From: Streptomyces sp. C10-9-1
Lineage (GTDB): Bacteria > Actinomycetota > Actinomycetes > Streptomycetales > Streptomycetaceae
Direction of reading: 5' to 3'
DNA: 64,000 nt
Assembly (NCBI RefSeq): GCF_024497955.1
Contig: NZ_JANHKP010000002.1
Span: 310,001 to 374,000, forward strand
Shown here: piece after piece, positions 1 to 64,000 of the stretch
How positions within the stretch are numbered: the stretch's first letter is position 1
Layout: each line of letters opens with the position of its first letter
Position numbers and translations under genes: made by a program
Notes under the pieces: model-generated
Told to the model about the DNA's origin: nothing
The model's database searches: none
The model's input: only the letters and a program-made list of their open reading frames with translations

Positions 1-836
1 CGGGACCGGAGGGTGTCCGGGTCCGTCCAGGTGACCGGGCGGCGCAGGGTGCGGATCTGCAGCAGCAGCTGGTGGGCCGCGAGGTCGGTGGTGCCGCTGC
101 CGGGCACCGCCGGGTCCACGCAGCGGACCCGGGTCGCGCCGCGGACCGGCACCACGAACCCGGTGCGGGTCCCGGCGAACCGGCGGGCCACCGCGACCGG
201 GTCCAGCTCCGGCAGGTCCAGCACCACCGGGCGGTCCACCCCGCCGGTCCAGTCGCGCAGTTCGAGCACCGCGGAGGCGGCCCGCTCCAGCGGGGTGGTC
301 AGCCGGGCCTCGGAGGCGTAGGAGGCGCGGGGACCCGGCCCGCCGCCTCCCTCCTCGCCGAGCGCGAGCCGCCAGTTGACCGGGCAGCTGTGCTCCTCGC
401 CGACCGCCCAGGCGCCGTAGGCGACCTGGCTGTTGACCGTCTGCCCGAGGTCGGAGATGAACCTCCGTGCCACCCCCACGGACTCCGTCCCGGCCTTGGA
501 GATCACCACCGGCCGCACCACCCAGGCCCCGGGCCGCAGGGCACGTTCCACCGCGCGGGTCAGAGCCGCGCGCACGGGTCCCCAGTCCCAGGTGGACGAG
601 GCGATGAAGTGGTGCAGGCTCTGCTCGGCGGCGCGGTCGCCGACGCAGGCCGCGATGTTGCGGATCGACTTGCGCCCCTCGGCGGTCAGCAGCCCCCTCA
701 GATACATCTCCCCCTTGCGCCGCTGGTCGCTGCGCGGAAGCGAGGCGAACAGCTCCGCACTGAGCTCCCCCACCAGCCCTTCGGGCACGAACCGCCGGCC
801 CTGTCCCGACGCCAGCCCGAGTCCTGTCACGCTCAT
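1..836 (-). CDS. IS701-like transposase homologue, degenerate; 3' end outside window
   Basis: An open frame of about 278 codons runs off the left edge. It begins MSVTGLGLASGQGRRF with a purine-rich GGGAGAGGGAGAG stretch just upstream of the ATG at 836. The N-terminal third (RRKGEMYLRGLL, then GRKSIRNIA) is the conserved helical start of IS701-family transposases, and SVGVARRF near residue 118 matches the region after the first catalytic aspartate. The usual DDT motif before SVGVAR is absent; the sequence there reads VVISKAGTESVGV, so the protein probably cannot transpose. No inverted repeats are visible on the right side. Similar transposase-like genes without obvious IS ends occur in Streptomyces genomes, sometimes near biosynthetic genes. 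A dead transposase or a domesticated DNA-binding protein are both possible. Confidence 0.75.
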   Translation of the reverse strand, partial: MSVTGLGLASGQGRRFVPEGLVGELSAELFASLPRSDQRRKGEMYLRGLLTAEGRKSIRNIAACVGDRAAEQSLHHFIASSTWDWGPVRAALTRAVERALRPGAWVVRPVVISKAGTESVGVARRFISDLGQTVNSQVAYGAWAVGEEHSCPVNWRLALGEEGGGGPGPRASYASEARLTTPLERAASAVLELRDWTGGVDRPVVLDLPELDPVAVARRFAGTRTGFVVPVRGATRVRCVDPAVPGSGTTDLAAHQLLLQIRTLRRPVTWTDPDTLRS

Positions 837-1265
837 CGGTTCTCTCCCTCTCCCCCTGGGGCCGATCTCAGCCACTTCACCGTGCGGCCTTCCGGGGTGC
901 GCGGCCCAGGTGCAGCGGTCACACAGATCCGGCCGCCGGTGCACCGCGGACCATCAGGGCCGCGGGGCTCGCGGGGCGGGAGGGGGAGGCGGCGGGGCCC
1001 CGTGGGCGCTTCGGGGGGCTTCGCGGTGCCCCGGGGCACCGGAGGGGGGCCGGGCTCCCCGCCCTTCCGTGCCGCGGTGGTGGCCGGGTCACACCGGGCG
1101 TGCGTCGCGATGGTGCTCCGGTCACCACCATGAAGTGGATGCTTCCGGGAGCAGGCTCCCCAAAAGGGGCGCCCGTGGCGGGGCCGTACGGGCGTGGCGG
1201 CGGACGGCCCCGCCGCGCCCGCCGGGGTGGCGGGTGCGGCGGGGCCGTGCCGGGAGGTGCCGGGC
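837..1265. other. Intergenic region, no gene seen
   Basis: About 430 bp of very GC-rich sequence lies between the divergently placed ends of the transposase-like gene (start side) and the pirin gene (stop side). It holds the upstream region of the transposase-like gene. The open frames through it have no recognisable product. No IS end, tRNA or clear terminator was found. Confidence 0.6.
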
Positions 1266-2246
1266 TCAGCCTCCGGCCGGGCCGGAGGGCCGCATCCCGT
1301 GGACCGCGGGGACGGTGCCCAGCAGGCCCCTGCGGAAGTCGTCGAAGGCCTGCTGCAGCTCGGCGCGGGTGTTCATCACGAACGGGCCGTAGTGGGCCAT
1401 GGGTTCGCGGATCGGCCGTCCGCCGAGGAGGACGACGTCGAGGTCGGGGGCGGGGGAGTCCTGCTTCTCGTCCGCGCGGACGGTCACCGAGCCGCCGTGG
1501 CCGAAGACGGCCGTCTGGCCCAGCCGGATCGGCCGGCGCTCGGCGCCGACGGTGCCGCGGCCCGCGAGGACGTAGGCGAGGGCGTTGAAGTCCTCGCGCC
1601 ACGGCAGCGTGACCTCCGCGCCGGCGGCCAGGGTCGCGTGGACCATGGTGATCGGGGTGTGGGTGATGCCGGGGCCCTGGTGGCCGTCCAGCCCGCCCGC
1701 GATCACGCGCAGCAGGGCTCCGCCGTCGGGGGAGGTGAGCAGCCGGACGCTGCCGCCGCGGATGTCCTGGTAGCGGGGCGCCATCATCTTGTCCGCGGCC
1801 GGGAGGTTCACCCACAGCTGGAGGCCGTGGAAGAGGCCGCCCGAGACGACCAGGTGCTCGGGGGGCGCCTCGATGTGCAGCAGGCCGGAGCCCGCCGTCA
1901 TCCACTGGGTGTCGCCGTCGGTGATCGTGCCGCCACCGCCGTGGGAGTCCTGGTGGTCGAAGATCCCGTCGATGATGTACGTGACCGTCTCGAAGCCGCG
2001 GTGGGGGTGCCAGGGGGTCCCCTTCGGCTCGCCGGGCCGGTACTCCACCTCGCCCATCTGGTCCATCATGATGAACGGGTCGAGGTGGCGGTAGTCGATC
2101 CCGGCGAACGCGCGGCGAACCGGGAAGCCCTCCCCCTCGAAGCCGCCGGGCGCCGTGGTCACGGCGTGCACGGGCCGGGCGGCGGCCTCGGCGGGAGCCT
2201 CGACACGGGGCAGGGCCAGGGTGTTCTCGACCGTCACGGCGGGCAT
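1266..2246 (-). CDS. Pirin family protein
   Basis: A 326-residue cupin-superfamily protein. The ATG at 2246 is chosen because AAGGAGGT sits directly upstream; the open frame continues further but without a ribosome site. The pirin N-domain is clear: FIMMDQMGEVEYRPGEPKG, then the metal-binding HPHRGFETVTYI segment (residues ~80-95) and HxExP-like IEAPPEH. The second cupin half covers about residues 180-290. Pirins bind Fe or other metals; some are quercetinases and others act as redox-responsive co-regulators, and the sequence does not tell which. It appears monocistronic. An imperfect inverted repeat about 28-44 nt upstream could be an operator. Confidence 0.9.
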   Translation of the reverse strand: MPAVTVENTLALPRVEAPAEAAARPVHAVTTAPGGFEGEGFPVRRAFAGIDYRHLDPFIMMDQMGEVEYRPGEPKGTPWHPHRGFETVTYIIDGIFDHQDSHGGGGTITDGDTQWMTAGSGLLHIEAPPEHLVVSGGLFHGLQLWVNLPAADKMMAPRYQDIRGGSVRLLTSPDGGALLRVIAGGLDGHQGPGITHTPITMVHATLAAGAEVTLPWREDFNALAYVLAGRGTVGAERRPIRLGQTAVFGHGGSVTVRADEKQDSPAPDLDVVLLGGRPIREPMAHYGPFVMNTRAELQQAFDDFRRGLLGTVPAVHGMRPSGPAGG

Positions 2247-2273
2247 GGCGGGACCTCCTTGTGCGACCAGGTT

Positions 2274-2290
2274 AGTTGAAGAATGAACTT
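2274..2290. promoter_or_regulatory. Imperfect inverted repeat upstream of pirin gene
   Basis: AGTTGAAGAATGAACTT is an imperfect inverted repeat lying 28-44 nt before the pirin start, in an AT-rich island inside GC-rich DNA. This position and size fit a MarR- or HxlR-type operator. No regulator gene is adjacent, so this is inference. Confidence 0.3.
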
Positions 2291-2383
2291 CTTGCCACCG
2301 GTAACGCGCAACGCCCGGGGAGGATTCCCCGGGCGTCGTCCCGTTCTTCCCGCGCGCCGGCCCGGTGGCCGCCGCGCGGTCGC

Positions 2384-2830
2384 TCAGCCGTACATCCGCC
2401 GCATCGCGAAGTCCACCATCTGCTCGACGGCCTTGGCGTCGAAGACCATGCGGTGCTCCCCCTCCATGTCGAGGACGAAGCCGTACCCCGTCGGCAGCAG
2501 GTCGATCACCTCGGCGCCGGTGATCACGAAGTACTTGGACTCCTTCCCCGCGTACCTCCGCAGCTGCTTCAGGGTGGTGAACATGGGGATGACCGGCTGC
2601 TGCGTGTTGTGCAGCGCGAGGAAGCCGGGGTTGTCCCCGCGGGGGCAGTACACCTTGGAGGTGGCGAAGATCTGCTGGAAGTCCTCGGCGGACATCGCCC
2701 CGGTGGTGAAGGCCCGCACCGCGTCGGAGAGGGAGGGCGGCGACGGTTCCGGGTACAGCGGCTGCTGCCCGTAACCGGGCTGCTGCGGCACGTACTGCTG
2801 GGCGCCCGGGGGCTGGTCGTAGCCGTACAT
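2384..2830 (-). CDS. SseB-like (enhanced serine sensitivity) family protein
   Basis: A 148-residue protein starting MYGYDQPPGAQQY. The ATG at 2830 is preferred over the upstream in-frame extension because the extension is Arg/Pro-rich and unlike real coding sequence; no strong ribosome site is present. Residues 1-30 are Gln/Pro/Tyr-rich and likely disordered. From residue ~38 the SseB N-domain fold is recognisable: ALHNTQQPVIPMFTTLKQLRRY and VIDLLPTGYGFVLDMEGEH. SseB-domain proteins have no settled biochemical role; in Streptomyces they are often single, small and cytoplasmic. It is transcribed away from the acyl-CoA dehydrogenase gene and shares a 218-bp divergent intergenic region with it. 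Confidence 0.75.
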   Translation of the reverse strand: MYGYDQPPGAQQYVPQQPGYGQQPLYPEPSPPSLSDAVRAFTTGAMSAEDFQQIFATSKVYCPRGDNPGFLALHNTQQPVIPMFTTLKQLRRYAGKESKYFVITGAEVIDLLPTGYGFVLDMEGEHRMVFDAKAVEQMVDFAMRRMYG

Positions 2831-2966
2831 GTGCGCAAGGGTACCGACTGCGAGCGCCCCGCGGGGGCCCCTGGCGCACTCCGTCCGCACCCTTCGGGGC
2901 GCCCCCGGGAACCGGGTCCGGTGCGCGAGCCGTGTCACAGATGGCCGGGTGGGGCTTGCATCTTAT

Positions 2967-3003
2967 TACCGGTCGGTAGCATCATCGAAGCTACTAACTG
3001 GTA
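2967..3003. promoter_or_regulatory. Two copies of a 12-bp palindromic motif in the acyl-CoA dehydrogenase promoter
   Basis: TACCGGTCGGTA (2967-2978) is an inverted repeat with 5-bp arms TACCG/CGGTA. A second, weaker copy TACTAACTGGTA lies at 2992-3003, 25 bp downstream. The first copy overlaps a candidate -10 box TAGCAT (2977-2982) with TTGCAT at 2956-2961, so binding would block transcription. TetR-family fatty-acid regulators bind sites of this size. A third related copy precedes the Fe-S reductase gene near 13620. Confidence 0.55.
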
Positions 3004-3048
3004 CATGGACCACCCGTCCATCTCCCGATTGCTTACGGAGCCGTCGCC

Positions 3049-4875
3049 ATGGGGCACTACAAGTCGAATCTCCGCGACATCGAGTTCAACCTCTTCGAGG
3101 TCCTCGGGCGCGACAAGCTGTACGGCACCGGCCCGTTCGAGGAGATGGACGTCGACACGGCGAAGTCCATCCTCGAGGAGATCGCCCGCCTCGCGGAGAA
3201 CGAGCTCGCCGAGTCCTTCGCGGACGCCGACCGCAACCCGCCGGTCTTCGACCCGGCCACCAACACCGCGCCCGTCCCGGCGTCCTTCAGGAAGAGCTAC
3301 GAGGCCTTCATGGACTCCGAGTACTGGCGCCTGGGCCTGCCGGAGGAGATCGGCGGCACCACCGCGCCCCGCTCGCTGGTGTGGTCCTACGCCGAACTGC
3401 TGCTCGGCTCCAACCCGGCCATCTGGATGTACTCCTCCGGCCCCGCCTTCGCCGGCATCCTCTTCGAGGAGGGCAACGAGGCCCAGAAGAAGATCGCCCA
3501 GATCGCGGTCGAGAAGCGCTGGGGCTCCACCATGGTGCTCACCGAGCCCGACGCCGGCTCCGACGTCGGTGCCGGCCGCACCAAGGCCGTCCAGCAGGAG
3601 GACGGCTCCTGGCACATCGAGGGCGTGAAGCGCTTCATCACCTCCGGTGAGCACGACATGGAGGAGAACATCCTCCACTACGTCCTCGCCCGCCCCGAGG
3701 GCGCCGGTCCGGGCACCAAGGGCCTCTCCCTCTTCCTCGTGCCGAAGTACCACTTCGACTGGGAGACCGGCGAGCTCGGCGAGCGCAACGGCGTCTACGC
3801 GACCAACGTCGAGCACAAGATGGGCCTCAAGGCGTCCAACACCTGCGAGATCACCTTCGGCGACCGCCACCCCGCCAAGGGCTGGCTGATCGGCGACAAG
3901 CACGACGGCATCCGCCAGATGTTCATGATCATCGAGTTCGCCCGGATGATGGTCGGCACGAAGGCCATCGCCACCCTCTCCACCGGCTACCTGAACGCCC
4001 TGGAGTACGCCAAGGAGCGCGTCCAGGGCCAGGACCTGGTGAACTTCATGGACAAGACCGCCCCCAAGGTCACCATCACGCACCACCCCGACGTGCGCCG
4101 CTCCCTCATGACGCAGAAGGCGTACGCCGAGGGCATGCGCGCCCTCGTCCTCTACACCGCCGCCGTCCAGGACGAGATCGCCCTCAAGGAGGCCGCCGGC
4201 GAGGACGCCAAGTCCCTGGTGGCCCTCAACGACCTGCTGCTGCCCATCGTCAAGGGCTACGGCTCCGAGCGCTCCTACGAGCAGCTCGCCCAGTCGCTGC
4301 AGACCTTCGGCGGGTCCGGCTACCTCCAGGAGTACCCGGTCGAGCAGTACATCCGGGACGCCAAGATCGACACCCTCTACGAGGGCACCACCGCCATCCA
4401 GGGCCAGGACTACTTCTTCCGGAAGATCGTCCGCGACCAGGGCCAGGCGCTGAACACCCTCTCCGAGGAGATCAAGAAGTTCCTCGCGGTCGGCACCGGC
4501 GGCGAGGAGCTGGCCGGCGCCCGCGACGCCCTCGCCAAGGCCGCCGTCGACCTGGAGGCGATCGTCGGCACGATGACCAACGACCTCATCGCCACCGGCG
4601 AGGACGTCAGGAGCATCTACAAGGTCGGCCTCAACACCACCCGCCTGCTGATGGCCTCCGGCGACGTCGTCGTCGGCTACCTGCTGCTGCGCGGCGCGGC
4701 CGTGGCCGCCGAGAAGCTGGAGACCGCCTCCGCCAAGGACAGGGCCTTCTACCAGGGCAAGATCGCCGCCGCGAAGTTCTTCGCCGCGAACGTCCTGCCC
4801 GGCGTCTCCGTCGAGCGCTCGCTCGCCGAGAGCGTGGACGGCTCCCTGATGGACCTGGACGAGGCCGCGTTCTAG
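3049..4875 (+). CDS. Acyl-CoA dehydrogenase, FadE5-like
   Basis: A 608-residue flavoprotein that should catalyse the first, FAD-dependent step of fatty-acid beta-oxidation (acyl-CoA to trans-2-enoyl-CoA). It starts [20 protein letters not shown], closely resembling mycobacterial FadE5 (about 611 residues), including the long C-terminal extension. Visible blocks are [20 protein letters not shown] (FAD/substrate loop, ~residues 161-180), [32 protein letters not shown] and [15 protein letters not shown], all typical of the family. Electrons would go to ETF and then to a membrane reductase such as the Fe-S protein encoded at 11306-13576. The gene is monocistronic, with palindromic operators upstream and a perfect hairpin terminator 23 nt after the stop. 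Confidence 0.95.
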
Positions 4876-4898
4876 TCTCTACCGGTACACAGGCACCA

Positions 4899-4928
4899 GG
4901 CCGCCGCCCGACCCGTCGGGCGGCGGCC
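4899..4928 (+). terminator. Hairpin terminator after acyl-CoA dehydrogenase gene
   Basis: A perfect 13-bp stem (GGCCGCCGCCCGA with its complement) closes a 4-nt CCCG loop, 23 nt after the stop codon. There is no U-tract, as is usual in Streptomyces. Confidence 0.85.
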
Positions 4929-5029
4929 CTGTCATGTCAACTGCCCGCAGGCGGCCCACACGGCCTCCCGACCGGGGGCGAGCGCGCAAGGCAACCACCG
5001 CCCGCACGCCCCTCGTTAAGGTGAACCAC

Positions 5030-6358
5030 ATGAGCAGCAGCGAACCCGCCCCCACGCCGGCCGCGACCTCCCCCTTCGACCGCGGCCACACGGACGACCT
5101 GATGTCCTTCCTCAGCGCCGCTCCGACCCCCTACCACGCGGTCGCGGCAGCCGCCGAGCGCCTGGAGAAGGCGGGGTTCCGCCAGCTCAGGGAGACGGAC
5201 GCCTGGGACGGCTCGTCCGGCGGCCGGTACGTCCTGCGCGGCGGGGCGCTGATCGCCTGGTACGTGCCCGAGAGCGCCTCCGCCCACACCCCCTTCAGGA
5301 TCGTCGGCGCCCACACCGACTCCCCCAACCTGCGGGTCAAGCCGCTGCCCGACTCCGGCTCGTACGGCTGGCGCCAGATCGCCGTCGAGATCTACGGCGG
5401 CACGCTGCTCAACACCTGGCTCGACCGCGACCTCGGCATCGCCGGCCGGCTCACCCTCCGCGACGGCTCCCACCGCCTCGTCTCCGTCGACCGCCCGCTG
5501 CTGCGCGTCCCCCAGCTCGCCGTCCACCTCGACCGCTCGGTCAACACCGACGGCCTCAAGCTCGACCGCCAGCGCCACATGCAGCCCGTCTGGGGACTCG
5601 GCGAGGCCGAGGAGGGCGACCTCCTCCGCTTCCTGGAGGCGGAGTCCGGTGTCCCGGAGGGGGAGACCACCGGCTGGGACCTGATGCTCCACTCCGTCGA
5701 ACCGCCCGCCTACCTCGGCCGCGACCAGGAGCTGGTGGCCGGGCCCCGCATGGACAACCTGGTCTCCGTGCACGCCGGGACCACCGCCCTCTGCGCGGCC
5801 GCCACCGGCCGCGGCGCCGAGGAGCTGCCCGTCATCCCCGTGCTCGCCGCCTTCGACCACGAGGAGAACGGCTCCCAGTCCGACACCGGCGCCGACGGCC
5901 CGCTGCTCGGGTCCGTCCTGGAGCGCTCGGTGTTCTCCCGCGGGGGCACCCTGGAGGACCGCGCCCGCGCCTACGCCGGCACCGTCTGCCTCTCCTCCGA
6001 CACCGGCCACGCGGTCCACCCCAACTACGGCGAGCGCCACGACCCCACGCACCACCCGCGCGCCAACGGCGGCCCCATCCTCAAGGTCAACGTCAACCAG
6101 CGCTACGCCACCGACGGTTCCGGGCGCGCGGTGTTCGCCGCCGCCTGCGAGAAGGCCGGCGTGCCGTGGCAGACCTTCGTCTCCAACAACGCGATGCCCT
6201 GCGGCACCACCATCGGCCCGATCACGGCCGCCCGCCACGGCATCCACACCGTCGACATCGGCATCGCGATCCTCTCCATGCACAGCGCCCGCGAGCTGTG
6301 CGGCGCGGACGACCCGCACCTGCTCGCGAGCGCCCTCCTCGCCTTCCTGGAGGGCTGA
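5030..6358 (+). CDS. M18 family aminopeptidase
   Basis: A 442-residue zinc aminopeptidase of the aspartyl-aminopeptidase family (ApeB type), releasing N-terminal residues from peptides in the cytoplasm. The ATG at 5030 is chosen because AAGGTG lies 8-10 nt upstream; the 32-codon extension before it is low-complexity. Metal and catalytic motifs are present: GAHTDSPNLRVKP (~residue 92), AFDHEENGSQSDTGADGP (~277) and LSSDTGHAVHPNYGERHDP (~322), plus SNNAMPCGTTIGP. The N-terminal helix with PTPYHAV is typical of the family. It is convergent with the thioredoxin/NHL gene, and both end at one strong hairpin. Confidence 0.95.
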   Translation: MSSSEPAPTPAATSPFDRGHTDDLMSFLSAAPTPYHAVAAAAERLEKAGFRQLRETDAWDGSSGGRYVLRGGALIAWYVPESASAHTPFRIVGAHTDSPNLRVKPLPDSGSYGWRQIAVEIYGGTLLNTWLDRDLGIAGRLTLRDGSHRLVSVDRPLLRVPQLAVHLDRSVNTDGLKLDRQRHMQPVWGLGEAEEGDLLRFLEAESGVPEGETTGWDLMLHSVEPPAYLGRDQELVAGPRMDNLVSVHAGTTALCAAATGRGAEELPVIPVLAAFDHEENGSQSDTGADGPLLGSVLERSVFSRGGTLEDRARAYAGTVCLSSDTGHAVHPNYGERHDPTHHPRANGGPILKVNVNQRYATDGSGRAVFAAACEKAGVPWQTFVSNNAMPCGTTIGPITAARHGIHTVDIGIAILSMHSARELCGADDPHLLASALLAFLEG

Positions 6359-6362
6359 GACC

Positions 6363-6406
6363 GGCGCGCCCCCCTGCCCCGGCGCACCGGGGCAGGGGGG
6401 CGCGCC
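6363..6406. terminator. Bidirectional hairpin terminator
   Basis: A perfect 20-bp stem beginning GGCGCGCCCCCC closes a CGCA loop. It starts 5 nt after the aminopeptidase stop and ends 7 nt before the convergent NHL gene's stop, so it can serve both transcripts. Confidence 0.9.
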
Positions 6407-6412
6407 GCGGCC

Positions 6413-8221
6413 CTACGCCTCCGCGTCCATGCCCGCCAGGACCAGCGGCAGCCGGGCCGAGCCGCCCTCGACCACCCGCACGGGCACGCCCCAGTCCTGC
6501 TGGTGCACATGGCAGGCCGGGTACGCGTTCGCGGGATCGTCGTCGCAGGACGCCGCCATCGCCGAGACGTGCAGCACCCCCTCGCCGACCGACGCGTCGA
6601 CCTCCACCTCCCGGCTCAGGTCCGTCCCCGCACCCTCACCGGACCGCAGCAGCCCGGGCGGCGTGGAGGAGACCAGCAAGCGGGTCGACGGACCGTAGCG
6701 GGTGTCCAGCTTCTGGCCCGCCGGGGCCTGGAAGACCACGTCCACGCGGAGCACGCCCGGGGCCACGTCCGTCGCCGCCCGCCGGGTGCGGTGGGCGACC
6801 GCGTCCACCCGCACCGCCTCCTCGGGAAGCCTCAGCCGGGTCAGCCGGTGCCGGGCGGACTCCACGACCACGATCTCCTCGCCGTCGAGCACGGCGCCGC
6901 TCGGCTCGCGCAGGTCCGTCGCCAGCGTGGTCACCGCGTCCGCCACCGGGTCGTAGCGGCGCAGCGCGTGGTTGTAGGTGTCGCTCACCGCCACCGAGCC
7001 GTCCGGCAGGGCGGTCACCCCGAGCGGGTGCTGGAGCAGCGCCTGCCCCGCCTCGCCGTCCCGGTGGCCGAAGTCGAACAGGCCGGTGCCCACGGCCGTG
7101 TGCACGGTGAGTTCCCGGTCGATCCAGCGCAGCGCGGAGGTCTCCGCGTCGGCGATCCAGAGCCGGTCCCCGGCCGCCGCGAGCCCCGAGGGCTGCGCGA
7201 ACCACGCCTGCTCCGCCGGGCCGTCGACGAGCCCCTCGTTCGTGGTGCCCGCCGCCGCCGCCACCGTTCCCGCGGCCGGGTCGTACGTCCACAGCTGGTG
7301 GACGCCCGCCATCGCGATCCACAGGCGGTCGCCCCACCAGGCCACGTCCCACGGCGAGGACAGCGACACCTCGCGGGCGGGCCCCGCGACCGGCTCGCCC
7401 TGCCACCACTGGCGCCCGGTGCCCGCGAGCAGTTCCACGGCCCCGCTCTCCGGGTCGAAGGCGCGGATCGCGTGGTTGACCGTGTCGGCGACCGCCACCC
7501 GCCCGTCCGGCAGCAGCGCGAGTCCCTGGGGCTCGTTGAACACGCCCCGGCCGACCCTGCGGACCACCGTCTCGCCGTCCGCCTCCAGCTCCACCAGCTC
7601 GCTGCGGGTGGAGTCCGAGACCAGCAGGTTGCCCGAGGGCAGCCGCAGCGCCTTGCCGGGGAAGCGCAGGTCGGTGGCGACCGGCTCCGGAGGCACGTAC
7701 GGACCGTCCCCGCGGCGCAGCGTCCCCTTGGCCTCGTGCTCGGCCTCCAGCTCCGTGACGAGCCGCTCGATGGCGTGGGCATGACCCTCGCCCGCGTGCT
7801 GGGCCACCACGTACCCCTCGGGGTCGATCACCACCAGTGTGGGCCAGGCGCGCACGGCGTACTGCTTCCAGGTGGCGAGCTCGGGGTCGTCCAGCACGGG
7901 GTGGTGCACCTGGTACCGCTCGACGGCGTCGACGACCGCCCGGTGCTCGGCCTCGTGGACGAACTTGGGCGAGTGGACGCCGACGACGACCACCGTGTCG
8001 CGGTGCCTCTCCTCCAGCTCGCGCAGCTCGTCCAGCACATGGAGGCAGTTGATGCAGCAGAAGGTCCAGAAATCGAGGACAACGCACTTGCCCCGCAGGT
8101 CGGCGAGGGTCAGCTCGGTGCCCCCGGTGTTGATCCAGCCGCCCTTGCCGATCAGCTCGGGGGCACGGACACGGGCACGGCGGCGGGGCGCGGGGGTGGG
8201 CGCCGGGGCGGCATCGTTCAT
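6413..8221 (-). CDS. Thioredoxin-like/NHL-repeat protein (NHLRC2-like)
   Basis: A 602-residue cytoplasmic protein. Residues ~20-170 form a TlpA/thioredoxin-like domain with VLDFWTFCCINCLHVL, so the redox pair is CINC. From residue ~190 there is a beta-propeller of NHL repeats (FNEPQGLALLPDGRVAVADT, LQHPLGVTALPDGSVAVSDT and others), followed by a C-terminal domain. This arrangement matches the NHLRC2 family, found from bacteria to animals, whose role is unsettled. The ATG at 8221 directly follows a repeated element (8222-8254), and no clear ribosome site is visible; the repeat carries a possible -10 (CAAGCT), so the message may be leaderless. Confidence 0.9.
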   Translation of the reverse strand: MNDAAPAPTPAPRRRARVRAPELIGKGGWINTGGTELTLADLRGKCVVLDFWTFCCINCLHVLDELRELEERHRDTVVVVGVHSPKFVHEAEHRAVVDAVERYQVHHPVLDDPELATWKQYAVRAWPTLVVIDPEGYVVAQHAGEGHAHAIERLVTELEAEHEAKGTLRRGDGPYVPPEPVATDLRFPGKALRLPSGNLLVSDSTRSELVELEADGETVVRRVGRGVFNEPQGLALLPDGRVAVADTVNHAIRAFDPESGAVELLAGTGRQWWQGEPVAGPAREVSLSSPWDVAWWGDRLWIAMAGVHQLWTYDPAAGTVAAAAGTTNEGLVDGPAEQAWFAQPSGLAAAGDRLWIADAETSALRWIDRELTVHTAVGTGLFDFGHRDGEAGQALLQHPLGVTALPDGSVAVSDTYNHALRRYDPVADAVTTLATDLREPSGAVLDGEEIVVVESARHRLTRLRLPEEAVRVDAVAHRTRRAATDVAPGVLRVDVVFQAPAGQKLDTRYGPSTRLLVSSTPPGLLRSGEGAGTDLSREVEVDASVGEGVLHVSAMAASCDDDPANAYPACHVHQQDWGVPVRVVEGGSARLPLVLAGMDAEA

Positions 8222-8254
8222 GGTTCAAGCTTGCCATTCGCCCATGAACGCCGG
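8222..8254 (+). repeat. Direct repeat, left copy, bounding a 1.3-kb islet
   Basis: GGTTCAAGCTTGCCATTCGC followed by CCATGAACGCCGG. It matches the copy at 9521-9554 in the same orientation, with about 3 substitutions and one 1-nt gap. This copy abuts the start codon of the NHL gene, so it contains that gene's 5' control region. It may represent a duplicated insertion target. Confidence 0.75.
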
Positions 8255-8312
8255 ATCACGGCCGTACGACGCCGTTGCCCAGCACACCTATGGGATCCGC
8301 TCCACCACGGCG

Positions 8313-8334
8313 ACCTCCGAGAATTCTCGGAGGT
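8313..8334. repeat. Perfect 22-bp palindrome
   Basis: CCTCCGAGAATTCTCGGAGG at 8314-8333, plus A/T at the outer ends, is a perfect 22-bp palindrome without a loop. It lies inside the islet, about 120 bp past the methyltransferase stop. It could be an operator or the terminator of the methyltransferase transcript. Read on the minus strand it falls in a 17-codon frame (MTYLREFSEVAVVERIP), possibly the truncated start of a lost gene. Confidence 0.5.
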
Positions 8335-8451
8335 AGGTCATGTGCCCGGTCCGGCCAGTGACCGGCCGGAGCGCTTCTGGCCACCGCCCCGGCGGCTGTC
8401 CTGACGGGTGGCTGTCGGAGGCTCTCGTCGGTTCAGACCAGTACCCCTGCC

Positions 8452-9150
8452 CTAGCCTCCTTGGATGCCCCGGACGAACAGGGTGCCTGTGCGGCGACTC
8501 CCCGGGGGCGGGGCAAGCACGGACGCTGACACGTCCACGAAGCCGTGTTCCTTGAGAATCAGCGCCCACACATCGGGTTCGTAGTCCCACCTCTTGACGA
8601 CAGCGGGGTCTTCTTCGGGTCCGCGCGGGATGTATGACGCCTGGCAGCCGTAGCACCCTTCAACCGGGGGCCGTTGGGAGAAGGCGAACACGCCACCCGG
8701 CTTGAGGTTCGCGCCAACGACCGGCAGCAGTAGGCCGGGGTCGGTGAACCAGGCAGCGCCGAACACGCTGTAGACCGCATCGAAGATCGTGAACGTGTCT
8801 CCGAGGTAGGTGAGGGCGTCGGCCTGGTGGAGTTCCATCCCGTCCACGCCCGGCCACCGCTCGCGTGCCTTGTCGAGCTGCTTGGCGGAGAGGTCGATCC
8901 CGACGGACGTCATGCCGAGCGTTGCGAGGTGAGCGGCGTTCCCTCCAGACCCGCACCCGAGGTCGAGTGCACTGTCTCCCGGGTTGAGCTGGAGCACATC
9001 AGCCCTGGGGCCGTGGTCCGGGTACTGGGTCCAGTTGAACCACGTGGTCTCGCCCTCGGCGTTGGTCTTCCGCCGCTGGGGCTTGCTCTGCGAGTACGTG
9101 TCCCATGCGGTGCTGCGAGCGTCAGTCACTACCTGTCCGTTCTCGTTCAC
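8452..9150 (-). CDS. Class I SAM-dependent methyltransferase
   Basis: A protein of up to 232 residues with a Rossmann methyltransferase fold: ALDLGCGSGGNAAHLA (SAM motif I, ~residues 62-77), VGIDLSAKQLDKAR (motif II acidic residue), then FDAVYSVFGAAWF and LKPGGVFAFSQ. The substrate is not predictable. The GTG at 9150 gives the full frame; a GTG at 9129 with GGACAGGT upstream is an alternative start. The gene is visibly less GC-rich than its neighbours and sits between two direct repeats, which suggests horizontal acquisition. A hairpin lies just upstream, separating it from the small ORF. Confidence 0.85.
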   Translation of the reverse strand: MNENGQVVTDARSTAWDTYSQSKPQRRKTNAEGETTWFNWTQYPDHGPRADVLQLNPGDSALDLGCGSGGNAAHLATLGMTSVGIDLSAKQLDKARERWPGVDGMELHQADALTYLGDTFTIFDAVYSVFGAAWFTDPGLLLPVVGANLKPGGVFAFSQRPPVEGCYGCQASYIPRGPEEDPAVVKRWDYEPDVWALILKEHGFVDVSASVLAPPPGSRRTGTLFVRGIQGG

Positions 9151-9155
9151 GGCGT

Positions 9156-9184
9156 CAGCCGCCCGGCACGATACCGGGCGGCTG
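9156..9184 (-). terminator. Hairpin between islet genes
   Basis: CAGCCGCCCGG (9156-9166) and its exact complement (9174-9184) form an 11-bp stem with a 7-nt loop. It lies 37 nt downstream of the stop of the ORF at 9221-9505 and just upstream of the methyltransferase start, so it likely ends the former's transcript. Confidence 0.65.
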
Positions 9185-9220
9185 AAGCACTGAGGTTCGG
9201 TCGCTCCGCTTGTGCCGGAG

Positions 9221-9505
9221 CTACTTGGCGACGGGGCTGTCGGAGCAGCCCGCGTAGCTCTGGGTGCAGTCGGCCGCGCCGTCGATCGGCCAGAACTCCG
9301 GGTCCACGTCGAAGCCGGCCGATCGGATCATCTCGGCCGTCCGACGCATCGCGGCCCGGCCCTCGGCCGGGTTGTGGCCGCTGTTGCGGTCGGGGACGTG
9401 GTGGATGAACCCGCCGCCGAGCGCGTCGCAGAAACGACGGGGCACCTGATGGGACGAAGGCCCACCCCCACCGTCCCGATCAGGGGCGACGAGCACGGGG
9501 CCCAT
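9221..9505 (-). CDS. Hypothetical protein, possibly truncated
   Basis: A frame of up to 94 residues that I do not recognise. It starts MGPVLVAPDRDG and ends CTQSYAGCSDSPVAK. The central stretch PDRNSGHNPAEGRAAMRRTAEMIRSAG looks like genuine coding sequence; the first ~15 residues are less convincing, and an inner start is possible. No membrane segment or known catalytic motif is visible. The right-hand direct repeat (9521-9554) lies 16 nt before the start, mirroring the position of the left copy before the NHL gene. It could be a fragment left by the event that created the islet. Confidence 0.45.
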   Translation of the reverse strand: MGPVLVAPDRDGGGGPSSHQVPRRFCDALGGGFIHHVPDRNSGHNPAEGRAAMRRTAEMIRSAGFDVDPEFWPIDGAADCTQSYAGCSDSPVAK

Positions 9506-9520
9506 GGTGTTCCACCGCCC

Positions 9521-9554
9521 GGTTCAAGCCTGCCATTCGCCCCTGGACGGCCGG
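9521..9554 (+). repeat. Direct repeat, right copy, bounding the islet
   Basis: GGTTCAAGCCTGCCATTCGC followed by CCCTGGACGGCCGG. It is the partner of 8222-8254. The two copies enclose about 1.27 kb containing the methyltransferase gene and one small ORF. Confidence 0.75.
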
Positions 9555-9668
9555 TCTCGACCCTGCGGGCGGGGCGCGTCCGCTGACGGTGGCCGGACCC
9601 GCGTGCCCACCCGGGCCCGCGGGCCGCCGCGGGGCGGCGCGGCCGGGCCGGCCGGGCGCGCGGGCCGT

Positions 9669-10034
9669 TCAGCGCTCGGCGGATACGCCGAGGTGCTTGA
9701 TCCTCTCGAACGGGTAGGCCCCCACGACCACCACGACCAGGCCGTACAGGGCGAGGGCGACCAGCCCCGGGGTGGAGAGGGACCCGCTCCCGCCGCGCAG
9801 GACCACGCTTCCCAACGGCACCAGCGCAGCGAAGCTCAGCAGCGCGGACCCGGTGCACCAGAAGGCCACCAGCCCGTTGGCGCGCGCCCGCAGGACGGGG
9901 TCGGACGCCACACAGGCCGGGACCTCGTAGCCGTTGGCCCGGTCGGGGACCCCGCCCCGGTACCCGGTGCGGGCCGCCAGTGAGCCGGCGACGCCCAGCA
10001 GCAGGAAGCAGCCGAAGGCGAAGTAGTGGGCCAT
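9669..10034 (-). CDS. Small integral membrane protein
   Basis: A 121-residue protein with three or four predicted membrane segments: FAFGCFLLLGVAGSLA at the N terminus, LVAFWCTGSALLSFAALVPL in the middle, and LVALALYGLVVVVVGAYPF near the end. AAGGAG sits just upstream of the ATG at 10034. The loop between the first two segments and the overall size are reminiscent of SdpI-type membrane proteins, but no diagnostic motif is present. Function unknown. It is transcribed in the same direction as the Yip1-family gene upstream, separated by about 95 bp. Confidence 0.65.
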   Translation of the reverse strand: MAHYFAFGCFLLLGVAGSLAARTGYRGGVPDRANGYEVPACVASDPVLRARANGLVAFWCTGSALLSFAALVPLGSVVLRGGSGSLSTPGLVALALYGLVVVVVGAYPFERIKHLGVSAER

Positions 10035-10130
10035 GCACGCTCCTTGACCCTGCCTCGCCTGCCCCCGTGGAGCCGCGTGGGGCCGGGCGGTGGAGGACGC
10101 GACCGGGCTCGCTCCGGCCCCGGCGGTGGA

Positions 10131-11024
10131 TCAGATGGTGCCGAGCTTGATGATCGACAGCAGGGCGATCAGCTGGATGGCCGACGCCCCGAGCGCCTTG
10201 GGCCACGGCAGGTCGTGGGACTTGCTCACCATGGAGGTGAACAGCGCGCCGGCGGCCAGCCAGGTCAGCCAACCCACCACCTGGACCAGGGAGTTCTCCC
10301 CGCCCAGGAACATCGCGAAGACGAGTCGCGGGGCGTCCGTGAGGGACATGACCAGCATGGAGAGGCCGACGGTCGGCTGCCAGGACCCGGTGCCCCCGAT
10401 CTGGCGCGCCAGGGTGTGGGTGACCGCGCCGAGGATCAGACCGCCGACGACGAAGGTGACGCCCACGCTCAGCACCGCCGGGACGGCCGTGGAGAGCGTC
10501 GCGTTGATCACCTCCTCGCGGGGCTCGTCGAAGCCGAAGAGCGCGAGCAGCCCGTAGAGGAAGGTGACGACCAGCGCCGGTCCCCAGACGGGGTAGTCGC
10601 GCATCTGGAGGAAGGTGGGGCCGGGGCGCAGCACGATGCCGCTCAGCAGCTGCTTCCAGTGCAGCCGCGGGCCGGTGGGGGCGGCGGGGGCGGAGCCGGC
10701 GCGGTAGGTGGCGCCGTCGCCGTACACGTCGTCGTCCTGGATGCTGAAGGCCCGCGTGTGCCCGGGGTTGTCGGCCGCGGCGCGGTACGGGTCGTGACCG
10801 CCCTGGTGGGCGGGGTGGTGCGGCTCGCCGAAGTACTCGGGCTCCTCGCTCCCGCCGTGCGTCCCGCCCTGCCGGTACGCCTGCGGTCCGCCGGTGTGCT
10901 GCCACTGCGGCGGCTGCCCGTACGGAGGCGTGCCCTGGTAGGGGCCGGGCGCCTGGGGCGCCTGGGCCTGCGGTTGTTGCGGGGTGCGGTTGTCCCGGCC
11001 GCGTCCGATCCTGAATCCAGCCAC
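10131..11024 (-). CDS. Yip1 family membrane protein
   Basis: A 297-residue protein. The GTG at 11024 is chosen because the sequence from there (VAGFRIGRGRDNRTPQ) matches the usual N terminus of this conserved streptomycete family; the 27-codon extension does not. Residues 1-140 are Pro/Gln/Gly-rich and cytoplasmic. From residue ~150 (HWKQLLSGI) a Yip1 domain with five hydrophobic segments follows, for example VWGPALVVTFLYGLLALFGF and WLTWLAAGALFTSMV. In eukaryotes Yip1 proteins act in membrane traffic; no role is established for the bacterial members. It is separated from the Fe-S reductase gene by a strong hairpin, so it is probably a separate unit. Confidence 0.85.
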   Translation of the reverse strand: MAGFRIGRGRDNRTPQQPQAQAPQAPGPYQGTPPYGQPPQWQHTGGPQAYRQGGTHGGSEEPEYFGEPHHPAHQGGHDPYRAAADNPGHTRAFSIQDDDVYGDGATYRAGSAPAAPTGPRLHWKQLLSGIVLRPGPTFLQMRDYPVWGPALVVTFLYGLLALFGFDEPREEVINATLSTAVPAVLSVGVTFVVGGLILGAVTHTLARQIGGTGSWQPTVGLSMLVMSLTDAPRLVFAMFLGGENSLVQVVGWLTWLAAGALFTSMVSKSHDLPWPKALGASAIQLIALLSIIKLGTI

Positions 11025-11234
11025 GTCATCGAACGTACCCGGTCCGTGCACCGCCGGTGGCCGCGGGTGGGGATCCGGGGGGCCTTTGCGGCCGACCTGT
11101 GACATCCCCTAAGGGATGCCCGCGGGGGGGGGCGAGAGGCCCGAAGTCCGCCGAGGTCAGGCAGGGTCCGGGCCGCGCGGGGCGGCTGAGCCGCCCCGCG
11201 CGCCGGGAACGGCGTCCCCCGCCGGGAACGGCAC

Positions 11235-11273
11235 GAGCGGCCGGTCCCGCCCCCGAGGCGGGTCCGGCCGCTC
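11235..11273 (-). terminator. Hairpin terminator after Fe-S reductase gene
   Basis: GAGCGGCCGGTCCCGCC pairs with a 17-nt complementary arm with one mismatch around a 5-nt loop, 33 nt after the stop codon at 11306 on the minus strand. Confidence 0.8.
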
Positions 11274-11305
11274 CCCGCCCGTGGCGGTGCGTTCGGCGCG
11301 TGGTG

Positions 11306-13576
11306 CTACTTCACCGGCTCCGGCTCCGGGGCGTCCTCCGCCTCGGCGCTGGGATCCGGGTCGGTCGGCGGGGTCTTGACCGAGTCGAGCAGCAGCTGCG
11401 CGACGTCGACCACCTGCAGGGACTCGGGCGCCTTGCCGTCGTTCTTCTTGCCGTTCACCGAGTCGGTGAGCATCACGAGGCAGAACGGGCAGGCGGTGGA
11501 GACGATGTCGGGGTTGAGCGACAGCGCCTCGTCCACGCGCTCGTCGTTGACGCGCTTGCCGATCCGCTCCTCCATCCACATCCGGGCACCGCCGGCGCCG
11601 CAGCAGAAGCCGCGCTCCTTGTGGCGGTGCATCTCCTGCTGGCGCAGGCCGGGCACCTTGTCCATGATCTCGCGCGGCGGCGTGTAGACCTTGTTGTGGC
11701 GGCCCAGGTAGCAGGGGTCGTGGTAGGTGATCAGGCCCTCGACCGGGGTGACGGGGACCAGCCGGCCCTCGTCGATGAGGTGCTGGAGCAGCTGGGTGTG
11801 GTGGATGACCTCGAACTCGCCGCCGAGCTGCGGGTACTCGTTGGCGATCGTGTTGAAGCAGTGCGGGCAGGTGGCGACGATCTTCTTGGCCGACGTGGGC
11901 TTCCTCGTCGACTCGTCCTCGTCGTCCTCGCCGAAGGCCATGTTGAGCATGGCCACGTTCTCCTGGCCGAGCTGCTGGAAGAGCGGCTCGTTGCCGAGGC
12001 GGCGGGGCGAGTCGCCGGTGCACTTCTCGTCGCCGCCCATGATCGCGAACTTCACGCCCGCGATGTGGAGCAGCTCGGCGAAGGCCTTGGTGGTCTTCTT
12101 GGCCCGGTCCTCCAGGGCGCCCGCGCAGCCGACCCAGTAGAGGTAGTCGACCTCGCTCAGGTCCTCGACGTCCTTGCCGACGATCGGGACCTCGAAGTCG
12201 ACCTCCTTGGTCCACTCGACGCGCTGCTTCTTGGCCAGGCCCCAGGGGTTGCCCTTCTTCTCCAGGTTCTTGAGCATCGTGCCCGCCTCGGACGGGAACG
12301 AGGACTCGATCATGACCTGGTAGCGGCGCATGTCGACGATGTGGTCGATGTGCTCGATGTCGACGGGGCACTGCTCGACGCAGGCACCGCAGGTGGTGCA
12401 GGACCACAGGACGTCCGGGTCGATGACCCCGTTCTCCTCGACGGTGCCGATCAGCGGGCGCTCGGCCTCCGCCAGTGCGGCCGCGGGCACGTCGCGCAGC
12501 TGCTCCTCGGAGGCCCTCTCCTCGCCCTCCATGTCCTTGCCGCCGCCGGCCAGCAGGTAGGGGGCCTTGGCGTGCGCGTGGTCGCGCAGGGACATGATCA
12601 GGAGCTTGGGGGAGAGCGGCTTGCCGGTGTTCCAGGCGGGGCACTGCGACTGGCAGCGGCCGCACTCGGTGCAGGTGGAGAAGTCGAGGATGCCCTTCCA
12701 GGAGAACTGCTCGACCTGGGAGACGCCGTAGACGTCGTCCTCGCCCGGGTCCTCGAAGTCGATCGGCTTGCCGCCGGAGGTCATCGGCTGGAGGCCGCCG
12801 AGGGCGGAGGCCCCGTCGGCGTTGCGCTTGAACCAGATGTTCGGGAAGCCGAGGAAGCGGTGCCAGGCCACACCCATGTTGGTGTTCAGCGAGACGGTGA
12901 TCATCCAGATCAGCGAGGTGCCGATCTTGACCATGGCGGTGAAGTAGATCAGCGTCTGGAGGGTGCCGAGGTCCAGTCCGTCGAAGGCGAGGACCAGCGG
13001 GTACGACACGAAGTACGCGGCCTCGTAGCCCGCCACGTGGTGGATCGCGCCCTCCAGGCCGCGCAGCACCAGGATGGCCAGGCCGATGACGAGGATCACG
13101 TACTCGACGAAGTACGCCTGCCAGGCCTTCGAGCCGGCGAAGCGGGACTTCCGGCCGGCCCGCGAGGGCAGGCTCAGCAGCCGGACGGCCATCAGCACGA
13201 GGATGCCGACGACCGTCATCAGGCCGATGAACTCGATGTACATCTCGAACGGCAGGAAGCCGCCGAGGACCGGGAGCACCCAGTCGGCCTGGAAGAGCTG
13301 CCCGTAGGCCTGGAGCAGGGTGGGCGGCAGCGTCAGGAACCCGATGGCCACGAACCAGTGCGCGAATCCGACGATGCCCCAGCGGTTCATCCGCGTGTGG
13401 CCGAGGAACTCCTTGACCAGCGTGGTCGTGCGGGCCTTCGGGTCGTCCGTGCGGCTGCCGGCGGGGACCGGCTGGCCGAGCGTGACGAACCGGTAGATCT
13501 GCGCGACCGCTCGGGAGATGAGCGCGACGCCGACCACGGTCAGGGTCAGCGACACGATGATCGCGGCGAGTTGCAT
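11306..13576 (-). CDS. Membrane Fe-S reductase, EtfD/FadF-like (ETF:quinone oxidoreductase family)
   Basis: A 756-residue membrane protein. Residues 1-260 contain about six hydrophobic segments in the style of a NarI-like cytochrome b module. They are followed by two 4Fe-4S motifs, CTECGRCQSQCP (~residue 320) and CTTCGACVEQCP (~410), and two CCG-domain repeats with CPHCFNTIANEYP, DPCYLGRH, GFCCGAGGARMW and CPFCLVML. This is the architecture of mycobacterial EtfD (Rv0338c) and Bacillus FadF, which carry electrons from electron-transfer flavoprotein to menaquinone in fatty-acid oxidation. GAGGAG precedes the ATG. The tail after residue ~735 is acidic and Pro-rich. A motif shared with the acyl-CoA dehydrogenase promoter lies 44 nt upstream of the start, consistent with joint control. 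Confidence 0.9.
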   Translation of the reverse strand: MQLAAIIVSLTLTVVGVALISRAVAQIYRFVTLGQPVPAGSRTDDPKARTTTLVKEFLGHTRMNRWGIVGFAHWFVAIGFLTLPPTLLQAYGQLFQADWVLPVLGGFLPFEMYIEFIGLMTVVGILVLMAVRLLSLPSRAGRKSRFAGSKAWQAYFVEYVILVIGLAILVLRGLEGAIHHVAGYEAAYFVSYPLVLAFDGLDLGTLQTLIYFTAMVKIGTSLIWMITVSLNTNMGVAWHRFLGFPNIWFKRNADGASALGGLQPMTSGGKPIDFEDPGEDDVYGVSQVEQFSWKGILDFSTCTECGRCQSQCPAWNTGKPLSPKLLIMSLRDHAHAKAPYLLAGGGKDMEGEERASEEQLRDVPAAALAEAERPLIGTVEENGVIDPDVLWSCTTCGACVEQCPVDIEHIDHIVDMRRYQVMIESSFPSEAGTMLKNLEKKGNPWGLAKKQRVEWTKEVDFEVPIVGKDVEDLSEVDYLYWVGCAGALEDRAKKTTKAFAELLHIAGVKFAIMGGDEKCTGDSPRRLGNEPLFQQLGQENVAMLNMAFGEDDEDESTRKPTSAKKIVATCPHCFNTIANEYPQLGGEFEVIHHTQLLQHLIDEGRLVPVTPVEGLITYHDPCYLGRHNKVYTPPREIMDKVPGLRQQEMHRHKERGFCCGAGGARMWMEERIGKRVNDERVDEALSLNPDIVSTACPFCLVMLTDSVNGKKNDGKAPESLQVVDVAQLLLDSVKTPPTDPDPSAEAEDAPEPEPVK

Positions 13577-13619
13577 GGGAGGCTCCTCGGGCCTGCGAGG
13601 GTGGGTGGTCCGGCACTAC

Positions 13620-13642
13620 TACTAAGCGGTAACTTATTTAGT
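13620..13642. promoter_or_regulatory. Palindromic operator candidate upstream of Fe-S reductase gene
   Basis: TACTAAGCGGTA (13620-13631) matches the second acyl-CoA dehydrogenase promoter copy TACTAACTGGTA at 10 of 12 positions and fits TAC-Y-R-R-N2-GGTA. It overlaps a wider inverted repeat with arms ACTAA (13621-13625) and TTAGT (13638-13642). The position 44-66 nt upstream of the start fits a repressor site. Confidence 0.5.
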
Positions 13643-13705
13643 CCGTGCTGAGACTACCCAGTTATTCCGCCGCACTGTAGTTGGGCGGGCGGTGATCTGT
13701 GTCGC

Positions 13706-14305
13706 TCAGGCAACCCTGACCGGCACCGCTCGCACCGCCGGCGCGGGCCGGCGCCCGCGGATCACCGCGGGCACCGTGCGGACCAGGATCAGCAGGTCCA
13801 GTCCGAGCCAGTGCTGCTCCACATAATGCAGGTCGAGCACGCCCATTTCCTCCCAGGGCAGCTCCGAGCGCCCGCCGACCTGCCAGAGGCCGGTCATGCC
13901 GGGGCGGACCGCGAGGCGGGCGCGGGCCGCCGCCGAGTGCCCCGGGGGGCCCGCCAGGGGCCGGGGCCCGACCAGGGACATCTCCCCGCGCACCACGTTG
14001 ACCAGCTGGGGGAGCACGTCGAGGCGGCGGCGGCGCAGCAACCGCCCGGCCGGGGTCAGGGTGCCGTCGCGGGTGGTCCGGAAGGTCAGCATCGTGAAGG
14101 TGCGGCCGCCGAGGCCCAGCCGCTCGCTCCGCCGCAGCGCCGGCCCTCCGGACGCCGCCGCGGCCACGGCGGCACCCAGCAGCAGCGGTGACAGCGCCAG
14201 CAGCAGAAGCAGGGCCCCCGTGAGGTCGACGGCCCGCTTGAGAGGGTGGCCGGTTCCCGCCGCCGACAGCGGGTGCGGGGTGCGCGGGGTCGACCTGGCT
14301 GCCAT
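13706..14305 (-). CDS. Bacterial sugar transferase (undecaprenyl-phosphate sugar phosphotransferase type)
   Basis: A 199-residue short monotopic phosphoglycosyl transferase. After LKRAVDLTGALLLLLALSPLLL (re-entrant membrane helix, ~residues 22-43) the family motifs follow: FTMLTFRT, LLRRRRLDVLPQLVNVVRGEMSLVGPRPLAG and VRPGMTGLWQVGGRSELPWEEM. The usual DELPQL reads DVLPQL, so the catalytic Asp is kept while the neighbouring acidic residue is Val; this could reduce activity. Such enzymes transfer a sugar-1-phosphate to a lipid carrier to start exopolysaccharide or glycan synthesis. It stands alone with no glycosyltransferases nearby. Confidence 0.85.
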   Translation of the reverse strand: MAARSTPRTPHPLSAAGTGHPLKRAVDLTGALLLLLALSPLLLGAAVAAAASGGPALRRSERLGLGGRTFTMLTFRTTRDGTLTPAGRLLRRRRLDVLPQLVNVVRGEMSLVGPRPLAGPPGHSAAARARLAVRPGMTGLWQVGGRSELPWEEMGVLDLHYVEQHWLGLDLLILVRTVPAVIRGRRPAPAVRAVPVRVA

Positions 14306-14434
14306 GGGTGCCCGCCCTTCGGCGTCGGGGGAGTGGATCCTGACCGATTTATCCGTGTATGACTCTGGCAGAGGGGTGCGGGGCGGGCGGATGCGCCACG
14401 CGGGCGGGCGGAGGTGCCTGTAAGGGCGGGATAA

Positions 14435-17025
<2,591 letters not shown>

Positions 17026-17055
17026 CGCACGAAACGTCCGGAAGGAGGGACGTCG

Positions 17056-18240
17056 ATGAGCACGAAGGACTTCGTCGAGAAGGACTACTACAAGGTTCTC
17101 GGCGTCCCCAAGGACGCCACCGAAGCCGAGATCAAGAAGGCGTACCGGAAGCTCGCCCGCGAGAACCACCCGGACGCCAACAAGGGCGACGCCAGGGCCG
17201 AGGCGCGCTTCAAGGAGATCTCCGAGGCGAACGACGTCCTCGGCGACCCCAAGCGGCGCAAGGAGTACGACGAGGCGCGCGCCCTGTTCGGCAACGGAGG
17301 CTTCCGGGCCGGGCCGGGTGCCGGCGGCGGCAACTTCAACTTCGACCTGGGCGACCTCTTCGGGGGCGCCCAGGGCGGGGGCCAGCCGGGCGGCGCGGGC
17401 GGCTTCGGCGGCGGTCTCGGGGACGTCTTCGGCGGGCTGTTCAACCGCGGCCCCGGCGGCGGCACCCGCACCCAGCCCCGGCGCGGCCAGGACGTCGAGT
17501 CCGAGGTGACGCTCAGCTTCACCGAGGCCGTGGACGGGGCCACCGTGCCCCTGCGGATGTCCAGCCAGGCGCCGTGCAAGGCGTGCTCGGGCACCGGCGA
17601 CAAGAACGGCACCCCCCGGGTGTGCCCGACCTGCGTCGGTACCGGGCAGGTCTCGCGCGGCGGCAGCGGTTCCTTCTCGCTGACCGACCCGTGCGTGGAC
17701 TGCAAGGGGCGCGGCCTGATCGCCGAGACCCCCTGCGAGGTCTGCAAGGGCAGCGGCCGTGCGCGCAGTTCGCGCACCATGCAGGTCCGCATCCCCGCGG
17801 GCGTCTCCGACGGGCAGCGCATCCGGCTGCGCGGCAAGGGCGCGCCGGGCGAGCGCGGCGGCCCGGCCGGCGACCTGTACGTCGTCGTCCACGTCGACAC
17901 CCACCCCGTCTTCGGCCGCAAGGGCGACAACCTCACCGTCACCGTGCCGGTCACCTTCGCCGAGGCCGCGCTCGGCGGCGAGGTCAAGGTCCCCACCCTG
18001 GGCGGCCCGCCGGTGACACTGAAGCTGCCCGCGGGCACCCCCAACGGGCGGACCATGCGCGCCCGGGGCAAGGGGGCCGTACGCAAGGACGGCACCCGCG
18101 GCGACCTGCTGGTGACGGTCGAGGTCACCGTCCCCGTGGACCTGGGCGACAAGGCACGGGAGGCACTGGAGTCCTACCGCGAGGCCACCGCGGAGGAGGA
18201 CCCGAGGGCAGAGCTGTTCCAGGCAGCGAAGGGAGCGTGA
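17056..18240 (+). CDS. dnaJ: Chaperone DnaJ (type I Hsp40)
   Basis: A 394-residue type I J-protein. The ATG at 17056 has AAGGAGG upstream. The J-domain (residues ~8-75) includes YYKVLGV and the HPD motif (ENHPDANKGD). A Gly/Phe-rich linker follows, then a zinc-finger region with four Cys motifs (CKACSGTG, CPTCVGTG, CVDCKGRG, CEVCKGSG) and the C-terminal client-binding domains. It delivers clients to DnaK and stimulates its ATPase. Third gene of the HspR-controlled operon; hspR starts two nucleotides after its stop. Confidence 0.97.
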   Translation: MSTKDFVEKDYYKVLGVPKDATEAEIKKAYRKLARENHPDANKGDARAEARFKEISEANDVLGDPKRRKEYDEARALFGNGGFRAGPGAGGGNFNFDLGDLFGGAQGGGQPGGAGGFGGGLGDVFGGLFNRGPGGGTRTQPRRGQDVESEVTLSFTEAVDGATVPLRMSSQAPCKACSGTGDKNGTPRVCPTCVGTGQVSRGGSGSFSLTDPCVDCKGRGLIAETPCEVCKGSGRARSSRTMQVRIPAGVSDGQRIRLRGKGAPGERGGPAGDLYVVVHVDTHPVFGRKGDNLTVTVPVTFAEAALGGEVKVPTLGGPPVTLKLPAGTPNGRTMRARGKGAVRKDGTRGDLLVTVEVTVPVDLGDKAREALESYREATAEEDPRAELFQAAKGA

Positions 18241-18241
18241 C

Positions 18242-18697
18242 ATGGACGGCCGTCCGGGGCGCAGCCGCAACCCCTACGAACTGACCGACGACTCACCGGT
18301 GTACGTGATCTCGGTGGCCGCGCAGCTGTCGGGGCTGCATCCGCAGACCCTGCGTCAGTACGACCGCCTGGGGCTCGTCTCCCCGGACCGCACCGCCGGC
18401 CGCGGTCGCCGGTACTCGGCCCGGGACATCGAGCTGCTGCGCACCGTGCAGCAGCTGTCGCAGGACGAGGGCATCAACCTGGCGGGCATCAAGCGCATCA
18501 TCGAGCTGGAGAACCAGGTCGCCGCGTTGCAGAGCCGGGTCGCCGAGCTGAGCGCGGCCGTGGAGGGCGCCGCGGCGGCCATGCGGCAGCGCGAGGCCCA
18601 GGTGCACGCCTCCTACCGCCGCGACCTGGTGCCCTATCAGGACGTGCAGCAGACCGGCGCCCTGGTGGTCTGGCGCCCCAAGCGCCGCGGGGACTGA
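18242..18697 (+). CDS. hspR: Heat-shock repressor HspR (MerR family)
   Basis: A 151-residue MerR-type regulator. The helix-turn-helix lies in residues ~18-90: [40 protein letters not shown], then a coiled-coil stretch LENQVAALQSRVAELSAAVEG. HspR binds HAIR sites with DnaK as co-repressor and represses dnaK and clpB; both have matching boxes in this window. It is the last gene of the operon, so it is autoregulated, and a strong hairpin follows. Confidence 0.96.
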   Translation: MDGRPGRSRNPYELTDDSPVYVISVAAQLSGLHPQTLRQYDRLGLVSPDRTAGRGRRYSARDIELLRTVQQLSQDEGINLAGIKRIIELENQVAALQSRVAELSAAVEGAAAAMRQREAQVHASYRRDLVPYQDVQQTGALVVWRPKRRGD

Positions 18698-18720
18698 GCG
18701 GGCAGGACGACGACGGACGG

Positions 18721-18763
18721 ACGGCGGGGGCCGGGGCGCGGCAGAGCGCCCGGGCCCCCGCCG
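18721..18763 (+). terminator. Hairpin terminator after hspR
   Basis: ACGGCGGGGGCCGGGGCGC pairs with a 19-nt arm with one mismatch around a 5-nt loop, starting 24 nt after the hspR stop. Confidence 0.8.
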
Positions 18764-18933
18764 TCGTCGTGCGGGGGCGCGCGCCTTCCCGTGCGACGGC
18801 CCGTCAGGGCCCCTGGAGGGCCGCTCACGGCCCTCGGCCGGGTCCCGGCGGGTCCGGGCCCGGCCGGGGCGCCGCCGCGGTGGACGCCGCGTCAGGGAGG
18901 CCGTGCGGGGGCGCCGGGCGGCTCCCCGGGGTC

Positions 18934-19869
18934 TCAGGCGTCGCTGTTGAGGATGCCGGACTGCGCGATGAGGTAGCCGAGTTGGGCCCGGCTCCCGCTC
19001 CCGAGCGCGGCGGCCAGCTTGGCGATGTGCGCGCGGCAGGTCCGGACGTTCATGCCCAGCCTGCGGGCGATCGCCTCGTCCACATGGCCCTCGATCAGCA
19101 GTTTGGCGATCGAGCGCTGCACCCCGGAGATGCCGTCCGGGGTGGGCTGGTACGGGGCGTCGTCCATCAGCGGGACCGCTCGCTGCCAGAGCTGCTCGAA
19201 CACCTTGATGAGGTACTCGACGAGCCCGGGGTGCCGCAGCTCCAGGGCGACGCGCCGGTCGTCGCTCGCCGGGATGAAGGCGACGGTGCGGTCGAAGACG
19301 ATGAGCCGCTCGATCAGCTCCTCCAGGGTGCGGATCTGCGCCTTCCCGGCCGATATCCGTTCCACGTAGGCGAGCGTGCCCTGGCTGTATCTGACGGTGT
19401 GCTGGTAGAGAGTCCGGATGCTGACGCCCCGGTCGACGAGCAGCCTGTCTCGTTCCAGTGCCTCGGTCAGGACGTCGGCGCTGCGTCCGCCGCCGGGCTG
19501 GATCGTCAGCATCTCCGTGTGGCACTCGGCGGTGGCGAGGTTGAGCGCGGCGTTGATCCGGTCGAATCCCTCCAGCACCGTGATCGCGTGGGTGCTCGCC
19601 GGGGCCTGCGCGCTGACGGCCATGAAGGGTTCGAAGGTGTCCGTCAGTTCTATCGACAGGCGGCGGCGGTCCAGGATCTCCCGCTCGATCGGGTGCAGAC
19701 GTTGCGCAAGGGCGACTGACGGCGGAACCGGACGCAACCAGTGGGGATCGTCCGGATCCGGGTGGAGCAAGGCCAATTCGAGCAGGCATGGTGCGGCTTC
19801 CACGTCGATTCGAGCGATTCGTCCCGTGCTGAGCGCGCTGACGTAAAGTCTCGATCCCTCGGTGCACAT
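18934..19869 (-). CDS. LuxR-type regulator with TrmB/PLD-like sensor region
   Basis: A 311-residue regulator. The C-terminal ~65 residues are a LuxR/GerE DNA-binding domain: ISGVQRSIAKLLIEGHVDEAIARRLGMNVRTCRAHIAKLAAALG. The middle (LVDRGVSIRTLYQHTVRYSQGTLAYVERISAGKAQIRTL and onward) resembles the TrmB/PLD-like effector region of many streptomycete LuxR proteins. No phosphate-receiver domain is seen, so control is probably by a ligand or peptide. The ATG at 19869 (MCTEGSRLY) is preferred over the Cys-rich 40-codon extension. It is divergent from the repeat-peptide gene, with a perfect 16-bp palindrome between them, and is the probable local regulator of that pair. Confidence 0.85.
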   Translation of the reverse strand: MCTEGSRLYVSALSTGRIARIDVEAAPCLLELALLHPDPDDPHWLRPVPPSVALAQRLHPIEREILDRRRLSIELTDTFEPFMAVSAQAPASTHAITVLEGFDRINAALNLATAECHTEMLTIQPGGGRSADVLTEALERDRLLVDRGVSIRTLYQHTVRYSQGTLAYVERISAGKAQIRTLEELIERLIVFDRTVAFIPASDDRRVALELRHPGLVEYLIKVFEQLWQRAVPLMDDAPYQPTPDGISGVQRSIAKLLIEGHVDEAIARRLGMNVRTCRAHIAKLAAALGSGSRAQLGYLIAQSGILNSDA

Positions 19870-19934
19870 CTCCGTGACCCCATGGGGATGTGACTGTTTT
19901 GTCTCGTTCCTAGGCAATGCTCCACCCCCCAGGG

Positions 19935-19950
19935 TCCTGTAGCTACAGGA
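19935..19950. promoter_or_regulatory. Perfect 16-bp palindrome, candidate LuxR operator
   Basis: TCCTGTAGCTACAGGA is a perfect palindrome in the 177-bp divergent region, 66 nt from the LuxR start and 97 nt from the peptide gene. It lies just upstream of a TTGACA box (19975-19980) reading toward the peptide gene, the usual position for an activator site. No good -10 was found 16-18 nt further on, which would fit a promoter that needs an activator. Confidence 0.55.
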
Positions 19951-20046
19951 ACATGATGCATCGGGGCTGTGGCATTGACATGCCTGCATGGGTCATCGTC
20001 TGTGGTGCGGGGGAGAAGAAACCATCAAGTAAGGACGAAGCCGACT

Positions 20047-20319
20047 ATGCGCAAGAGAATGCTTCGCTCGGTGCTTGCCACTGTCTTCTCTGCGACCGTG
20101 GTCTTCGGTGCCGCCAGTGCCCTGGACCCGGCCCTGGGCAGTGTCACGGCGGCGGCCGTGCCTCCGCCGGACAGCGGCTGGGACTCGACCCCGACGGACA
20201 GTGGCTGGAACTCGGCCGCCCTGGACAGTGGCTGGAACTCGGCAGCGCTGGACAGCGGCTGGAACTCCGCACCGATGGACAGTGGCTGGAACTCCGCCCC
20301 GGCGGGTGCAGCAGCATGA
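20047..20319 (+). CDS. Secreted small protein with five DSGWNSA-type repeats
   Basis: A 90-residue protein that I do not recognise. MRKRMLRSVLATVFSATVVF is a classical Sec signal (basic start, then a hydrophobic core). The mature part, after a short Ala/Pro spacer, is five 9-residue repeats with consensus D-S-G-W-N/D-S-A/T-A/P-x and an AGAAA tail. The ATG at 20047 has AAGGACG about 10 nt upstream. Its stop overlaps the next start (ATGA), so the two are translationally coupled. One Trp per repeat and near-identical units suggest a processed peptide precursor, a cell-surface repeat or a ligand-binding repeat. No protease, transporter or known modifying enzyme is adjacent. Function unknown. Confidence 0.8.
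   Translation: MRKRMLRSVLATVFSATVVFGAASALDPALGSVTAAAVPPPDSGWDSTPTDSGWNSAALDSGWNSAALDSGWNSAPMDSGWNSAPAGAAA
20170..20304 (+). repeat. Five 27-bp tandem coding repeats
   Basis: Units start at 20170, 20197, 20224, 20251 and 20278, each beginning GACAG(C/T)GGCTGG. The later units differ mainly at synonymous sites and at the last two or three codons, so the peptide repeat is kept while the DNA drifts, indicating selection on the protein. The first unit is the most divergent (GWDSTPT). Confidence 0.9.
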
Positions 20320-20633
20320 CCATCCCTCCGGACGACCGTGTTTTCCGGCGCGAGATGGCCTCGGCCTACCGTTCCGGGTGGCATTTCATCGACCTCGTCA
20401 CGGCCATCCCCCACCGTGGCGACTCGTTGATGGTCACCCTGTTCGGCGAGCCGATCGTCGTCGCGCGCGAAGAGGACGAGGATGTCCGGGCGTACCGGTG
20501 CCTTCGTCGGCCGCGAGGTGCACCGCAGCCCGTCCGGTGTGCGATCCGGTACGGAATGATCTTTGTCAACCTCGACGCGCGGGACCACCAGCTCGTCGAA
20601 ACCGACACCACCGCCACCCCCCGCAGTGCCTGA
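20316..20633 (+). CDS. Small Rieske-oxygenase-like protein lacking cluster ligands
   Basis: A 105-residue protein coupled to the repeat-peptide gene by a 4-nt overlap. SGWHFIDLVTAIPHRGDSLMVTLFGEPIVVAREEDEDVRAYRCL resembles the beginning of Rieske [2Fe-2S] domains of ring-hydroxylating oxygenases, and CAIRYGMIFVNLD resembles the strand that follows the cluster region. The two Cys-X-His / Cys-X2-His ligand pairs that should lie between are missing: only ~20 residues (CLRRPRGAPQPVRC) remain. It is therefore unlikely to hold a 2Fe-2S cluster. It could be a binding or scaffold protein for the peptide, or a decayed oxygenase. The tight coupling to the peptide gene argues that it is functional. Confidence 0.75.
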   Translation: MTIPPDDRVFRREMASAYRSGWHFIDLVTAIPHRGDSLMVTLFGEPIVVAREEDEDVRAYRCLRRPRGAPQPVRCAIRYGMIFVNLDARDHQLVETDTTATPRSA

Positions 20634-20675
20634 GCGGTTCCCCCGTCGTTACAGACCGCTCAGGTGCTTCCCCCA

Positions 20676-20720
20676 CACAGCGGCGCCATCGTGGACCTGA
20701 AACACGATGGCGCCGTTGTG
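20676..20720. terminator. Hairpin terminator after the repeat-peptide pair
   Basis: An 18-bp stem (CACAGCGGCGCCATCGTG with its complement, one G-U pair) closes a 9-nt loop, 43 nt after the Rieske-like gene stop. The convergent PPOX gene also ends nearby, so it can serve both. Confidence 0.85.
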
Positions 20721-20778
20721 CTGCCCCCGGACGGGCCCGGCGCAGGCCGCCGCGGCACCGCTCCGGGCGCCGCACCGC

Positions 20779-21183
20779 TCAGGTGCGCCCCATCGCCCGG
20801 GTGAGGGCGATCTCGATCACGACCCTGTCCGGGTTCGGCCGCGGCGTGCGGCGGTAGCGCGCCGTGTGCCGCGCGACCGCGTCGGCGACCGCGTCCGCCT
20901 CGGTGCGGATGCGTGCCACGCCCTCCAGCGTCGCCCAGCGCTTCCCCTCCACCTGGCAGACCGCGACCCGTGCCCCTTCCGGGCCGGCCGCCAGCACATG
21001 GGCGACCTTGCGGCTGTGCCTGCCCGTGATCACCCGCGCGATGCCCGCCCCGGGGTCGTAGGTGACGCACACCGGGACCATGTGCGGCGTGCCGTCGGGC
21101 CGGGGCGTGGTCAGGGTGCACAGCAGGGGCTCGCCCCAGAACTCCAGGTACGAGGCGTCGGGGCTGCGGGGATCGATGGCCAT
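20779..21183 (-). CDS. PPOX-class flavin/F420-dependent enzyme
   Basis: A 134-residue split-barrel protein of the pyridoxamine-5'-phosphate-oxidase-like family: LEFWGEPLLCTLTTPRPDGTPHMVPVCVTYD (first strands, ~residues 13-43), VITGRHSRKVAHV and GKRWATLEGVARI. In actinobacteria such proteins bind FMN or F420 and reduce or bind varied substrates; the cofactor cannot be decided from sequence alone. The ATG at 21183 has no clear ribosome site. It is divergent from clpB. Confidence 0.8.
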   Translation of the reverse strand: MAIDPRSPDASYLEFWGEPLLCTLTTPRPDGTPHMVPVCVTYDPGAGIARVITGRHSRKVAHVLAAGPEGARVAVCQVEGKRWATLEGVARIRTEADAVADAVARHTARYRRTPRPNPDRVVIEIALTRAMGRT

Positions 21184-21284
21184 GCACCGGAACCTATCCC
21201 CGGCCGCCCTTCCGGGCGAGCGTGCACCCCCCTGAGCTGCGGCCCAGCGCTCCCGGTCCCGTGCGGGGGCACCTCATGGCCCGA

Positions 21285-21305
21285 CCTTGAGCGCAATCGA
21301 CTCAA
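21285..21305. promoter_or_regulatory. HspR box (HAIR), clpB promoter
   Basis: CTTGAGC-N7-ACTCAAC differs from the HAIR consensus at two positions and lies 74-94 nt before the clpB start. A TATGCT box follows at 21312-21317. It links clpB to the hspR regulon encoded 3 kb upstream. Confidence 0.88.
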
Positions 21306-21378
21306 CTTTGTGTATGCTTGCTGAGTCAGTAGAAGTGACCCAAGGGGCGGACCCGCAGGCGAGGAGGAGACACCGGAC

Positions 21379-23964
21379 GTGGATGCCGAGCTGACCAACA
21401 AGAGCCGTGACGCGATCAACGCCGCGAGCAACCGGGCCGTACAGGGCGGACACGCCGACCTGACCCCGGCCCATCTGCTGCTGGCGCTCCTCGCGGGCCA
21501 GGACAACGAGAACCTCGTCGACCTGCTGGCGGCGGTCGACGCCGACCAGGCCGCCGTGCGCGCCGGCACCGAGCGGGTGCTCGCCCAGCTCCCCAGCGTC
21601 ACCGGCTCCACCGTCGCCCCGCCGCAGCCCAACCGCGAGCTCCTCGCGGTGATCGCGGACGCCTCCCGTCGGGCCAAGGAGCTGGGCGACGACTACGTGT
21701 CCACCGAGCACCTGCTCGTCGGCACCGCGGCCAAGGGCGGGGCGAGCGCCCGGATCCTGGAGGAGCAGGGCGCGACCGCCGCACGCCTCCTCGACGCCTT
21801 CGAGAAGACCCGCGGCGCCCGCCGGGTCACCACCCCCGACCCCGAGGGCCAGTACAAGGCGCTGGAGAAGTTCGGCACCGACTTCACCGCCGCCGCCCGC
21901 GAGGGCAAGCTGGACCCGGTGATCGGCCGCGACCAGGAGATCCGGCGCGTCGTGCAGGTGCTCTCCCGCCGCACCAAGAACAACCCGGTGCTCATCGGCG
22001 AGCCCGGTGTCGGCAAGACCGCCGTCGTCGAGGGGCTGGCCCAGCGCATCGTCAAGGGCGACGTGCCGGAGTCCCTGCGCGACAAGCGCCTCGTCTCGCT
22101 CGACCTGGGCGCCATGGTCGCCGGGGCCAAGTACCGCGGAGAGTTCGAGGAGCGGCTGAAGACCGTCCTCTCCGAGATCAAGGAGAGCGACGGGCAGATC
22201 ATCACCTTCATCGACGAGCTCCACACGGTCGTCGGTGCGGGCGCCGGCGGGGACTCGGCGATGGACGCGGGCAACATGCTCAAGCCGATGCTGGCCCGCG
22301 GCGAGCTGCGCATGGTCGGCGCCACCACCCTCGACGAGTACCGCGAGCGGATCGAGAAGGACCCCGCGCTGGAGCGGCGCTTCCAGCAGGTGCTGGTCGC
22401 CGAGCCGACCGTCGAGGACACCGTCGCGATCCTGCGCGGGCTCAAGGGCCGCTACGAGGCGCACCACAAGGTGCAGATCAACGACAGTGCGCTGGTCGCC
22501 GCCGCCACCCTCTCCGACCGGTACATCACCTCCCGCTTCCTGCCCGACAAGGCCATCGACCTCGTGGACGAGGCCGCCTCCCGGCTGCGCATGGAGATCG
22601 ACTCCTCGCCCGTCGAGATCGACGAGCTCCAGCGCTCCGTCGACCGCCTCCGCATGGAGGAGCTGGCGCTGAAGAACGAGTCGGACCCGGCCTCCAGGGA
22701 GCGCCTGGAGAAGCTGCGGCGCGACCTGGCCGACCGGGAGGAGGAACTGCGCGGGCTCACCGCCCGCTGGGAGAAGGAGAAGCAGGGCCTCAACCGGGTC
22801 GGCGAGCTGAAGGAGCGCCTCGACGAGCTGCGGGGCCAGGCCGAACGCGCCCAGCGCGACGGCGACTTCGACACCGCCTCCAAGCTGCTCTACGGGGAGA
22901 TCCCGGCCCTGGAACGCGACCTGGAGGAGGCCTCCGAGGCAGAGGAGGAGGCCGCCAAGGACACCATGGTCAAGGACGAGGTAGGCCCCGACGACATCGC
23001 CGACGTGGTCGGTTCCTGGACGGGCATCCCCGCGGGCCGCCTGCTGGAGGGCGAGACGCAGAAGCTGCTGCGCATGGAGCAGGAGCTGGGACGCCGCCTC
23101 ATCGGCCAGTCCGAGGCCGTGCAGGCCGTGTCCGACGCGGTGCGCCGCACCCGGGCCGGGATCGCGGACCCGGACCGCCCCACGGGCTCCTTCCTCTTCC
23201 TCGGCCCGACCGGTGTCGGGAAGACCGAACTGGCCAAGGCGCTCGCGGACTTCCTCTTCGACGACGAGCGGGCCATGGTCCGCATCGACATGAGCGAGTA
23301 CGGCGAGAAGCACAGCGTCGCCCGGCTGGTCGGCGCCCCTCCCGGCTACGTCGGCTACGAGGAGGGCGGCCAGCTCACCGAGGCCGTCCGCCGCCGCCCG
23401 TACAGCGTGGTGCTCCTGGACGAGGTGGAGAAGGCCCACCCCGAGGTCTTCGACGTCCTGCTCCAGGTGCTCGACGACGGCCGGCTCACCGACGGCCAGG
23501 GCCGCACGGTGGACTTCCGCAACACGATCCTGATCCTCACCTCGAACCTGGGCAGCCAGCACCTCGTCGACCCGGCGCTGGGCGAGGAGGAGCGCAGGGA
23601 GCGGGTCCTGGCGGCCGTCCGCGCCGCGTTCAAGCCGGAGTTCCTCAACCGGCTGGACGACCTGGTGGTCTTCTCCGCGCTCACCCGCGACGAGCTGACC
23701 CACATCGCCGGGCTCCAGATCGACCGGCTGGCGGCGCGGCTCGCGGAGCGCCGGCTCACCCTGGACGTCACCCCGGCCGCCCTGGAGTGGCTGGCCGACG
23801 AGGGGAACGACCCCGCCTACGGGGCGCGGCCGCTGCGGCGCCTGGTCCAGACGGCGATCGGCGACCGGCTCGCCAGGGAGATCCTCTCCGGCGAGATCCG
23901 CGACGGTGACTCCGTCCGGGTGGACCGCGGCGAGGACGGGCTGGTGGTGGGCCCGGCGCGGTGA
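21379..23964 (+). CDS. clpB: ATP-dependent disaggregase ClpB
   Basis: An 861-residue Hsp100 protein that rescues aggregated proteins with DnaK. The GTG at 21379 ([16 protein letters not shown]) follows GAGGAGGAG. Domains in order: Clp N-domain (1-145), AAA1 with Walker A GEPGVGKT (~residue 207), a long middle coiled coil rich in Glu/Arg (~400-530, the DnaK-docking M-domain that separates ClpB from ClpA/C), AAA2 with GPTGVGKT (~610), and a C-terminal D2-small domain. There is no ClpP-binding loop. It is monocistronic, HspR-controlled by the box upstream, and has a perfect 20-bp terminator stem. Confidence 0.97.
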
Positions 23965-23985
23965 CCCCGGCGGTCGCCCGCCGAC

Positions 23986-24029
23986 CGGCCCGGCCCTGCT
24001 CCGCCGCCCGGCGGAGCAGGGCCGGGCCG
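23986..24029 (+). terminator. Hairpin terminator after clpB
   Basis: A perfect 20-bp stem (CGGCCCGGCCCTGCTCCGCC with its complement) closes a GCCC loop, 21 nt after the stop. Confidence 0.9.
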
Positions 24030-24319
24030 TGACCGCTGCGGACGCGGACGGCCCTGGCACGGACCGGCGGCGTGCCCCCGCCGCGGCTGCGCGGAACCGC
24101 GCCCGGCGGGGGAGGGCGGTCGCGTCCGCGGCCTGCGGGCCCCACCGGCACCGGGCCGTCGCCGCCGGCCCGGACCCGCGGCGCCCGCTCCCGGGCGCTC
24201 CCCCTCGGTCCACCGTCCGGCCTTCCTGTCAGCTCGCAGCGGATCGGGCGCGGCGGGGCTTGCGTCGGGCGGGCGGGCATGGGAGAGGATGGCCGCATCC
24301 GTACGAAGGGAAATTCACG
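24030..24319. other. Intergenic region, no gene seen
   Basis: About 290 bp of GC-rich sequence between the clpB terminator and the YbjN-family gene. Open frames through it are Arg/Pro-rich and not convincing. It must hold the promoter of the YbjN-family gene, but no clear box is evident. Confidence 0.5.
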
Positions 24320-24865
24320 GTGACCATCGATCCGTCCTCGATTCCGAACTTCGGGGGCCAGCCCCAGCCTCAGGCCGCAGGACCGGCGGGCCCCGTCGTT
24401 CCCGACCAGGACCTGGTCAAGCAGCTGCTCGACCAGATGGAGCTCAAGTACGTCGTCGACGACGAGGGCGACCTCGCCGCGCCGTGGGAGGACTTCCGCA
24501 CGTACTTCATGTTCCGCGGCGAGAAGGAGCAGCAGATCTTCTCGGTGCGGACCTTCTACGACCGGCCGCACCCGGTCGAGAAGCGGACCGAGATCCTCGA
24601 CGTCATCGACGACTGGAACCGCCGCACCCTCTGGCCGAAGGTGTACACCCACCTCCACGAGGAGGACGAGGCGGCGCCGACGCTCCGCCTCATCGGCGAG
24701 GCGCAGATGCTGATCGGCACCGGCGTCAGCCTGGAGCACTTCGTCTCCTCGACGGTCAGCTGGGTGCGCGCCTCGATCGAGTTCGACAAGTGGCTGGTCG
24801 AGCGCTTCGGCCTGGCCGAGGGCGAGAAGCCGGCCGAGGGCGAGGAGCCCTCCGGCGGGGCCTGA
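24320..24865 (+). CDS. YbjN domain-containing protein
   Basis: A 181-residue cytoplasmic protein. The GTG at 24320 follows GAAGGG. After a Pro/Gly-rich 30-residue head, the YbjN fold is visible: LLDQMELKYVVDDEGDLAAPW, YFMFRGEKEQQIFSVRTFYDR, VIDDWNRRTLWPKVYTHLHEE and LEHFVSSTVSWVRASIEFDKWLVE. YbjN proteins resemble type III secretion chaperones in fold and are linked to stress and motility in enterobacteria; the actinobacterial role is unknown. It ends in an acidic low-complexity tail and is followed by a strong hairpin. Confidence 0.85.
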   Translation: MTIDPSSIPNFGGQPQPQAAGPAGPVVPDQDLVKQLLDQMELKYVVDDEGDLAAPWEDFRTYFMFRGEKEQQIFSVRTFYDRPHPVEKRTEILDVIDDWNRRTLWPKVYTHLHEEDEAAPTLRLIGEAQMLIGTGVSLEHFVSSTVSWVRASIEFDKWLVERFGLAEGEKPAEGEEPSGGA

Positions 24866-24882
24866 GCCCCGGGGGCGTACGA

Positions 24883-24931
24883 CGGCAGGGCCCGGGGGAA
24901 GGCGTCCGACGCCTTCCCCCGGGCCCTGCCG
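24883..24931 (+). terminator. Hairpin terminator after YbjN gene
   Basis: A near-continuous 24-bp inverted repeat (5' arm CGGCAGGGCCCGGGGGAAGG plus CGTC) with a tiny loop, beginning 18 nt after the stop. Confidence 0.88.
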
Positions 24932-25010
24932 CGTCCGCCCGCTCTCGCAGCAGCATCGCCACGCTCGACGACGGGGCGCTGTCCGCCGTATCCCGACCAC
25001 ACACGGGAGG

Positions 25011-25571
25011 GTGCCGTCCGTGAGCGTCGAAGCGCTCGTGCACACCGAGTTCCCCCAGGGGTACACGGTCCTGTTCGGGGCCGGCGGAAAGGTGGTCACG
25101 ACCCCGCGGAGCGAAGAGCACTCCAGCACCACCGGGCCGATGCGGATCGACTCTCCCGCCCTCGGCCGTCACGCGAAGGTCGCCTCCGGCGCCTGCGTCG
25201 GCTTCCCCGCCGACGAGAACTCCGCCCCCGACCCGGCGGTCCTCCGTGAGGACGCCCGCCGGGAGGGCAAGCGCCACGGCTTCGAGGACGTCCTGCCGAT
25301 CCCCGGGGCCGTCTCGACCCCCTCGGCTGGCGGGGACGACGACGACTGCACCGCGACGTACGGCCGCTACGGCATCCCGGTCCACCCGGTGGTGGATCCC
25401 GACGCCCAGGACGCAGTCCGCCACACCCGGCCGACCGGCTCCGGCCACATCGCGGCGCGCACCCACACGTACGGCACGGGCAAGCGTCCCGTCCCCCCGG
25501 CCGGCGGGCGTACCCTCACTCTCGACCTCGACGAACTCCCGGTTCCGGAGGCCGAGTCGAGCGCCCGCTGA
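25011..25571 (+). pseudogene. Degenerate Uma2-like (DUF820) restriction-endonuclease-fold protein
   Basis: An open frame of 186 codons whose C-terminal part still follows the Uma2 family, which is very abundant in streptomycetes: DPAVLREDARREGKRHGFEDV, then YGRYGIPVHPVVDPDAQDAVRHTRPTGSGH and TLTLDLDELPVPE. The N-terminal half is scrambled, and the acidic/lysine residues of the nuclease core (normally a PD, then EVxSPS and K pattern) are largely gone: where EVVSPS is expected, IPGAVSTPSAG occurs. The frame is intact, but the protein is probably inactive. GTG at 25020 is an alternative start. It could be a relic under relaxed selection. Confidence 0.55.
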
Positions 25572-25767
25572 CGGCGCTCCGTCAGCTGTCGCGGCGGTGT
25601 CGCCGCCGAGTGGTCGGGACGCCGTCCCCGGTGGCCGTGTGGATCGGCCGGTGCCCGACGTCGATACGGCGCGACCGGTGCCCCGGAGTCCGCGCTTGAG
25701 GGCGCGAGGGTTCCGTGGGGGACGGCAGGCGGGGAAGGAGGCGGCTGCCGGCCCCACGGGCCCGCGG

Positions 25768-26958
25768 TCAGTGCGCGAACGCCTTGCGGAGCCGTTCCGC
25801 CGCGTCCGTCAGCACCTCGGCGCGTTTGCAGAAGGCGAACCGGACGAAGGGGGCGCCGGCCTCCTGGTGGTCGTAGAAGACGGCGTTCGGGATGGCGACG
25901 ACGCCCGCCCGTTCGGGGAGGGTGCGGCAGAAGGCGAAACCGTCGGTGGCACCGAGGGGGCGGATGTCGGCGGTGATGAAGTAGGTGCCCTGGGGCGCGT
26001 AGACCCCGAACCCCGCGGCGCGCAGGCCGTCGGCGAGCAGGTCGCGCTTGCGCCGCAGGTCGGCGCGGAGGCCGTCGAAGTACGCGTCCGGCAGGCGGAG
26101 CGCCTCGGCGACCGCGTACTGGAAGGGGCCCGCGCTGACGAAGGTCAGGTACTGCTTGGCGGTCCGGACCGCGGCCACGAGTTCCCGGCTGCCCGTCGCC
26201 CAGCCGACCTTCCAGCCGGTGAACGCGAAGGTCTTGCCCGCGCTGGAGATGGTGACCGTCCGCTCGCGCATGCCGGGGAAGGACGCGAGCGGCAGGTGCT
26301 CGCCCTCGAAGACCAGGTGCTCGTAGACCTCGTCGGTGACGACGAGCAGGTCCCGTTCCACCGCCAGCGCCGCGACGGCCGCGAGCTGGTCGCGGCCGAG
26401 CACCGTGCCCGTCGGGTTGTGGGGGGTGTTGAGCAGCAGCAGCCGGGTGCGCGGGGTGACCGCGTTCCTGAGCTCGTCCGGGTCCAGCTGGTAGGAGCCG
26501 TCGCCGGGCCGCAGGGTCACCGGCACCCGGACGCCCCCGGCCATGGCGATGCAGGCCGCGTAGGAGTCGTAATACGGCTCCAGGGCGATCACCTCGTCAC
26601 CGGGCTCGACCAGGGCCAGCAGAGCCGCGGCGACCGCCTCCGTGGCGCCCGCGGTCACCAGGACCTCGGTGTCGGGGTCGACGTCCAGCCCGTGGAAGCG
26701 GCGCTGGTGCTCGGCGACGGCGGTGCGCAGCTCCGGTACGCCCGGCCCGGGCGGGTACTGGTTGCCCCGGCCGTCGCGCAGGGCGCGCACCGCCGCCTCG
26801 CGGACCTCCTCGGGGCCGTCGGTGTCGGGAAAGCCCTGGCCGAGGTTGATCGACCCGGTGCGCGCGGCCAGTGCGGACATCTCGGCGAAGATCGTCGTGC
26901 CGAACTGGGCCAGCCGCCGGTTCAGCAGCGGTCGTGGTGCCGTTTCGCGTCCTGTCAT
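25768..26958 (-). CDS. PLP-dependent aminotransferase, class I/II
   Basis: A 396-residue fold-type I aminotransferase. The ATG at 26958 (MTGRETAPRPLLNRRLAQFG) gives the normal family length. Motifs are INLGQGFPDTDGPEEV (substrate end), NTPHNPTGTVLGRDQL (cofactor Asn), VVTDEVYEHLVFEG (Asp/Tyr to PLP) and ISSAGKTFAFTGWKVGW (PLP lysine). The sequence resembles the YbdL / kynurenine-oxoglutarate aminotransferase branch, which uses methionine, kynurenine or aromatic amino acids. The kynurenine genes about 12 kb away make kynurenine a possible substrate, but this is inference. It is monocistronic and convergent with the Uma2-like frame. Confidence 0.9.
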   Translation of the reverse strand: MTGRETAPRPLLNRRLAQFGTTIFAEMSALAARTGSINLGQGFPDTDGPEEVREAAVRALRDGRGNQYPPGPGVPELRTAVAEHQRRFHGLDVDPDTEVLVTAGATEAVAAALLALVEPGDEVIALEPYYDSYAACIAMAGGVRVPVTLRPGDGSYQLDPDELRNAVTPRTRLLLLNTPHNPTGTVLGRDQLAAVAALAVERDLLVVTDEVYEHLVFEGEHLPLASFPGMRERTVTISSAGKTFAFTGWKVGWATGSRELVAAVRTAKQYLTFVSAGPFQYAVAEALRLPDAYFDGLRADLRRKRDLLADGLRAAGFGVYAPQGTYFITADIRPLGATDGFAFCRTLPERAGVVAIPNAVFYDHQEAGAPFVRFAFCKRAEVLTDAAERLRKAFAH

Positions 26959-27127
26959 GGCTGCATCCTGGGTGAACCTCTGGACTTGCTCAAGTCTGCT
27001 TTGGGTCCGGGGGCCCGAGGGCATTCCCCCGGCACGCGCGAACATCGCGCGGGGAAAGCACATCCGTCAGGAGGCGGGCGGCGCGTGGCGCCACCGCTTC
27101 GGGGGAGACGCAGAAACGGGGGAAGCG

Positions 27128-27412
27128 ATGGAGGCATTCGTGATCGTCTGCATCCTGGTACCGGCCGTGATCATCACGGTGATGGTGTCCGCGGCACGCA
27201 GCGGCCCGAGGAGGCGGGGGCGCCGGCGGGCGGGCGGCGGGTCCGGCGGCTGGTGGGCCGGGTCCGACGGCGGCGGGACCTCGTCCTGCGGTGGCGGCGG
27301 GTCGTCCTCCTGCGGCGGCGGTGGCGGGTCCTCGTCCTGCGGCGGCGGCGGTGGCGGTGGTGGCGGGTCCTCGTCCTGTGGTGGTGGAGGCGGCTGCGGG
27401 GGAGGCAGCTGA
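27128..27412 (+). CDS. Small membrane-anchored Gly/Ser/Cys-repeat protein
   Basis: A 94-residue protein of unknown function. The ATG at 27128 has GGGGGAAG upstream. Residues 1-22 (MEAFVIVCILVPAVIITVMV) form one membrane segment, followed by a basic RRRGRRR stop-transfer stretch. The rest is almost only Gly, Ser and Cys, with four SSCGGGG-type units, ending CGGGGGCGGGS. Similar Cys/Gly-rich tails end some actinobacterial membrane proteins. With six regularly spaced cysteines it could bind metal or be lipid- or disulfide-modified. Repeat slippage and annotation error are possible, but the start and ribosome site look real. Confidence 0.6.
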   Translation: MEAFVIVCILVPAVIITVMVSAARSGPRRRGRRRAGGGSGGWWAGSDGGGTSSCGGGGSSSCGGGGGSSSCGGGGGGGGGSSSCGGGGGCGGGS

Positions 27413-27431
27413 GAACCCGAGGTCCCGCGGA

Positions 27432-27465
27432 AAGGCTCCGGCGGTGAAATGCCTTCGGAGCCCTT
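27432..27465 (+). terminator. Hairpin, probable terminator
   Basis: GGCTCCG (27434-27440) pairs with CGGAGCC (27456-27462) around a 15-nt loop, with AAG/CTT extension and a bulge, 20 nt after the Gly/Cys gene stop. Confidence 0.5.
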
Positions 27466-27772
27466 CCTGTTGACGGGAGAATATTCCGCGGGCAGCAGTG
27501 GCGTTACCCCGAGTCGGAGCCCAGCGGGCTTTTACCGGTGAACAGTTGAACCGTTGGGCCCCCGGGGGGATGGAAACCGCGGCAAGTTGGTAAAAACCCC
27601 TGTGGACGACCAGCCGTTCATGATTCCCTCGGAGTCGGAACCGAGTGGTTCCAGTCAGCCCTCGGACCAGTCGTGGACCCGAGCAGGCCACCCCCTCGAT
27701 GCCATGCCTCCGCTTCCGGAGTGCCCGGTCCACGTGTCCACCCCGCCGATGCGCGTCCTGCGGAGCCGACCC
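27466..27772. other. Upstream region of the DUF2617 gene, no gene seen
   Basis: About 300 bp, relatively AT-rich near 27470-27610 (for example TTTTACCGGTGAACAGTTG and GTTGGTAAAAACCCC), so promoters are likely here. The frame continuing upstream from DUF2617 is Ser/Pro-rich and not like the family, so it is not called as coding. Confidence 0.45.
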
Positions 27773-28327
27773 ATGCTCACGACCATCGATACCCCCTACA
27801 CCGACACCCGAGCCGACGACCTCGCCTGGGCGCTCGGCAGGGAACCGCTGCCCGCCCTGGCCGTCCTCGACCTCGAACTGTGCGGCGCGGCAGTGCAGTT
27901 GCGCCTTCTCGGCGCCTCCCACCAGGTGCTTCTCAGGGAGGCCGGCGTCTCCTGCTCGGAGACCGTCGCGTGCATCCCCGGCAGCAGCACGCCCCTGCCG
28001 CTCGGAGTGGCCGAGCGGATCGGCGACCGGGAGTACGCGTTCGCGGCCCGCGTCGAGACCCTGTCGCGGCGCGCCTTCGCGGGCCGCGCACAGGAGCTCC
28101 TCGCCCTGGTGGCCGATCATCCCCACGGTCTCGCGGGCACGTTCCCCGGTGACCCGCACGCCTTCACCGCGATGCTCGCCCGGTACGCCGACGGCCGGGT
28201 GCAGTGGCGGACGTGGCACGCCTACCCGCAGGAGGGCCGTCTGGTCGTCACCCGGACGAGGTTCGGGGGGCTGCGCCGGGCCGCTCCGGTGGCCGCGCGG
28301 GAGCGGCGCGCCACCGTGGCGAGTTAA
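27773..28327 (+). CDS. DUF2617 family protein
   Basis: A 184-residue cytoplasmic protein. The ATG at 27773 (MLTTIDTPYTDTRADDLAW) is chosen because family members start there and GCGGAG precedes it. Conserved family blocks are ALAVLDLELCGAAVQLRLLGASHQVLL, CSETVACIPGSSTPLPLG, FAARVETLSRRAFAGRAQELLALVADHPHGLAG and WRTWHAYPQEGRLVVTRTR. Biochemical function is unknown. In streptomycetes it sits directly before a spermidine-synthase-like gene, as here (49-bp gap), which suggests linked roles. Confidence 0.85.
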   Translation: MLTTIDTPYTDTRADDLAWALGREPLPALAVLDLELCGAAVQLRLLGASHQVLLREAGVSCSETVACIPGSSTPLPLGVAERIGDREYAFAARVETLSRRAFAGRAQELLALVADHPHGLAGTFPGDPHAFTAMLARYADGRVQWRTWHAYPQEGRLVVTRTRFGGLRRAAPVAARERRATVAS

Positions 28328-28376
28328 CTCGTGTGGGTGACCATACGTGGGGCGCATGTAACGTAGCGTTACAGAG

Positions 28377-29924
28377 GTGATCGACCAGCGGCAGCCCTCA
28401 TCCTCCACGGACGGGGTGCCGCTGCCCGTGGGGCCCGACGTCGGCCGATTCCTCGTCCTGGCGGTGGTGTTCGTCTGCGCGGCCTGCGGCCTCGTCTACG
28501 AGCTCGAACTGGTCGCGCTCGCCTCCTACCTGATCGGGGACTCGGTCACCCAGGCGTCGGTCGTGCTGTCCGTCATGGTCTTCGCCATGGGCATCGGCTC
28601 CCTGCTCGCCAAGCGGCTCCGCTGCCGGGCCGCGGTCGGGTTCGGCGTGCTGGAGTCCGTGCTGGCGCTGGTCGGCGGCAGCTCGGCCATGGTGCTCTAC
28701 GCCGCCTTCGCCTGGACGGGCGGGTCCCGCGTGGTGCTGGTGGTGTTCTCCCTGGCGATCGGCGTGCTCATCGGCGCCGAGATACCCCTGCTGATGTCCC
28801 TCATCCAGCGGGCCTCGCGCAGGGACGCGGAGGGCACCGTCGCCGACCTCTTCGCCGCCGACTACGTGGGCGCCCTGGTCGGGGGGCTCGCCTTCCCCTT
28901 CCTGCTGCTGCCCTGGCTCGGCGAACTGACCGGTGCCCTGGCCACCGGGGCGGTCAACGCGGTCGCCGGGGCGGTGCTGGTGCTGTGGCTGTTCCGCCGC
29001 GACCTGGCCCCGCACTGGCGCCGCCGCCTGCTCCTGCTCAACGCGGCCGTCCTCGGGCTGCTCGGCCTCGCGGCCGTGCTCGCCGGAGACTTCGAGGCGG
29101 CCGCCCGCCGCGCCGTCTACGGGGACGAGGTGCGGGTCGCCGTCCGCACCGAGGCGCAGGAGGTCGTCCTGACCGGCCCGCCCTCGGGGCCGCCCGACCT
29201 CTTCCTCGACGGCCGCCTCACCGTCCGGGGGCGGGACGCCCACCGCTACCACGAGGCCCTGGTGCACCCCGCGATGAACGGCCCGCACGCCCGGGTCCTC
29301 GTCCTCGGCGGGGGAGACGGCCTCGCCGCGCGCGAGGTGCTCCGCTACCGGGACGTCCGCTCGGTCACCGTCCTCGGGGCCGACCCGGGCCTGGTGGACC
29401 TCGCCCGGACGGACCCCGGGCTCGCCGGACTCAACGGCCGGGTCTACGGCGACCCCCGGCTGGAGGTCGTGCCGGAGGACCCCTTCTCGCGTCTGCGGCT
29501 CGCCGAGCCCCGCGCCTACGACGTGATCGTCTCCGATCTGCCGGATCCGGCCGAGGCAGCGGACACCAAGCTCTACTCGCTGGAGTTCTACGGCCTGGCC
29601 CGCCGGGCCCTCGCGCCCGGCGGGCGGCTCGTGGTGCACGCGGGCCCGCCCGGCACCCGGCCGCGGAGCTTCTGGACGGTGGAGGCCACACTCGCCGCGG
29701 CGGGGTTCGCCACCACCCCCTACCGGGACCGCTCGGCGCCGGGCGGTGACCGCGGCTTCCTCCTCGCCGCGCCGGGCGCCGCACCGCACCTGGAGCTGTC
29801 CGAGGGCGCGCCGCCGCTGCGCTCCGGGCTCCGGGAACGGCTGCCCGCCGCCGTCCCCGCCGCCGAGCGGACCCGGCTGAGCGGGCTGGAGCCCTCCACC
29901 CTGGTCCGTCCCCGCTACCGGTGA
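28377..29924 (+). CDS. Membrane-anchored polyamine aminopropyltransferase (spermidine synthase) family protein
   Basis: A 515-residue protein from GTG 28377. Residues ~22-230 contain about seven membrane helices ([20 protein letters not shown] first); the C-terminal part is a spermidine-synthase fold: [31 protein letters not shown] (nucleotide-binding glycine loop) and [28 protein letters not shown] (catalytic region). Where soluble enzymes have VELDP, this reads VLGADPG, so the usual acidic residue contacting the aminopropyl donor's ribose is replaced by Gly. That could mean a different donor or loss of activity. The fusion of a membrane domain with this fold is widespread in actinobacteria. 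Likely cotranscribed with DUF2617. Confidence 0.85.
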
Positions 29925-29926
29925 CG

Positions 29927-29964
29927 CCCGGAGTCCGCCCGGGTCCGCCCGGGTCCGCTCCGGG
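29927..29964 (+). terminator. Probable terminator with short direct repeats
   Basis: CCCGGAG (29927-29933) pairs with CTCCGGG (29958-29964), enclosing further GC-rich complementary sequence made of repeated GTCCGCCCGG units. It begins 3 nt after the stop. Confidence 0.5.
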
Positions 29965-30149
29965 CCCGTCCGCGCGGACCTCCCCGGTGGGCGCGGGGCG
30001 CCCTGCCTACCCGGCCGGCGTCCGTCGCGGCCGTGCACACGCCGCCCTGCTCCGTTGGCGCAGCGCGCCTCTGCCGTTCGTGCGGTCCGCCGGAGCGTGC
30101 GCCGGGGGAAGGGCAGACGGGGCCGGTCCGGCTGAGTAGGCTCGTTTCC

Positions 30150-31286
30150 ATGGAGCATGAGGCGTTCGTCCCGGTGCCCGCTGAGACCCTGCGACAGGCC
30201 CTGAGGGACCCCGCGCGGGTCGCCCGGTGCGTTCCGGGGCTGCAACGCGACGCCGACGCGGAGGCCGGTCCGCTCTCCGGCAGGCTCAAGCTCCGGGTCG
30301 CCAACCACTCGATCACCTACCGCGGGGAACTGCACCTGGTGGAGCAGGGCCGCGCCTTCGTCGTCGAGGGCGAGGGCACCGAGGTCCGCGGAGGCGGCTC
30401 GGTGAAGATCACGCTCGCCATCCGTCCCGAACCCACCGACGGCGGGACGACGCTCACCTTCACGGGCTCGGCCAGGGCCGAGGGGCGGCTCGCGGAACTC
30501 CCCGCCGGTCCGCGGACCGCCGCCGGGCACCGGGTCCTCGACCGGTTCGCCGAGTCCCTGGCGGCGGCCGCCTTCGAGGAGCCCCCGCTCGGCGGAGCGC
30601 GGCCGCCCCGGGCCGGCGGTACCGAGGGAGGGGCCGGCGGCCCCCGTGGCACCGAGGGCCCGGACGACGGGACGGATGCCGGGAACGGCACCCCGGTGGA
30701 GGGCCGCGGGCCCGAGGACTCCGCCGCGGGTGGGCCCGCGCCCGGGCCGCGGGAGCCCGGTGCCACCGGTGCGGCCGGCGACCGGGACCGGCACGAGGCG
30801 GCGGAGCCCGGTGCCGAGGACGGGGGGCCCGGCGTGGTCGAACCGCCCGTCGAGGACCCGGACACCGCCCCGGGCGCCGTCTTCGACGTGCCGGTGCCGC
30901 CGCCCTCCCTGGGCCCCGACACGGAGGACGCCTTCGACGACGGCTCGGACGACGACGCCGACGGGGAGGCGCGGCACCTCCGCGACGAGGACGACGAGGA
31001 CGACGAGGACGACGTGGTCGACCTCGACGGACTCGGTGACCTCCAGGACATCGAGGGCTTCCGTACGCTGGGCGACCCCGACGCCGAGGCCGCCCACGCC
31101 CGGCGCACGATGATCGGCCGCAGCGCCGAGGAGGTCGACCACGCCCCGCCCCGCGGCCGCTACGCGCCCACCCCGGCACCGGCCGCATCCGGCTCGGCCG
31201 CGGCCCTGCGGTGGATCGCCCCGGCCGCCGCCCTGGCCCTCGCCTCCGCCGTCGTCGTCAGCCGCATCCTGCGCCGCCGGGGCTGA
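30150..31286 (+). CDS. SRPBCC (CoxG-like) domain protein with acidic linker and C-terminal membrane anchor
   Basis: A 378-residue protein starting MEHEAFVPVPAETLRQALRD. Residues 1-150 form an SRPBCC/START-type fold like CoxG: DPARVARCVPGLQ, LSGRLKLRVANHSITYRGEL and GTTLTFTGSARAEGRLAELP. A 200-residue Gly/Pro/Asp/Glu-rich linker follows, then a single membrane helix (LRWIAPAAALALASAVVVS) with a basic end, so the domain is tail-anchored and faces the cytoplasm. A TAGGCT box ends 9 nt before the ATG and there is no ribosome site, so the message may be leaderless. CoxG-like domains bind hydrophobic ligands or recruit enzymes to the membrane; the partner here is unknown. Confidence 0.8.
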   Translation: MEHEAFVPVPAETLRQALRDPARVARCVPGLQRDADAEAGPLSGRLKLRVANHSITYRGELHLVEQGRAFVVEGEGTEVRGGGSVKITLAIRPEPTDGGTTLTFTGSARAEGRLAELPAGPRTAAGHRVLDRFAESLAAAAFEEPPLGGARPPRAGGTEGGAGGPRGTEGPDDGTDAGNGTPVEGRGPEDSAAGGPAPGPREPGATGAAGDRDRHEAAEPGAEDGGPGVVEPPVEDPDTAPGAVFDVPVPPPSLGPDTEDAFDDGSDDDADGEARHLRDEDDEDDEDDVVDLDGLGDLQDIEGFRTLGDPDAEAAHARRTMIGRSAEEVDHAPPRGRYAPTPAPAASGSAAALRWIAPAAALALASAVVVSRILRRRG

Positions 31287-31400
31287 ACCGGCACCCGTCG
31301 GCGTGCTCCCGCCGGCCCGGTCCGCGGCCGGACCGGCTGCCGTGCGCCGGGCCCGGCCGAGCTGACCGTCCGGGCGCGACCGCGCGGCTACTGTCGTGGG

Positions 31401-32195
31401 GTGAACAGCAGCGAACAGAGCATCCGGCTGGCCGCCGGGGACGTCGAGTTGACCGTGCATCCGGAGAACGGCTGCCGTATCGGAAGCCTGCGTGTCGGCG
31501 GCACCGAACTGCTGCGCCAAGGGGCCCACTACGGGACCTTCCCCATGGTGCCCTGGTGCGGTCGGCTGAGGGACGGACGCTTCCGCGACGGCGCCGCCAC
31601 CCACCAGCTCCCGCTGAACGCGGCCCCGCACGCCATCCACGGCACCGGCCGCGACACCGTCTGGCGGACGGCCCGCAGCGACGGGAGCGAGGCGGCGTTC
31701 ACCTACGAGCTGGCCGACCCCTGGCCGTACGCGGGCCGGGTCACCCAGACCTTCGCCCTCGCCGAGGACTCCCTGACGGTGGCCATGGGCGTGGAGACCG
31801 CGGAGACCTCCTTCCCCGCCCAGGTGGGATGGCACCCGTGGTTCCTGCGCACCATCGGCGGCGAGCGGGCGCGCCTGGACTTCTCCCCCGAGTGGCAGGA
31901 GGAGCGCGGGGAGGACCACCTGCCGACGGGGAAGCGCATCACCCCCCTGCCCGGCCCGTGGGACGACTGCTTCGGGATGCCCGACGGGGTGCGTGCCACG
32001 CTGACCTGGCCCGGCTTCCTGGAGCTGGAGGTCTCCAGCCGGGCCCGGTGGGTGGTGGTCTACGACGAGCAGGAGGAGGCCGTCTGCGTGGAGCCCCAGT
32101 CCGGGCCGCCGGACGGCCTCAACACCGATCCGGAGCTGGTCACGCTGATCGACCCGCTGGAGCTCGCGATGACCTGGACCTGGCGGCGGCTTTAA
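31401..32195 (+). CDS. Aldose 1-epimerase family protein
   Basis: A 264-residue galactose-mutarotase-like protein from GTG 31401. Visible blocks are NGCRIGSLRVGGTELLR, YGTFPMVPWCGRLRDGRF, HAIHGTGRDTVW (first catalytic His region), FPAQVGWHPWFLR (second His) and VCVEPQSGPPDGLN (catalytic Glu). It interconverts alpha and beta sugar anomers; exact sugar unknown. The next gene, pyrE, starts 10 nt after its stop, so they are probably cotranscribed. Confidence 0.9.
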   Translation: MNSSEQSIRLAAGDVELTVHPENGCRIGSLRVGGTELLRQGAHYGTFPMVPWCGRLRDGRFRDGAATHQLPLNAAPHAIHGTGRDTVWRTARSDGSEAAFTYELADPWPYAGRVTQTFALAEDSLTVAMGVETAETSFPAQVGWHPWFLRTIGGERARLDFSPEWQEERGEDHLPTGKRITPLPGPWDDCFGMPDGVRATLTWPGFLELEVSSRARWVVVYDEQEEAVCVEPQSGPPDGLNTDPELVTLIDPLELAMTWTWRRL

Positions 32196-32205
32196 GCTCT
32201 GGGGC

Positions 32206-32745
32206 ATGACTGACGTTCGTGCGGAGCTGCTCCAGCAGATCAAGGACAAGGCCGTGGTGCACGGCAAGGTGACCCTCTCCTCGGGCATCGAGGCCGACTG
32301 GTACATCGATCTGCGCCGGATCACGCTCGACGGCGAGGCCGCCCCGATGGTGGGCCAGGTGATGCTGGACGCCACCGCCCACCTCGACTACGACTGCGTC
32401 GGCGGCCTCACCCTGGGCGCCGACCCCGTGGCGACCTCCATGCTGCACGCCTCCGCCGCCCGAGGCCGGCGCCTGGACGCCTATGTGGTGCGCAAGGCGG
32501 GCAAGGCCCACGGTATGCAGCGCCGGATCGAGGGCACGGACGTGAAGGGCCGCCGCTGCCTGGTGGTCGAGGACGTCTCGACCACCGGGGGCTCCCCGCT
32601 GACCGCCGTCGAGGCGGTCCGCGAGGCGGGCGGCGAGGTGGTGGCCGTCGCCGTGATCGTCGAGCGCGGTGCCGCGCCCAGGATCGCCGAGGCGGGACTG
32701 GAGTACGTCAGCGCCTACGGGCTCCCGGAGCTCGGGCTCGCCTGA
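32206..32745 (+). CDS. pyrE: Orotate phosphoribosyltransferase
   Basis: A 179-residue enzyme of UMP synthesis joining orotate and PRPP. Motifs are KVTLSSGIEADWYIDLRR (~residues 25-42), a loop with YVVRKAGKAHGMQRRIEG, and the PRPP signature CLVVEDVSTTGGSPLTAVEAVREAGGEVV (~118-146). Length is normal for actinobacteria. It follows the epimerase gene by 10 nt. A 40-bp palindrome containing a parS core lies 72 nt after its stop and could also end this transcript. Confidence 0.95.
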   Translation: MTDVRAELLQQIKDKAVVHGKVTLSSGIEADWYIDLRRITLDGEAAPMVGQVMLDATAHLDYDCVGGLTLGADPVATSMLHASAARGRRLDAYVVRKAGKAHGMQRRIEGTDVKGRRCLVVEDVSTTGGSPLTAVEAVREAGGEVVAVAVIVERGAAPRIAEAGLEYVSAYGLPELGLA

Positions 32746-32817
32746 CCCCACCCGTCCGACCCGGGTCGCGGCCCTTCTGCCGGACCCGGCTGATCCGCCC
32801 GCGACCTGCGCAATCAC

Positions 32818-32857
32818 CCAGGGGCGTCCTGTTTCACGTGAAACAGGACGCCCCTGG
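32818..32857. other. parS: parS site inside a 40-bp perfect palindrome
   Basis: The core GTTTCACGTGAAAC (32831-32844) is an exact match to the Streptomyces ParB-binding parS consensus. The flanks extend it to a perfect 40-bp palindrome, with 13-bp arms CCAGGGGCGTCCT and its complement outside the core. It lies between pyrE and fba, both reading rightward, so as RNA it would also fold into a terminator-like hairpin. ParB spreading from such sites organises the origin region. Confidence 0.9.
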
Positions 32858-32980
32858 CGCATCCGGGCACACGGGCCCTGTGGTGCCGGACCCGGAGTCT
32901 GGAAAGATAAGGCCCGACGATGACGTCGCCCACAGGTCAGGGCCAGCACCACACACCCGCACATCACAAGGAGCGGACAC

Positions 32981-34003
32981 ATGCCCATCGCGACTCCCGA
33001 GGTCTACAACGAGATGCTCGACCGGGCGAAGGCAGGCAAGTTCGCCTACCCGGCCATCAACGTGACTTCGTCGGGGACCCTGCACGCCGCGCTGCGCGGC
33101 TTCGCGGAGGCCGAGAGTGACGGCATCATCCAGATTTCGACCGGTGGCGCCGAGTTCCTCGGCGGCCAGCACAACAAGGACATGGTCACCGGCGCCGTCG
33201 CCCTGGCCGAGTTCGCGCACATCGTCGCCGCCAAGTACGACATCACCGTCGCACTGCACACCGACCACTGCCCGAAGGACAAGCTGGACGGCTACGTCCG
33301 TCCGCTGCTCGACATCTCGGCCGAGCGGGTGAAGGCCGGACGCAACCCGCTCTTCCAGTCGCACATGTGGGACGGCTCGGCCGAGACCCTCGCCGACAAC
33401 CTGGCCATCGGCCAGGAGCTGCTGGCCCAGGCCGCTGCCGCCAGGATCATCCTCGAGGTCGAGATCACCCCGACCGGCGGCGAGGAGGACGGCGTCACGC
33501 ACGAGATCAACGACGAGCTGTACACCACGGTGGAGGACGCCCTGCGCACCGCCGAGGCCCTCGGCCTCGGGGAGAAGGGCCGCTACCTGCTGGCCGCCTC
33601 CTTCGGCAACGTCCACGGCGTCTACAAGCCGGGCAACGTCGTGCTCCGACCCGAGCTGCTGAAGGACCTCCAGCAGGGGGTCGGCGAGAAGTACGGCAAG
33701 GCCGCGCCGTTCGACTTCGTCTTCCACGGCGGTTCCGGCTCCACCGCCGAGGAGATCAGCACCGCCCTGGAGAACGGCGTGGTGAAGATGAACCTCGACA
33801 CCGACACCCAGTACGCCTTCAGCCGCCCGGTCGCGGGCCACATGTTCGCCCACTACGACGGTGTGCTGAAGGTCGACGGCGAGGTCGGCTCGAAGAAGAC
33901 CTACGACCCGCGGACCTGGGGCAAGCTGGCGGAGGCCGGCATGGCGCAGCGCGTCGCCGAGGCGTGCGCCGCGCTCCGCTCCACCGGCACCAGGATCAAG
34001 TAG
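32981..34003 (+). CDS. fbaA: Class II fructose-bisphosphate aldolase
   Basis: A 340-residue zinc-dependent aldolase of glycolysis and gluconeogenesis. AAGGAG precedes the ATG. Motifs are INVTSSGTLHAALRGFAEAESDGIIQ, VALHTDHCPKDKLDGYVRP (zinc and catalytic region, ~residue 86-104), VEITPTGGEEDGVTHE, SFGNVHGVYKPGNV (zinc His) and DFVFHGGSGSTAEEI (phosphate loop). Monocistronic; a 12-bp stem hairpin follows. Confidence 0.96.
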   Translation: MPIATPEVYNEMLDRAKAGKFAYPAINVTSSGTLHAALRGFAEAESDGIIQISTGGAEFLGGQHNKDMVTGAVALAEFAHIVAAKYDITVALHTDHCPKDKLDGYVRPLLDISAERVKAGRNPLFQSHMWDGSAETLADNLAIGQELLAQAAAARIILEVEITPTGGEEDGVTHEINDELYTTVEDALRTAEALGLGEKGRYLLAASFGNVHGVYKPGNVVLRPELLKDLQQGVGEKYGKAAPFDFVFHGGSGSTAEEISTALENGVVKMNLDTDTQYAFSRPVAGHMFAHYDGVLKVDGEVGSKKTYDPRTWGKLAEAGMAQRVAEACAALRSTGTRIK

Positions 34004-34033
34004 GCGCCGCGCGGCGCGACCGCAGGCACCGCA

Positions 34034-34077
34034 CGGCGGGCCCGGTGTCCCCTCGGCAAGGGGCGCCGGGCCCGCCG
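34034..34077 (+). terminator. Hairpin terminator after fbaA
   Basis: CGGCGGGCCCGG pairs exactly with its complement at 34066-34077, and the enclosed sequence adds an inner CCCC/GGGG pairing. Confidence 0.8.
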
Positions 34078-34100
34078 CGCATCGGGAGGGGAGGACCGCG

Positions 34101-35297
34101 ATGGCCGCGGAGGAACGCTTCGACTTCGACACACCGGTGGACCGCACGGGTACCTGGTGCATCCAGTGGGACGGGGTCGCCGACCGGTTCGGGGTGGACG
34201 GCCTGCTGCCGTTCACCATCTCGGACATGGACTTCCCCTCACCGCCGGCGGTGCTCGACGCCCTGCACCAGCGGATCGACCACGGGGTCTTCGGCTACAC
34301 GGACTGGCGGCAGGAGGACTTCCTCTCGGCGATCCGCGACTGGTTCGCCGAGCGTCACGGCACGGCCGTCGACACCGAGCGGGCCGTCTACGCCCCCTCC
34401 GTCCTCAACCAGCTCTCGCAGCTGCTGCGGATGTGGTCCGGCCCCGGCGAGGGCGTGGTCGTCCACACCCCGACCTACGACGGCTTCGCCAAGGCGATCA
34501 GCGGTCTGGACCGGGAGCTGCGCGGTGTGCCGGTGGGCGACGAGGGGGCGCTGGAGGCCCAGCTCGCGCGCCCCGACAGCCGGGTCCTCGTGCTGTGCTC
34601 GCCCCACAACCCGACCGGCCGGGTGTGGACGGCCGCGGAGCTGTCCCGGACCGCCGAGCTGGCCGCCGCCCACGACGTGGCCGTGATCAGCGACGAGATC
34701 CACGCGGACCTCGTCCACCCGGGTGCGGTGCACCTGCCGTGGACCCGCTTCGGCCGGGGGCGCTGGGCGCTCGTCACCTCCGCCACCAAGGCCTTCAACT
34801 TCCCGTCACTGAGCGGTTCGTACGGGATCATCGGCGACGCGGAGGACCACGCCGCCTTCCTGCGCCGGATGGGGACCGGGGAGGGGCTGGCCTCTCCGGC
34901 CGTGCTCTCCCTGACCGCCCACATCGCCGCCTACCGGGAGGGCGGCCCCTGGCTCGACGCCCTGCTGGCGTACGTCTCGGCCAATCTGCGGATGCTCGCC
35001 GACCGGCTGCACACCGCCTTCCCCGACCTGGGATGGCAGCCCCCCGCCGCCGGTTACCTGGCCTGGATCGACCTGCGGCCCCTCGGAGCGGGCGAGCGGT
35101 TCGGCGACGAGGAGCTCCAGCGGGAGCTGATCGAGACGGAGCGGGTGGCCGTCATGTCCGGGGGCGTCTACGGGGCGCCCGGTTTCGTCCGGCTCAATGT
35201 GGGCTGCCCGCGGAGCAAGGCGGAAGCGGGGGCGGACGCCCTGGTCAGGGCCGTGGGGAGGCTGTCCGGCCGAGCGGGCGGCGCCGCCCGCTCGTAG
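34101..35297 (+). CDS. PatB/MalY-type PLP enzyme (cystathionine beta-lyase-like)
   Basis: A 398-residue fold-type I PLP protein of the MalY/PatB branch. It begins with FDFDTPVDRTGTWCIQWDG and LPFTISDMDFPSPPAVLDAL, the typical opening of C-S lyases in this family, then VFGYTDWRQEDFLSAI, CSPHNPTGRVW, VISDEIHADLVHPG and SATKAFNFPSLSGSYGI (PLP lysine). Such enzymes split cystathionine or other cysteine conjugates. GGGAGGGGAGG lies upstream. It is followed by an MFS exporter 29 nt downstream, suggesting a two-gene unit. Confidence 0.9.
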   Translation: MAAEERFDFDTPVDRTGTWCIQWDGVADRFGVDGLLPFTISDMDFPSPPAVLDALHQRIDHGVFGYTDWRQEDFLSAIRDWFAERHGTAVDTERAVYAPSVLNQLSQLLRMWSGPGEGVVVHTPTYDGFAKAISGLDRELRGVPVGDEGALEAQLARPDSRVLVLCSPHNPTGRVWTAAELSRTAELAAAHDVAVISDEIHADLVHPGAVHLPWTRFGRGRWALVTSATKAFNFPSLSGSYGIIGDAEDHAAFLRRMGTGEGLASPAVLSLTAHIAAYREGGPWLDALLAYVSANLRMLADRLHTAFPDLGWQPPAAGYLAWIDLRPLGAGERFGDEELQRELIETERVAVMSGGVYGAPGFVRLNVGCPRSKAEAGADALVRAVGRLSGRAGGAARS

Positions 35298-35326
35298 GAC
35301 GCCGACCCGGCTGCGATGATCGCCCC

Positions 35327-36835
35327 ATGACCCAGGGACCGGACCTTCGACTGGCCTCGCCCACGGGGCGCTGGGTGGTACTGACCACGGTGCTCGGCTC
35401 GGGCATGGCGCTGCTGGACTCCACGGTCGTCAACGTCGCCCTGCCCCGCATCGGCGAGGACCTCGACGCCGATCTGCCGGTCCTGCAATGGACGGTCAAC
35501 GCCTACATGCTCGCGCTCGCCGCGCTGATCCTCCTCGGCGGGGCGCTCGGGGACCGCTACGGGCGGCGGCGGGTCTTCGTCCTCGGGGTCGTCTGGTTCG
35601 CGGTCGGCTCGCTGCTGTGCGGCCTCGCACCGACCGGTGAGGTCCTGGTCGCGGCCCGGGCCCTCCAGGGGATCGGCGGAGCACTGCTCACCCCGGGATC
35701 GCTGGCCATCATCCAGGCGAGCTTCCACCCGGACGACCGGGCCCGCGCGGTCGGGCTGTGGTCCGGCCTCGGGGGAGTGGGCGCCGCGATCGGCCCGTTC
35801 GTCGGCGGCTGGCTGGTCGACGGCCCGGGCTGGCGCTGGGTGTTCCTGCTCAACGTGCCGCTGGCCGCCGTGTGCGTACCGATCGCCCTCCGCCGCGTCC
35901 CCGAGTCCCGTGACCCCGGGGCGACCGGACGGTTCGACGTCGCGGGCGCGGCGCTCGGGGCGCTGGCGCTCGGCCTGGTGACCTATGCGCTCATCGACGC
36001 GACCCCGTGGGCCGGGCTGCTCGGTGCCGCGGTGGGCGTGCTCTTCGTCCTGCGCGAGCACCGGACGCCGGAGCCCATGCTGCCGCTCGGGCTCTTCCGG
36101 GTGCGCCTGTTCACCGCCGTGAACACGGTCACCGTCTGCGTCTACGCCGCCTTCGGCGGGTTCTTCTTCCTGATGGCCCTCCAGCTCCAGGTGGTGTCCG
36201 GCTACTCGGCGCTGGGTGCCGGGCTCGCGCTCGTGCCGACCACCGTGCTGATGCTGCTGCTCTCGGCCCGCTCCGGCGAGCTGGGCGAGCGGATCGGGCC
36301 GCGTATCCCGCTGACCGTCGGCCCGCTGGTGTGCGCCGCGGGAATGCTGCTGGCACTGCGTGTGGGGGAGGACGCCTCCTACGCGGCCGACGTGCTGCCC
36401 GCCGTCCTGGTCCTGGGCCTCGGCATGGTGACGCTGGTGGCCCCGCTGACCGCCACGGTGCTCGCCTCGGTGGACACCGCGCGCGCCGGTATCGCGAGCG
36501 GGGTCAACAACGCGGCGGCGCGGGCGGCCGGGCTGGTCGCCGTGGCGGCGCTGCCGCTGCTGGCGGGCATGGGCCCCGAGGCGTACCGCTCGGCCGCCGA
36601 GTTCGGTGCCACCTTCCGGCGGGCGATCCCGATGTGCGCGGGCGTCCTGGTGGCCGGGGCGCTGATCGCCTGGACGACGGTCCGGCGCCCGGAGGAGCCC
36701 GCCACCGGGGAGCAGCCCCACCCGGAGTGCCGGATGAGCTGCCCGGTCGCGGCTCCGCCGCTGGAGGCCCTGGAGGCTCCGGAGGACGGTCCCGGGGCGG
36801 TCCCGCCGCCCGCCCGCGGCGCGGGCGGCGGCTGA
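35327..36835 (+). CDS. MFS drug exporter, DHA2 type
   Basis: A 502-residue transporter with about 14 membrane helices. The ATG at 35327 (MTQGPDLRLASPTGRW) gives a typical N terminus. Motifs are LDSTVVNVALPRIGEDL (motif D1), GGALGDRYGRRRVF (motif A) and GIGGALLTPGSLAII, all characteristic of 14-helix H+-coupled exporters. The substrate is unknown. The Pro/Glu-rich C-terminal tail is cytoplasmic. It lies 29 bp after the PatB-like gene. Confidence 0.9.
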   Translation: MTQGPDLRLASPTGRWVVLTTVLGSGMALLDSTVVNVALPRIGEDLDADLPVLQWTVNAYMLALAALILLGGALGDRYGRRRVFVLGVVWFAVGSLLCGLAPTGEVLVAARALQGIGGALLTPGSLAIIQASFHPDDRARAVGLWSGLGGVGAAIGPFVGGWLVDGPGWRWVFLLNVPLAAVCVPIALRRVPESRDPGATGRFDVAGAALGALALGLVTYALIDATPWAGLLGAAVGVLFVLREHRTPEPMLPLGLFRVRLFTAVNTVTVCVYAAFGGFFFLMALQLQVVSGYSALGAGLALVPTTVLMLLLSARSGELGERIGPRIPLTVGPLVCAAGMLLALRVGEDASYAADVLPAVLVLGLGMVTLVAPLTATVLASVDTARAGIASGVNNAAARAAGLVAVAALPLLAGMGPEAYRSAAEFGATFRRAIPMCAGVLVAGALIAWTTVRRPEEPATGEQPHPECRMSCPVAAPPLEALEAPEDGPGAVPPPARGAGGG

Positions 36836-36948
36836 CGCGCCGGGCCGCGCGGCGGTGCGGGCGGCCGGGCCGCCCCCCGGCCGGGGCGCGGGCCGACGGC
36901 GTCCGCCCGGAGGGGACGCGGGCGGGCGGGACCTGTGAGACTGGGGGC

Positions 36949-37362
36949 ATGTCGATCCACGAGAACCTGCTCGGGGGCCCTCCCCCGACCCATCTGCCCG
37001 ACGAGCCCGAGCCGCGCGAGCTGCTCGCGGGCGGCACGGAGCCCGCCGACGTGGCGGCCAAGTACCCGACCAGCTCGCTGGCCTGGGCGCGCCTGGCCGA
37101 CGACGCCTTCGAGGGCGGCCGGGTCGTCGAGTCCTATGCCTACGCCCGCACCGGCTACCACCGTGGCCTGGACGCCCTGCGCCGCAGCGGCTGGAAGGGC
37201 CACGGCCCCGTGCCGTGGGAGCACGAGCCGAACCGGGGCTTCCTGCGGGCCCTGCACGCTCTCGCCCGGGCCGCCCAGGCCATCGGCGAGCAGGCCGAGT
37301 ACGAGCGGTGCACCACCTTCCTGCGGGAGTCCTCGGAGACGGCCGCCGACACCCTGGGCTGA
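36949..37362 (+). CDS. DUF3151 family protein
   Basis: A 137-residue cytoplasmic protein conserved in actinobacteria. It starts MSIHENLLGGPPPTHLPDEP. Family blocks are YPTSSLAWARLADDAFEGGRVVESYAYARTGYHRGLDALRRSGWKGHGPVPWEHEPNRGFLRAL. Function is unknown. In many actinobacteria it lies downstream of fba, as here (two genes intervene). A perfect hairpin follows. Confidence 0.88.
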   Translation: MSIHENLLGGPPPTHLPDEPEPRELLAGGTEPADVAAKYPTSSLAWARLADDAFEGGRVVESYAYARTGYHRGLDALRRSGWKGHGPVPWEHEPNRGFLRALHALARAAQAIGEQAEYERCTTFLRESSETAADTLG

Positions 37363-37393
37363 ACCGGGACGATCGCCCACGACACGCCCACGG

Positions 37394-37421
37394 ACCCGCC
37401 GCCGGTTCCCCGGCGGCGGGT
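37394..37421 (+). terminator. Hairpin terminator after DUF3151 gene
   Basis: ACCCGCCGCCGG and its exact complement form a 12-bp stem around a TTCC loop, 31 nt after the stop. Confidence 0.85.
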
Positions 37422-37582
37422 TCGCACATCGGTACGATCGTCGAATTGTTGATCATGTGTCGTCGCCCGGCACACCCGGCGGGCGGCGGCACCAGGGTCC
37501 GTTCGGCTGCCGGGCGGGTGTATCGCCGGTGCCGGGGCACACACCTCCCCCCGTCCCCCGCGGACCAGGGGGGAAGACTGCC

Positions 37583-38587
37583 GTGGGCAAGCGTGCCGCC
37601 GTCGCCGCCGCCGGTCGGGGGACCGGACGCAACCGCCGCGCACCGGGCCGCGCCGCCGTTCCCGGCCCCGCCCGGCGGTCACCCCGCCCCGGGAACTCCC
37701 CCCGCCCTCGCGGGAGCACCGCGCGGCAGGCACCGCGGAAGGGCACCAGAGGTCCCGGCCCGCGCGGCGGCCGCCGCCGACCCGCCGGGCCGCTCCTGCT
37801 CGCCGCGCTGGTCGCGGCGGCCTCCCTCCTCGGCGGCGCCCTCCTCGCCCACTGGCGGGGCCCCGGCGGCACACCTGCCGCCGTCGCCGCTCCGGCGGCG
37901 ACCCCCGGCGCCGCCGCGCGGGCCACACCGCCGCCCTCCCCCTCGCCGGCGTCCCCGCCCGCGCCCCGCCCCTCGCCCCCGGCCTCTTCCCCCGCCCCGC
38001 CGAGCAGCGGCCCCCCTGAGGTGCCCGCCTCCGGCCCGGGCACCTTCACCGTCGCGCAGGCGGCCGGCGATCCGGTGGGCGCCGGCGGCACGCTGCGCCG
38101 CTACCGGGTCGAGGTCGAGGACGGCATCGACGTCTCCGCCCGCGGGGCCGCTGCCGAGATACAGCAGATCCTGGCCCATCCGCAGGGCTGGGCGGCCAAC
38201 GGGCGCGGCCGCTTCCAGCTCGTCGCCTCGGGGGCCGACTTCACCGTCCGGATCGCCACCCCGGCGACCGCCGACCGGCTCTGCCTCGCCCAGGGCCTCG
38301 ACACCGGCGGCGAACTCAACTGCGAGACCACCGACGGCGTCGTGGTGAACCTGCGCCGCTGGCTGCTGGGGTCCCCCACCTTCACGGGCACGCCCGCGGA
38401 GTACCGGCACCTGATCATCAACCACGAGGTCGGCCACGAGATCGGCATCCGCCAGCACCTGGGCTGCCCCGGCCCGGGCAGCCCGGCGCCGGTGATGATG
38501 CAGCAGATCAAGGGGCTGGACGGCTGCCGCTCCAACGCCTGGCCCTACACCGCGAACGGGACGTACATCACTGGACCTGCGGTGTGA
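37583..38587 (+). CDS. DUF3152 protein with metzincin-type zinc motif, membrane-anchored
   Basis: A 334-residue protein from GTG 37583, preceded by GGGGGAAG. Residues 1-65 are very basic; a membrane helix (PLLLAALVAAASLLGGALLA) follows, then a Pro/Ala/Ser-rich linker to ~residue 150. The C-terminal DUF3152 domain contains HLIINHEVGHEIGIRQHLGCPG near residue 275, an HExxHxxGxxH zinc motif as in metzincin metalloproteases, facing outside the cell. Cysteines nearby could form a disulfide. An extracytoplasmic protease is the natural inference; activity of the family is not established to my knowledge. Confidence 0.85.
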   Translation: MGKRAAVAAAGRGTGRNRRAPGRAAVPGPARRSPRPGNSPRPRGSTARQAPRKGTRGPGPRGGRRRPAGPLLLAALVAAASLLGGALLAHWRGPGGTPAAVAAPAATPGAAARATPPPSPSPASPPAPRPSPPASSPAPPSSGPPEVPASGPGTFTVAQAAGDPVGAGGTLRRYRVEVEDGIDVSARGAAAEIQQILAHPQGWAANGRGRFQLVASGADFTVRIATPATADRLCLAQGLDTGGELNCETTDGVVVNLRRWLLGSPTFTGTPAEYRHLIINHEVGHEIGIRQHLGCPGPGSPAPVMMQQIKGLDGCRSNAWPYTANGTYITGPAV

Positions 38588-38673
38588 TGCTCGTCTTATG
38601 ATGCCGGTGGGGACCGGGGCCCACACCTAGAGGGAAGGGGCGGACCGCTACCCGGACCGTCGAGGAGACAGCG

Positions 38674-39495
38674 ATGTCACATGACGCCGCCCCGAATCTT
38701 GACTTCGCGGGCACCACTCCCTACGAGGACTACGTCCAGGCCGACGTCCTCACCCACCTCCAGCACCCCCTCTCGGACGACCCGGGAGAGATGGTCTTCC
38801 TGGTCACCACCCAGGTCATGGAGCTGTGGTTCACCGTCGTCGTCCACGAGTGGGAGACCGCCGCACGCGCCCTGCGCGAGGACGACCTGCCCGTCGCGAT
38901 GGACGCCCTGCGGCGCTCCGCGCGGGAGCTGGAGGCGCTGAACGCGTCCTGGAGGCCGCTCGCCCAGCTCACCCCCGCCCAGTTCAACTCCTACCGCAGC
39001 GCGCTCGGCGAGGGCTCGGGCTTCCAGTCCGCCATGTACCGGCGCATGGAGTTCCTGCTGGGTGAGAAGTCGGCGTCCATGCTGGTGCCGCACCGGGGCG
39101 CGCCGCGCGTCCACGCCGAGCTGGAGAAGGCCCTGTCCGAGCCGAGCCTGTACGACGAGGTGCTGCGGCTGCTGGCACGCCGGGGCCACGCGGTCCCGGC
39201 CGAGGTGCTGGACCGGGACCTCTCGCAGCGCTACGAGCCCTCCGAGGAGGTCGAGCGGGTCTGGGCCGGGCTGTACGGGGCCGAGGACCAGGACACCGAG
39301 CTGATGCGCCTGGCCGAGCTGCTGACCGACGTCGGCGAACTGGTCTGGCGCTGGCGCAACGACCACCTGGTGGCGACCCGGCGGGCCATGGGCTCCAAGG
39401 TCGGCACCGGCGGCTCCGCGGGGGTCTCCTGGCTGGAGAAGCGCGCCCGCAAGAACGTCTTCCCCGAGCTGTGGACGGCGCGCAGCCATGTCTGA
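38674..39495 (+). CDS. kynA: Tryptophan 2,3-dioxygenase
   Basis: A 273-residue haem enzyme converting tryptophan to N-formylkynurenine. GAGGAGACA precedes the ATG. Motifs are YEDYVQADVLTHLQHPLS, EMVFLVTTQVMELWFTVVVHEWE (includes the distal His region), FNSYRSALGEGSGFQSAMYRRMEFLLG and WRNDHLVATRRAMGSKVGTGGSAGVSWL (substrate loop and proximal His). It overlaps kynU by 8 nt, so the two are translationally coupled. Confidence 0.95.
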   Translation: MSHDAAPNLDFAGTTPYEDYVQADVLTHLQHPLSDDPGEMVFLVTTQVMELWFTVVVHEWETAARALREDDLPVAMDALRRSARELEALNASWRPLAQLTPAQFNSYRSALGEGSGFQSAMYRRMEFLLGEKSASMLVPHRGAPRVHAELEKALSEPSLYDEVLRLLARRGHAVPAEVLDRDLSQRYEPSEEVERVWAGLYGAEDQDTELMRLAELLTDVGELVWRWRNDHLVATRRAMGSKVGTGGSAGVSWLEKRARKNVFPELWTARSHV

Positions 39496-40696
39496 GTCCC
39501 CGGCCGCACGGGCCGCGGCGCTCGACGCCGCAGACGAACTGGCGGGTGCGCGCAAGCTGTTCGCGCTGGACGACGGGGTCTACCTGGACGGGAACTCGCT
39601 GGGCGCACTGCCCGCGCACGTACCCGACCGGGTCGCCGACGTGGTGCGGAGGCAGTGGGGCGAACTGCGGATCCGCTCCTGGACCGAGGGCGACTGGTGG
39701 ACCGCGCCGGAGCGAGTGGGCGACCGGATCGCCCCCCTCGTCGGCGCGGCCCCCGGGCAGGTCGTCGTCGGCGACTCCACCAGCGTCAACGTCTTCAAGG
39801 CCGTGGTCGGCGCCGTGCGCCTGGTCGGCGACCCGGCGCGCACGGACGTCCTGGTCGACGCGAGCACCTTCCCCACGGACGGGTACATCGCCGAGTCGGC
39901 GGCCCGGATGACCGGCCGGCGGATCGTCCCGGTGGACCCGGGCGAGCTGACGGCGGCCCTGGGCCCGTCGACGGCGGTCGCGCTGGTCAACCACGTCGAC
40001 TACCGCTCGGGGCGGCTGCACGACCTGCCCGGGCTGACGGAGGCCGTCCACCGGGCGGGCGCGCTCGCGGTCTGGGACCTCTGCCACAGCGCCGGGGCGC
40101 TCCCGGTGGGGCTGGACGCGCACGGCGTGGACCTCGCGGTGGGCTGCACCTACAAGTACCTCAACGGAGGCCCCGGCGCCCCGGCGTACCTCTATGTGGC
40201 CCACCGCCACCAGGAGGCGTTCGACTCGCCGCTCCCGGGGTGGACCTCCCACCAGGACCCGTTCGCGATGAGCCCCGCCTACGCCCCCGCCCCCGGGGCG
40301 GTCCGCGGCCGGGTCGGCACCCCGGACATCCTGTCGATGCTGGCCCTGGAGGCGGCACTCGACGTCTGGGACGGCGTCTCGATCGACGCGGTCAGGGCCA
40401 AGAGCCTGGCCCTGACGGACTTCTTCCTGGAGTGCGTCGCCGCCTACGTCCCCGCGGGGCGCGTCGAGACGATGACACCGGCCGCACACGAGGAGCGCGG
40501 CAGCCAGGTCGCACTGCGCTGCGCGGACGCGCCCCGGGTGATGCGGGAGCTGATCGCCCGCGGGATCGTCGGGGACCTGCGCCGCCCGGACGTCCTGCGC
40601 TTCGGCTTCACACCGCTCTACGTCGGTTTCGCCGACGCCGAGCGGGCCGCACGGGTGCTGGCCGAGGTGCTGGCCGAGGAGGCGGGGGAGCGCTGA
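39488..40696 (+). CDS. kynU: Kynureninase
   Basis: A 402-residue PLP enzyme cleaving kynurenine to anthranilate and alanine. Motifs are FALDDGVYLDGNSLGALP, GDSTSVNVFKAVVGA, LVNHVDYRSGRLHDLPGL, WDLCHSAGALPVGLDAHGVDLAVGCTYKYLNGGPGAPAYLYV (PLP lysine in CTYKYLNGG) and the C-terminal domain. It overlaps kynA. A 20-bp-arm hairpin follows its stop by 4 nt, separating it from kynB. Confidence 0.95.
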   Translation: MSESPAARAAALDAADELAGARKLFALDDGVYLDGNSLGALPAHVPDRVADVVRRQWGELRIRSWTEGDWWTAPERVGDRIAPLVGAAPGQVVVGDSTSVNVFKAVVGAVRLVGDPARTDVLVDASTFPTDGYIAESAARMTGRRIVPVDPGELTAALGPSTAVALVNHVDYRSGRLHDLPGLTEAVHRAGALAVWDLCHSAGALPVGLDAHGVDLAVGCTYKYLNGGPGAPAYLYVAHRHQEAFDSPLPGWTSHQDPFAMSPAYAPAPGAVRGRVGTPDILSMLALEAALDVWDGVSIDAVRAKSLALTDFFLECVAAYVPAGRVETMTPAAHEERGSQVALRCADAPRVMRELIARGIVGDLRRPDVLRFGFTPLYVGFADAERAARVLAEVLAEEAGER

Positions 40697-40700
40697 CCCC

Positions 40701-40741
40701 CGGCGGTGGGGCGGCCGTCGCCGACGGCCGCCCCACCGCCG
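40701..40741 (+). terminator. Strong hairpin terminator after kynU
   Basis: Arms of 20 bp (CGGCGGTGGGGCGGCCGTCG and its complement) meet almost without a loop, starting 4 nt after the stop. Confidence 0.88.
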
Positions 40742-40788
40742 ACGGGTGCCCGGCCCGCGGCCCCGCCTCGGGCCCGCTCCGGGGCTGG

Positions 40789-40794
40789 TACCGT
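40789..40794 (+). promoter_or_regulatory. Candidate -10 box for kynB
   Basis: TACCGT is a common streptomycete -10 form. It lies 48 nt after the kynU terminator and 53 nt before the kynB start, leaving room for the GGAGC ribosome site. Confidence 0.45.
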
Positions 40795-40847
40795 CCGGGC
40801 TGATCAAGGTCGAGTACGCCATCCCCGCGGGACTGTTGGAGCAGCGC

Positions 40848-41717
40848 ATGCGTGACCCCGTCGCCCAGGACGCCGCCGAGGAAGCCTCGGCGTTCTCCCA
40901 TCCCGCCGTCCCGCCCGGCGCCTCGCTGCCGTACGGCGACCATCCGGACCAGGTCGTCGACTTCTACGCGCCGTACGGCGGGCGGGCCGACGCGCCTCTC
41001 GTGGTGCTCCTGCACGGCGGTGCGTGGCGCGCGCCCTACGACCGGGGCCATGTCACCCCGTTCGCCGACTTCCTGGCCCGCCGCGGACTCGCCGTGGCGA
41101 ACGTCGAGTACCGCCGCGGGCGCGAGATCCCCGGGCAGCGGGGCGAGGCCCCGGTGGCGGGCCGGTGGCCCGACACCTTCGACGACGTGGCCGCCGCACT
41201 GGACGCCCTCCCCGAACTCGCCGCGAAGGCGCTTCCCCGGGCCGACGCCCGGCGCACGGTGCTCACCGGGCACTCGGCGGGCGGGCACCTCGCCCTCTGG
41301 GCGGCCGCCCGGCACGTCCTGCCGGAAGGCTCCCCCTGGCGGCTGCCCGCCGCCCCGCCGCTGCGCGGTGTCGTCGCACTCGCCCCGATCGCCGACCTCG
41401 CCGCGGCGGGAGGACTCGACGTGTGCGGCGGCGCGGTCGGCCAGCTCCTGGGCCCGGAGGAGGCGTACGAGGAGCGGGCGGCCCACACGGACCCGGCCCT
41501 GCTGCTGCCCACCGGCATCGCCACGGTCGTGGTGCAGGGCCGCCGCGACATCGTCGTCCCCCAGGCCGTCGGCGAGTCCTTCGTCGAGGCCGCGGCGCGC
41601 TCGGGGGAGACGGTGGGGCTGACCCTCCTGGAGGGGGTCGGGCACTTCCCGCTGATCGACCCCGCCTCCGACGCCTGCGCCGTGGTCGCCGAGGAGATCG
41701 CCCAGCTGGCGTGGTGA
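40848..41717 (+). CDS. Alpha/beta hydrolase, probable kynurenine formamidase
   Basis: A 289-residue alpha/beta hydrolase from ATG 40848 (MRDPVAQDAAEEASAF; GGAGC upstream). VVLLHGGAWRAPYDRGH is the oxyanion-hole HGG motif; LTGHSAGGHLALWAA carries the nucleophile Ser; RRDIVVPQAVGES has the Asp; GVGHFPLIDP has the His. The HGG/GHSAGG pattern matches the hormone-sensitive-lipase-like kynurenine formamidases, and the position next to kynA-kynU supports N-formylkynurenine hydrolysis. A terminator and promoter in front suggest it is transcribed on its own. Confidence 0.85.
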   Translation: MRDPVAQDAAEEASAFSHPAVPPGASLPYGDHPDQVVDFYAPYGGRADAPLVVLLHGGAWRAPYDRGHVTPFADFLARRGLAVANVEYRRGREIPGQRGEAPVAGRWPDTFDDVAAALDALPELAAKALPRADARRTVLTGHSAGGHLALWAAARHVLPEGSPWRLPAAPPLRGVVALAPIADLAAAGGLDVCGGAVGQLLGPEEAYEERAAHTDPALLLPTGIATVVVQGRRDIVVPQAVGESFVEAAARSGETVGLTLLEGVGHFPLIDPASDACAVVAEEIAQLAW

Positions 41718-41874
41718 GCACCGCCCGCCGCGGCCCCGCGCGGGGGCCCGCCGGCGCGGCGCGTGCCGCCGCCCGGTCCCTCCACCGGGGACTCCCCGTA
41801 GTACTCAGGGCGGAGGCGCCGGGATCCGCACCCAAGGGGACGACCTTCCCCGCCCGTGCGCATACCGTCGACGC

Positions 41875-43203
41875 GTGACCCAGAAGACCCGCAGCCCCGA
41901 GTACGCCATGGCCCAGGGCCTGGTCGGGGGCCTCCGCCAGGACCTGCTCCTCGACCCCTTCGCCTACCGGCCCCTGCCGCCCCTGTCACCCGACGGCCCG
42001 GTCGTGCGGCGCCTGCCCGGCGCGCGGATACGCCGGGCGGCCGTGTGGCTGCCGCACGCCCTCGTGCTGTTCCTCGCCTTCGTCTCCCTGATGCTCGCCC
42101 TCGACGAGGGCGGCGGCCTCGGCATGCTGCTGGTCGGCCTGGTCCCGGCCGGGGCGGTGGCGATGACGCTGATCCGGCCGGTCGGCGCCTGGTGGGTGTC
42201 GATCCTGAGCACCCCGTTCGTCACGGCCCTCGCCGGTGGTGGCGACTGGCCCTGGGGACCGTCCGGGTTCCTGTCCCACCTCGCGGTGATGACGGTGGTC
42301 GCCGCGCGGACGCGGCCCCGGACGGCGGGCTGGATGTGGGTCCTCACCGCGGTGTACGCGGCCCTCGCCGGCACCCTGCTGGCCGGCGGCTACGCCTCCC
42401 TGGGCCCCGCCATGGCCTTCTGCTCGGCCGTCTCCCTGCTCCTGGTGAGCATGGTCCTCGTCCGCCGCACCGCGAAGCAGGAGGTCGCCGCCCAGCAGAC
42501 GGTCACCGCTGCCGAGCGGGACCGGCGCACCCTGCTGGAGGAGCGCACCACCATCGCCAGGGAACTCCACGATGTGGTGGCCCACCACATGTCGGTCGTC
42601 GCCATCCAGGCCGAGGCCGCCCCTTACCGCGTCGAGAACCCGCCGCCGGAGCTGGCGCAGGCCTTCGCGACCATCCGCGAGAACGCCGTCGCCGCACTGA
42701 CGGAGCTGCGCCGCATCCTCGGCGTGGTCCGCGCGGAGGACTACGAGGCCCCCGACGCGCCGCAGCCCGTGCTGCGCGACCTCGACGCCCTCCTCGCCAA
42801 CGTCCGGGAGGCGGGACTGGAGACGGAGAAGACGGTCACCGGAGCGGTGCGCGAACTGCCCCCGGGCGTGGAGCTGTCGGCGTACCGGATCATCCAGGAG
42901 GCGCTCAGCAACGCCCTGCGCCACGCCCCGGGCTCGCGGGCCAAGGTCGAGATCGCCTATGTGCTCGGAGGGCTCGGGCTGCGCGTCGTGAACACCGCCC
43001 CGCAGGGAGCGTTCGCGACCGCCGCCGCGGCCCGCCCGCCGATGACCGGCGGCTCGGGGCACGGGATCACCGGCATGCGCGAGCGGGTCGGCATGCTGAA
43101 CGGCGAACTGACCGCGGCACCGACCGAGGAGGGCGGGTACGAGGTCACCGCCTTCGTCCCCGTCGCCGCCGCCCCCGCGACCACGCCCGGGGAGGGCTCG
43201 TGA
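41875..43203 (+). CDS. Two-component sensor histidine kinase (HisKA_3 type)
   Basis: A 442-residue NarL-type sensor kinase from GTG 41875. Residues ~58-205 hold five or six membrane helices; the dimerisation domain carries the phospho-accepting His in IARELHDVVAHHMSVVAIQAEAAP (~residue 237); the ATPase domain has YRIIQEALSNALRHAPGSRAKVEIAY and GSGHGITGMRERVGMLNGEL. A TACCGT box ends 6 nt before the GTG and there is no ribosome site, so translation may be leaderless. The region just before (GTAGTACTCAGG at 41798) resembles autoregulatory sites of LuxR-type regulators. It overlaps the response-regulator gene by 4 nt. Confidence 0.92.
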   Translation: MTQKTRSPEYAMAQGLVGGLRQDLLLDPFAYRPLPPLSPDGPVVRRLPGARIRRAAVWLPHALVLFLAFVSLMLALDEGGGLGMLLVGLVPAGAVAMTLIRPVGAWWVSILSTPFVTALAGGGDWPWGPSGFLSHLAVMTVVAARTRPRTAGWMWVLTAVYAALAGTLLAGGYASLGPAMAFCSAVSLLLVSMVLVRRTAKQEVAAQQTVTAAERDRRTLLEERTTIARELHDVVAHHMSVVAIQAEAAPYRVENPPPELAQAFATIRENAVAALTELRRILGVVRAEDYEAPDAPQPVLRDLDALLANVREAGLETEKTVTGAVRELPPGVELSAYRIIQEALSNALRHAPGSRAKVEIAYVLGGLGLRVVNTAPQGAFATAAAARPPMTGGSGHGITGMRERVGMLNGELTAAPTEEGGYEVTAFVPVAAAPATTPGEGS

Positions 43204-43859
43204 CGATCCGCGTGCTCATCGTCGACGACCAGGCCATGGTCCGCGAAGGCTTCTCGGTCCTGCTGAACGCCATGCCGGACATCGAGGTGGTCGGCGAGGC
43301 CGTCAACGGCCGCGAGGCGATCGGCAGGGTCGCCGAACTCGCCCCGGACGTGGTGCTGATGGACATCCGGATGCCCGAGATGAACGGCATCGAGGCCACC
43401 CGCGGGATCACCGCCGCGGACGGCGGGGCGAAGGTCCTGGTCCTGACCACCTTCGACCTGGACGAGTACGTGTACCAGGCGCTGCGGGCCGGGGCCTCGG
43501 GCTTCCTGCTCAAGGACGCCTCCGCCCGGCAGCTCGCCGACGGGGTGCGGGTGGTCGCGCAGGGGGAGGCACTGCTCGCGCCGACGGTCACCCGGCGGCT
43601 GATCACCGAGTTCTCCCGGCTCGCGGAGGTGCCCCGGCCGGCGGCGCTGACGCAGGTCGGCGACCTGACGGAACGGGAGACGGAGGTCCTGGTGCTGATC
43701 GCCCAGGGCCTGTCCAACGCCGAGATCGCCGCGCACCTCGTGGTGGCCGAGTCCACGATCAAGACCCATGTGAGCCGGGTGCTGGTGAAGCTGGGGCTGC
43801 GCGACCGGACCCAGGCGGCCGTCTTCGCCTACGAGGCGAGGCTGGTCACCCCGTCCTGA
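43200..43859 (+). CDS. LuxR/NarL-type response regulator
   Basis: A 219-residue response regulator from GTG 43200, coupled to the kinase gene by a GTGA overlap. The receiver has VLIVDDQAMVREGF, the phospho-acceptor Asp in DVVLMDIRMPEMNGIEA (~residue 54) and the Thr/Lys residues VLTTFD and LKDAS. The output domain LTERETEVLVLIAQGLSNAEIAAHLVVAESTIKTHVSRVLVKLGLRDRTQAAVFAYE is a LuxR helix-turn-helix. Targets are unknown; the adjacent P450 gene, after a terminator, could be one. A perfect 12-bp stem follows the stop. Confidence 0.94.
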   Translation: MTIRVLIVDDQAMVREGFSVLLNAMPDIEVVGEAVNGREAIGRVAELAPDVVLMDIRMPEMNGIEATRGITAADGGAKVLVLTTFDLDEYVYQALRAGASGFLLKDASARQLADGVRVVAQGEALLAPTVTRRLITEFSRLAEVPRPAALTQVGDLTERETEVLVLIAQGLSNAEIAAHLVVAESTIKTHVSRVLVKLGLRDRTQAAVFAYEARLVTPS

Positions 43860-43900
43860 GGGCGTGCGGGGGGAGCGGCCGGGTGCTTCCCCGCACGCCC
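43860..43900 (+). terminator. Hairpin terminator after response-regulator gene
   Basis: GGGCGTGCGGGG pairs exactly with CCCCGCACGCCC around a 17-nt loop, immediately after the stop codon. Confidence 0.8.
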
Positions 43901-43954
43901 CCGAGCCGGTGCCGGCCCTTCCGGTCACGGCACCGGCGGCGCTAGCGTCCCGTC

Positions 43955-45232
43955 ATGAACGCCCGTGCCCACACCCCCGGCCCCCCGCCCCACGCCCCGG
44001 CCGAGCACCCCGCAGGCCCCGACCCCGTCGCGCGGCTGTTCCGCCCGGCGGAGGCGGACTTCGCCGCCGACCCCTACCCCGCCTTCGCGGAGCTCCGGGC
44101 GCTCGGCCGGGTCCACTGGTACGCACCGACGCGGCAGTACCTGGTCCCGCACCACGCGGACGTCTCGGCGCTGCTGCGCGACCGGCGCCTCGGCCGCACC
44201 TACCTGCACCGCTTCACCCACGAGGAGTTCGGGCGCCCGGCGCCGCCGCCCGCCCACGAGCCCTTCCACACCCTCAACGACCACGGGCTGCTCGACCTGG
44301 AGGCCCCGGACCACACCCGGATCCGCCGCCTGGTGACCAAGGCGTTCACCCCGCGGACCGTGCAGCGGCTGGAGCCCGTCGTGCGGCGGCTGGCCGCCGG
44401 GCTCGTCGCGGACCTGCGGCGCGAGGGCGGGGGCGACCTGGTGGCGGAGCTCGCCGAGCCGCTGCCGGTCGCCGTGATCGCGGAGATGCTCGGCATCCCC
44501 GCCGCCGACCGTGGCCTGCTGCGCCCCTGGTCCGCCGACATCTGCGGGATGTACGAGCTGAACCCCTCCGAGGAGACCGCCGCCCGAGCCGTGCGGGCCT
44601 CGGTGGAGTTCGGCGACTACCTCCGGGAGCTGATCGCGCACCGCCGCGCGGACCCCGGCGAGGACCTGATCAGCGCCCTGATCGCCGCCCACGACGAGGG
44701 CGACCGGCTCAGCGCCCAGGAGATGGTCTCCACCTGCGTGCTGCTGCTGAACGCGGGCCACGAGGCGACCGTCAACACCACGGCGAACGGCTGGTGGACG
44801 CTGCTGCGGCACCCCGGGGCGCAGGAGGCCCTGCGGGCGGACCCCGCGCTGCTGCCCGCGGCCCTGGAGGAGCTGATGCGCTACGACACCCCGCTCCAGC
44901 TGTTCGAGCGGTGGGTGCTCGACGACATCGAGATCGACGGGACGGTGATCCCGCGCGGGTCGGAGCTGGCCCTGCTCTTCGGCTCCGCCAACCGCGACGG
45001 GGCGCGCTTCGAGCGCCCCGACGAACTGGACCTGGCGCGCGCGGACAACCCGCACATCAGCTTCGGCGCCGGGGTCCACTACTGCCTGGGCGCGCCCCTG
45101 GCGCGGCTGGAACTGGCGGCCTCCTTCGGCGAGCTGCTGCACCGGGCCCCTGCCCTGCGCCTGGTGGCGGAGCCGGAGTGGAAGCCGGGATTCGTGATCC
45201 GGGGGCTGCGGGAGCTGCGGGTGGAGTTCTGA
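43955..45232 (+). CDS. Cytochrome P450, CYP107-like
   Basis: A 425-residue P450. The I-helix is LLLNAGHEATVNTTANGW (~residues 263-280), the K-helix LEELMRYDTPLQLFERW, and the haem loop FGAGVHYCLGAPLARLEL (Cys ~370). The sequence resembles the CYP107 family; the CYP107U member of S. coelicolor lies in this chromosomal region, from memory, and has been linked to sporulation. The substrate is unknown, and no ferredoxin gene is adjacent. TAGCGT ends 6 nt before the ATG, and there is no ribosome site, so a leaderless message is likely. Confidence 0.92.
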   Translation: MNARAHTPGPPPHAPAEHPAGPDPVARLFRPAEADFAADPYPAFAELRALGRVHWYAPTRQYLVPHHADVSALLRDRRLGRTYLHRFTHEEFGRPAPPPAHEPFHTLNDHGLLDLEAPDHTRIRRLVTKAFTPRTVQRLEPVVRRLAAGLVADLRREGGGDLVAELAEPLPVAVIAEMLGIPAADRGLLRPWSADICGMYELNPSEETAARAVRASVEFGDYLRELIAHRRADPGEDLISALIAAHDEGDRLSAQEMVSTCVLLLNAGHEATVNTTANGWWTLLRHPGAQEALRADPALLPAALEELMRYDTPLQLFERWVLDDIEIDGTVIPRGSELALLFGSANRDGARFERPDELDLARADNPHISFGAGVHYCLGAPLARLELAASFGELLHRAPALRLVAEPEWKPGFVIRGLRELRVEF

Positions 45233-45272
45233 GGGCCGCGGGCCGGGCGGGGGGCGGGGCGTACGGGTGCGG

Positions 45273-45641
45273 TCAGCCGCCGCTCTCGACGGTGGCGAAC
45301 TCCGGTCGCTGGTAGGGCTCCCACCAGCTGGTCAGCCCCCACACACCCAGCGCCAGCGCCCCGGTGGCCGCGACGGCGGCGAGCAGCGGGCGGCGTCCGA
45401 CGCGCAGCACCAGCAGCCAGACGGCGAGCGGGACCAGGGCGCCCCCGAGCGCGATCAGGGGCAGGTCCAGGTAGAGCACGCTCAGGTCCCGGTGCTCGCT
45501 CTCGAAACCGCCCTCGACGTTCACCCGGGCCATCGGCGCCCAGGCGAGCAGCGCGACCGCACTGCCCGCGAGGGCGAGGAGCAGGCCGGCGCAGCCTGTG
45601 CGTGCGGGGGCGTCGGGACCGGTGCGTGCGGAGGTGTCCAT
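45273..45641 (-). CDS. Small membrane protein with extracytoplasmic loop
   Basis: A 122-residue protein from ATG 45641 (MDTSARTGPDAPARTG); longer in-frame starts would add an Arg/Pro-rich segment unlike coding sequence. Three membrane helices are visible: CAGLLLALAGSAVALLAWAP, LYLDLPLIALGGALVPLAVWLLVL and LAAVAATGALALGVWGLTSWW. The ~25-residue loop after the first faces outside. No family is recognised. It is convergent with the P450 gene, ending about 40 bp away. Confidence 0.7.
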   Translation of the reverse strand: MDTSARTGPDAPARTGCAGLLLALAGSAVALLAWAPMARVNVEGGFESEHRDLSVLYLDLPLIALGGALVPLAVWLLVLRVGRRPLLAAVAATGALALGVWGLTSWWEPYQRPEFATVESGG

Positions 45642-45943
45642 GCCACTGAGGACGCGGGACGGCCGGGGCGGGGTTCCCGGCCGGGTGGCGGAGCCGGTGT
45701 TCCGCCGCTCTTCCCCCTGGAGGCGTGGGCCCGGTCCGGCGGCCGGTGACCGGCGCCGGACCGTCGGGAAGCCGCCCCGGGGACCGCGCGGGCAGCCTCC
45801 CCGGTCCGGGCGGATGCGCCGCCTCGGGTGCGGTCCCGGGGCCGCACGCCACTTCTTCACCGGGAAGGACCGGCATGCCGGGGAGCGCGCCGGCCCGGAC
45901 ATCGCCACGATGGAACGCGCAGCCGTCACCTGGGAGGCATGTC
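45642..45943. other. Divergent intergenic region, no gene seen
   Basis: About 300 bp between two divergent genes. It is moderately GC-rich, with no recognised operator. The frame extending the peptidase upstream is low-complexity and not called. Confidence 0.45.
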
Positions 45944-46852
45944 GTGGCCGTGACCGAGGGAACCGTTCGCTTCCGTGGGCACCGGACCTGGTACCGATGC
46001 GTGGGCCTGCCCGGCTCCGGCGGGAGGATCCCGCTGCTCGTGATCAACGGCGGTCCGGGCTGCCCGCACGACTACCTTCAGGACCTCGCCGGGCTGGCGG
46101 ACGAGCACGGCCGCCCGGTCGTCTTCTACGACCAGCTCGGCAGCGGCCGGTCCGACCACCCGGACGACCCGGCGCTCTGGGTCATGGGGACCTTCGTCGA
46201 CGAGGTCACCGCGGTGCGGGAGGCGCTCGGGCTCGACCGGGTGCACGTGCTCGGTCACTCCTGGGGCAGCCAGGTGGCGCTCGCCTACGCGCTCGGGCAG
46301 CCTCCCGGACTGGCCGGTCTCGTCCTCGCCGGTCCGCTGGCGAGCGCACCCGACTACCAGGCCGAGGCGCGGCGGCTCAAGGAGTCGCTTCCCGCCGAGG
46401 TGCAGGAGGTCATCGACCGGCACGAGGCGGACGGCACCACCGGGGACCCCGAGTACCAGGAGGCCACCCTGGAGTTCTACCGGCGCTGGCTCTGCCGGCT
46501 GGAGCCCTGGCCCGAGCACGTCGTGCGCTCCTTCACGCAGTGGAACGAGGTCCTGTACGAGGCCATGTGGGGCGCCGAGTGGAACATCACCGGCAACCTC
46601 AGGGACTGGGACGTCACCTCCCGCCTCGGTGAGCTGGACCTGCCGGTGCTCGTCACCTCGGGACGCCACGACGCGACGACTCCTGCCATGGTCGGCCGGA
46701 TCGCCGAGCGCATCCGCGGCGCCGAGTGGGTGGTCTTCGAGGAGAGCGCCCATCTGCCCTCGGTCGAGGAGCCGGACCGCTACCGGCGGGTCCTGGAGGA
46801 GTTCCTGTCCAGGGCGGACGCCGCCGAAGGGGCGGGGCGCGGGCGGATCTGA
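45944..46852 (+). CDS. Proline-iminopeptidase-type alpha/beta hydrolase (S33)
   Basis: A 302-residue S33 peptidase-like hydrolase. GTG 45944 is chosen because GGGAGG lies 7-12 nt upstream; GTG 45950 is an alternative. Motifs are LLVINGGPGCPHDYLQDLAGLADEHGRPVVFYDQLGSGRSD (the GGPG oxyanion hole), VLGHSWGSQVALAYAL (nucleophile Ser, ~residue 105), LVTSGRHDATTP (Asp) and EESAHLPSVEEP (His). Such enzymes remove N-terminal residues from short peptides or hydrolyse amides. It has no signal peptide, so it is cytoplasmic. Confidence 0.9.
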   Translation: MAVTEGTVRFRGHRTWYRCVGLPGSGGRIPLLVINGGPGCPHDYLQDLAGLADEHGRPVVFYDQLGSGRSDHPDDPALWVMGTFVDEVTAVREALGLDRVHVLGHSWGSQVALAYALGQPPGLAGLVLAGPLASAPDYQAEARRLKESLPAEVQEVIDRHEADGTTGDPEYQEATLEFYRRWLCRLEPWPEHVVRSFTQWNEVLYEAMWGAEWNITGNLRDWDVTSRLGELDLPVLVTSGRHDATTPAMVGRIAERIRGAEWVVFEESAHLPSVEEPDRYRRVLEEFLSRADAAEGAGRGRI

Positions 46853-47011
46853 GGGAGCCGGTACGGGGCGTCGCCGCGTCCCGGCGACGGCGGACGCGCC
46901 CGCGCGGCCGACGGGCGAGCGGGCGCCGGGGCGGCTCACCCCCGCCGTGCCGCCGGAGGCCGCGGGGAACGGCCCCGGCCCGTTCCCCCGGGGTGTGCCG
47001 GGGAAAGCCGG

Positions 47012-47051
47012 GGGCGAGCGCCTGCTGGCCGCGGTTCGCAGGCGCTCGCCC
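47012..47051. terminator. Hairpin terminator between convergent genes
   Basis: GGGCGAGCGCCTGC pairs exactly with its complement around a 12-nt loop. It lies between the ends of the peptidase and ABC permease genes, nearer the permease. Confidence 0.8.
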
Positions 47052-47081
47052 GTGTCCCGGGCCGCCCCGGCCCGGGACGGC

Positions 47082-48710
47082 TCATCCCGCCAGGTCCCGC
47101 CTGCGCAGCCGTACCAGTCCGGCCGCCGTGAGCGCCGCCGCCAGCACGGTCAGCACCCACACGGGCGTCCAGTCCATCGGCGTGCCGGGCAGCCTCGGCA
47201 GGTGGGCGAACGGGGAGAGGTCCAGCACCGGCTGCGGCAGGTCGAGCGCCGGGCCGATCCACCCCAGGGCCAGGACCAGCCCGGCGACCCCCCAGGCGGC
47301 GGAGGCCGCCTGGGGCGACACCCCGTAGAGCAGCACGGCGAGGCCGCCGACCGCGAGGACGGCGGGGAGCTGCACCAGGCAGGCCCCCAGGACGGCCCCG
47401 CCGTCCTTCCCGTGCCCGAGCCAGAGCCCGCCCGCTGCCAGGAGCAGGATCAGCGCGGAGCCGCCGAAGGCGATCACCAGGTGACCGGCCGCCCAGCGCA
47501 TCCGGCCGAGTGCGGCGGCGAGCATCGGCTCGGCCCGCTGGGAGGACTCCTCGCCGTGCAGCCGCAGCACCGAGCCCGTCACGTACAACCCGGCCACCAG
47601 CCCGAACAGGCCGCACATGGCGGAGAGGAAGGCCTCGGTCAGCCGGGCCTGGCCGCCCATCCGCTCGAAGATCGCGCGGGCCTGCTCGTTGTCGCCGACG
47701 AGCTCCGCGGCCCCGTCCACCATGCCGCCGAAGACGACGCCCGCCGCGAGGAAGCCGACCGACCAGCCCAGCAGCGACCCGCGCTGGAGGCGCCAGGCGA
47801 GTCCGCCCGCGCCCCCGATCCGCCCGTTCGCGGGGCCGGGGCGGGAGGCCAGGAAGCTCATGCCGACGTCCCGCCGGGCGGTCAGCGTGTAGGCGGCGGC
47901 CACCAGGAGCGCCGTGACGGCGGCGAAGACCGCCAGCACCCACCAGCGCTCTCCCCCGGTGCCGAAGGCGCGCACGTTCTCCGTCCAGCCCAGCGGTGAG
48001 AGCCAGGTGGCCGCGGCACCCCCGCCGGCCTCCCCCGCGTCGCCCGCGGCCCGCAGTACGAAGGCCGCGCCGAGCGCACCGGCCGTGGCGCCCTTGGCGA
48101 GGCGGGCGCTCTCGGTGACCTGGGCGGCGACGGCGGCCAGGGCGGCGAAGACCGCACCCGCCCCGGCGACGGCCCCGCCGAGGGCGAGCGCCCCGGCGAG
48201 GCCCTGGCCGGCGAGGGCCGCCGTGACGACCAGCCCGAGCAGCGCGTTGCCGAGCAGGGCGGTCGCGAGCGCGGCCGTGAGCGGTGCGCGGCGCCCCAGC
48301 ATGCCGGAGGAGAGCATCTCCTGACGCCCCGTCTCCTCCTCCTCGCGGGTGTGCCGCACCACCACGACCAGGCTCATCGAGGCGGCCAGGACCGCGGCGA
48401 AGACACCGAAGCGCCAGGCGGCCAGCGCGCCGACGGTGTCCCCGAAGACGGGTCCGACCAGGGAGCGCATCGAGCTGTTGGCGTTCATCGCGGCGGCGAT
48501 GTCGGCCCGTTCGGCCGCCGTGGGGTAGAGGCCCTCCAGTGCACCGGTCCCGCCGGTGACCATGGCGCCGACGACCAGCATCCAGACGGGCAGCATCACC
48601 CGGTCGCGCCGCAGTGCGAGCCGGACCAGTGTGCCGGTCCCGGCGTACGGGCGGTGGCCCCTCGGGGGCGCGGCGGAGGGGGCCGCGGTCACGGAGGCGG
48701 CGGGGGTCAT
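47082..48710 (-). CDS. ABC exporter permease
   Basis: A 542-residue permease with about twelve membrane helices in two halves, from ATG 48710 ([20 protein letters not shown]). The first half contains [27 protein letters not shown], the second [26 protein letters not shown]; the large periplasmic loops resemble the multi-antibiotic exporter permeases of actinobacteria (MmrB-like/TetAB(46)-like). It overlaps the ATPase gene by 4 nt (ATGA), so the two form a coupled pair. The substrate is unknown. Confidence 0.88.
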
Positions 48711-49615
48711 CGGGATGCCCCCTCGTCCGCGCCGGCCGGGGCGTAGTGGCGCAGGAACAGCTCTTCCAGGGTGGGCGGGGTGCTGGTCAGGGAGCGGACG
48801 CCGGAGCCGGTGAGGGAGCGCAGGACGGCGTCGATCTTGTCGGTGTCGACCTGGAGGCTCACCCGGTGGCCCTGCACCCGGAGGTCGTGCACTCCGGGGA
48901 GCTGCGCCAGCCCGTTCGGTGGGGCGGCGAGTTCGGCCGTGACGCTGGTGCGGGTGAGGTGGCGCAGCTCCGCGAGGGTCCCCGTCTCCACCGTCCGGCC
49001 CTGGCGGATGATGCTGACGCGGTCGCAGAGGCTCTCCACCTCGCTCAGGATGTGCGAGGAGAGCAGCACGGTCCGGCCCCGTTCGCGCTCCCCGGCCACG
49101 CAGCTGCGGAAGACGCCTTCCATCAGCGGGTCCAGGCCGGAGGTGGGCTCGTCGAGGATCAGCAGGTCGGCGTCCGAGGCGAAGGCGGCCACCAGGGCGA
49201 CCTTCTGGCGGTTGCCCTTGGAGTAGCTGCGGCCCTTCTTGGTGGGGTCGAGCTCGAAGCGCTCGACCAGCTCGGCCCGGCGGGCCGGGTCGAGTCCGCC
49301 CCGCAGCCGCCCGAAGAGGTCGATGACCTCCCCGCCGGACAGGTTGCGCCACAGCGTGACGTCGCCGGGTACGTAGGCGATCCGGCGGTGCAGCTCCACC
49401 GCGTCGTGCCAGGGGTCGCCGCCGAGGACCCGGACGCTGCCCGCGTCGGCGCGCAGCAGGCCCAGGAGGACCCGGATGGTGGTCGATTTGCCCGACCCGT
49501 TGGGGCCGAGGAACCCGTGGACCTCGCCGGGTGCGACATCGAGGTCCAGGCCGTCCAGGGCGTGGGTCCGCCCGAACGACTTGTGCAGCCCGGAGACCGT
49601 GATTGCCTTCGTCAT
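48707..49615 (-). CDS. ABC exporter ATPase
   Basis: A 302-residue ATPase of the DrrA/CcmA type. Walker A is [17 protein letters not shown] (~residue 36), the signature is [16 protein letters not shown] (a variant of LSGGQ common in this family), Walker B is [17 protein letters not shown], and the H-loop is LLSSHIL. A C-terminal accessory domain follows. It is translationally coupled to the permease, and its divergent neighbour is a GbsR-type repressor with a palindromic operator between them. Confidence 0.93.
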
Positions 49616-49633
49616 GGCTCTGAACGTACGCTC

Positions 49634-49653
49634 ACTTCACAACTTTGTGAAGT
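49634..49653. promoter_or_regulatory. 20-bp inverted repeat, candidate operator of the ABC/GbsR divergon
   Basis: ACTTCACAACTTTGTGAAGT has 9-bp perfect arms (ACTTCACAA/TTGTGAAGT) around a 2-bp centre. It lies 18 nt before the ATPase start and 67 nt before the regulator start, in the only AT-rich segment of the divergent region. This is the expected form of a dimeric MarR/GbsR binding site. Confidence 0.7.
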
Positions 49654-49719
49654 TAAGGAAGCGTATGAAACGCGTATAGACTCGGGCCCGAACGGCCGGA
49701 CGAAGGAGACGATGAGCCG

Positions 49720-50286
49720 ATGAACGGCAACGGGGACGCGGAAGCCGACGAGGCCCTGTCGCGCTTCGTGGAGCGCTTCGCCTCGGAGCTGACCGAGGCC
49801 GGGATGCAGCGCATGGCCGCGCGGGTGTTCGCCGCCCTCTTCGCCTCGGAGACGGCCTCGATGACCTCCGCGGAACTCGCCGGGCAGCTGAGGATCAGCC
49901 CCGCCGCCGTGTCCGGAGCCGTCCGCTACCTGTCCCAGGTCAACATGGTCGGACGCGAGCGCGAGCCCGGCTCCCGCCGCGACCGCTACGTCCTGCACAA
50001 CGAGCTCTGGTACGAGGCGATCGCCCACCGCGACGAGGTTCTCGTCCGCTGGAGGAAGATCCTGAGCGACGGCGCCGAGACCCTGGGGCCGGACTCCGCG
50101 GCGGGGGCCCGCGCGGCCGAGACCGCCGAGTTCTTCGAGTTCGTCCGGCACGAGCTGCGCGCCATGCTGGTGCGCTGGCGCGAGCACAAGGCCCGGGGCG
50201 GCGACGCGTCCCGGGGCGGGGCGGAGTCCGGAGCCGACTCCGGAGCCGGCTCCGGAGTGGACTCCGCCGCTAGTGCCCCGCGCTGA
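49720..50286 (+). CDS. GbsR/MarR-type repressor
   Basis: A 188-residue regulator; ATG 49720 has GAAGGAG upstream. The winged helix-turn-helix spans residues ~20-100 (MAARVFAALFASETASMTSAELAGQLRISPAAVSGAVRYLSQVNMVGREREPGSRRDRYVL), typical of the GbsR-like proteins that sit beside ABC exporters. The tail is a Ser/Gly/Asp-rich repeat (GADSGAGSGVDSAASA) of low complexity. It probably represses the divergent exporter through the palindrome at 49634. Its 3' end overlaps the convergent membrane-protein gene by 17 bp. Confidence 0.9.
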   Translation: MNGNGDAEADEALSRFVERFASELTEAGMQRMAARVFAALFASETASMTSAELAGQLRISPAAVSGAVRYLSQVNMVGREREPGSRRDRYVLHNELWYEAIAHRDEVLVRWRKILSDGAETLGPDSAAGARAAETAEFFEFVRHELRAMLVRWREHKARGGDASRGGAESGADSGAGSGVDSAASAPR

Positions 50287-52246
50287 TCCGCGCCCCCGCG
50301 AGCAGTCCGGTCAGTAGTTCCCGGGCCTCCGGGTCCCCGTGGCGCAGCTCCTCGTAGGGGTGCGCGGGCCAGTAGGCGCGGCCCTCGATCCACGCCACGG
50401 CCGTCCGCACGCCGCCGTCCTGCCGGAGCCTCAGCTCCAGTGTCCCGACCGGCTCCACCGGCGGTCTGCCCTGTGCGGGCGTGCCGGAGACGGGGAAGAG
50501 CAGGGCGAGCACGGCCTCGGGCGGGTCGCCCGCACCGTCCGCCGGATCGCCGGTCCCGGCGGGCGGCCGGGCAGGGAAGAGGACCAGTACCGGTGCGCCC
50601 TGGCCGGGGGAGTGCACCAGCGCGTACCGCCGCTCCCCGGGGACGCCGGAACGCGCCGTGAGCGCGAGCCGCCGGGCGGCGGGCACGCCCCAGGTGAGGG
50701 CCCGGTACCCCGAGTACAGCGCGTAGAGCGCCCCGGAGGCGGCCACCAGGACGGCCATCGGCGAGACCTCGGCGGAGGTGCCCAGCACCACCGAGGCCCC
50801 GCAGGCGAGCCCCGCGCCCAGGAGCACCTGGGGCAGCTGCGACAGGCTCCGCAGCGTCCGCACCCGCCACCAGGCCACCCGGCGCACGTCGGCCTCCGCC
50901 CGGCCCCGGCCCTCCGCCGGCGGGCTCGGGGCCTGGCGCCGGGCCTCGGCCGCGAAGGCCGCGTACCCGGTGCCCGGCGCCGGGCCCTCCGAGGGCTCCG
51001 CGCGCCCGACCGGGGCTGGCCCGGCCCCGCCCGCGTCCCGGTCCGCGCCGGGGCGCGGCGCCCGCACGCGGGCGACGACGCGGCGCGCCACGCCCCCGGC
51101 CACGCCCAGCAGCAGCAGGGCGAGCCCGGTCATCCCCGTCGCGTCGGTGGCGGCGGCGCCGGGCCTGTCGGCCCCCGGCGCGTACAGCTCGCCCTTCCAG
51201 GGGCCGCTCGACACCGCGTAGCCGACGTCCCAGTCGGCGAGCAGCGGGTCCCGGTCGGCGTCGCAGGAGAAGCCCCCGGTACGGGCCGTGCCGTCGAAGG
51301 GGTCCGTCCAGGCCACCCGGCAGCGGCCGTCCGGCTGCTCCTGCACCACGGTCAGCTCGACCTGCGGGTCGTCCGGAGTCCCCGACCAGGCGAGGGCGAG
51401 CCCCGTGCACACGGCGCCGGCCAGCAGGACCCAGCGGAACAGCCCCCGGCGCCGGGCCCTCGGGCGCCCCGGCAGGTCCCCGCCGGACTCGGGGGCGCCG
51501 TCCCCGGAGCCGGGTCCGTCGGGCACGCCGGAGGCAGGCCCGGAAGCGGGCATGGCGGACAGCCCCTGGCTCTCCGCCATGCGTACCAGGCTGCGCCGCT
51601 GCCGCTCCCCGCGCACGGGCTTCGCCCAGATCAGCGCGTCATGGCCGGGCGGCGCGAGCACCCCACCGCGCAGCGGGTCGCCGCACCACCGCAGGACGCC
51701 CGCCGGGCCGGGGTCGGCCAGGTGGTAGCGCTGCCGGATGGCGACCACCCGCAGCGGCAGCAACCCCCCGGTCGCGGGGTCGCGCAGGATCGCCGCGGCC
51801 GCGTGCAGTCCGCTGGGCGCCGAACGCGCTTCGCGGACCTGCCACGGGCCGGCGGCGAGGGCGGCGGCCATTCGGCGCCCCACCAGGAGGGAGCCGATCC
51901 CGATGCCGGTCGACGTCACACACAGGACGAAGGCGAGGAAGACCACCCGCTCCGCGATTCCGCCCGCCATGGCCAGGGCCACCCCGAGCGCCCCCAGGCC
52001 CGGCCCGGCGAGCAGCAGGTGCCGGGCCCGTCGGCGGTAGGCGTGCAGTGCGGCGGCGGTGCGCGGATCGTCGGCGGCGCGGGGGAGGGGCGGGGAGCCC
52101 GGCGCGGACGCGGCACCCGGGGCGACCGCCGCACCACGGGCGGCGGACGCAGGCGGGGCGTCCGGGGCGGGTGCGGACGGTTCCGCCGCGGTGTGGTCCG
52201 CCGGTGTCCCGCCCTCGCCCGTGTCGAACGGCTCGCGCTCGCCCAT
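50270..52246 (-). CDS. Large membrane protein of unknown function
   Basis: A 658-residue protein from ATG 52246 (MGEREPFDTGEGG; purine-rich GGGGTGGGG upstream). After a disordered Pro/Ala-rich head, two helices occur around residues 75-120 (HLLLAGPGLGALGVALAMAGG and VVFLAFVLCVTSTGIGIGSL), then a soluble stretch. A helix (RWVLLAGAVCTGLALAW) precedes a ~100-residue domain with CRVAWTDPFDGT and GGFSCDADRDP, and more helices follow. The last ~120 residues are soluble. I do not recognise a family; the pattern resembles streptomycete proteins called only hypothetical. It overlaps the GbsR gene tail-to-tail by 17 bp. Confidence 0.75.
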   Translation of the reverse strand: MGEREPFDTGEGGTPADHTAAEPSAPAPDAPPASAARGAAVAPGAASAPGSPPLPRAADDPRTAAALHAYRRRARHLLLAGPGLGALGVALAMAGGIAERVVFLAFVLCVTSTGIGIGSLLVGRRMAAALAAGPWQVREARSAPSGLHAAAAILRDPATGGLLPLRVVAIRQRYHLADPGPAGVLRWCGDPLRGGVLAPPGHDALIWAKPVRGERQRRSLVRMAESQGLSAMPASGPASGVPDGPGSGDGAPESGGDLPGRPRARRRGLFRWVLLAGAVCTGLALAWSGTPDDPQVELTVVQEQPDGRCRVAWTDPFDGTARTGGFSCDADRDPLLADWDVGYAVSSGPWKGELYAPGADRPGAAATDATGMTGLALLLLGVAGGVARRVVARVRAPRPGADRDAGGAGPAPVGRAEPSEGPAPGTGYAAFAAEARRQAPSPPAEGRGRAEADVRRVAWWRVRTLRSLSQLPQVLLGAGLACGASVVLGTSAEVSPMAVLVAASGALYALYSGYRALTWGVPAARRLALTARSGVPGERRYALVHSPGQGAPVLVLFPARPPAGTGDPADGAGDPPEAVLALLFPVSGTPAQGRPPVEPVGTLELRLRQDGGVRTAVAWIEGRAYWPAHPYEELRHGDPEARELLTGLLAGARISAGH

Positions 52247-52325
52247 GCCCCACCCCTGTCCCTGTGCTCTCACCGCGGAACCCTAGGACACGGCCCCGTG
52301 CCCCCGCCGGGCAGCCCCGTGCAGG

Positions 52326-53123
52326 TCAGACCGGGGGCAGCGTCAGCCCCCAGGCGCCCGGCCGGAGCGTCCAGGTGCGGGTGCGGACGGGGCCGGTGAC
52401 ATGGGCGTCGGCCCGGTAGCGGAAGTCCGGCCCCGAGACGGTGACGGTGAGGGCCTCGGCGCGGACCGGCTCGGGCAGCGCGGGACGCCGCACCACGACC
52501 CGCGCCCGGCCCGCGGCGCCCGCCTGGACGCTCACGGCCTCCACCGGCTGGTCCAGATCGGCGAGGAGCACCCCGTCGGCCTCGACGCGCAGCCGCTGGG
52601 GGCGGGGTGCCGCCGGGGGCGGTGCCGGGCGGGTGAGCGTGAGCACCAGGGAGCGGGCCGCCCGCAGCACCGGGCTCCCGGGCCGCGGCGCCGGGCCGAG
52701 GGCGGGGATCGTCAGCCCGCCGAGGACCACGCCGTCCGATTCGTCCACGAGCAGGTCCAGCCGCCGCACCGCGCCGTCCAGGACCGTGCGCGCCGCACCC
52801 ACCGCCCCGGCGGGCACGCCCAGGGAGTGCGCGAGGTGCACCGAGGGGCCGACGGGGACGACGGCCAGGGCCCCGTCGCCCAGCCAGCGGTCGCGGTGGA
52901 GGAGGGAGACGGCGCGCAGCAGCGCCCGGTCGTCGCCGACCACCACCGGCCGCCGGGAGCCCCGCCGGGCCAGGGCGCGGGCGAACTCCTCCGGGCTCTC
53001 CGGAAGGCAGATTTTCGCCTCGGAGCCACCGCACAGGACATCCTTCGCGATCCGTACGGACTCGCCGTCGATTCGGCGGGCGACCGGGTCGATGACCACC
53101 AGCAGCTGGTCGTGAGCCGACAC
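52326..53123 (-). CDS. Diacylglycerol-kinase-like protein
   Basis: A 265-residue protein from GTG 53123, preceded by GGAAGGACCGAG. It resembles the lipid-kinase/DgkB fold: LLVVIDPVARRIDGESVRIAKDVL, RRPVVVGDDRALLRAVSLLHRDRWL (in true kinases this is GGDGT), VVPVGPSVHLAHSLGVP and a C-terminal barrel. The canonical GGDGT reads VGDDRAL, so ATP binding may be altered or lost. It is divergent from purA with ~150 bp between starts; this conserved neighbour is common in streptomycetes. Confidence 0.75.
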   Translation of the reverse strand: MSAHDQLLVVIDPVARRIDGESVRIAKDVLCGGSEAKICLPESPEEFARALARRGSRRPVVVGDDRALLRAVSLLHRDRWLGDGALAVVPVGPSVHLAHSLGVPAGAVGAARTVLDGAVRRLDLLVDESDGVVLGGLTIPALGPAPRPGSPVLRAARSLVLTLTRPAPPPAAPRPQRLRVEADGVLLADLDQPVEAVSVQAGAAGRARVVVRRPALPEPVRAEALTVTVSGPDFRYRADAHVTGPVRTRTWTLRPGAWGLTLPPV

Positions 53124-53157
53124 CTCGGTCCTTCCTCGGGTAGCATCTTTGTGCAAG

Positions 53158-53185
53158 AGCCCCTTGCGCTATTGCGCCAGGGGCT
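53158..53185 (+). promoter_or_regulatory. Hairpin in the purA leader
   Basis: AGCCCCTTGCGC and a 12-nt arm with one mismatch form a stem around a TATT loop, about 90 nt before purA. A TAGCAT -10 box lies at 53141-53146, so a transcript starting near 53153 would carry this hairpin at its extreme 5' end. It could stabilise the mRNA or act as an attenuator; no known purine riboswitch core is seen. Confidence 0.5.
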
Positions 53186-53276
53186 TCGTCTATTCCGGGG
53201 CAACCGGTCCGAAGACTCAGGCACGGCTCAGGCCCCCTGACCTTGGTCTTGCCCCGCCCGGAAGGGGTGTACGCCT

Positions 53277-54560
53277 GTGCCCGCACTTGTGCTGCTCGGT
53301 GCTCAGTGGGGTGACGAGGGCAAGGGAAAGGCCACCGACCTGCTCGGTGGATCCGTCGACTATGTGGTGCGCTACCAGGGTGGTAACAACGCAGGCCACA
53401 CGGTCGTCGTCGGTGACCAGAAGTATGCGCTGCACCTCCTCCCTTCCGGAATCCTCTCGCCCGGTTGCACGCCGGTCATCGGCAACGGTGTCGTGGTGGA
53501 CCCGGCCGTCCTGCTCTCCGAGCTGAGCGGGCTGAACGACCGCGGTGTCGACACGTCCAAGCTGCTGGTCAGCGGCAACGCCCACCTGATCACGCCGTAC
53601 AACGTCACCGTGGACAAGGTGACGGAACGGTTCCTTGGGAAGCGCAAGATCGGCACCACCGGACGCGGCATCGGCCCGACGTACGCGGACAAGATCAACC
53701 GCACCGGCATCCGCGTCCAGGACCTCTACGACGAGTCGATCCTCCAGCAGAAGGTCGAGGCGGCCCTCGACACCAAGAACCAGCTGCTGACCAAGGTCTT
53801 CAACCGGCGCGCCATCGAAGCCGACCGGATCGTCGAGGAGATGCTCCAGTACGCGGAGCAGATCAGGCCCTACGTCGCCGACACCACGCTGATCCTGAAC
53901 AACGCCGTGGACGAGGGCAAGGTCGTCCTCTTCGAGGGCGGCCAGGGCACGCTGCTCGACGTCGACCACGGCACGTACCCCTTCGTCACCTCGTCCAACC
54001 CGACCGCGGGCGGCGCCTGCACCGGTGCGGGCGTCGGCCCGACGAAGATCAGCCGGGTCATCGGCATCCTCAAGGCGTACACCACCCGCGTCGGCGCCGG
54101 TCCCTTCCCGACCGAGCTCTTCGACGAGGACGGCGAGGCGCTGCGCCGCATCGGCGGCGAGCGCGGTGTGACCACCGGCCGCGACCGCCGCTGCGGCTGG
54201 TTCGACGCGGTCATCGCCCGCTACGCGACCCGGGTCAACGGCCTGACGGACTTCTTCCTCACCAAGCTGGACGTGCTCACCGGCTGGGAGCAGATCCCGG
54301 TCTGCGTCGCCTACGAGATCGACGGCAAGCGCGTCGAGGAGCTGCCCTACTCGCAGACCGACTTCCACCACGCGAAGCCGATCTACGAGACCCTGCCGGG
54401 CTGGTCCGAGGACATCACCAAGGCCAAGACCTTCTCCGACCTGCCGAAGAACGCGCAGGCGTACGTGAAGGCGCTGGAGGAGATGTCGGGAGCCCCGATC
54501 TCCGCGATCGGTGTGGGCCCCGGCCGCACCGAGACGATCGAGATCAACTCCTTCCTGTAG
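53277..54560 (+). CDS. purA: Adenylosuccinate synthetase
   Basis: A 427-residue GTP-dependent enzyme making adenylosuccinate from IMP and aspartate, the first committed AMP step. GTG 53277 gives the usual start: [19 protein letters not shown] (P-loop, ~residues 5-23). Other blocks are [57 protein letters not shown] and [12 protein letters not shown]. Length is normal. It is monocistronic with a leader hairpin and a perfect 21-bp terminator. Confidence 0.97.
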
Positions 54561-54581
54561 GACCCCGGCCGCTCGACCGGT

Positions 54582-54627
54582 GCGAAGGCCGGCTCCGGGG
54601 ACGACGGTCCCCGGAGCCGGCCTTCGC
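54582..54627 (+). terminator. Hairpin terminator after purA
   Basis: A perfect 21-bp stem beginning GCGAAGGCCGGCTCCGGGGA closes a 4-nt GACG loop, 21 nt after the stop. Confidence 0.92.
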
Positions 54628-54684
54628 CATGGGTGCGTGTGCGTGCGCGGCTAGGCTGTCCCGGCGGGAAGGGGGCGGTCGGGA

Positions 54685-55539
54685 GTGAGCGCGAGGAAGC
54701 CGCCGACGGAGCGCAGGCGGCGGCTGGGCACGGAACTGCGGCGGATGCGGGAGCGGGCGGGGTTGTCCGTCAACGAGGCCGCGGTCCTGCACGGCACCGA
54801 CCGTACGACCGTCAGCAACACGGAGTCCGCCCGTTCGGGCGTCAGCCCCGACCGGGTGCGCCACTGGGCCGCCAACTACGCGTGCCCGGAACCGCGTTAC
54901 GTCGACGGCCTGGTGGCCATGGCGAGGGAGCGGGTCGGCGGGCAGTGGTGGGACGACTACCGGGACGTGCTTCCGTCCTCGCTGCTCGACATCGCGGAAC
55001 TGGAGCACCACGCCGTCGCGTTCAGGCTGGCCCTGATGATGCACATGCCCGGGCTCCTTCAGCACCCCGACTACACCAGAGCCGTCTACGACATGGCGGT
55101 GCCCGCCCTGTCCGAGGAGACGCGTGAGCGGCTCGTCGAGTTCCGGCAGGCGCGGGCGGCGGTCCTGGAGCGGCACTCCAAGCCTCGGTGCACCTTCCTG
55201 ATCCACGAGGCCGCCCTGCGCATGCGGTTCGGCGGCAGAGCCGTGGTGCTCGCGCAGTTCCGCCACCTGTCGGAGCAGGCGGAGCGTCCCAACGTGGCGA
55301 TCCGGGTCGTCCCCTTCGCGGCGGGCGGTTTCCCCAATCCCGGTGCCGCCGCCTTCTACGCGCACGGCCCGGTCGCCGACCTGGACACGGTGCAGTTGGA
55401 TGTACCGACGGGTGTGACGTTCCTGCACGCGCCCGGTTCCCTGGAGAACTACCGTGAGGTGCTGGACCGTATGGAGCAGTGCGCGCTGGGCCCGCGTGAA
55501 TCCCTGGACTTCATCGGCACGGTGGCGAAGGCGGTATGA
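54685..55539 (+). CDS. WhiJ-like XRE regulator with DUF5753
   Basis: A 284-residue protein from GTG 54685. The N-terminal helix-turn-helix (residues ~14-75) is RRLGTELRRMRERAGLSVNEAAVLHGTDRTTVSNTESARSGVSPDRVRHW. The rest is DUF5753, with FRLALMMHMPGLLQHPDYTRAVYDM and RPNVAIRVVPFAAGGFPNPGAAAFYAHGPVADLDTVQLD. Such proteins pair with small DUF397 proteins, as here 4 nt downstream. WhiJ and its paralogues act in streptomycete development, many as toxin-antitoxin-like or repressor pairs; the targets here are unknown. Confidence 0.9.
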   Translation: MSARKPPTERRRRLGTELRRMRERAGLSVNEAAVLHGTDRTTVSNTESARSGVSPDRVRHWAANYACPEPRYVDGLVAMARERVGGQWWDDYRDVLPSSLLDIAELEHHAVAFRLALMMHMPGLLQHPDYTRAVYDMAVPALSEETRERLVEFRQARAAVLERHSKPRCTFLIHEAALRMRFGGRAVVLAQFRHLSEQAERPNVAIRVVPFAAGGFPNPGAAAFYAHGPVADLDTVQLDVPTGVTFLHAPGSLENYREVLDRMEQCALGPRESLDFIGTVAKAV

Positions 55540-55543
55540 GGGC

Positions 55544-55741
55544 GTGACGTCGGTGGACACTCCGTGGCGCAAGTCGTCATTCTCCACGGACACCGGAAAC
55601 TGCATCGAAGTCGCGACGCGGGACGGTGTCGTCCTGCTCCGTGAGAGCGACAGGCCGGACGTCGTGGTGGAGACCACCCCCGCCAAACTGCGGGCGTTCC
55701 TCGCGGGTGCCAAGGCGGGGGAGTTCGACGACCTGGCGTGA
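55544..55741 (+). CDS. DUF397 family small protein
   Basis: A 65-residue protein from GTG 55544. The family signature is complete: VDTPWRKSSFSTDTGNCIEVA, VLLRESDRPD and LRAFLAGAKAGEFDDLA. It starts 4 nt after the WhiJ-like gene stop, so they are cotranscribed. DUF397 proteins bind their partner regulator and modulate it. Confidence 0.92.
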   Translation: MTSVDTPWRKSSFSTDTGNCIEVATRDGVVLLRESDRPDVVVETTPAKLRAFLAGAKAGEFDDLA

Positions 55742-55854
55742 TCGGCATATGCCAGCACGGCGCAACATGTTGTTCCGGTTGCGATGTGCTCGATACGCTG
55801 AGTGCGTGAGCGGCAACCGGCAGTGCTGGTCCGTGTCTTGCCGCGCACAGGAAA

Positions 55855-55884
55855 GCCCCGGCGGTGTTAGCGGCACCCCGGGGC
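55855..55884 (+). terminator. Hairpin after the WhiJ-like/DUF397 pair
   Basis: GCCCCGG (55855-55861) pairs with CCGGGGC (55878-55884) around a 16-nt loop. It lies about 110 nt after the DUF397 stop and about 40 nt before the next start, so it could be a terminator or a leader hairpin. Confidence 0.45.
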
Positions 55885-55921
55885 GAGGCCAACGCCCTTC
55901 CCTCACCGAGGAGACGTCAGC

Positions 55922-56245
55922 ATGCTCCAGCGTATCCGGCGTGCCTTCCGGCGCGCAGCCGCTTGGCAACGCACCCCCCTGCCCCGGCGCCAGGCGCCGA
56001 CGCCCCCGCCCTCACCCGTCCCCGCCCTCCGTGCGGCCTCCCCGCACCGCCCCCGTTCCCTCCGGGCCCTTCGTGACGCGGTCCCGCTCGACCACCCCGG
56101 CCGCCTGGTGCGCCCCTACCTCGTCGCCCACGAGCGGCAGGAGCGGCGGGCGGATACGCAGGTGGCGGCGGCCGGGAACCACCTGGGGCCGTGGTTCCTC
56201 CACGGGCACGAGGCCGGCCTGCCCGTGAGGGGAGCGGCGGCATGA
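55922..56245 (+). CDS. Hypothetical protein of a WhiJ-type locus
   Basis: A 107-residue protein of unknown function. GAGGAGACG precedes the ATG by about 7 nt. The first ~50 residues are Arg/Pro-rich and low-complexity; the C-terminal part (PGRLVRPYLVAHERQERRADTQVAAAGNHLGPWFLHGHEAG) looks like a small conserved domain seen in streptomycete genes beside WhiJ/DUF397 pairs. The stop overlaps the next start (ATGA), so the two are coupled. Confidence 0.65.
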   Translation: MLQRIRRAFRRAAAWQRTPLPRRQAPTPPPSPVPALRAASPHRPRSLRALRDAVPLDHPGRLVRPYLVAHERQERRADTQVAAAGNHLGPWFLHGHEAGLPVRGAAA

Positions 56246-56508
56246 GCGACGCCGACAGGATGCGGATCAGCCGGGTGCCCGGCAAGCCCGTGCGGCGGGA
56301 CAGGGACGGAGGACTGGTGGTCGACCTCTGGCTCACCCGGGCCGGGGCCTTCGCCACGGACCTGCCCCTGCGGCTCACGCCCGACGAAGCGGAGGTGCTG
56401 CACGCGCAGTTGTGCTTCGCGCTGGACGACGTGCCGCTCCCCGAGGCGGGGCAGCGGGTGCCGGACTGCCGGGGACCCGCCCGCGCCCCCACCCTGCGGT
56501 GGCCCTGA
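56242..56508 (+). CDS. Hypothetical protein coupled to previous gene
   Basis: An 88-residue protein from ATG 56242 (MSDADRMRISRVPGKPVRRD), overlapping the gene before by 4 nt. The central stretch VVDLWLTRAGAFATDLPLRLTPDEAEVLHAQLCFALDD shows regular alternation and reads as a small folded domain; the tail is Pro-rich. I do not recognise a family. Its tight coupling suggests it works with its neighbour. Confidence 0.65.
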   Translation: MSDADRMRISRVPGKPVRRDRDGGLVVDLWLTRAGAFATDLPLRLTPDEAEVLHAQLCFALDDVPLPEAGQRVPDCRGPARAPTLRWP

Positions 56509-56660
56509 GCCCTGAGCCCTGAGCCCCGGGCGCTGAATGCCGGGTCCCGGGCGGCCGGACGGCGGCCGCCCCGGACCCGGTCGCGCGCCCCCGCTTGTCC
56601 GACCGGCGGGTAACCGGGGGCGTGTTCCGGCTGTCGTCCCGGTCTCGTAGCATCCCGGGC

Positions 56661-58397
56661 ATGAACGACGGGGAGCCCGGCAGACGGGTGATCGACGGCC
56701 GCTTCGAGCTTCAGGCACGGCTCGGGGGCGGCGGCATGGGCATGGTGTGGCGCGCACGCGATCTGGTGCTGGACCGGGCCGTCGCCCTCAAGGAGGTGCG
56801 GCCGCCCGATCCGGGGCTGGCCGAGTACGACCCCGAGGCCGCGGCCATGCTCCGCGCCCGTGTGCTGCGCGAGGCGCGGGCGCTCGCGCGCGTCGACCAC
56901 CCCAACGTGGTGACCATCCACCACGTGGTCGACGGCGACGAGCACGCCTACCCCTGGATCGTCATGGAGCTGGTGACGGGAGGCTCGCTGGCCGACCTCC
57001 TCGCCCGCGGCCCGATGGAGCCGAGGGAGGCCGCCCGGCTGGGCCGCGAGGTCCTCTCCGCGCTGCGCGCCGCGCACGCCGCGGGGATCCAGCACCGGGA
57101 CGTCAAGCCCGCCAACGTGCTGCTGCGGCCCGACGGACGGCCCGTGCTCACCGACTTCGGCATCGCCGCCATCCGCGAGTCCACGGCCCTGACCGCCACC
57201 GGCTCCGTCATCGGCACGCCCGACTTCATGGCGCCCGAGCGCATCTCCGGGGGCGACGGCGGACCCGAGTCCGACATCTGGTCGCTCGCGATGATGCTGT
57301 ACGTCGCGGTGGAGGGGCACCACCCGCTGCGCAAGGGCTCCACCCTGGCCACGCTGGCCGCCGTGCTCAGCGAGGAGCTGCCCCCGCCGCGCCAGGCGGG
57401 CCCGCTGGCTCCGGCGCTCGGTGCGATCCTGGTCAAGGACGCCTCCGTGCGGCCCGACGCCGCCGCCGTGGACGAGCTCCTGCGCCGGGCGGAGGAGGAC
57501 GATCCGGGCCCCGCGGCACCCGCCGGGGGACCCGCCACCTCCTACCACCTGACCCCGCCCACCCCGCCCGCCGGGGGCGGGTACGGCACCCCCGCCCCGC
57601 CCCCCGGCGGTGTGTTCGGTGCCCCGACCCCGCCCACGGCGGGCGGCTACGGAGCCCCGGCGGGCGGGTACGGGCCGCCGGCCACGGCGCCCGTCCTCCC
57701 GGCCGGGGCGGACGGCGCGCGCCGCGGCGTCCGGCGCAGGCGGGGTGTCGCGGTCGGTGCCGCGGCCGTGTCCGTCGCCCTCACCGGCACCCTGGTCTGG
57801 GCGTTCCTCCCGGACGGCGGTGACGAGGACCCCGGCGGCGCCAAGGGCCGGGGCATCGTGGCCACGGGCTCCCCCGGCACCTCCGCCACCCCCGGCGCCG
57901 ACCCGGTCGACGCGGAGGAGCAGCCCGAGGAGACGACCGACCTGCTCACCCCGGACGGCATCCGCACCGCCGTGGACGCACTGAAGGAGGCCGCGGGCAC
58001 GGACCGGATGAGCCGGCTGGCCGTCTACCCGGAGCACGTCTCCGCCAACGTCATGGTCGGCGACAGCAAGACCCGCTACGACAGCTGGACCTACCGCCCC
58101 GGCCAGGGCGCGGAGAAGGGCATCATCAGCGGGTCGGTCACCTCGATGGAGAGCGCCTTCGACGTGGACGACTTCGACTGGGACGCCGTCCCGGCGCTGT
58201 TCACGCGGGCCGAGAAGGAGCTGAACGTCACGGACGCCACCTCCCGCTACCTGCTCGTCGAGGGCGACGACCCGACCTTCGGGGACCCGCAGCACATGTC
58301 CGCCTACCTCTCCAACGACTACAGCGAGGTCGGCTATCTGACGGCGGACCCCAAGGGCAAGGTGACCCTGGTGATGCCCCACGAGGACCGGGACTGA
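56661..58397 (+). CDS. Ser/Thr protein kinase, membrane-bound
   Basis: A 578-residue PknB-type kinase. The ATG at 56661 lies 7 nt after TAGCAT (56648-56653) with no ribosome site, so the mRNA is probably leaderless. The kinase domain (~residues 12-275) has LGGGGMGMVWRARD, VALKEV (Lys), IQHRDVKPANVLL (catalytic loop), TDFGIA and GTPDFMAPE. A Pro/Gly-rich juxtamembrane stretch leads to one helix (GVAVGAAAVSVALTGTLVWAF, ~residue 365) and a ~190-residue outer domain without PASTA repeats, ending EVGYLTADPKGKVTLVMPHEDRD. The outer signal is unknown. Confidence 0.92.
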   Translation: MNDGEPGRRVIDGRFELQARLGGGGMGMVWRARDLVLDRAVALKEVRPPDPGLAEYDPEAAAMLRARVLREARALARVDHPNVVTIHHVVDGDEHAYPWIVMELVTGGSLADLLARGPMEPREAARLGREVLSALRAAHAAGIQHRDVKPANVLLRPDGRPVLTDFGIAAIRESTALTATGSVIGTPDFMAPERISGGDGGPESDIWSLAMMLYVAVEGHHPLRKGSTLATLAAVLSEELPPPRQAGPLAPALGAILVKDASVRPDAAAVDELLRRAEEDDPGPAAPAGGPATSYHLTPPTPPAGGGYGTPAPPPGGVFGAPTPPTAGGYGAPAGGYGPPATAPVLPAGADGARRGVRRRRGVAVGAAAVSVALTGTLVWAFLPDGGDEDPGGAKGRGIVATGSPGTSATPGADPVDAEEQPEETTDLLTPDGIRTAVDALKEAAGTDRMSRLAVYPEHVSANVMVGDSKTRYDSWTYRPGQGAEKGIISGSVTSMESAFDVDDFDWDAVPALFTRAEKELNVTDATSRYLLVEGDDPTFGDPQHMSAYLSNDYSEVGYLTADPKGKVTLVMPHEDRD

Positions 58398-58431
58398 CGG
58401 CCCGGTCCCCGCTCGGGTCCGGCGGCCGGCC

Positions 58432-58812
58432 CTACTCGGGCGCGTCGACGATCTCCCCCTGCTCGTCGACGGTGTGGGTGCGCCAGTAGACGTCCCACTC
58501 GTCGTCCACGTGCTGAGGCACCTTGCCCTCCGGGTAGCGGGTGTACCCCTCGGGCACCGGGTCGCCGTCCGCGACGCACGCGGAGCCGGTGGCGCCCACG
58601 GTCATCACCGGGTACTCGCCGCCCGCGCAGATGGCGTCCCGGAAGGTCACGGAGCAGCCGGTGAGCGTCAGCGCGGCCGCCGCGCCCGCGAGCGCGCAGG
58701 CGGCCGCGGTGCGGACCCGGCGGCGGGCGGATGCGGCGGCGGTCGGGCGGACGGGCTGCGGGACGGGCTCGGGCACGGTGGTCTCCCCTGTTTCGGTCTC
58801 GGTCCCGACCAC
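58432..58812 (-). CDS. Small lipoprotein (SCO0607-like)
   Basis: A 126-residue protein. After a ~30-residue cytoplasmic head, TAAACALAGAAAALTLTGCS is a lipoprotein signal with lipobox LTGC (Cys ~53), so the mature protein is lipid-anchored outside. The mature part has three more cysteines/conserved blocks (CAGGEYPVMTVGATGSACVADGDPVPEGYTRYPEGKVPQHVDDEWD), matching a streptomycete family of small lipoproteins of unknown role. It is convergent with the kinase gene, 34 bp apart. Confidence 0.8.
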   Translation of the reverse strand: MVGTETETGETTVPEPVPQPVRPTAAASARRRVRTAAACALAGAAAALTLTGCSVTFRDAICAGGEYPVMTVGATGSACVADGDPVPEGYTRYPEGKVPQHVDDEWDVYWRTHTVDEQGEIVDAPE

Positions 58813-59127
58813 TGTCGCCGACCGGCGGCGCCGGGGGCCTGAGTACCGCTACTCATCCGCCGTACCGGGGTCAGGGGTGCCCGAAGCCCTGGAGCACCCC
58901 GGCCGCGGTGAAGCACAGCGCCCCGGTGAGGGTGCCCCGGTTCGACACCGTCAGGCTCACGGGAGCGTTTCGGCTCGTGGGTGGCCGGGGCGCCCGGTGC
59001 GGCGGGCAGGCACAGCCCGGAGCCCGGCGGGAGCTGCCACCACCCACCGGCCGGGGCCGAGGGGCTTCTCAGAGGCAGGTTCGTGAGGTCTTGAGTGGAT
59101 CTGACGTCGCCTGATGGTGTGGGTGCG
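58813..59127. other. Intergenic region between lipoprotein gene and IS remnant
   Basis: About 315 bp. It contains the lipoprotein promoter region, an inverted repeat at 58840-58855 and no convincing gene. The right part (GAGTGGATCTGACGTCGCC) may contain old IS terminal sequence. Confidence 0.45.
58840..58855. promoter_or_regulatory. Inverted repeat upstream of lipoprotein gene
   Basis: TGAGTACCGCTACTCA has 6-bp perfect arms (TGAGTA/TACTCA) around a 4-bp centre, 28 nt before the lipoprotein start, in a position to act as an operator. TACTCA also occurs in GTAGTACTCAGG before the sensor-kinase gene. Confidence 0.4.
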
Positions 59128-59414
<287 letters not shown>

Positions 59415-59473
59415 CCGACCAGGCACCGCGGTCCGCTGCCTTGCCTCAACCTCGCCGGGAACCGCACAGCACC

Positions 59474-60649
59474 TCAAGAGCTGCTGCTCTCTGCGGCCTT
59501 GGGCTGCTGTTGGGTGGCGCAGTGGATGCCACCGCCGCCTTCGGCGACGGTGTGGATCTCCAGCTGGACGACCTCGCGATCGGGGTAGAGGTCGCCGATG
59601 ACGGCGGCGGCCTGCTGGTCGGCTTTGCGGTCGCCGAAGCGGGGGACGAGGACGGCGTCGTTGGCGATGTAGTAGTTGGCGTAGGAGCCGAGGAAGTCCT
59701 CCCCGCGGCGGCCGAGCCGGGTGGGGTCGGGTTCGGGGAGGTCGATGATCTCGAACCCTCTTCCACGGGCGTCGGTCGTGCCCTCCAGGACGCCGCGCGC
59801 CTGGTCGTAGGCGCGGGTCCACACGTCGGGTCCGTCGCCGGCCCAGGCGCGGCCGAGCAGGACGACACCGTTCTCTGCGAAGCGGGCCAGCGAGTCGACG
59901 TGGTAGTCGGTGATGTCCTGGCCCTTGACGCCCTTGAACCAGATCACCTTGTCGGCGCCGACCAGGTTCTTGAGGGAGTTCCCGATCTCGTCGCGGCTCA
60001 GGTCGGGGTTGCGGTTGGGGTTGACCAAAGAGCTCTCGGTGACCAGGAGGGTGCCGTGGCCGTCCACTTCCAGTGAGCCGCCCTCTCCCGCCAGCGGCGC
60101 GTCGACACGGGGGACGCCTGCGTACTCCAGGACGGCGCGGGCGACCTTCGCGTCGTGCTCGTGTTCCTGCTTGCCGCCCCAGCCGTTGAAGTGCAGGTCG
60201 ATGCCCTGGAGACCTTTCGGGCCCTGGACGAAGGTCGGGCCGCTGTCACGCATCCACAGGTCGTCGGTGGGTACCGCGATCACCTCGACTCCGGAGCCGC
60301 AGGCCCGGCGGGCGGCCTTGACTTCCTCCGGGGCAGCCAGCATGACTACAGGCTCGAACTCGGCCAGCGCCCGGGCGATGCCCGCGATGTCGCGCTGGAC
60401 GTCGTCGGCCATGTCCTCCCAGACCGAGTCCAGCGGCGGCCAGGACATGAACGTGCGGACATGCTCGCGGGTCTCCGCCGGCATGAACAGCTCGGCCTGA
60501 TGCCGCATGGGCACCGCGCTCTCCTCCGTCCCGGCCGACGGCCGGCCCGACTCCTTCTCCCGGTCCTGGGCGCAGGCTGTCAGCCCCGCGGCGGCCAGCG
60601 CGGCAGCCAGACCGCCCCTCAGCACGCTTCGGCGGTTCGGTCTCCTCAT
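59474..60649 (-). CDS. Exported agmatine-deiminase/peptidyl-arginine-deiminase family lipoprotein
   Basis: A 391-residue guanidine-modifying enzyme. The N terminus RRSVLRGGLAAALAAAGLTAC is a twin-arginine signal with lipobox LTAC (Cys ~26), so the enzyme is folded, exported and lipid-anchored. The catalytic domain shows TFMSWPPLDSVWEDM, VPTDDLWMRDSGPTFV (Asp), DAPLAGEGGSLEVDGHGTLLVTESSL (Glu), DYHVDSLARF (His) and GGGGIHCATQQQP (catalytic Cys). The family hydrolyses agmatine to N-carbamoylputrescine; most are cytosolic, so the export is unusual. It is divergent from a TetR gene with a palindrome between. Confidence 0.92.
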   Translation of the reverse strand: MRRPNRRSVLRGGLAAALAAAGLTACAQDREKESGRPSAGTEESAVPMRHQAELFMPAETREHVRTFMSWPPLDSVWEDMADDVQRDIAGIARALAEFEPVVMLAAPEEVKAARRACGSGVEVIAVPTDDLWMRDSGPTFVQGPKGLQGIDLHFNGWGGKQEHEHDAKVARAVLEYAGVPRVDAPLAGEGGSLEVDGHGTLLVTESSLVNPNRNPDLSRDEIGNSLKNLVGADKVIWFKGVKGQDITDYHVDSLARFAENGVVLLGRAWAGDGPDVWTRAYDQARGVLEGTTDARGRGFEIIDLPEPDPTRLGRRGEDFLGSYANYYIANDAVLVPRFGDRKADQQAAAVIGDLYPDREVVQLEIHTVAEGGGGIHCATQQQPKAAESSSS

Positions 60650-60672
60650 GACACGGCTCCCATCCCGGAATT

Positions 60673-60694
60673 CCTGACTGAAATTTCAGTCAGG
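60673..60694. promoter_or_regulatory. 22-bp perfect palindrome, TetR operator candidate
   Basis: CTGACTGAAATTTCAGTCAG (60674-60693), extended by C/G outside, is perfect over 22 bp. It lies 24 nt before the deiminase start and 57 nt before the TetR start, beside TAGCAT (60704-60709), so one repressor dimer could control both genes. Confidence 0.85.
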
Positions 60695-60750
60695 GTGTGA
60701 CGGTAGCATTGCCTCCGTCACCGCCTGGAACCTTTCTAGGGAGCCGAACC

Positions 60751-61323
60751 GTGTCCGCCCGCCGCACCGCCATCCTGGAAGCCGCCGCCCGTGTCATCGC
60801 GCAGCGCGGCATCAGGGGCCTGCGAGTCGAAGAGCTGGCCGAGGAGGCCGGCGTGTCGACCTCGCTGATCTACTACCACTTCCGCGACCGGGCCGGTCTC
60901 CTCGCCCGCACACTCGACTTCATCAACACCCGAGCCGAGCACTACACCCAGCCCACCAGCGACCCCGATACCGACCCCCGCGGCCACCTGGAAGAGATGC
61001 TGCTCCTCGAACTCCAGGACACCCCCGCCGTCGTCGAGAACAGCACCGCCTGGGGCGAACTGCGCTCCACCGCCGTCTTCCGGCCCGAACTGCGCGACCA
61101 GCTCCGCACCACCACCGACAGCTGGAACGACTACACCAGCGACCTGATCCACCGCGCCCAGCAGACCGGCCGCGCCACCCCCGACATCTCACCCGACGAC
61201 GCCGCCCATCGGCTCACCGCCCTCGTCGAAGGACTCAGCAAACGCTGGCTCAGCGGCACCCTCACCCTCGAACGCTCCCGCCACCTCCTGCGCGGCGCCA
61301 TCGTCGCAGAACTCGGCCCCTGA
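60751..61323 (+). CDS. TetR family regulator
   Basis: A 190-residue regulator. GTG 60751 follows AGGGAG; the GTG at 60697 would run through the operator/promoter and is less likely. The helix-turn-helix is at residues ~5-50: RRTAILEAAARVIAQRGIRGLRVEELAEEAGVSTSLIYYHFRDRAGLLART. The ligand domain is of typical length. It is divergent from the exported deiminase gene and probably represses it, and itself, through the palindrome; the ligand may be agmatine, a polyamine or a related compound (inference). Confidence 0.92.
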   Translation: MSARRTAILEAAARVIAQRGIRGLRVEELAEEAGVSTSLIYYHFRDRAGLLARTLDFINTRAEHYTQPTSDPDTDPRGHLEEMLLLELQDTPAVVENSTAWGELRSTAVFRPELRDQLRTTTDSWNDYTSDLIHRAQQTGRATPDISPDDAAHRLTALVEGLSKRWLSGTLTLERSRHLLRGAIVAELGP

Positions 61324-61382
61324 CCCGGCCGGCACGGCCTCGCCCTCACCTGAAGCAGGGCGTCAACCTGCGAACCGCGTTC

Positions 61383-62915
61383 TCAAGGCGCGTCCTCGCC
61401 GCAGACGCGCAGGCCCCTGGGGGAGGCGCAGGGCAGATGGCCGTGGGTGGTGATCACGTCCTGGCCCGGGCCGCGGCTCATGTAGGCGAGGAAGCTGGAG
61501 GCCAGGGAGTCCGCGGGCGGGCGGCCGTAGGTGTAGGCGTACTCGATCTCGCGGTACGGGTAGTCGCTGACGTCGAGGTCGTCGACCGGGGGCGCCGCCC
61601 CGTCGATCGCCAGGCGGTGGAGCCCCTTGAGCGTGGTGCCCGCGCGCAGTTCGCTGTAGCCGATGGCACCGTCGAGGCGGGCGACGGTCTGGAGGACCTG
61701 CCGGGTGCTGTCCAGCTCGCAGCGCACCACGGGGGCGTCCCGGTCGTCGCGGGTGGTGCAGTCGCGCGAGGAGTTGGCGAGCTCGTTGCGCCCGAGGACG
61801 CGGCGCTGGAAGACCTCGCGGGTACCCGAGTTGGCGTCCCGGCTGACCAGCCGGACGGGCAGGTCGGGACCGCCGAGGCGGCTCCAGTTGCCGATCTCGC
61901 CCCGGTACAGCCGCCGCACGTCCGCCAGCGCCAGGTCCTCCAGCGGCACCGCGTCGTTGACCACCAGGGTGAACACCGAGACGGCGATGCGGTGTTCGCG
62001 CAGCCGGGGACGCCCGGGAGGCTTGGGCCCGTCGGCGAGGGCGATCACGGAGGGGGAGCCGCCGCGGCTGCGGGCGCCGGCCTCGGCCAGGCTCCGGATG
62101 CCGGCGTTGGTGCCGTGGGCGTCGACCGTCACCTCCGCGCCCGCGCAGTCCTGCTCGTAGCGCTTCGCGAGTTCGGCGAGCACCGGTTCGAAGGCCGTGG
62201 AGCCGGTGAGGGTGAGGGTGCCCCGCGCGCAGCCCATGGGTGGACGGTTGTCGCCGCGGGTGACGATGATCGCGGCCAGGGCGACCACGCAGACCGTCAG
62301 CAGCACGGTCACCAGGCGCGCCGCCCGGCTGAAGAGCGGCAGCCGCTCGTCGGTGGGGACGGCCCGGTTGGGTGTGACGTCGCCGTCCCGGATGCCGCCG
62401 GTCACCGTGACCGGGCTGCCGACCGGCCCGCCGGTGAGCAGCACCAGCAGCTTGAAGTGCTGCCCCTGGTTCAGTGGCACCCGGGGCAGATGAATCGTTC
62501 CTTCGCTGTGGCGCATCCCGGCGGCGGCCGTGAAGTGGTCCATCAGGTGGTCCGCCCCCGGAGGCTGGGTCACCGCGATGGCGCGGACCGTCCGCCCGGT
62601 GAACTCCGCCGTCAGGCCGTGGACCTCGCGCCCGGTGTAGTCGGCGTCCGCGATCGACTGGGAGCCGTCGTTCTCGACGCGCAGCAGCACCAGTGTGGCG
62701 TCCGACATCTCCGGGGCCTCGTTGAACAGCCCCAGGCGGAAGTTGGGCCGCCCGGAGCGCACACTGCTGCCGATCGGGGTGTCCATCTGCACCCGGTAGC
62801 CGATGCGGCGGCGGCGCGGCACCCGCCGCTCGTACCAGAGCACCCCGACGGAGACGAGCACACCGAGCAGCGCCGTGGCCACGGCGACGGTGTTCTCGGG
62901 ATTCAGCCACTCCAC
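61383..62915 (-). CDS. Membrane protein with PstS-like phosphate/solute-binding domain
   Basis: A 510-residue protein from GTG 62915 (VEWLNPENTVAVATALLGV). A first helix (~residues 9-28) is followed by a ~190-residue domain (YRVQMDTPIGSSVRSGRPNFRLGLFNEAPEMSDATLVLLRVENDG), a second helix (LVTVLLTVCVVALAAIIVT, ~218-236) and a PstS-type binding domain from ~245: LTLTGSTAFEPVLAELAKRYEQDCAGAEVTVDAHGTNAGI, VSRDANSGTREVFQRRVLGRNE and DGAIGYSEL. Two helices place the PstS-like part outside. It lacks a permease partner here. A sensor or an unconventional receptor is possible. Confidence 0.85.
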   Translation of the reverse strand: MEWLNPENTVAVATALLGVLVSVGVLWYERRVPRRRRIGYRVQMDTPIGSSVRSGRPNFRLGLFNEAPEMSDATLVLLRVENDGSQSIADADYTGREVHGLTAEFTGRTVRAIAVTQPPGADHLMDHFTAAAGMRHSEGTIHLPRVPLNQGQHFKLLVLLTGGPVGSPVTVTGGIRDGDVTPNRAVPTDERLPLFSRAARLVTVLLTVCVVALAAIIVTRGDNRPPMGCARGTLTLTGSTAFEPVLAELAKRYEQDCAGAEVTVDAHGTNAGIRSLAEAGARSRGGSPSVIALADGPKPPGRPRLREHRIAVSVFTLVVNDAVPLEDLALADVRRLYRGEIGNWSRLGGPDLPVRLVSRDANSGTREVFQRRVLGRNELANSSRDCTTRDDRDAPVVRCELDSTRQVLQTVARLDGAIGYSELRAGTTLKGLHRLAIDGAAPPVDDLDVSDYPYREIEYAYTYGRPPADSLASSFLAYMSRGPGQDVITTHGHLPCASPRGLRVCGEDAP

Positions 62916-63185
62916 GACGCCACGGTAGGGCGGCCCGATGGCCGGATGTCGGCCCAACGGCGGTGATGTCAGGGGAAGTTCGCTCTGTGTTCAGCGTGGG
63001 GGCGGGCCGCTCCCGTAGCCGCCCGCCCGTCCTCGCGGACCGGCCGTGCCCGGGAGGCCCGGGACGCGCCCGGGGCACCCGCCGCTCGGGTCCGCTCCCC
63101 CGCCCCACCTGAACGGCCCGGCCCCGCGCCGCGTATGGAAGGGACGAGACCCGAGACCGTACGAGACGACCACCTGGGGCCGCGG

Positions 63186-64000
63186 ATGAGGCACGCACGA
63201 CGGAAACTGCGCCGGCTGGTGCGGCTGGCCGCCGCCTGCGGGCTGGTGTGCGGCGGGCTGATGACCTCCGGGGCGTTCGCGGGGGAGGACCCCGGCGGCG
63301 CCCGCACGGCGGCGGTCGCCGCGGGGGACCTGGTCGCCCGGCTGGGCACCGACCGGACCGCCGGGAGCTGGACCACGGCCGACGGGCGCACCGTGGTGGC
63401 GGTCACCGACCGGGACGCGGCCGCCGAGGTGCGGGCGGCCGGAGCCGACCCCAAGGTGGTGCGGCACAGCACCGACCGGCTGCTGGCCGCCGCGGAATCC
63501 CTGCGGGAGGCGCCGCGGGTGCCGGGGACGGCCTGGTCCGTGGACTACCGGACCAACGAGGTGCGCGTCCGGGCGGACAGCACGGTCTCCGCGGACGACT
63601 GGTCCCGGATGACGGAGCTCGCCGAGTCGATCGGCGGCTTCGTCCGGATGGAGCGGACCCGGGGCGCCTTCACCACGCGGGTGGACGGGGCCTCCTCGAT
63701 CATCGGCGACCAGCGGCGCTGCTCCGCCGGGTTCAACGTCACCGACGGCCGCGGGGCCTTCATCCTCACGGCCGGGCACTGCGGCCCGGAGGGCACCGCC
63801 TGGTTCCGCGGCGGGGGCCGGGGGCTCGGCCTGCTCGGGACGACGACCGCCTCGGCCTTCCCCGGCTCCGACTACTCCCTGGTCCGCTACGAGGACGAGG
63901 ACGCCGCGAGCCTGACCAACACGGTCGCGATCGGCGGCGGCCGGGGCGTGCGCATCATCGGCATCGCCGATCCCGTGGTCGGTGCCCAGGTGTTCCGCAG
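63186..64000 (+). CDS. Secreted S1 family serine protease (streptogrisin-like), 3' end outside window
   Basis: About 271 codons of a preproprotease. Residues 1-35 are a signal peptide (MRHARRKLRRLVRLAAACGL and onward). A propeptide follows with DADDWSRM-type and VDYRTNEVRV segments, typical of streptogrisins. The mature domain begins near IIGDQRRCSAGFNV; the catalytic His is in FILTAGHCGPEG (~residue 198) and the Asp in FPGSDYSLVRYE (~229). The catalytic Ser lies beyond the window end, so it cannot be checked. The ATG at 63186 has no strong ribosome site nearby. Confidence 0.88.
   Translation, partial: MRHARRKLRRLVRLAAACGLVCGGLMTSGAFAGEDPGGARTAAVAAGDLVARLGTDRTAGSWTTADGRTVVAVTDRDAAAEVRAAGADPKVVRHSTDRLLAAAESLREAPRVPGTAWSVDYRTNEVRVRADSTVSADDWSRMTELAESIGGFVRMERTRGAFTTRVDGASSIIGDQRRCSAGFNVTDGRGAFILTAGHCGPEGTAWFRGGGRGLGLLGTTTASAFPGSDYSLVRYEDEDAASLTNTVAIGGGRGVRIIGIADPVVGAQVFR

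Follow-up and report, generated by a model that had tools for sequence, protein, structure and literature searches.

Communication between Streptomyces cells has been described chiefly in terms of small molecules such as the gamma-butyrolactones, whose receptors belong to a different family from the regulator considered here. TrmB, to which the sensor of that regulator is related, senses sugars and carries its HTH at the N-terminus. We know of no TrmB-like/LuxR-type receptor class that binds peptides. In the Bacillota, the RRNPP systems (Rap-Phr, PlcR-PapR, NprR-NprX, Rgg-SHP) consist of a small exported propeptide encoded next to a regulator of 250-500 aa; the signal is a linear peptide of few residues, of which one propeptide may hold several, and the cognate pairs are diverse and spread horizontally (PMC5199041, PMC11343458, PMC10075063). 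Actinomycete signals are presented as typically enzyme-made small molecules (PMC10075063), and a 655-Da peptide imported by BldK in S. coelicolor has been described as an extracellular oligopeptide signal (PMC9640686).

The locus analysed here lies in a stretch of 64,000 nucleotides from Streptomyces sp. C10-9-1 (the window), in the gene order dnaJ, hspR (MerR type), regulator, partner, PNPOx protein and clpB. The initial annotation had proposed a cassette at this place, and the sequence bears out its regulator, repeat peptide, coupled Rieske-like partner and palindrome, along with a 3′ hairpin (Table 1). Because the cores are hypervariable, a protein search with the propeptide performs poorly (8 proteins in all at E<=1, query included), and relatives were therefore sought via the partner and the regulator. 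Among the 80 top matches out of at least 516, the regulator is divergent from the partner and clpB stands on the far side of the partner in all 80; hspR is located within the upstream flank in 61 and not in the other 19, of which 3 have short flanks and 16 have the full 8 kb. Since these 80 loci were joined only by 30 further ones nearest to a single S. violaceoruber protein, core diversity is underestimated. Of 392 Streptomyces genomes, 322 contain the partner at E<=2e-48, so that the locus, next to a heat-shock gene, is present in most of the genus. With a threshold of E<=1e-145, the regulator is found in 83 of 84 genomes that have the partner and in none of 165 further genomes from the family. 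The genes thus occur together, as the proposed search across genomes was to establish, and what had looked like an undescribed oddity is a widespread cassette, neither rare nor isolated.

Table 1. Features of the locus, in window coordinates.
Feature	Position	Strand	Residues or size	Description
Regulator	18934-19869	-	311 aa from ATG	Predicted pheromone receptor
HTH of regulator	18955-19137	-	about residues 245-305	LuxR/NarL type
Sensor of regulator	19150-19869	-	about residues 1-240	TrmB-like/PLD fold
Operator-like site	19935..19958	.		Perfect 16-nt palindrome TCCTGTAGCTACAGGA (19935-19950), then ACATGATG
Propeptide	20047..20319	+	90 aa	Signal-like N-terminus, then five Trp cores
Predicted pheromone copy 1	20170..20184	+	residues 42-46	DSGWD
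Predicted pheromone copy 2	20197..20211	+	residues 51-55	DSGWN
Predicted pheromone copy 3	20224..20238	+	residues 60-64	DSGWN
Predicted pheromone copy 4	20251..20265	+	residues 69-73	DSGWN
Predicted pheromone copy 5	20278..20292	+	residues 78-82	DSGWN
Partner	20316-20633	+	105 aa	Relic, lacking cluster ligands, of the N-terminal domain of a Rieske oxygenase alpha subunit; tail PRSA
Hairpin	20676-20720	+	18 bp	Operon end, no U-run

The propeptide gene contains five 27-nt units (TRF 20164-20305, 5.3 copies, score 165), in agreement with the five-unit repeat protein first described. While the tandem copies stand, the selected unit is not the proposed 9-mer with DSGWNSA but a pentapeptide, [D/E/N]-x-x-W-x, represented in the window by DSGWN and DSGWD. 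Across Streptomyces loci, a propeptide carries from one to a dozen Trp cores. Core counts are based on 108 of 111 loci, the propeptides of L016, L081 and L100 having been missed by the parser and read by eye. The suggested comparison of the repeat consensus between species reveals that copies agree within a locus (462 of 475 pairs identical) and differ between loci (360 of 4095), with 30 different dominant cores among the 108 loci; 82 of 91 multi-copy loci are fully uniform and nine break the rule. Counted from the Trp, identity reaches 98-100% at positions -3 to 0 (restricted at -3 by the search pattern), 69% at +1 and 16-42% elsewhere; independently of the pattern, D, E or N occupies -3 of 336 of 343 mature Trp, with seven exceptions. 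Identical cores differ synonymously in 421 of 1386 codon comparisons, so that the synonymous drift taken at the outset as a sign of selection on the peptide proves general across loci. In all 21 loci where the propeptide finishes with a core, the Trp has a single residue after it, and none of the 108 loci has 0, 2 or 3 residues after the final Trp. Homologues without repeats had been named as counter-evidence to a system: single-copy forms do exist, but those with a C-terminal core end at Trp+1 and sharpen the signal. The N-terminus is basic and hydrophobic in both main haplotypes, as judged by eye and by a crude heuristic; a weak match, 16.3 bits against a cut-off of 25, to a model of the Phr N-terminus was not taken as evidence.

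The regulator had been assigned to a LuxR/TrmB type, and both halves of this assignment have found support. In a PDB sequence search the sensor matches TrmBL2 at E=4.5e-10 and the HTH matches DevR/NarL/GerE chains at E about 1e-5, the Pfam GerE score being 17.1 bits, under its 23.5-bit cut-off. An AF2 model (pLDDT 87) retrieves TrmBL2 with Foldseek at E=8.8e-14, together with PLD-family folds. The C-terminal LuxR-type HTH characteristic of LuxR/NarL-type one-component regulators is therefore present, while the Pfam scan, taken to E=1 for TPR, detects neither TPR in this TrmB/PLD fold nor a LuxR autoinducer-binding family, the N-terminal domain being TrmB-like. The database copy of the protein has 327 aa, compatible with an upstream TTG start at 19917. 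Like the RRNPP systems, the locus places a small propeptide gene (90 aa) beside a gene of receptor size (311 aa), and the regulator is adjacent in every one of the 80 top-ranked loci among at least 516 matches; the predicted short linear signal, often present in several copies, and the diversity and exchange of the signal-sensor pairs are further resemblances. Unlike them, it has a regulator without TPR that joins a LuxR-type HTH at the C-terminus to a PLD-fold sensor, a core fixed as [DEN]xxWx and a host group within the Actinomycetes; lacking TPR, the system would be RRNPP-like in its working and not an RRNPP member. The sensor agrees with archaeal TrmB/TrmBL2 in both sequence and fold; what sets the protein apart is a LuxR-like HTH placed at the C-terminus and a ligand predicted to be a peptide.

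The palindrome noted in the shared promoter region is real and conserved. A slightly degenerate form of the operator pattern is present in 110 of 111 sampled loci, L074 being the exception. In its exact form, TCCTG-N5/6-CAGGAACATGATG, the site is present as a single copy in 245 of 392 Streptomyces genomes; it is missing from all 60 Streptomyces genomes without a partner match and from the reversed control. The half-sites are separated by N5 in all 35 proline-core loci and by N6 in all 75 others that have a site. An operator-derived regulon was also sought and abandoned: the relaxed palindrome, at <=1 mismatch, gives 665 sites per strand of the genome, below the 921 of the reversed control, and is uninformative on targets.

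The partner overlaps the propeptide gene by four nucleotides (ATGA), as first noted, and its description as a cluster-less Rieske-like protein holds as well. Not one of 47 aligned relatives has the CxH..CxxH ligand set; the position expected for CxHRG is taken by CLRRPRGAP or a close variant, the second loop is missing, and the diverged forms L209 and L211 have lost even the Cys of that stretch. The oxygenase domain is absent too, and a Rieske enzyme function was rejected. Nor does the partner belong to the specificity core: it does not track specificity, and it was absent at each of the 83 paralogous regulators studied. Its role is probably that of a general accessory or output protein without specificity, acting through its conserved C-terminal tail. 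Downstream, the supposed strong terminator is a genuine hairpin (folding z = -3.84; 0 of 200 shuffles equally stable); its reading as an intrinsic terminator is not supported, there being no U-run and no call by a consensus scan.

The relationship between core and regulator was followed on trees of 80 loci (best 80 of at least 516), those of the HTH and partner being short and poorly resolved. Core class changes once on the regulator and sensor trees, but five times on that of clpB, six on partner DNA and five on the HTH tail; the tetrapeptide changes 26 times on both regulator and sensor trees versus 39, 37 and 37 times, respectively. The same can be seen in single comparisons of DNA identity: the window and L002 share 89.1% in clpB and 91.7% in the partner but 69.4% in the sensor and 63.3% in the signal region, and L003 and L005 share 97.1% in the partner and 74.4% in the sensor. 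The signal and sensor genes adjoin, and linkage alone might produce co-exchange; yet the partner stays behind despite its overlap with the peptide gene. As core class tracks the sensor and not clpB, partner or HTH, signal and sensor move as a cassette, the hallmark of a cognate pheromone-receptor pair. Regulator residues that track the core include F102, N110, G127-R129, T135, A137, E170, A174, A201 and R205.

Of 83 paralogous regulators, 21 likewise have a small Trp-core propeptide next to them, and these cases extend to other genera and to one other family. Among divergent signal-like small ORFs, 14 of 129 end in or repeat a core, versus 1 of 380 controls (p=3e-8; shuffled control, mean 0.38, maximum 2). 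Convergent ORFs beside these regulators hold core candidates too, and for this reason the controls were taken from the same-strand sides and from 25 unrelated loci in the genome of the window strain. Several of the 21 matches look like chance (L189, L303, L316). The window genome encodes five TrmB-type paralogues, four without a core propeptide and a fifth with a doubtful one.

As read from sequence, the [DEN]xxWx unit is uniform within loci, diverse between them and exchanged with the sensor and not with HTH or partner; the operator-like palindrome is conserved, and the parts occur together. These results point to a peptide-pheromone system, which we hold, with good confidence, to be the nature of the locus: a likely exported five-copy DSGW(N/D) propeptide and a divergent TrmB-like/LuxR cognate receptor. 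The hunch of a peptide signal is thus strongly supported by the comparison of more than 100 loci, and the system, for which no class could at first be named, fits a functional one, an exported peptide with an adjacent one-component receptor. The peptide is likely a private signal by which Streptomyces species know their own kind.

Part of this evidence could also be accommodated by a multi-core RiPP or antimicrobial precursor, whose Trp pentapeptides would be modified to a small natural product under control of the regulator and with help from the Rieske-like protein in maturation. Repeated cores, a signal-like N-terminus and a pathway-style regulator would suit such a precursor, which nevertheless seems unlikely: its neighbours in the window are dnaJ, hspR, the PNPOx protein and clpB, the last following in all 80 loci (best 80 of at least 516); no maturase was recognised beside the window precursor (flanks of other strains were checked for the window's neighbour genes only); the partner has neither cluster ligands nor oxygenase domain and is found at none of the 83 paralogous loci; and a core that follows the sensor domain is unexpected for a product without a receptor role.

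That pairing of ligand and receptor would fit equally well if the propeptide or its fragments bound the regulator before, or without, export, acting as a private feedback timer and not as a signal between cells. The signal-like N-termini of both main haplotypes and an AxA-like site at most two residues before the core in four relatives (L293, L320, L327, L329), all judged by eye, speak for export and make this quite improbable. Tandem repeats behind a signal-like N-terminus might belong instead to a cell-surface or structural protein, with an unrelated regulator co-inherited by linkage, as two adjacent genes can recombine together by adjacency alone. We regard this as very improbable, given that C-terminal-core forms stop precisely at Trp+1 (21 of 21), that the equally close partner and the HTH half of the regulator do not co-segregate with the core, and that some paralogous regulators elsewhere have Trp-core propeptides of their own.

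If the locus does encode a pheromone and its receptor, the signal peptide would carry the propeptide out of the cell, general extracellular proteases would release the pentapeptide, and an oligopeptide importer (Opp/Bld-type) would bring it back to bind the PLD-fold sensor, upon which the HTH, conserved like the operator, would alter its hold on the shared promoter and other targets. Disruption of SCO3664 in S. coelicolor has been reported to raise actinorhodin more than 50-fold, in a study that restored 12 of 16 regulator mutants by complementation (PMC6585502). Gene order, together with the sizes of SCO3665 and SCO3666 (327 and 394 aa), leads us to infer that SCO3664 is the orthologue of the window regulator and as such would normally restrain actinorhodin. 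Relief of restraint is proposed on this basis: self-peptide lifting it at high kin density is probably the commonest outcome, the direction of the effect being evenly balanced.

Like the gamma-butyrolactones (A-factor, SCB1), the signal would be self-made, diffusible, sensed in the cytoplasm and linked to antibiotics; unlike them, it is predicted to be a genetically encoded peptide and not the product of a synthase. It also resembles the BldK-imported peptide as a predicted extracellular oligopeptide signal of Streptomyces. A direct link between the two was rejected: among fragments of the propeptide from the S. violaceoruber group, none that contains [DEN]xxWx has a mass of 655 Da (DTIWS, 620.28), and unrelated fragments or adducts alone yield 655. 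The predicted DSGWN of the window has a mass of 577.21 Da. No description of this peptide, pairing or motif was recognised in the titles, abstract beginnings and some passages of the literature covered, which left aside preprints and most subscription journals, so an earlier report is possible.

Somewhat less firmly, we favour the view that the locus belongs to an as yet unrecognised actinomycete family of linear [D/E/N]xxW-x pheromones sensed directly by TrmB-like/PLD-fold LuxR-type receptors, with dozens of species-specific dialects swapped as signal-sensor cassettes and setting antibiotic timing in Streptomyces, where the clpB-side locus would be the most widespread member. If true, most Streptomyces would possess a ribosomal, species-specific peptide language, which would provide five-residue inducers of antibiotic production and a new means to wake silent clusters. 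It would likewise account for the orphan SCO3664 mutant, give concrete access to the long-standing problem of which peptides streptomycetes take up from their surroundings and respond to, and predict what to expect beside many unassigned TrmB-LuxR regulators of actinomycetes.

In the window the gene order is dnaJ-hspR, regulator, propeptide, partner, PNPOx gene and clpB, with flanking genes recognised by Pfam as DnaJ, MerR and ClpB domains, and a DNA search found the locus as a single copy in this genome. The basic, hydrophobic N-terminus of the propeptide is followed by five units of nine residues, each with a single Trp, as described in the initial annotation, whose four-nucleotide coupling of propeptide and partner was equally borne out. 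A perfect 16-nt palindrome lies within the upstream region common to regulator and propeptide. The strong terminator proposed at the same time stands in part: the operon is closed by a very stable 18-bp hairpin, which has no U-run.

Features of the locus in the window
Feature	Position	Strand	Remark
Regulator	18934-19869	minus	
Propeptide, 90 aa	20047-20319	plus	
Partner, 105 aa	20316-20633	plus	overlap with propeptide, ATGA
PNPOx-domain gene	20779-21183	minus	between partner and clpB, convergent

Judging from the sequences, a PENTAPEPTIDE is the predicted signal. Parsing succeeded for the propeptides of 108 out of 111 loci, and D, E or N occupies position -3 relative to Trp in 336 of the 343 mature-part Trp residues. 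Thirty dominant core forms exist across species (EPSW, DSTW, EPTW, DSGW, DSSW, DISW, DVGW, DPIW, DTIW and others), core identity being shared by 462/475 pairs within a locus versus 360/4095 between loci, and the spacers between cores differ in length and sequence. Within-locus conservation covers positions -3 to 0, followed by +1 at 69%, with 16-42% elsewhere, D/E/N at -3 belonging to the search pattern used for this measure. Exactly one residue follows Trp in all 21 loci whose last core is the protein end, with which three further C-terminal cores outside that set agree (DPTWG, DPAWD and DPGWS). The parsed propeptides contain 1 to 7 cores, and that of the relative L212 has 12. Between identical cores, 421 of 1386 codons show synonymous differences, which argues, as had been claimed from synonymous drift, for selection on the peptide and not for homogenisation of the DNA only.

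The phylogenies indicate that signal and sensor move as a pair. On trees of the 80 named loci (the best 80 of at least 516 places encoding the partner), with cores divided into proline cores versus the rest, the class changes once on the regulator and once on the sensor (regulator residues 1-240), five times on clpB, six on partner DNA and five on the last 70 residues, the HTH tail; for the full tetrapeptide the respective counts are 26, 26, 39, 37 and 37, the HTH and partner counts being somewhat inflated because their trees are short. Forty shuffles of the labels gave at least 21 class changes and at least 52 tetrapeptide changes. With DPIW counted outside the proline class, the core class changes once on the regulator, six times on clpB and six on the partner protein. 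Linkage of adjacent genes alone could account for co-exchange of signal and sensor, yet the partner, which overlaps the peptide gene, does not co-segregate, and within the regulator the break separates sensor from HTH. Joint exchange of signal and sensor can be followed in the relative L002 (cores GEPSW/GEISW), whose clpB and partner share 89.1% and 91.7% DNA identity with the window, versus 63.3% and 69.4% for a foreign signal peptide and sensor, and 77.8% for the repeat region in a gapped alignment. In the sisters L003 and L005, with DSGW versus DIGW cores, partners are 97.1% alike but sensors only 74.4%. Mean pairwise identity is 64% for sensors versus 89% for HTHs, a pattern in keeping with a conserved operator. 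Core-tracking columns of the regulator fall mostly in the sensor: among the top 25, 23 lie before residue 240 (about 19 expected by length), a descriptive figure from related pairs.

The exact operator pattern occurs once each in 245 of 392 Streptomyces genomes, and its reversed control never; it was absent from the 60 genomes lacking a partner match and from the ten weak partner matchers alike. Half-site spacing tracks the haplotype without exception, being N5 in 35/35 proline-core loci and N6 in all 75 non-proline-core loci that have the site. Between operator and propeptide start (window 19960-20046), the main-haplotype consensus holds conserved blocks, GACGTGCC..GAATGAGCCATCGTC and GGGGGA, which are likely promoter and leader.

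The locus is a Streptomyces system. Among the best 80 of at least 516 partner matches, 79 carry Streptomyces in the title and one is 'Actinobacteria bacterium OV320'; each has an adjacent, divergent regulator. The three proteins, for which a joint search had been proposed, do occur together, and clpB lies downstream in all 80, the convergent PNPOx gene between partner and clpB in 78 and hspR in the upstream flank in 61. L064, L071 and L112, the last from the S. violaceoruber group, gave no PNPOx match. Three of the 19 loci without hspR have short flanks and 16 have the full 8 kb; synteny therefore does not always hold upstream. The partner was matched in 332 of 392 Streptomyces genomes (322 at E<=2e-48, ten weakly), the other 60 being inferred from absence in the match table. 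The three weak matchers examined of the ten all carry the regulator: in G181 (L209) and G102 (L211) it lies next to a diverged partner and one C-terminal core, and a diverged partner is also present in G046 (L223). In a family survey of 249 genomes, the partner was found at E<=1e-53 in 84, and the regulator at E<=1e-145 in 83 of these and in 0/165 others; in G503, the one exception, the regulator match next to the partner is shortened. In thirty partner-less genomes the best regulators are of paralogue level (up to 288 bits), versus 437-526 bits in 10/10 partner-bearing genomes, the three diverged ones included.

A wider family is suggested by 83 sampled loci whose regulators are paralogues (66 to 357 bits), at other genomic places and in other genera and families. 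Signal-like small ORFs ending in, or repeating, [DEN]xxW number 14/129 divergent and 7/153 convergent, versus 0/130 and 1/123 on the regulator's own strand and 0/127 in 25 unrelated window-genome loci. The divergent set differs from the controls at p=3e-8, and shuffling of the mature parts gave a mean of 0.38 and a maximum of 2. Candidate core propeptides thus defined stand at 21 of the 83 loci. Clear cases include L306 (three DTGWG, the last C-terminal), L312 (four DVGWN), L305 (two DSGWG), L264 (DSAWG), L274 (DPGWA) and, in family f26, L293, L320, L326, L327 and L329, whose convergent propeptides have two DTSWG, DTTWG, DTTWP or DTAWE cores; the matches in L189, L303 and L316 may be due to chance. 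None of the paralogue-locus propeptides searched reached a curated cut-off (four against NCBIfam, three against Pfam). In f26, which is non-Streptomycetaceae, the Trp-core propeptide is convergent, not divergent, with the regulator (the above five loci and L296), and four of its propeptides have an AxA-like site at most two residues before a core. In many strains, tandem arrays of related TrmB-LuxR regulators adjoin the divergent receptor (e.g., L052, L056, L067, L073, G286:C7:228997-233866 and G102:C1:4249757-4253628). The extra regulators may have become obsolete or serve as eavesdropping receptors; no second repeated Trp-core propeptide turned up when the named loci (best 80 of at least 516) were scanned.

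Regulator residues 37-231 match TrmBL2 (E=4.5e-10) and its C-terminus NarL/DevR-type HTH domains; the AlphaFold2 model (pLDDT 87, pTM 0.61) resembles TrmBL2, TrmB and phospholipase-D-family folds in Foldseek, and a TPR was looked for in the regulator and not found. By sequence the partner aligns with the Rieske domain found at the N-terminus of ring-hydroxylating oxygenases (E=9.5e-8 for the GbcA model and about 1e-4 for PDB chains); Foldseek gave TM 0.47-0.57 by query and no match at E<=0.001. Cluster ligands CxH..CxxH occur in 0/47 aligned relatives and a C-terminal PRSA in 47/47, the diverged partners of G102 and G181 ending in TPHCA. The partner does not track core specificity, and no relative (E<=0.01) was found in the 83 paralogous-regulator loci; it is taken as an accessory or output protein, an assignment that is the model's weakest point.

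By analogy with RRNPP systems, the propeptide would be exported and trimmed to a pentapeptide, which would be taken up via an oligopeptide permease and bind the regulator sensor. Set against the RRNPP criteria in a section of PMC10075063, the window system agrees in size and adjacency, its propeptide may be a Sec substrate, but its regulator is not a TPR receptor, so it would work in an RRNPP-like manner without being a member. According to the same section, actinobacterial signals are typically small molecules made by enzymes, and the Streptomyces entry in part of a 2026 review is gamma-butyrolactones (PMC13220807). The BldK-imported 655-Da peptide of S. coelicolor is, to judge by mass, not the peptide of this system. 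No report of this peptide-regulator system was found in the literature searched.

S. violaceoruber and S. coelicolor are close species. In G240, taken as S. violaceoruber because the partner recorded under that name matches it at 100%, the genes run hspR, a 372-aa periplasmic-binding protein, 394-aa and 327-aa proteins that each hold a regulator relative, the divergent regulator, peptide (C-terminus SDTIWS), partner and clpB. At the position expected for SCO3667, between hspR and the regulator array, the S. violaceoruber-group locus L112:3881-4999 has a periplasmic-binding-protein gene (Peripla_BP_4, E=3.8e-66). Since S. coelicolor SCO3666 and SCO3665, of 394 and 327 residues in the relevant part of PMC3282765, match these neighbours in size, we infer that SCO3664 is the orthologous regulator; an excerpt of PMC6585502 reports that SCO3664 insertion raises actinorhodin more than 50-fold. 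In a passage of a pangenome paper, BldK substrate-binding proteins vary and strains are suggested to use different peptides (PMC9640686), which fits the core diversity of these loci.
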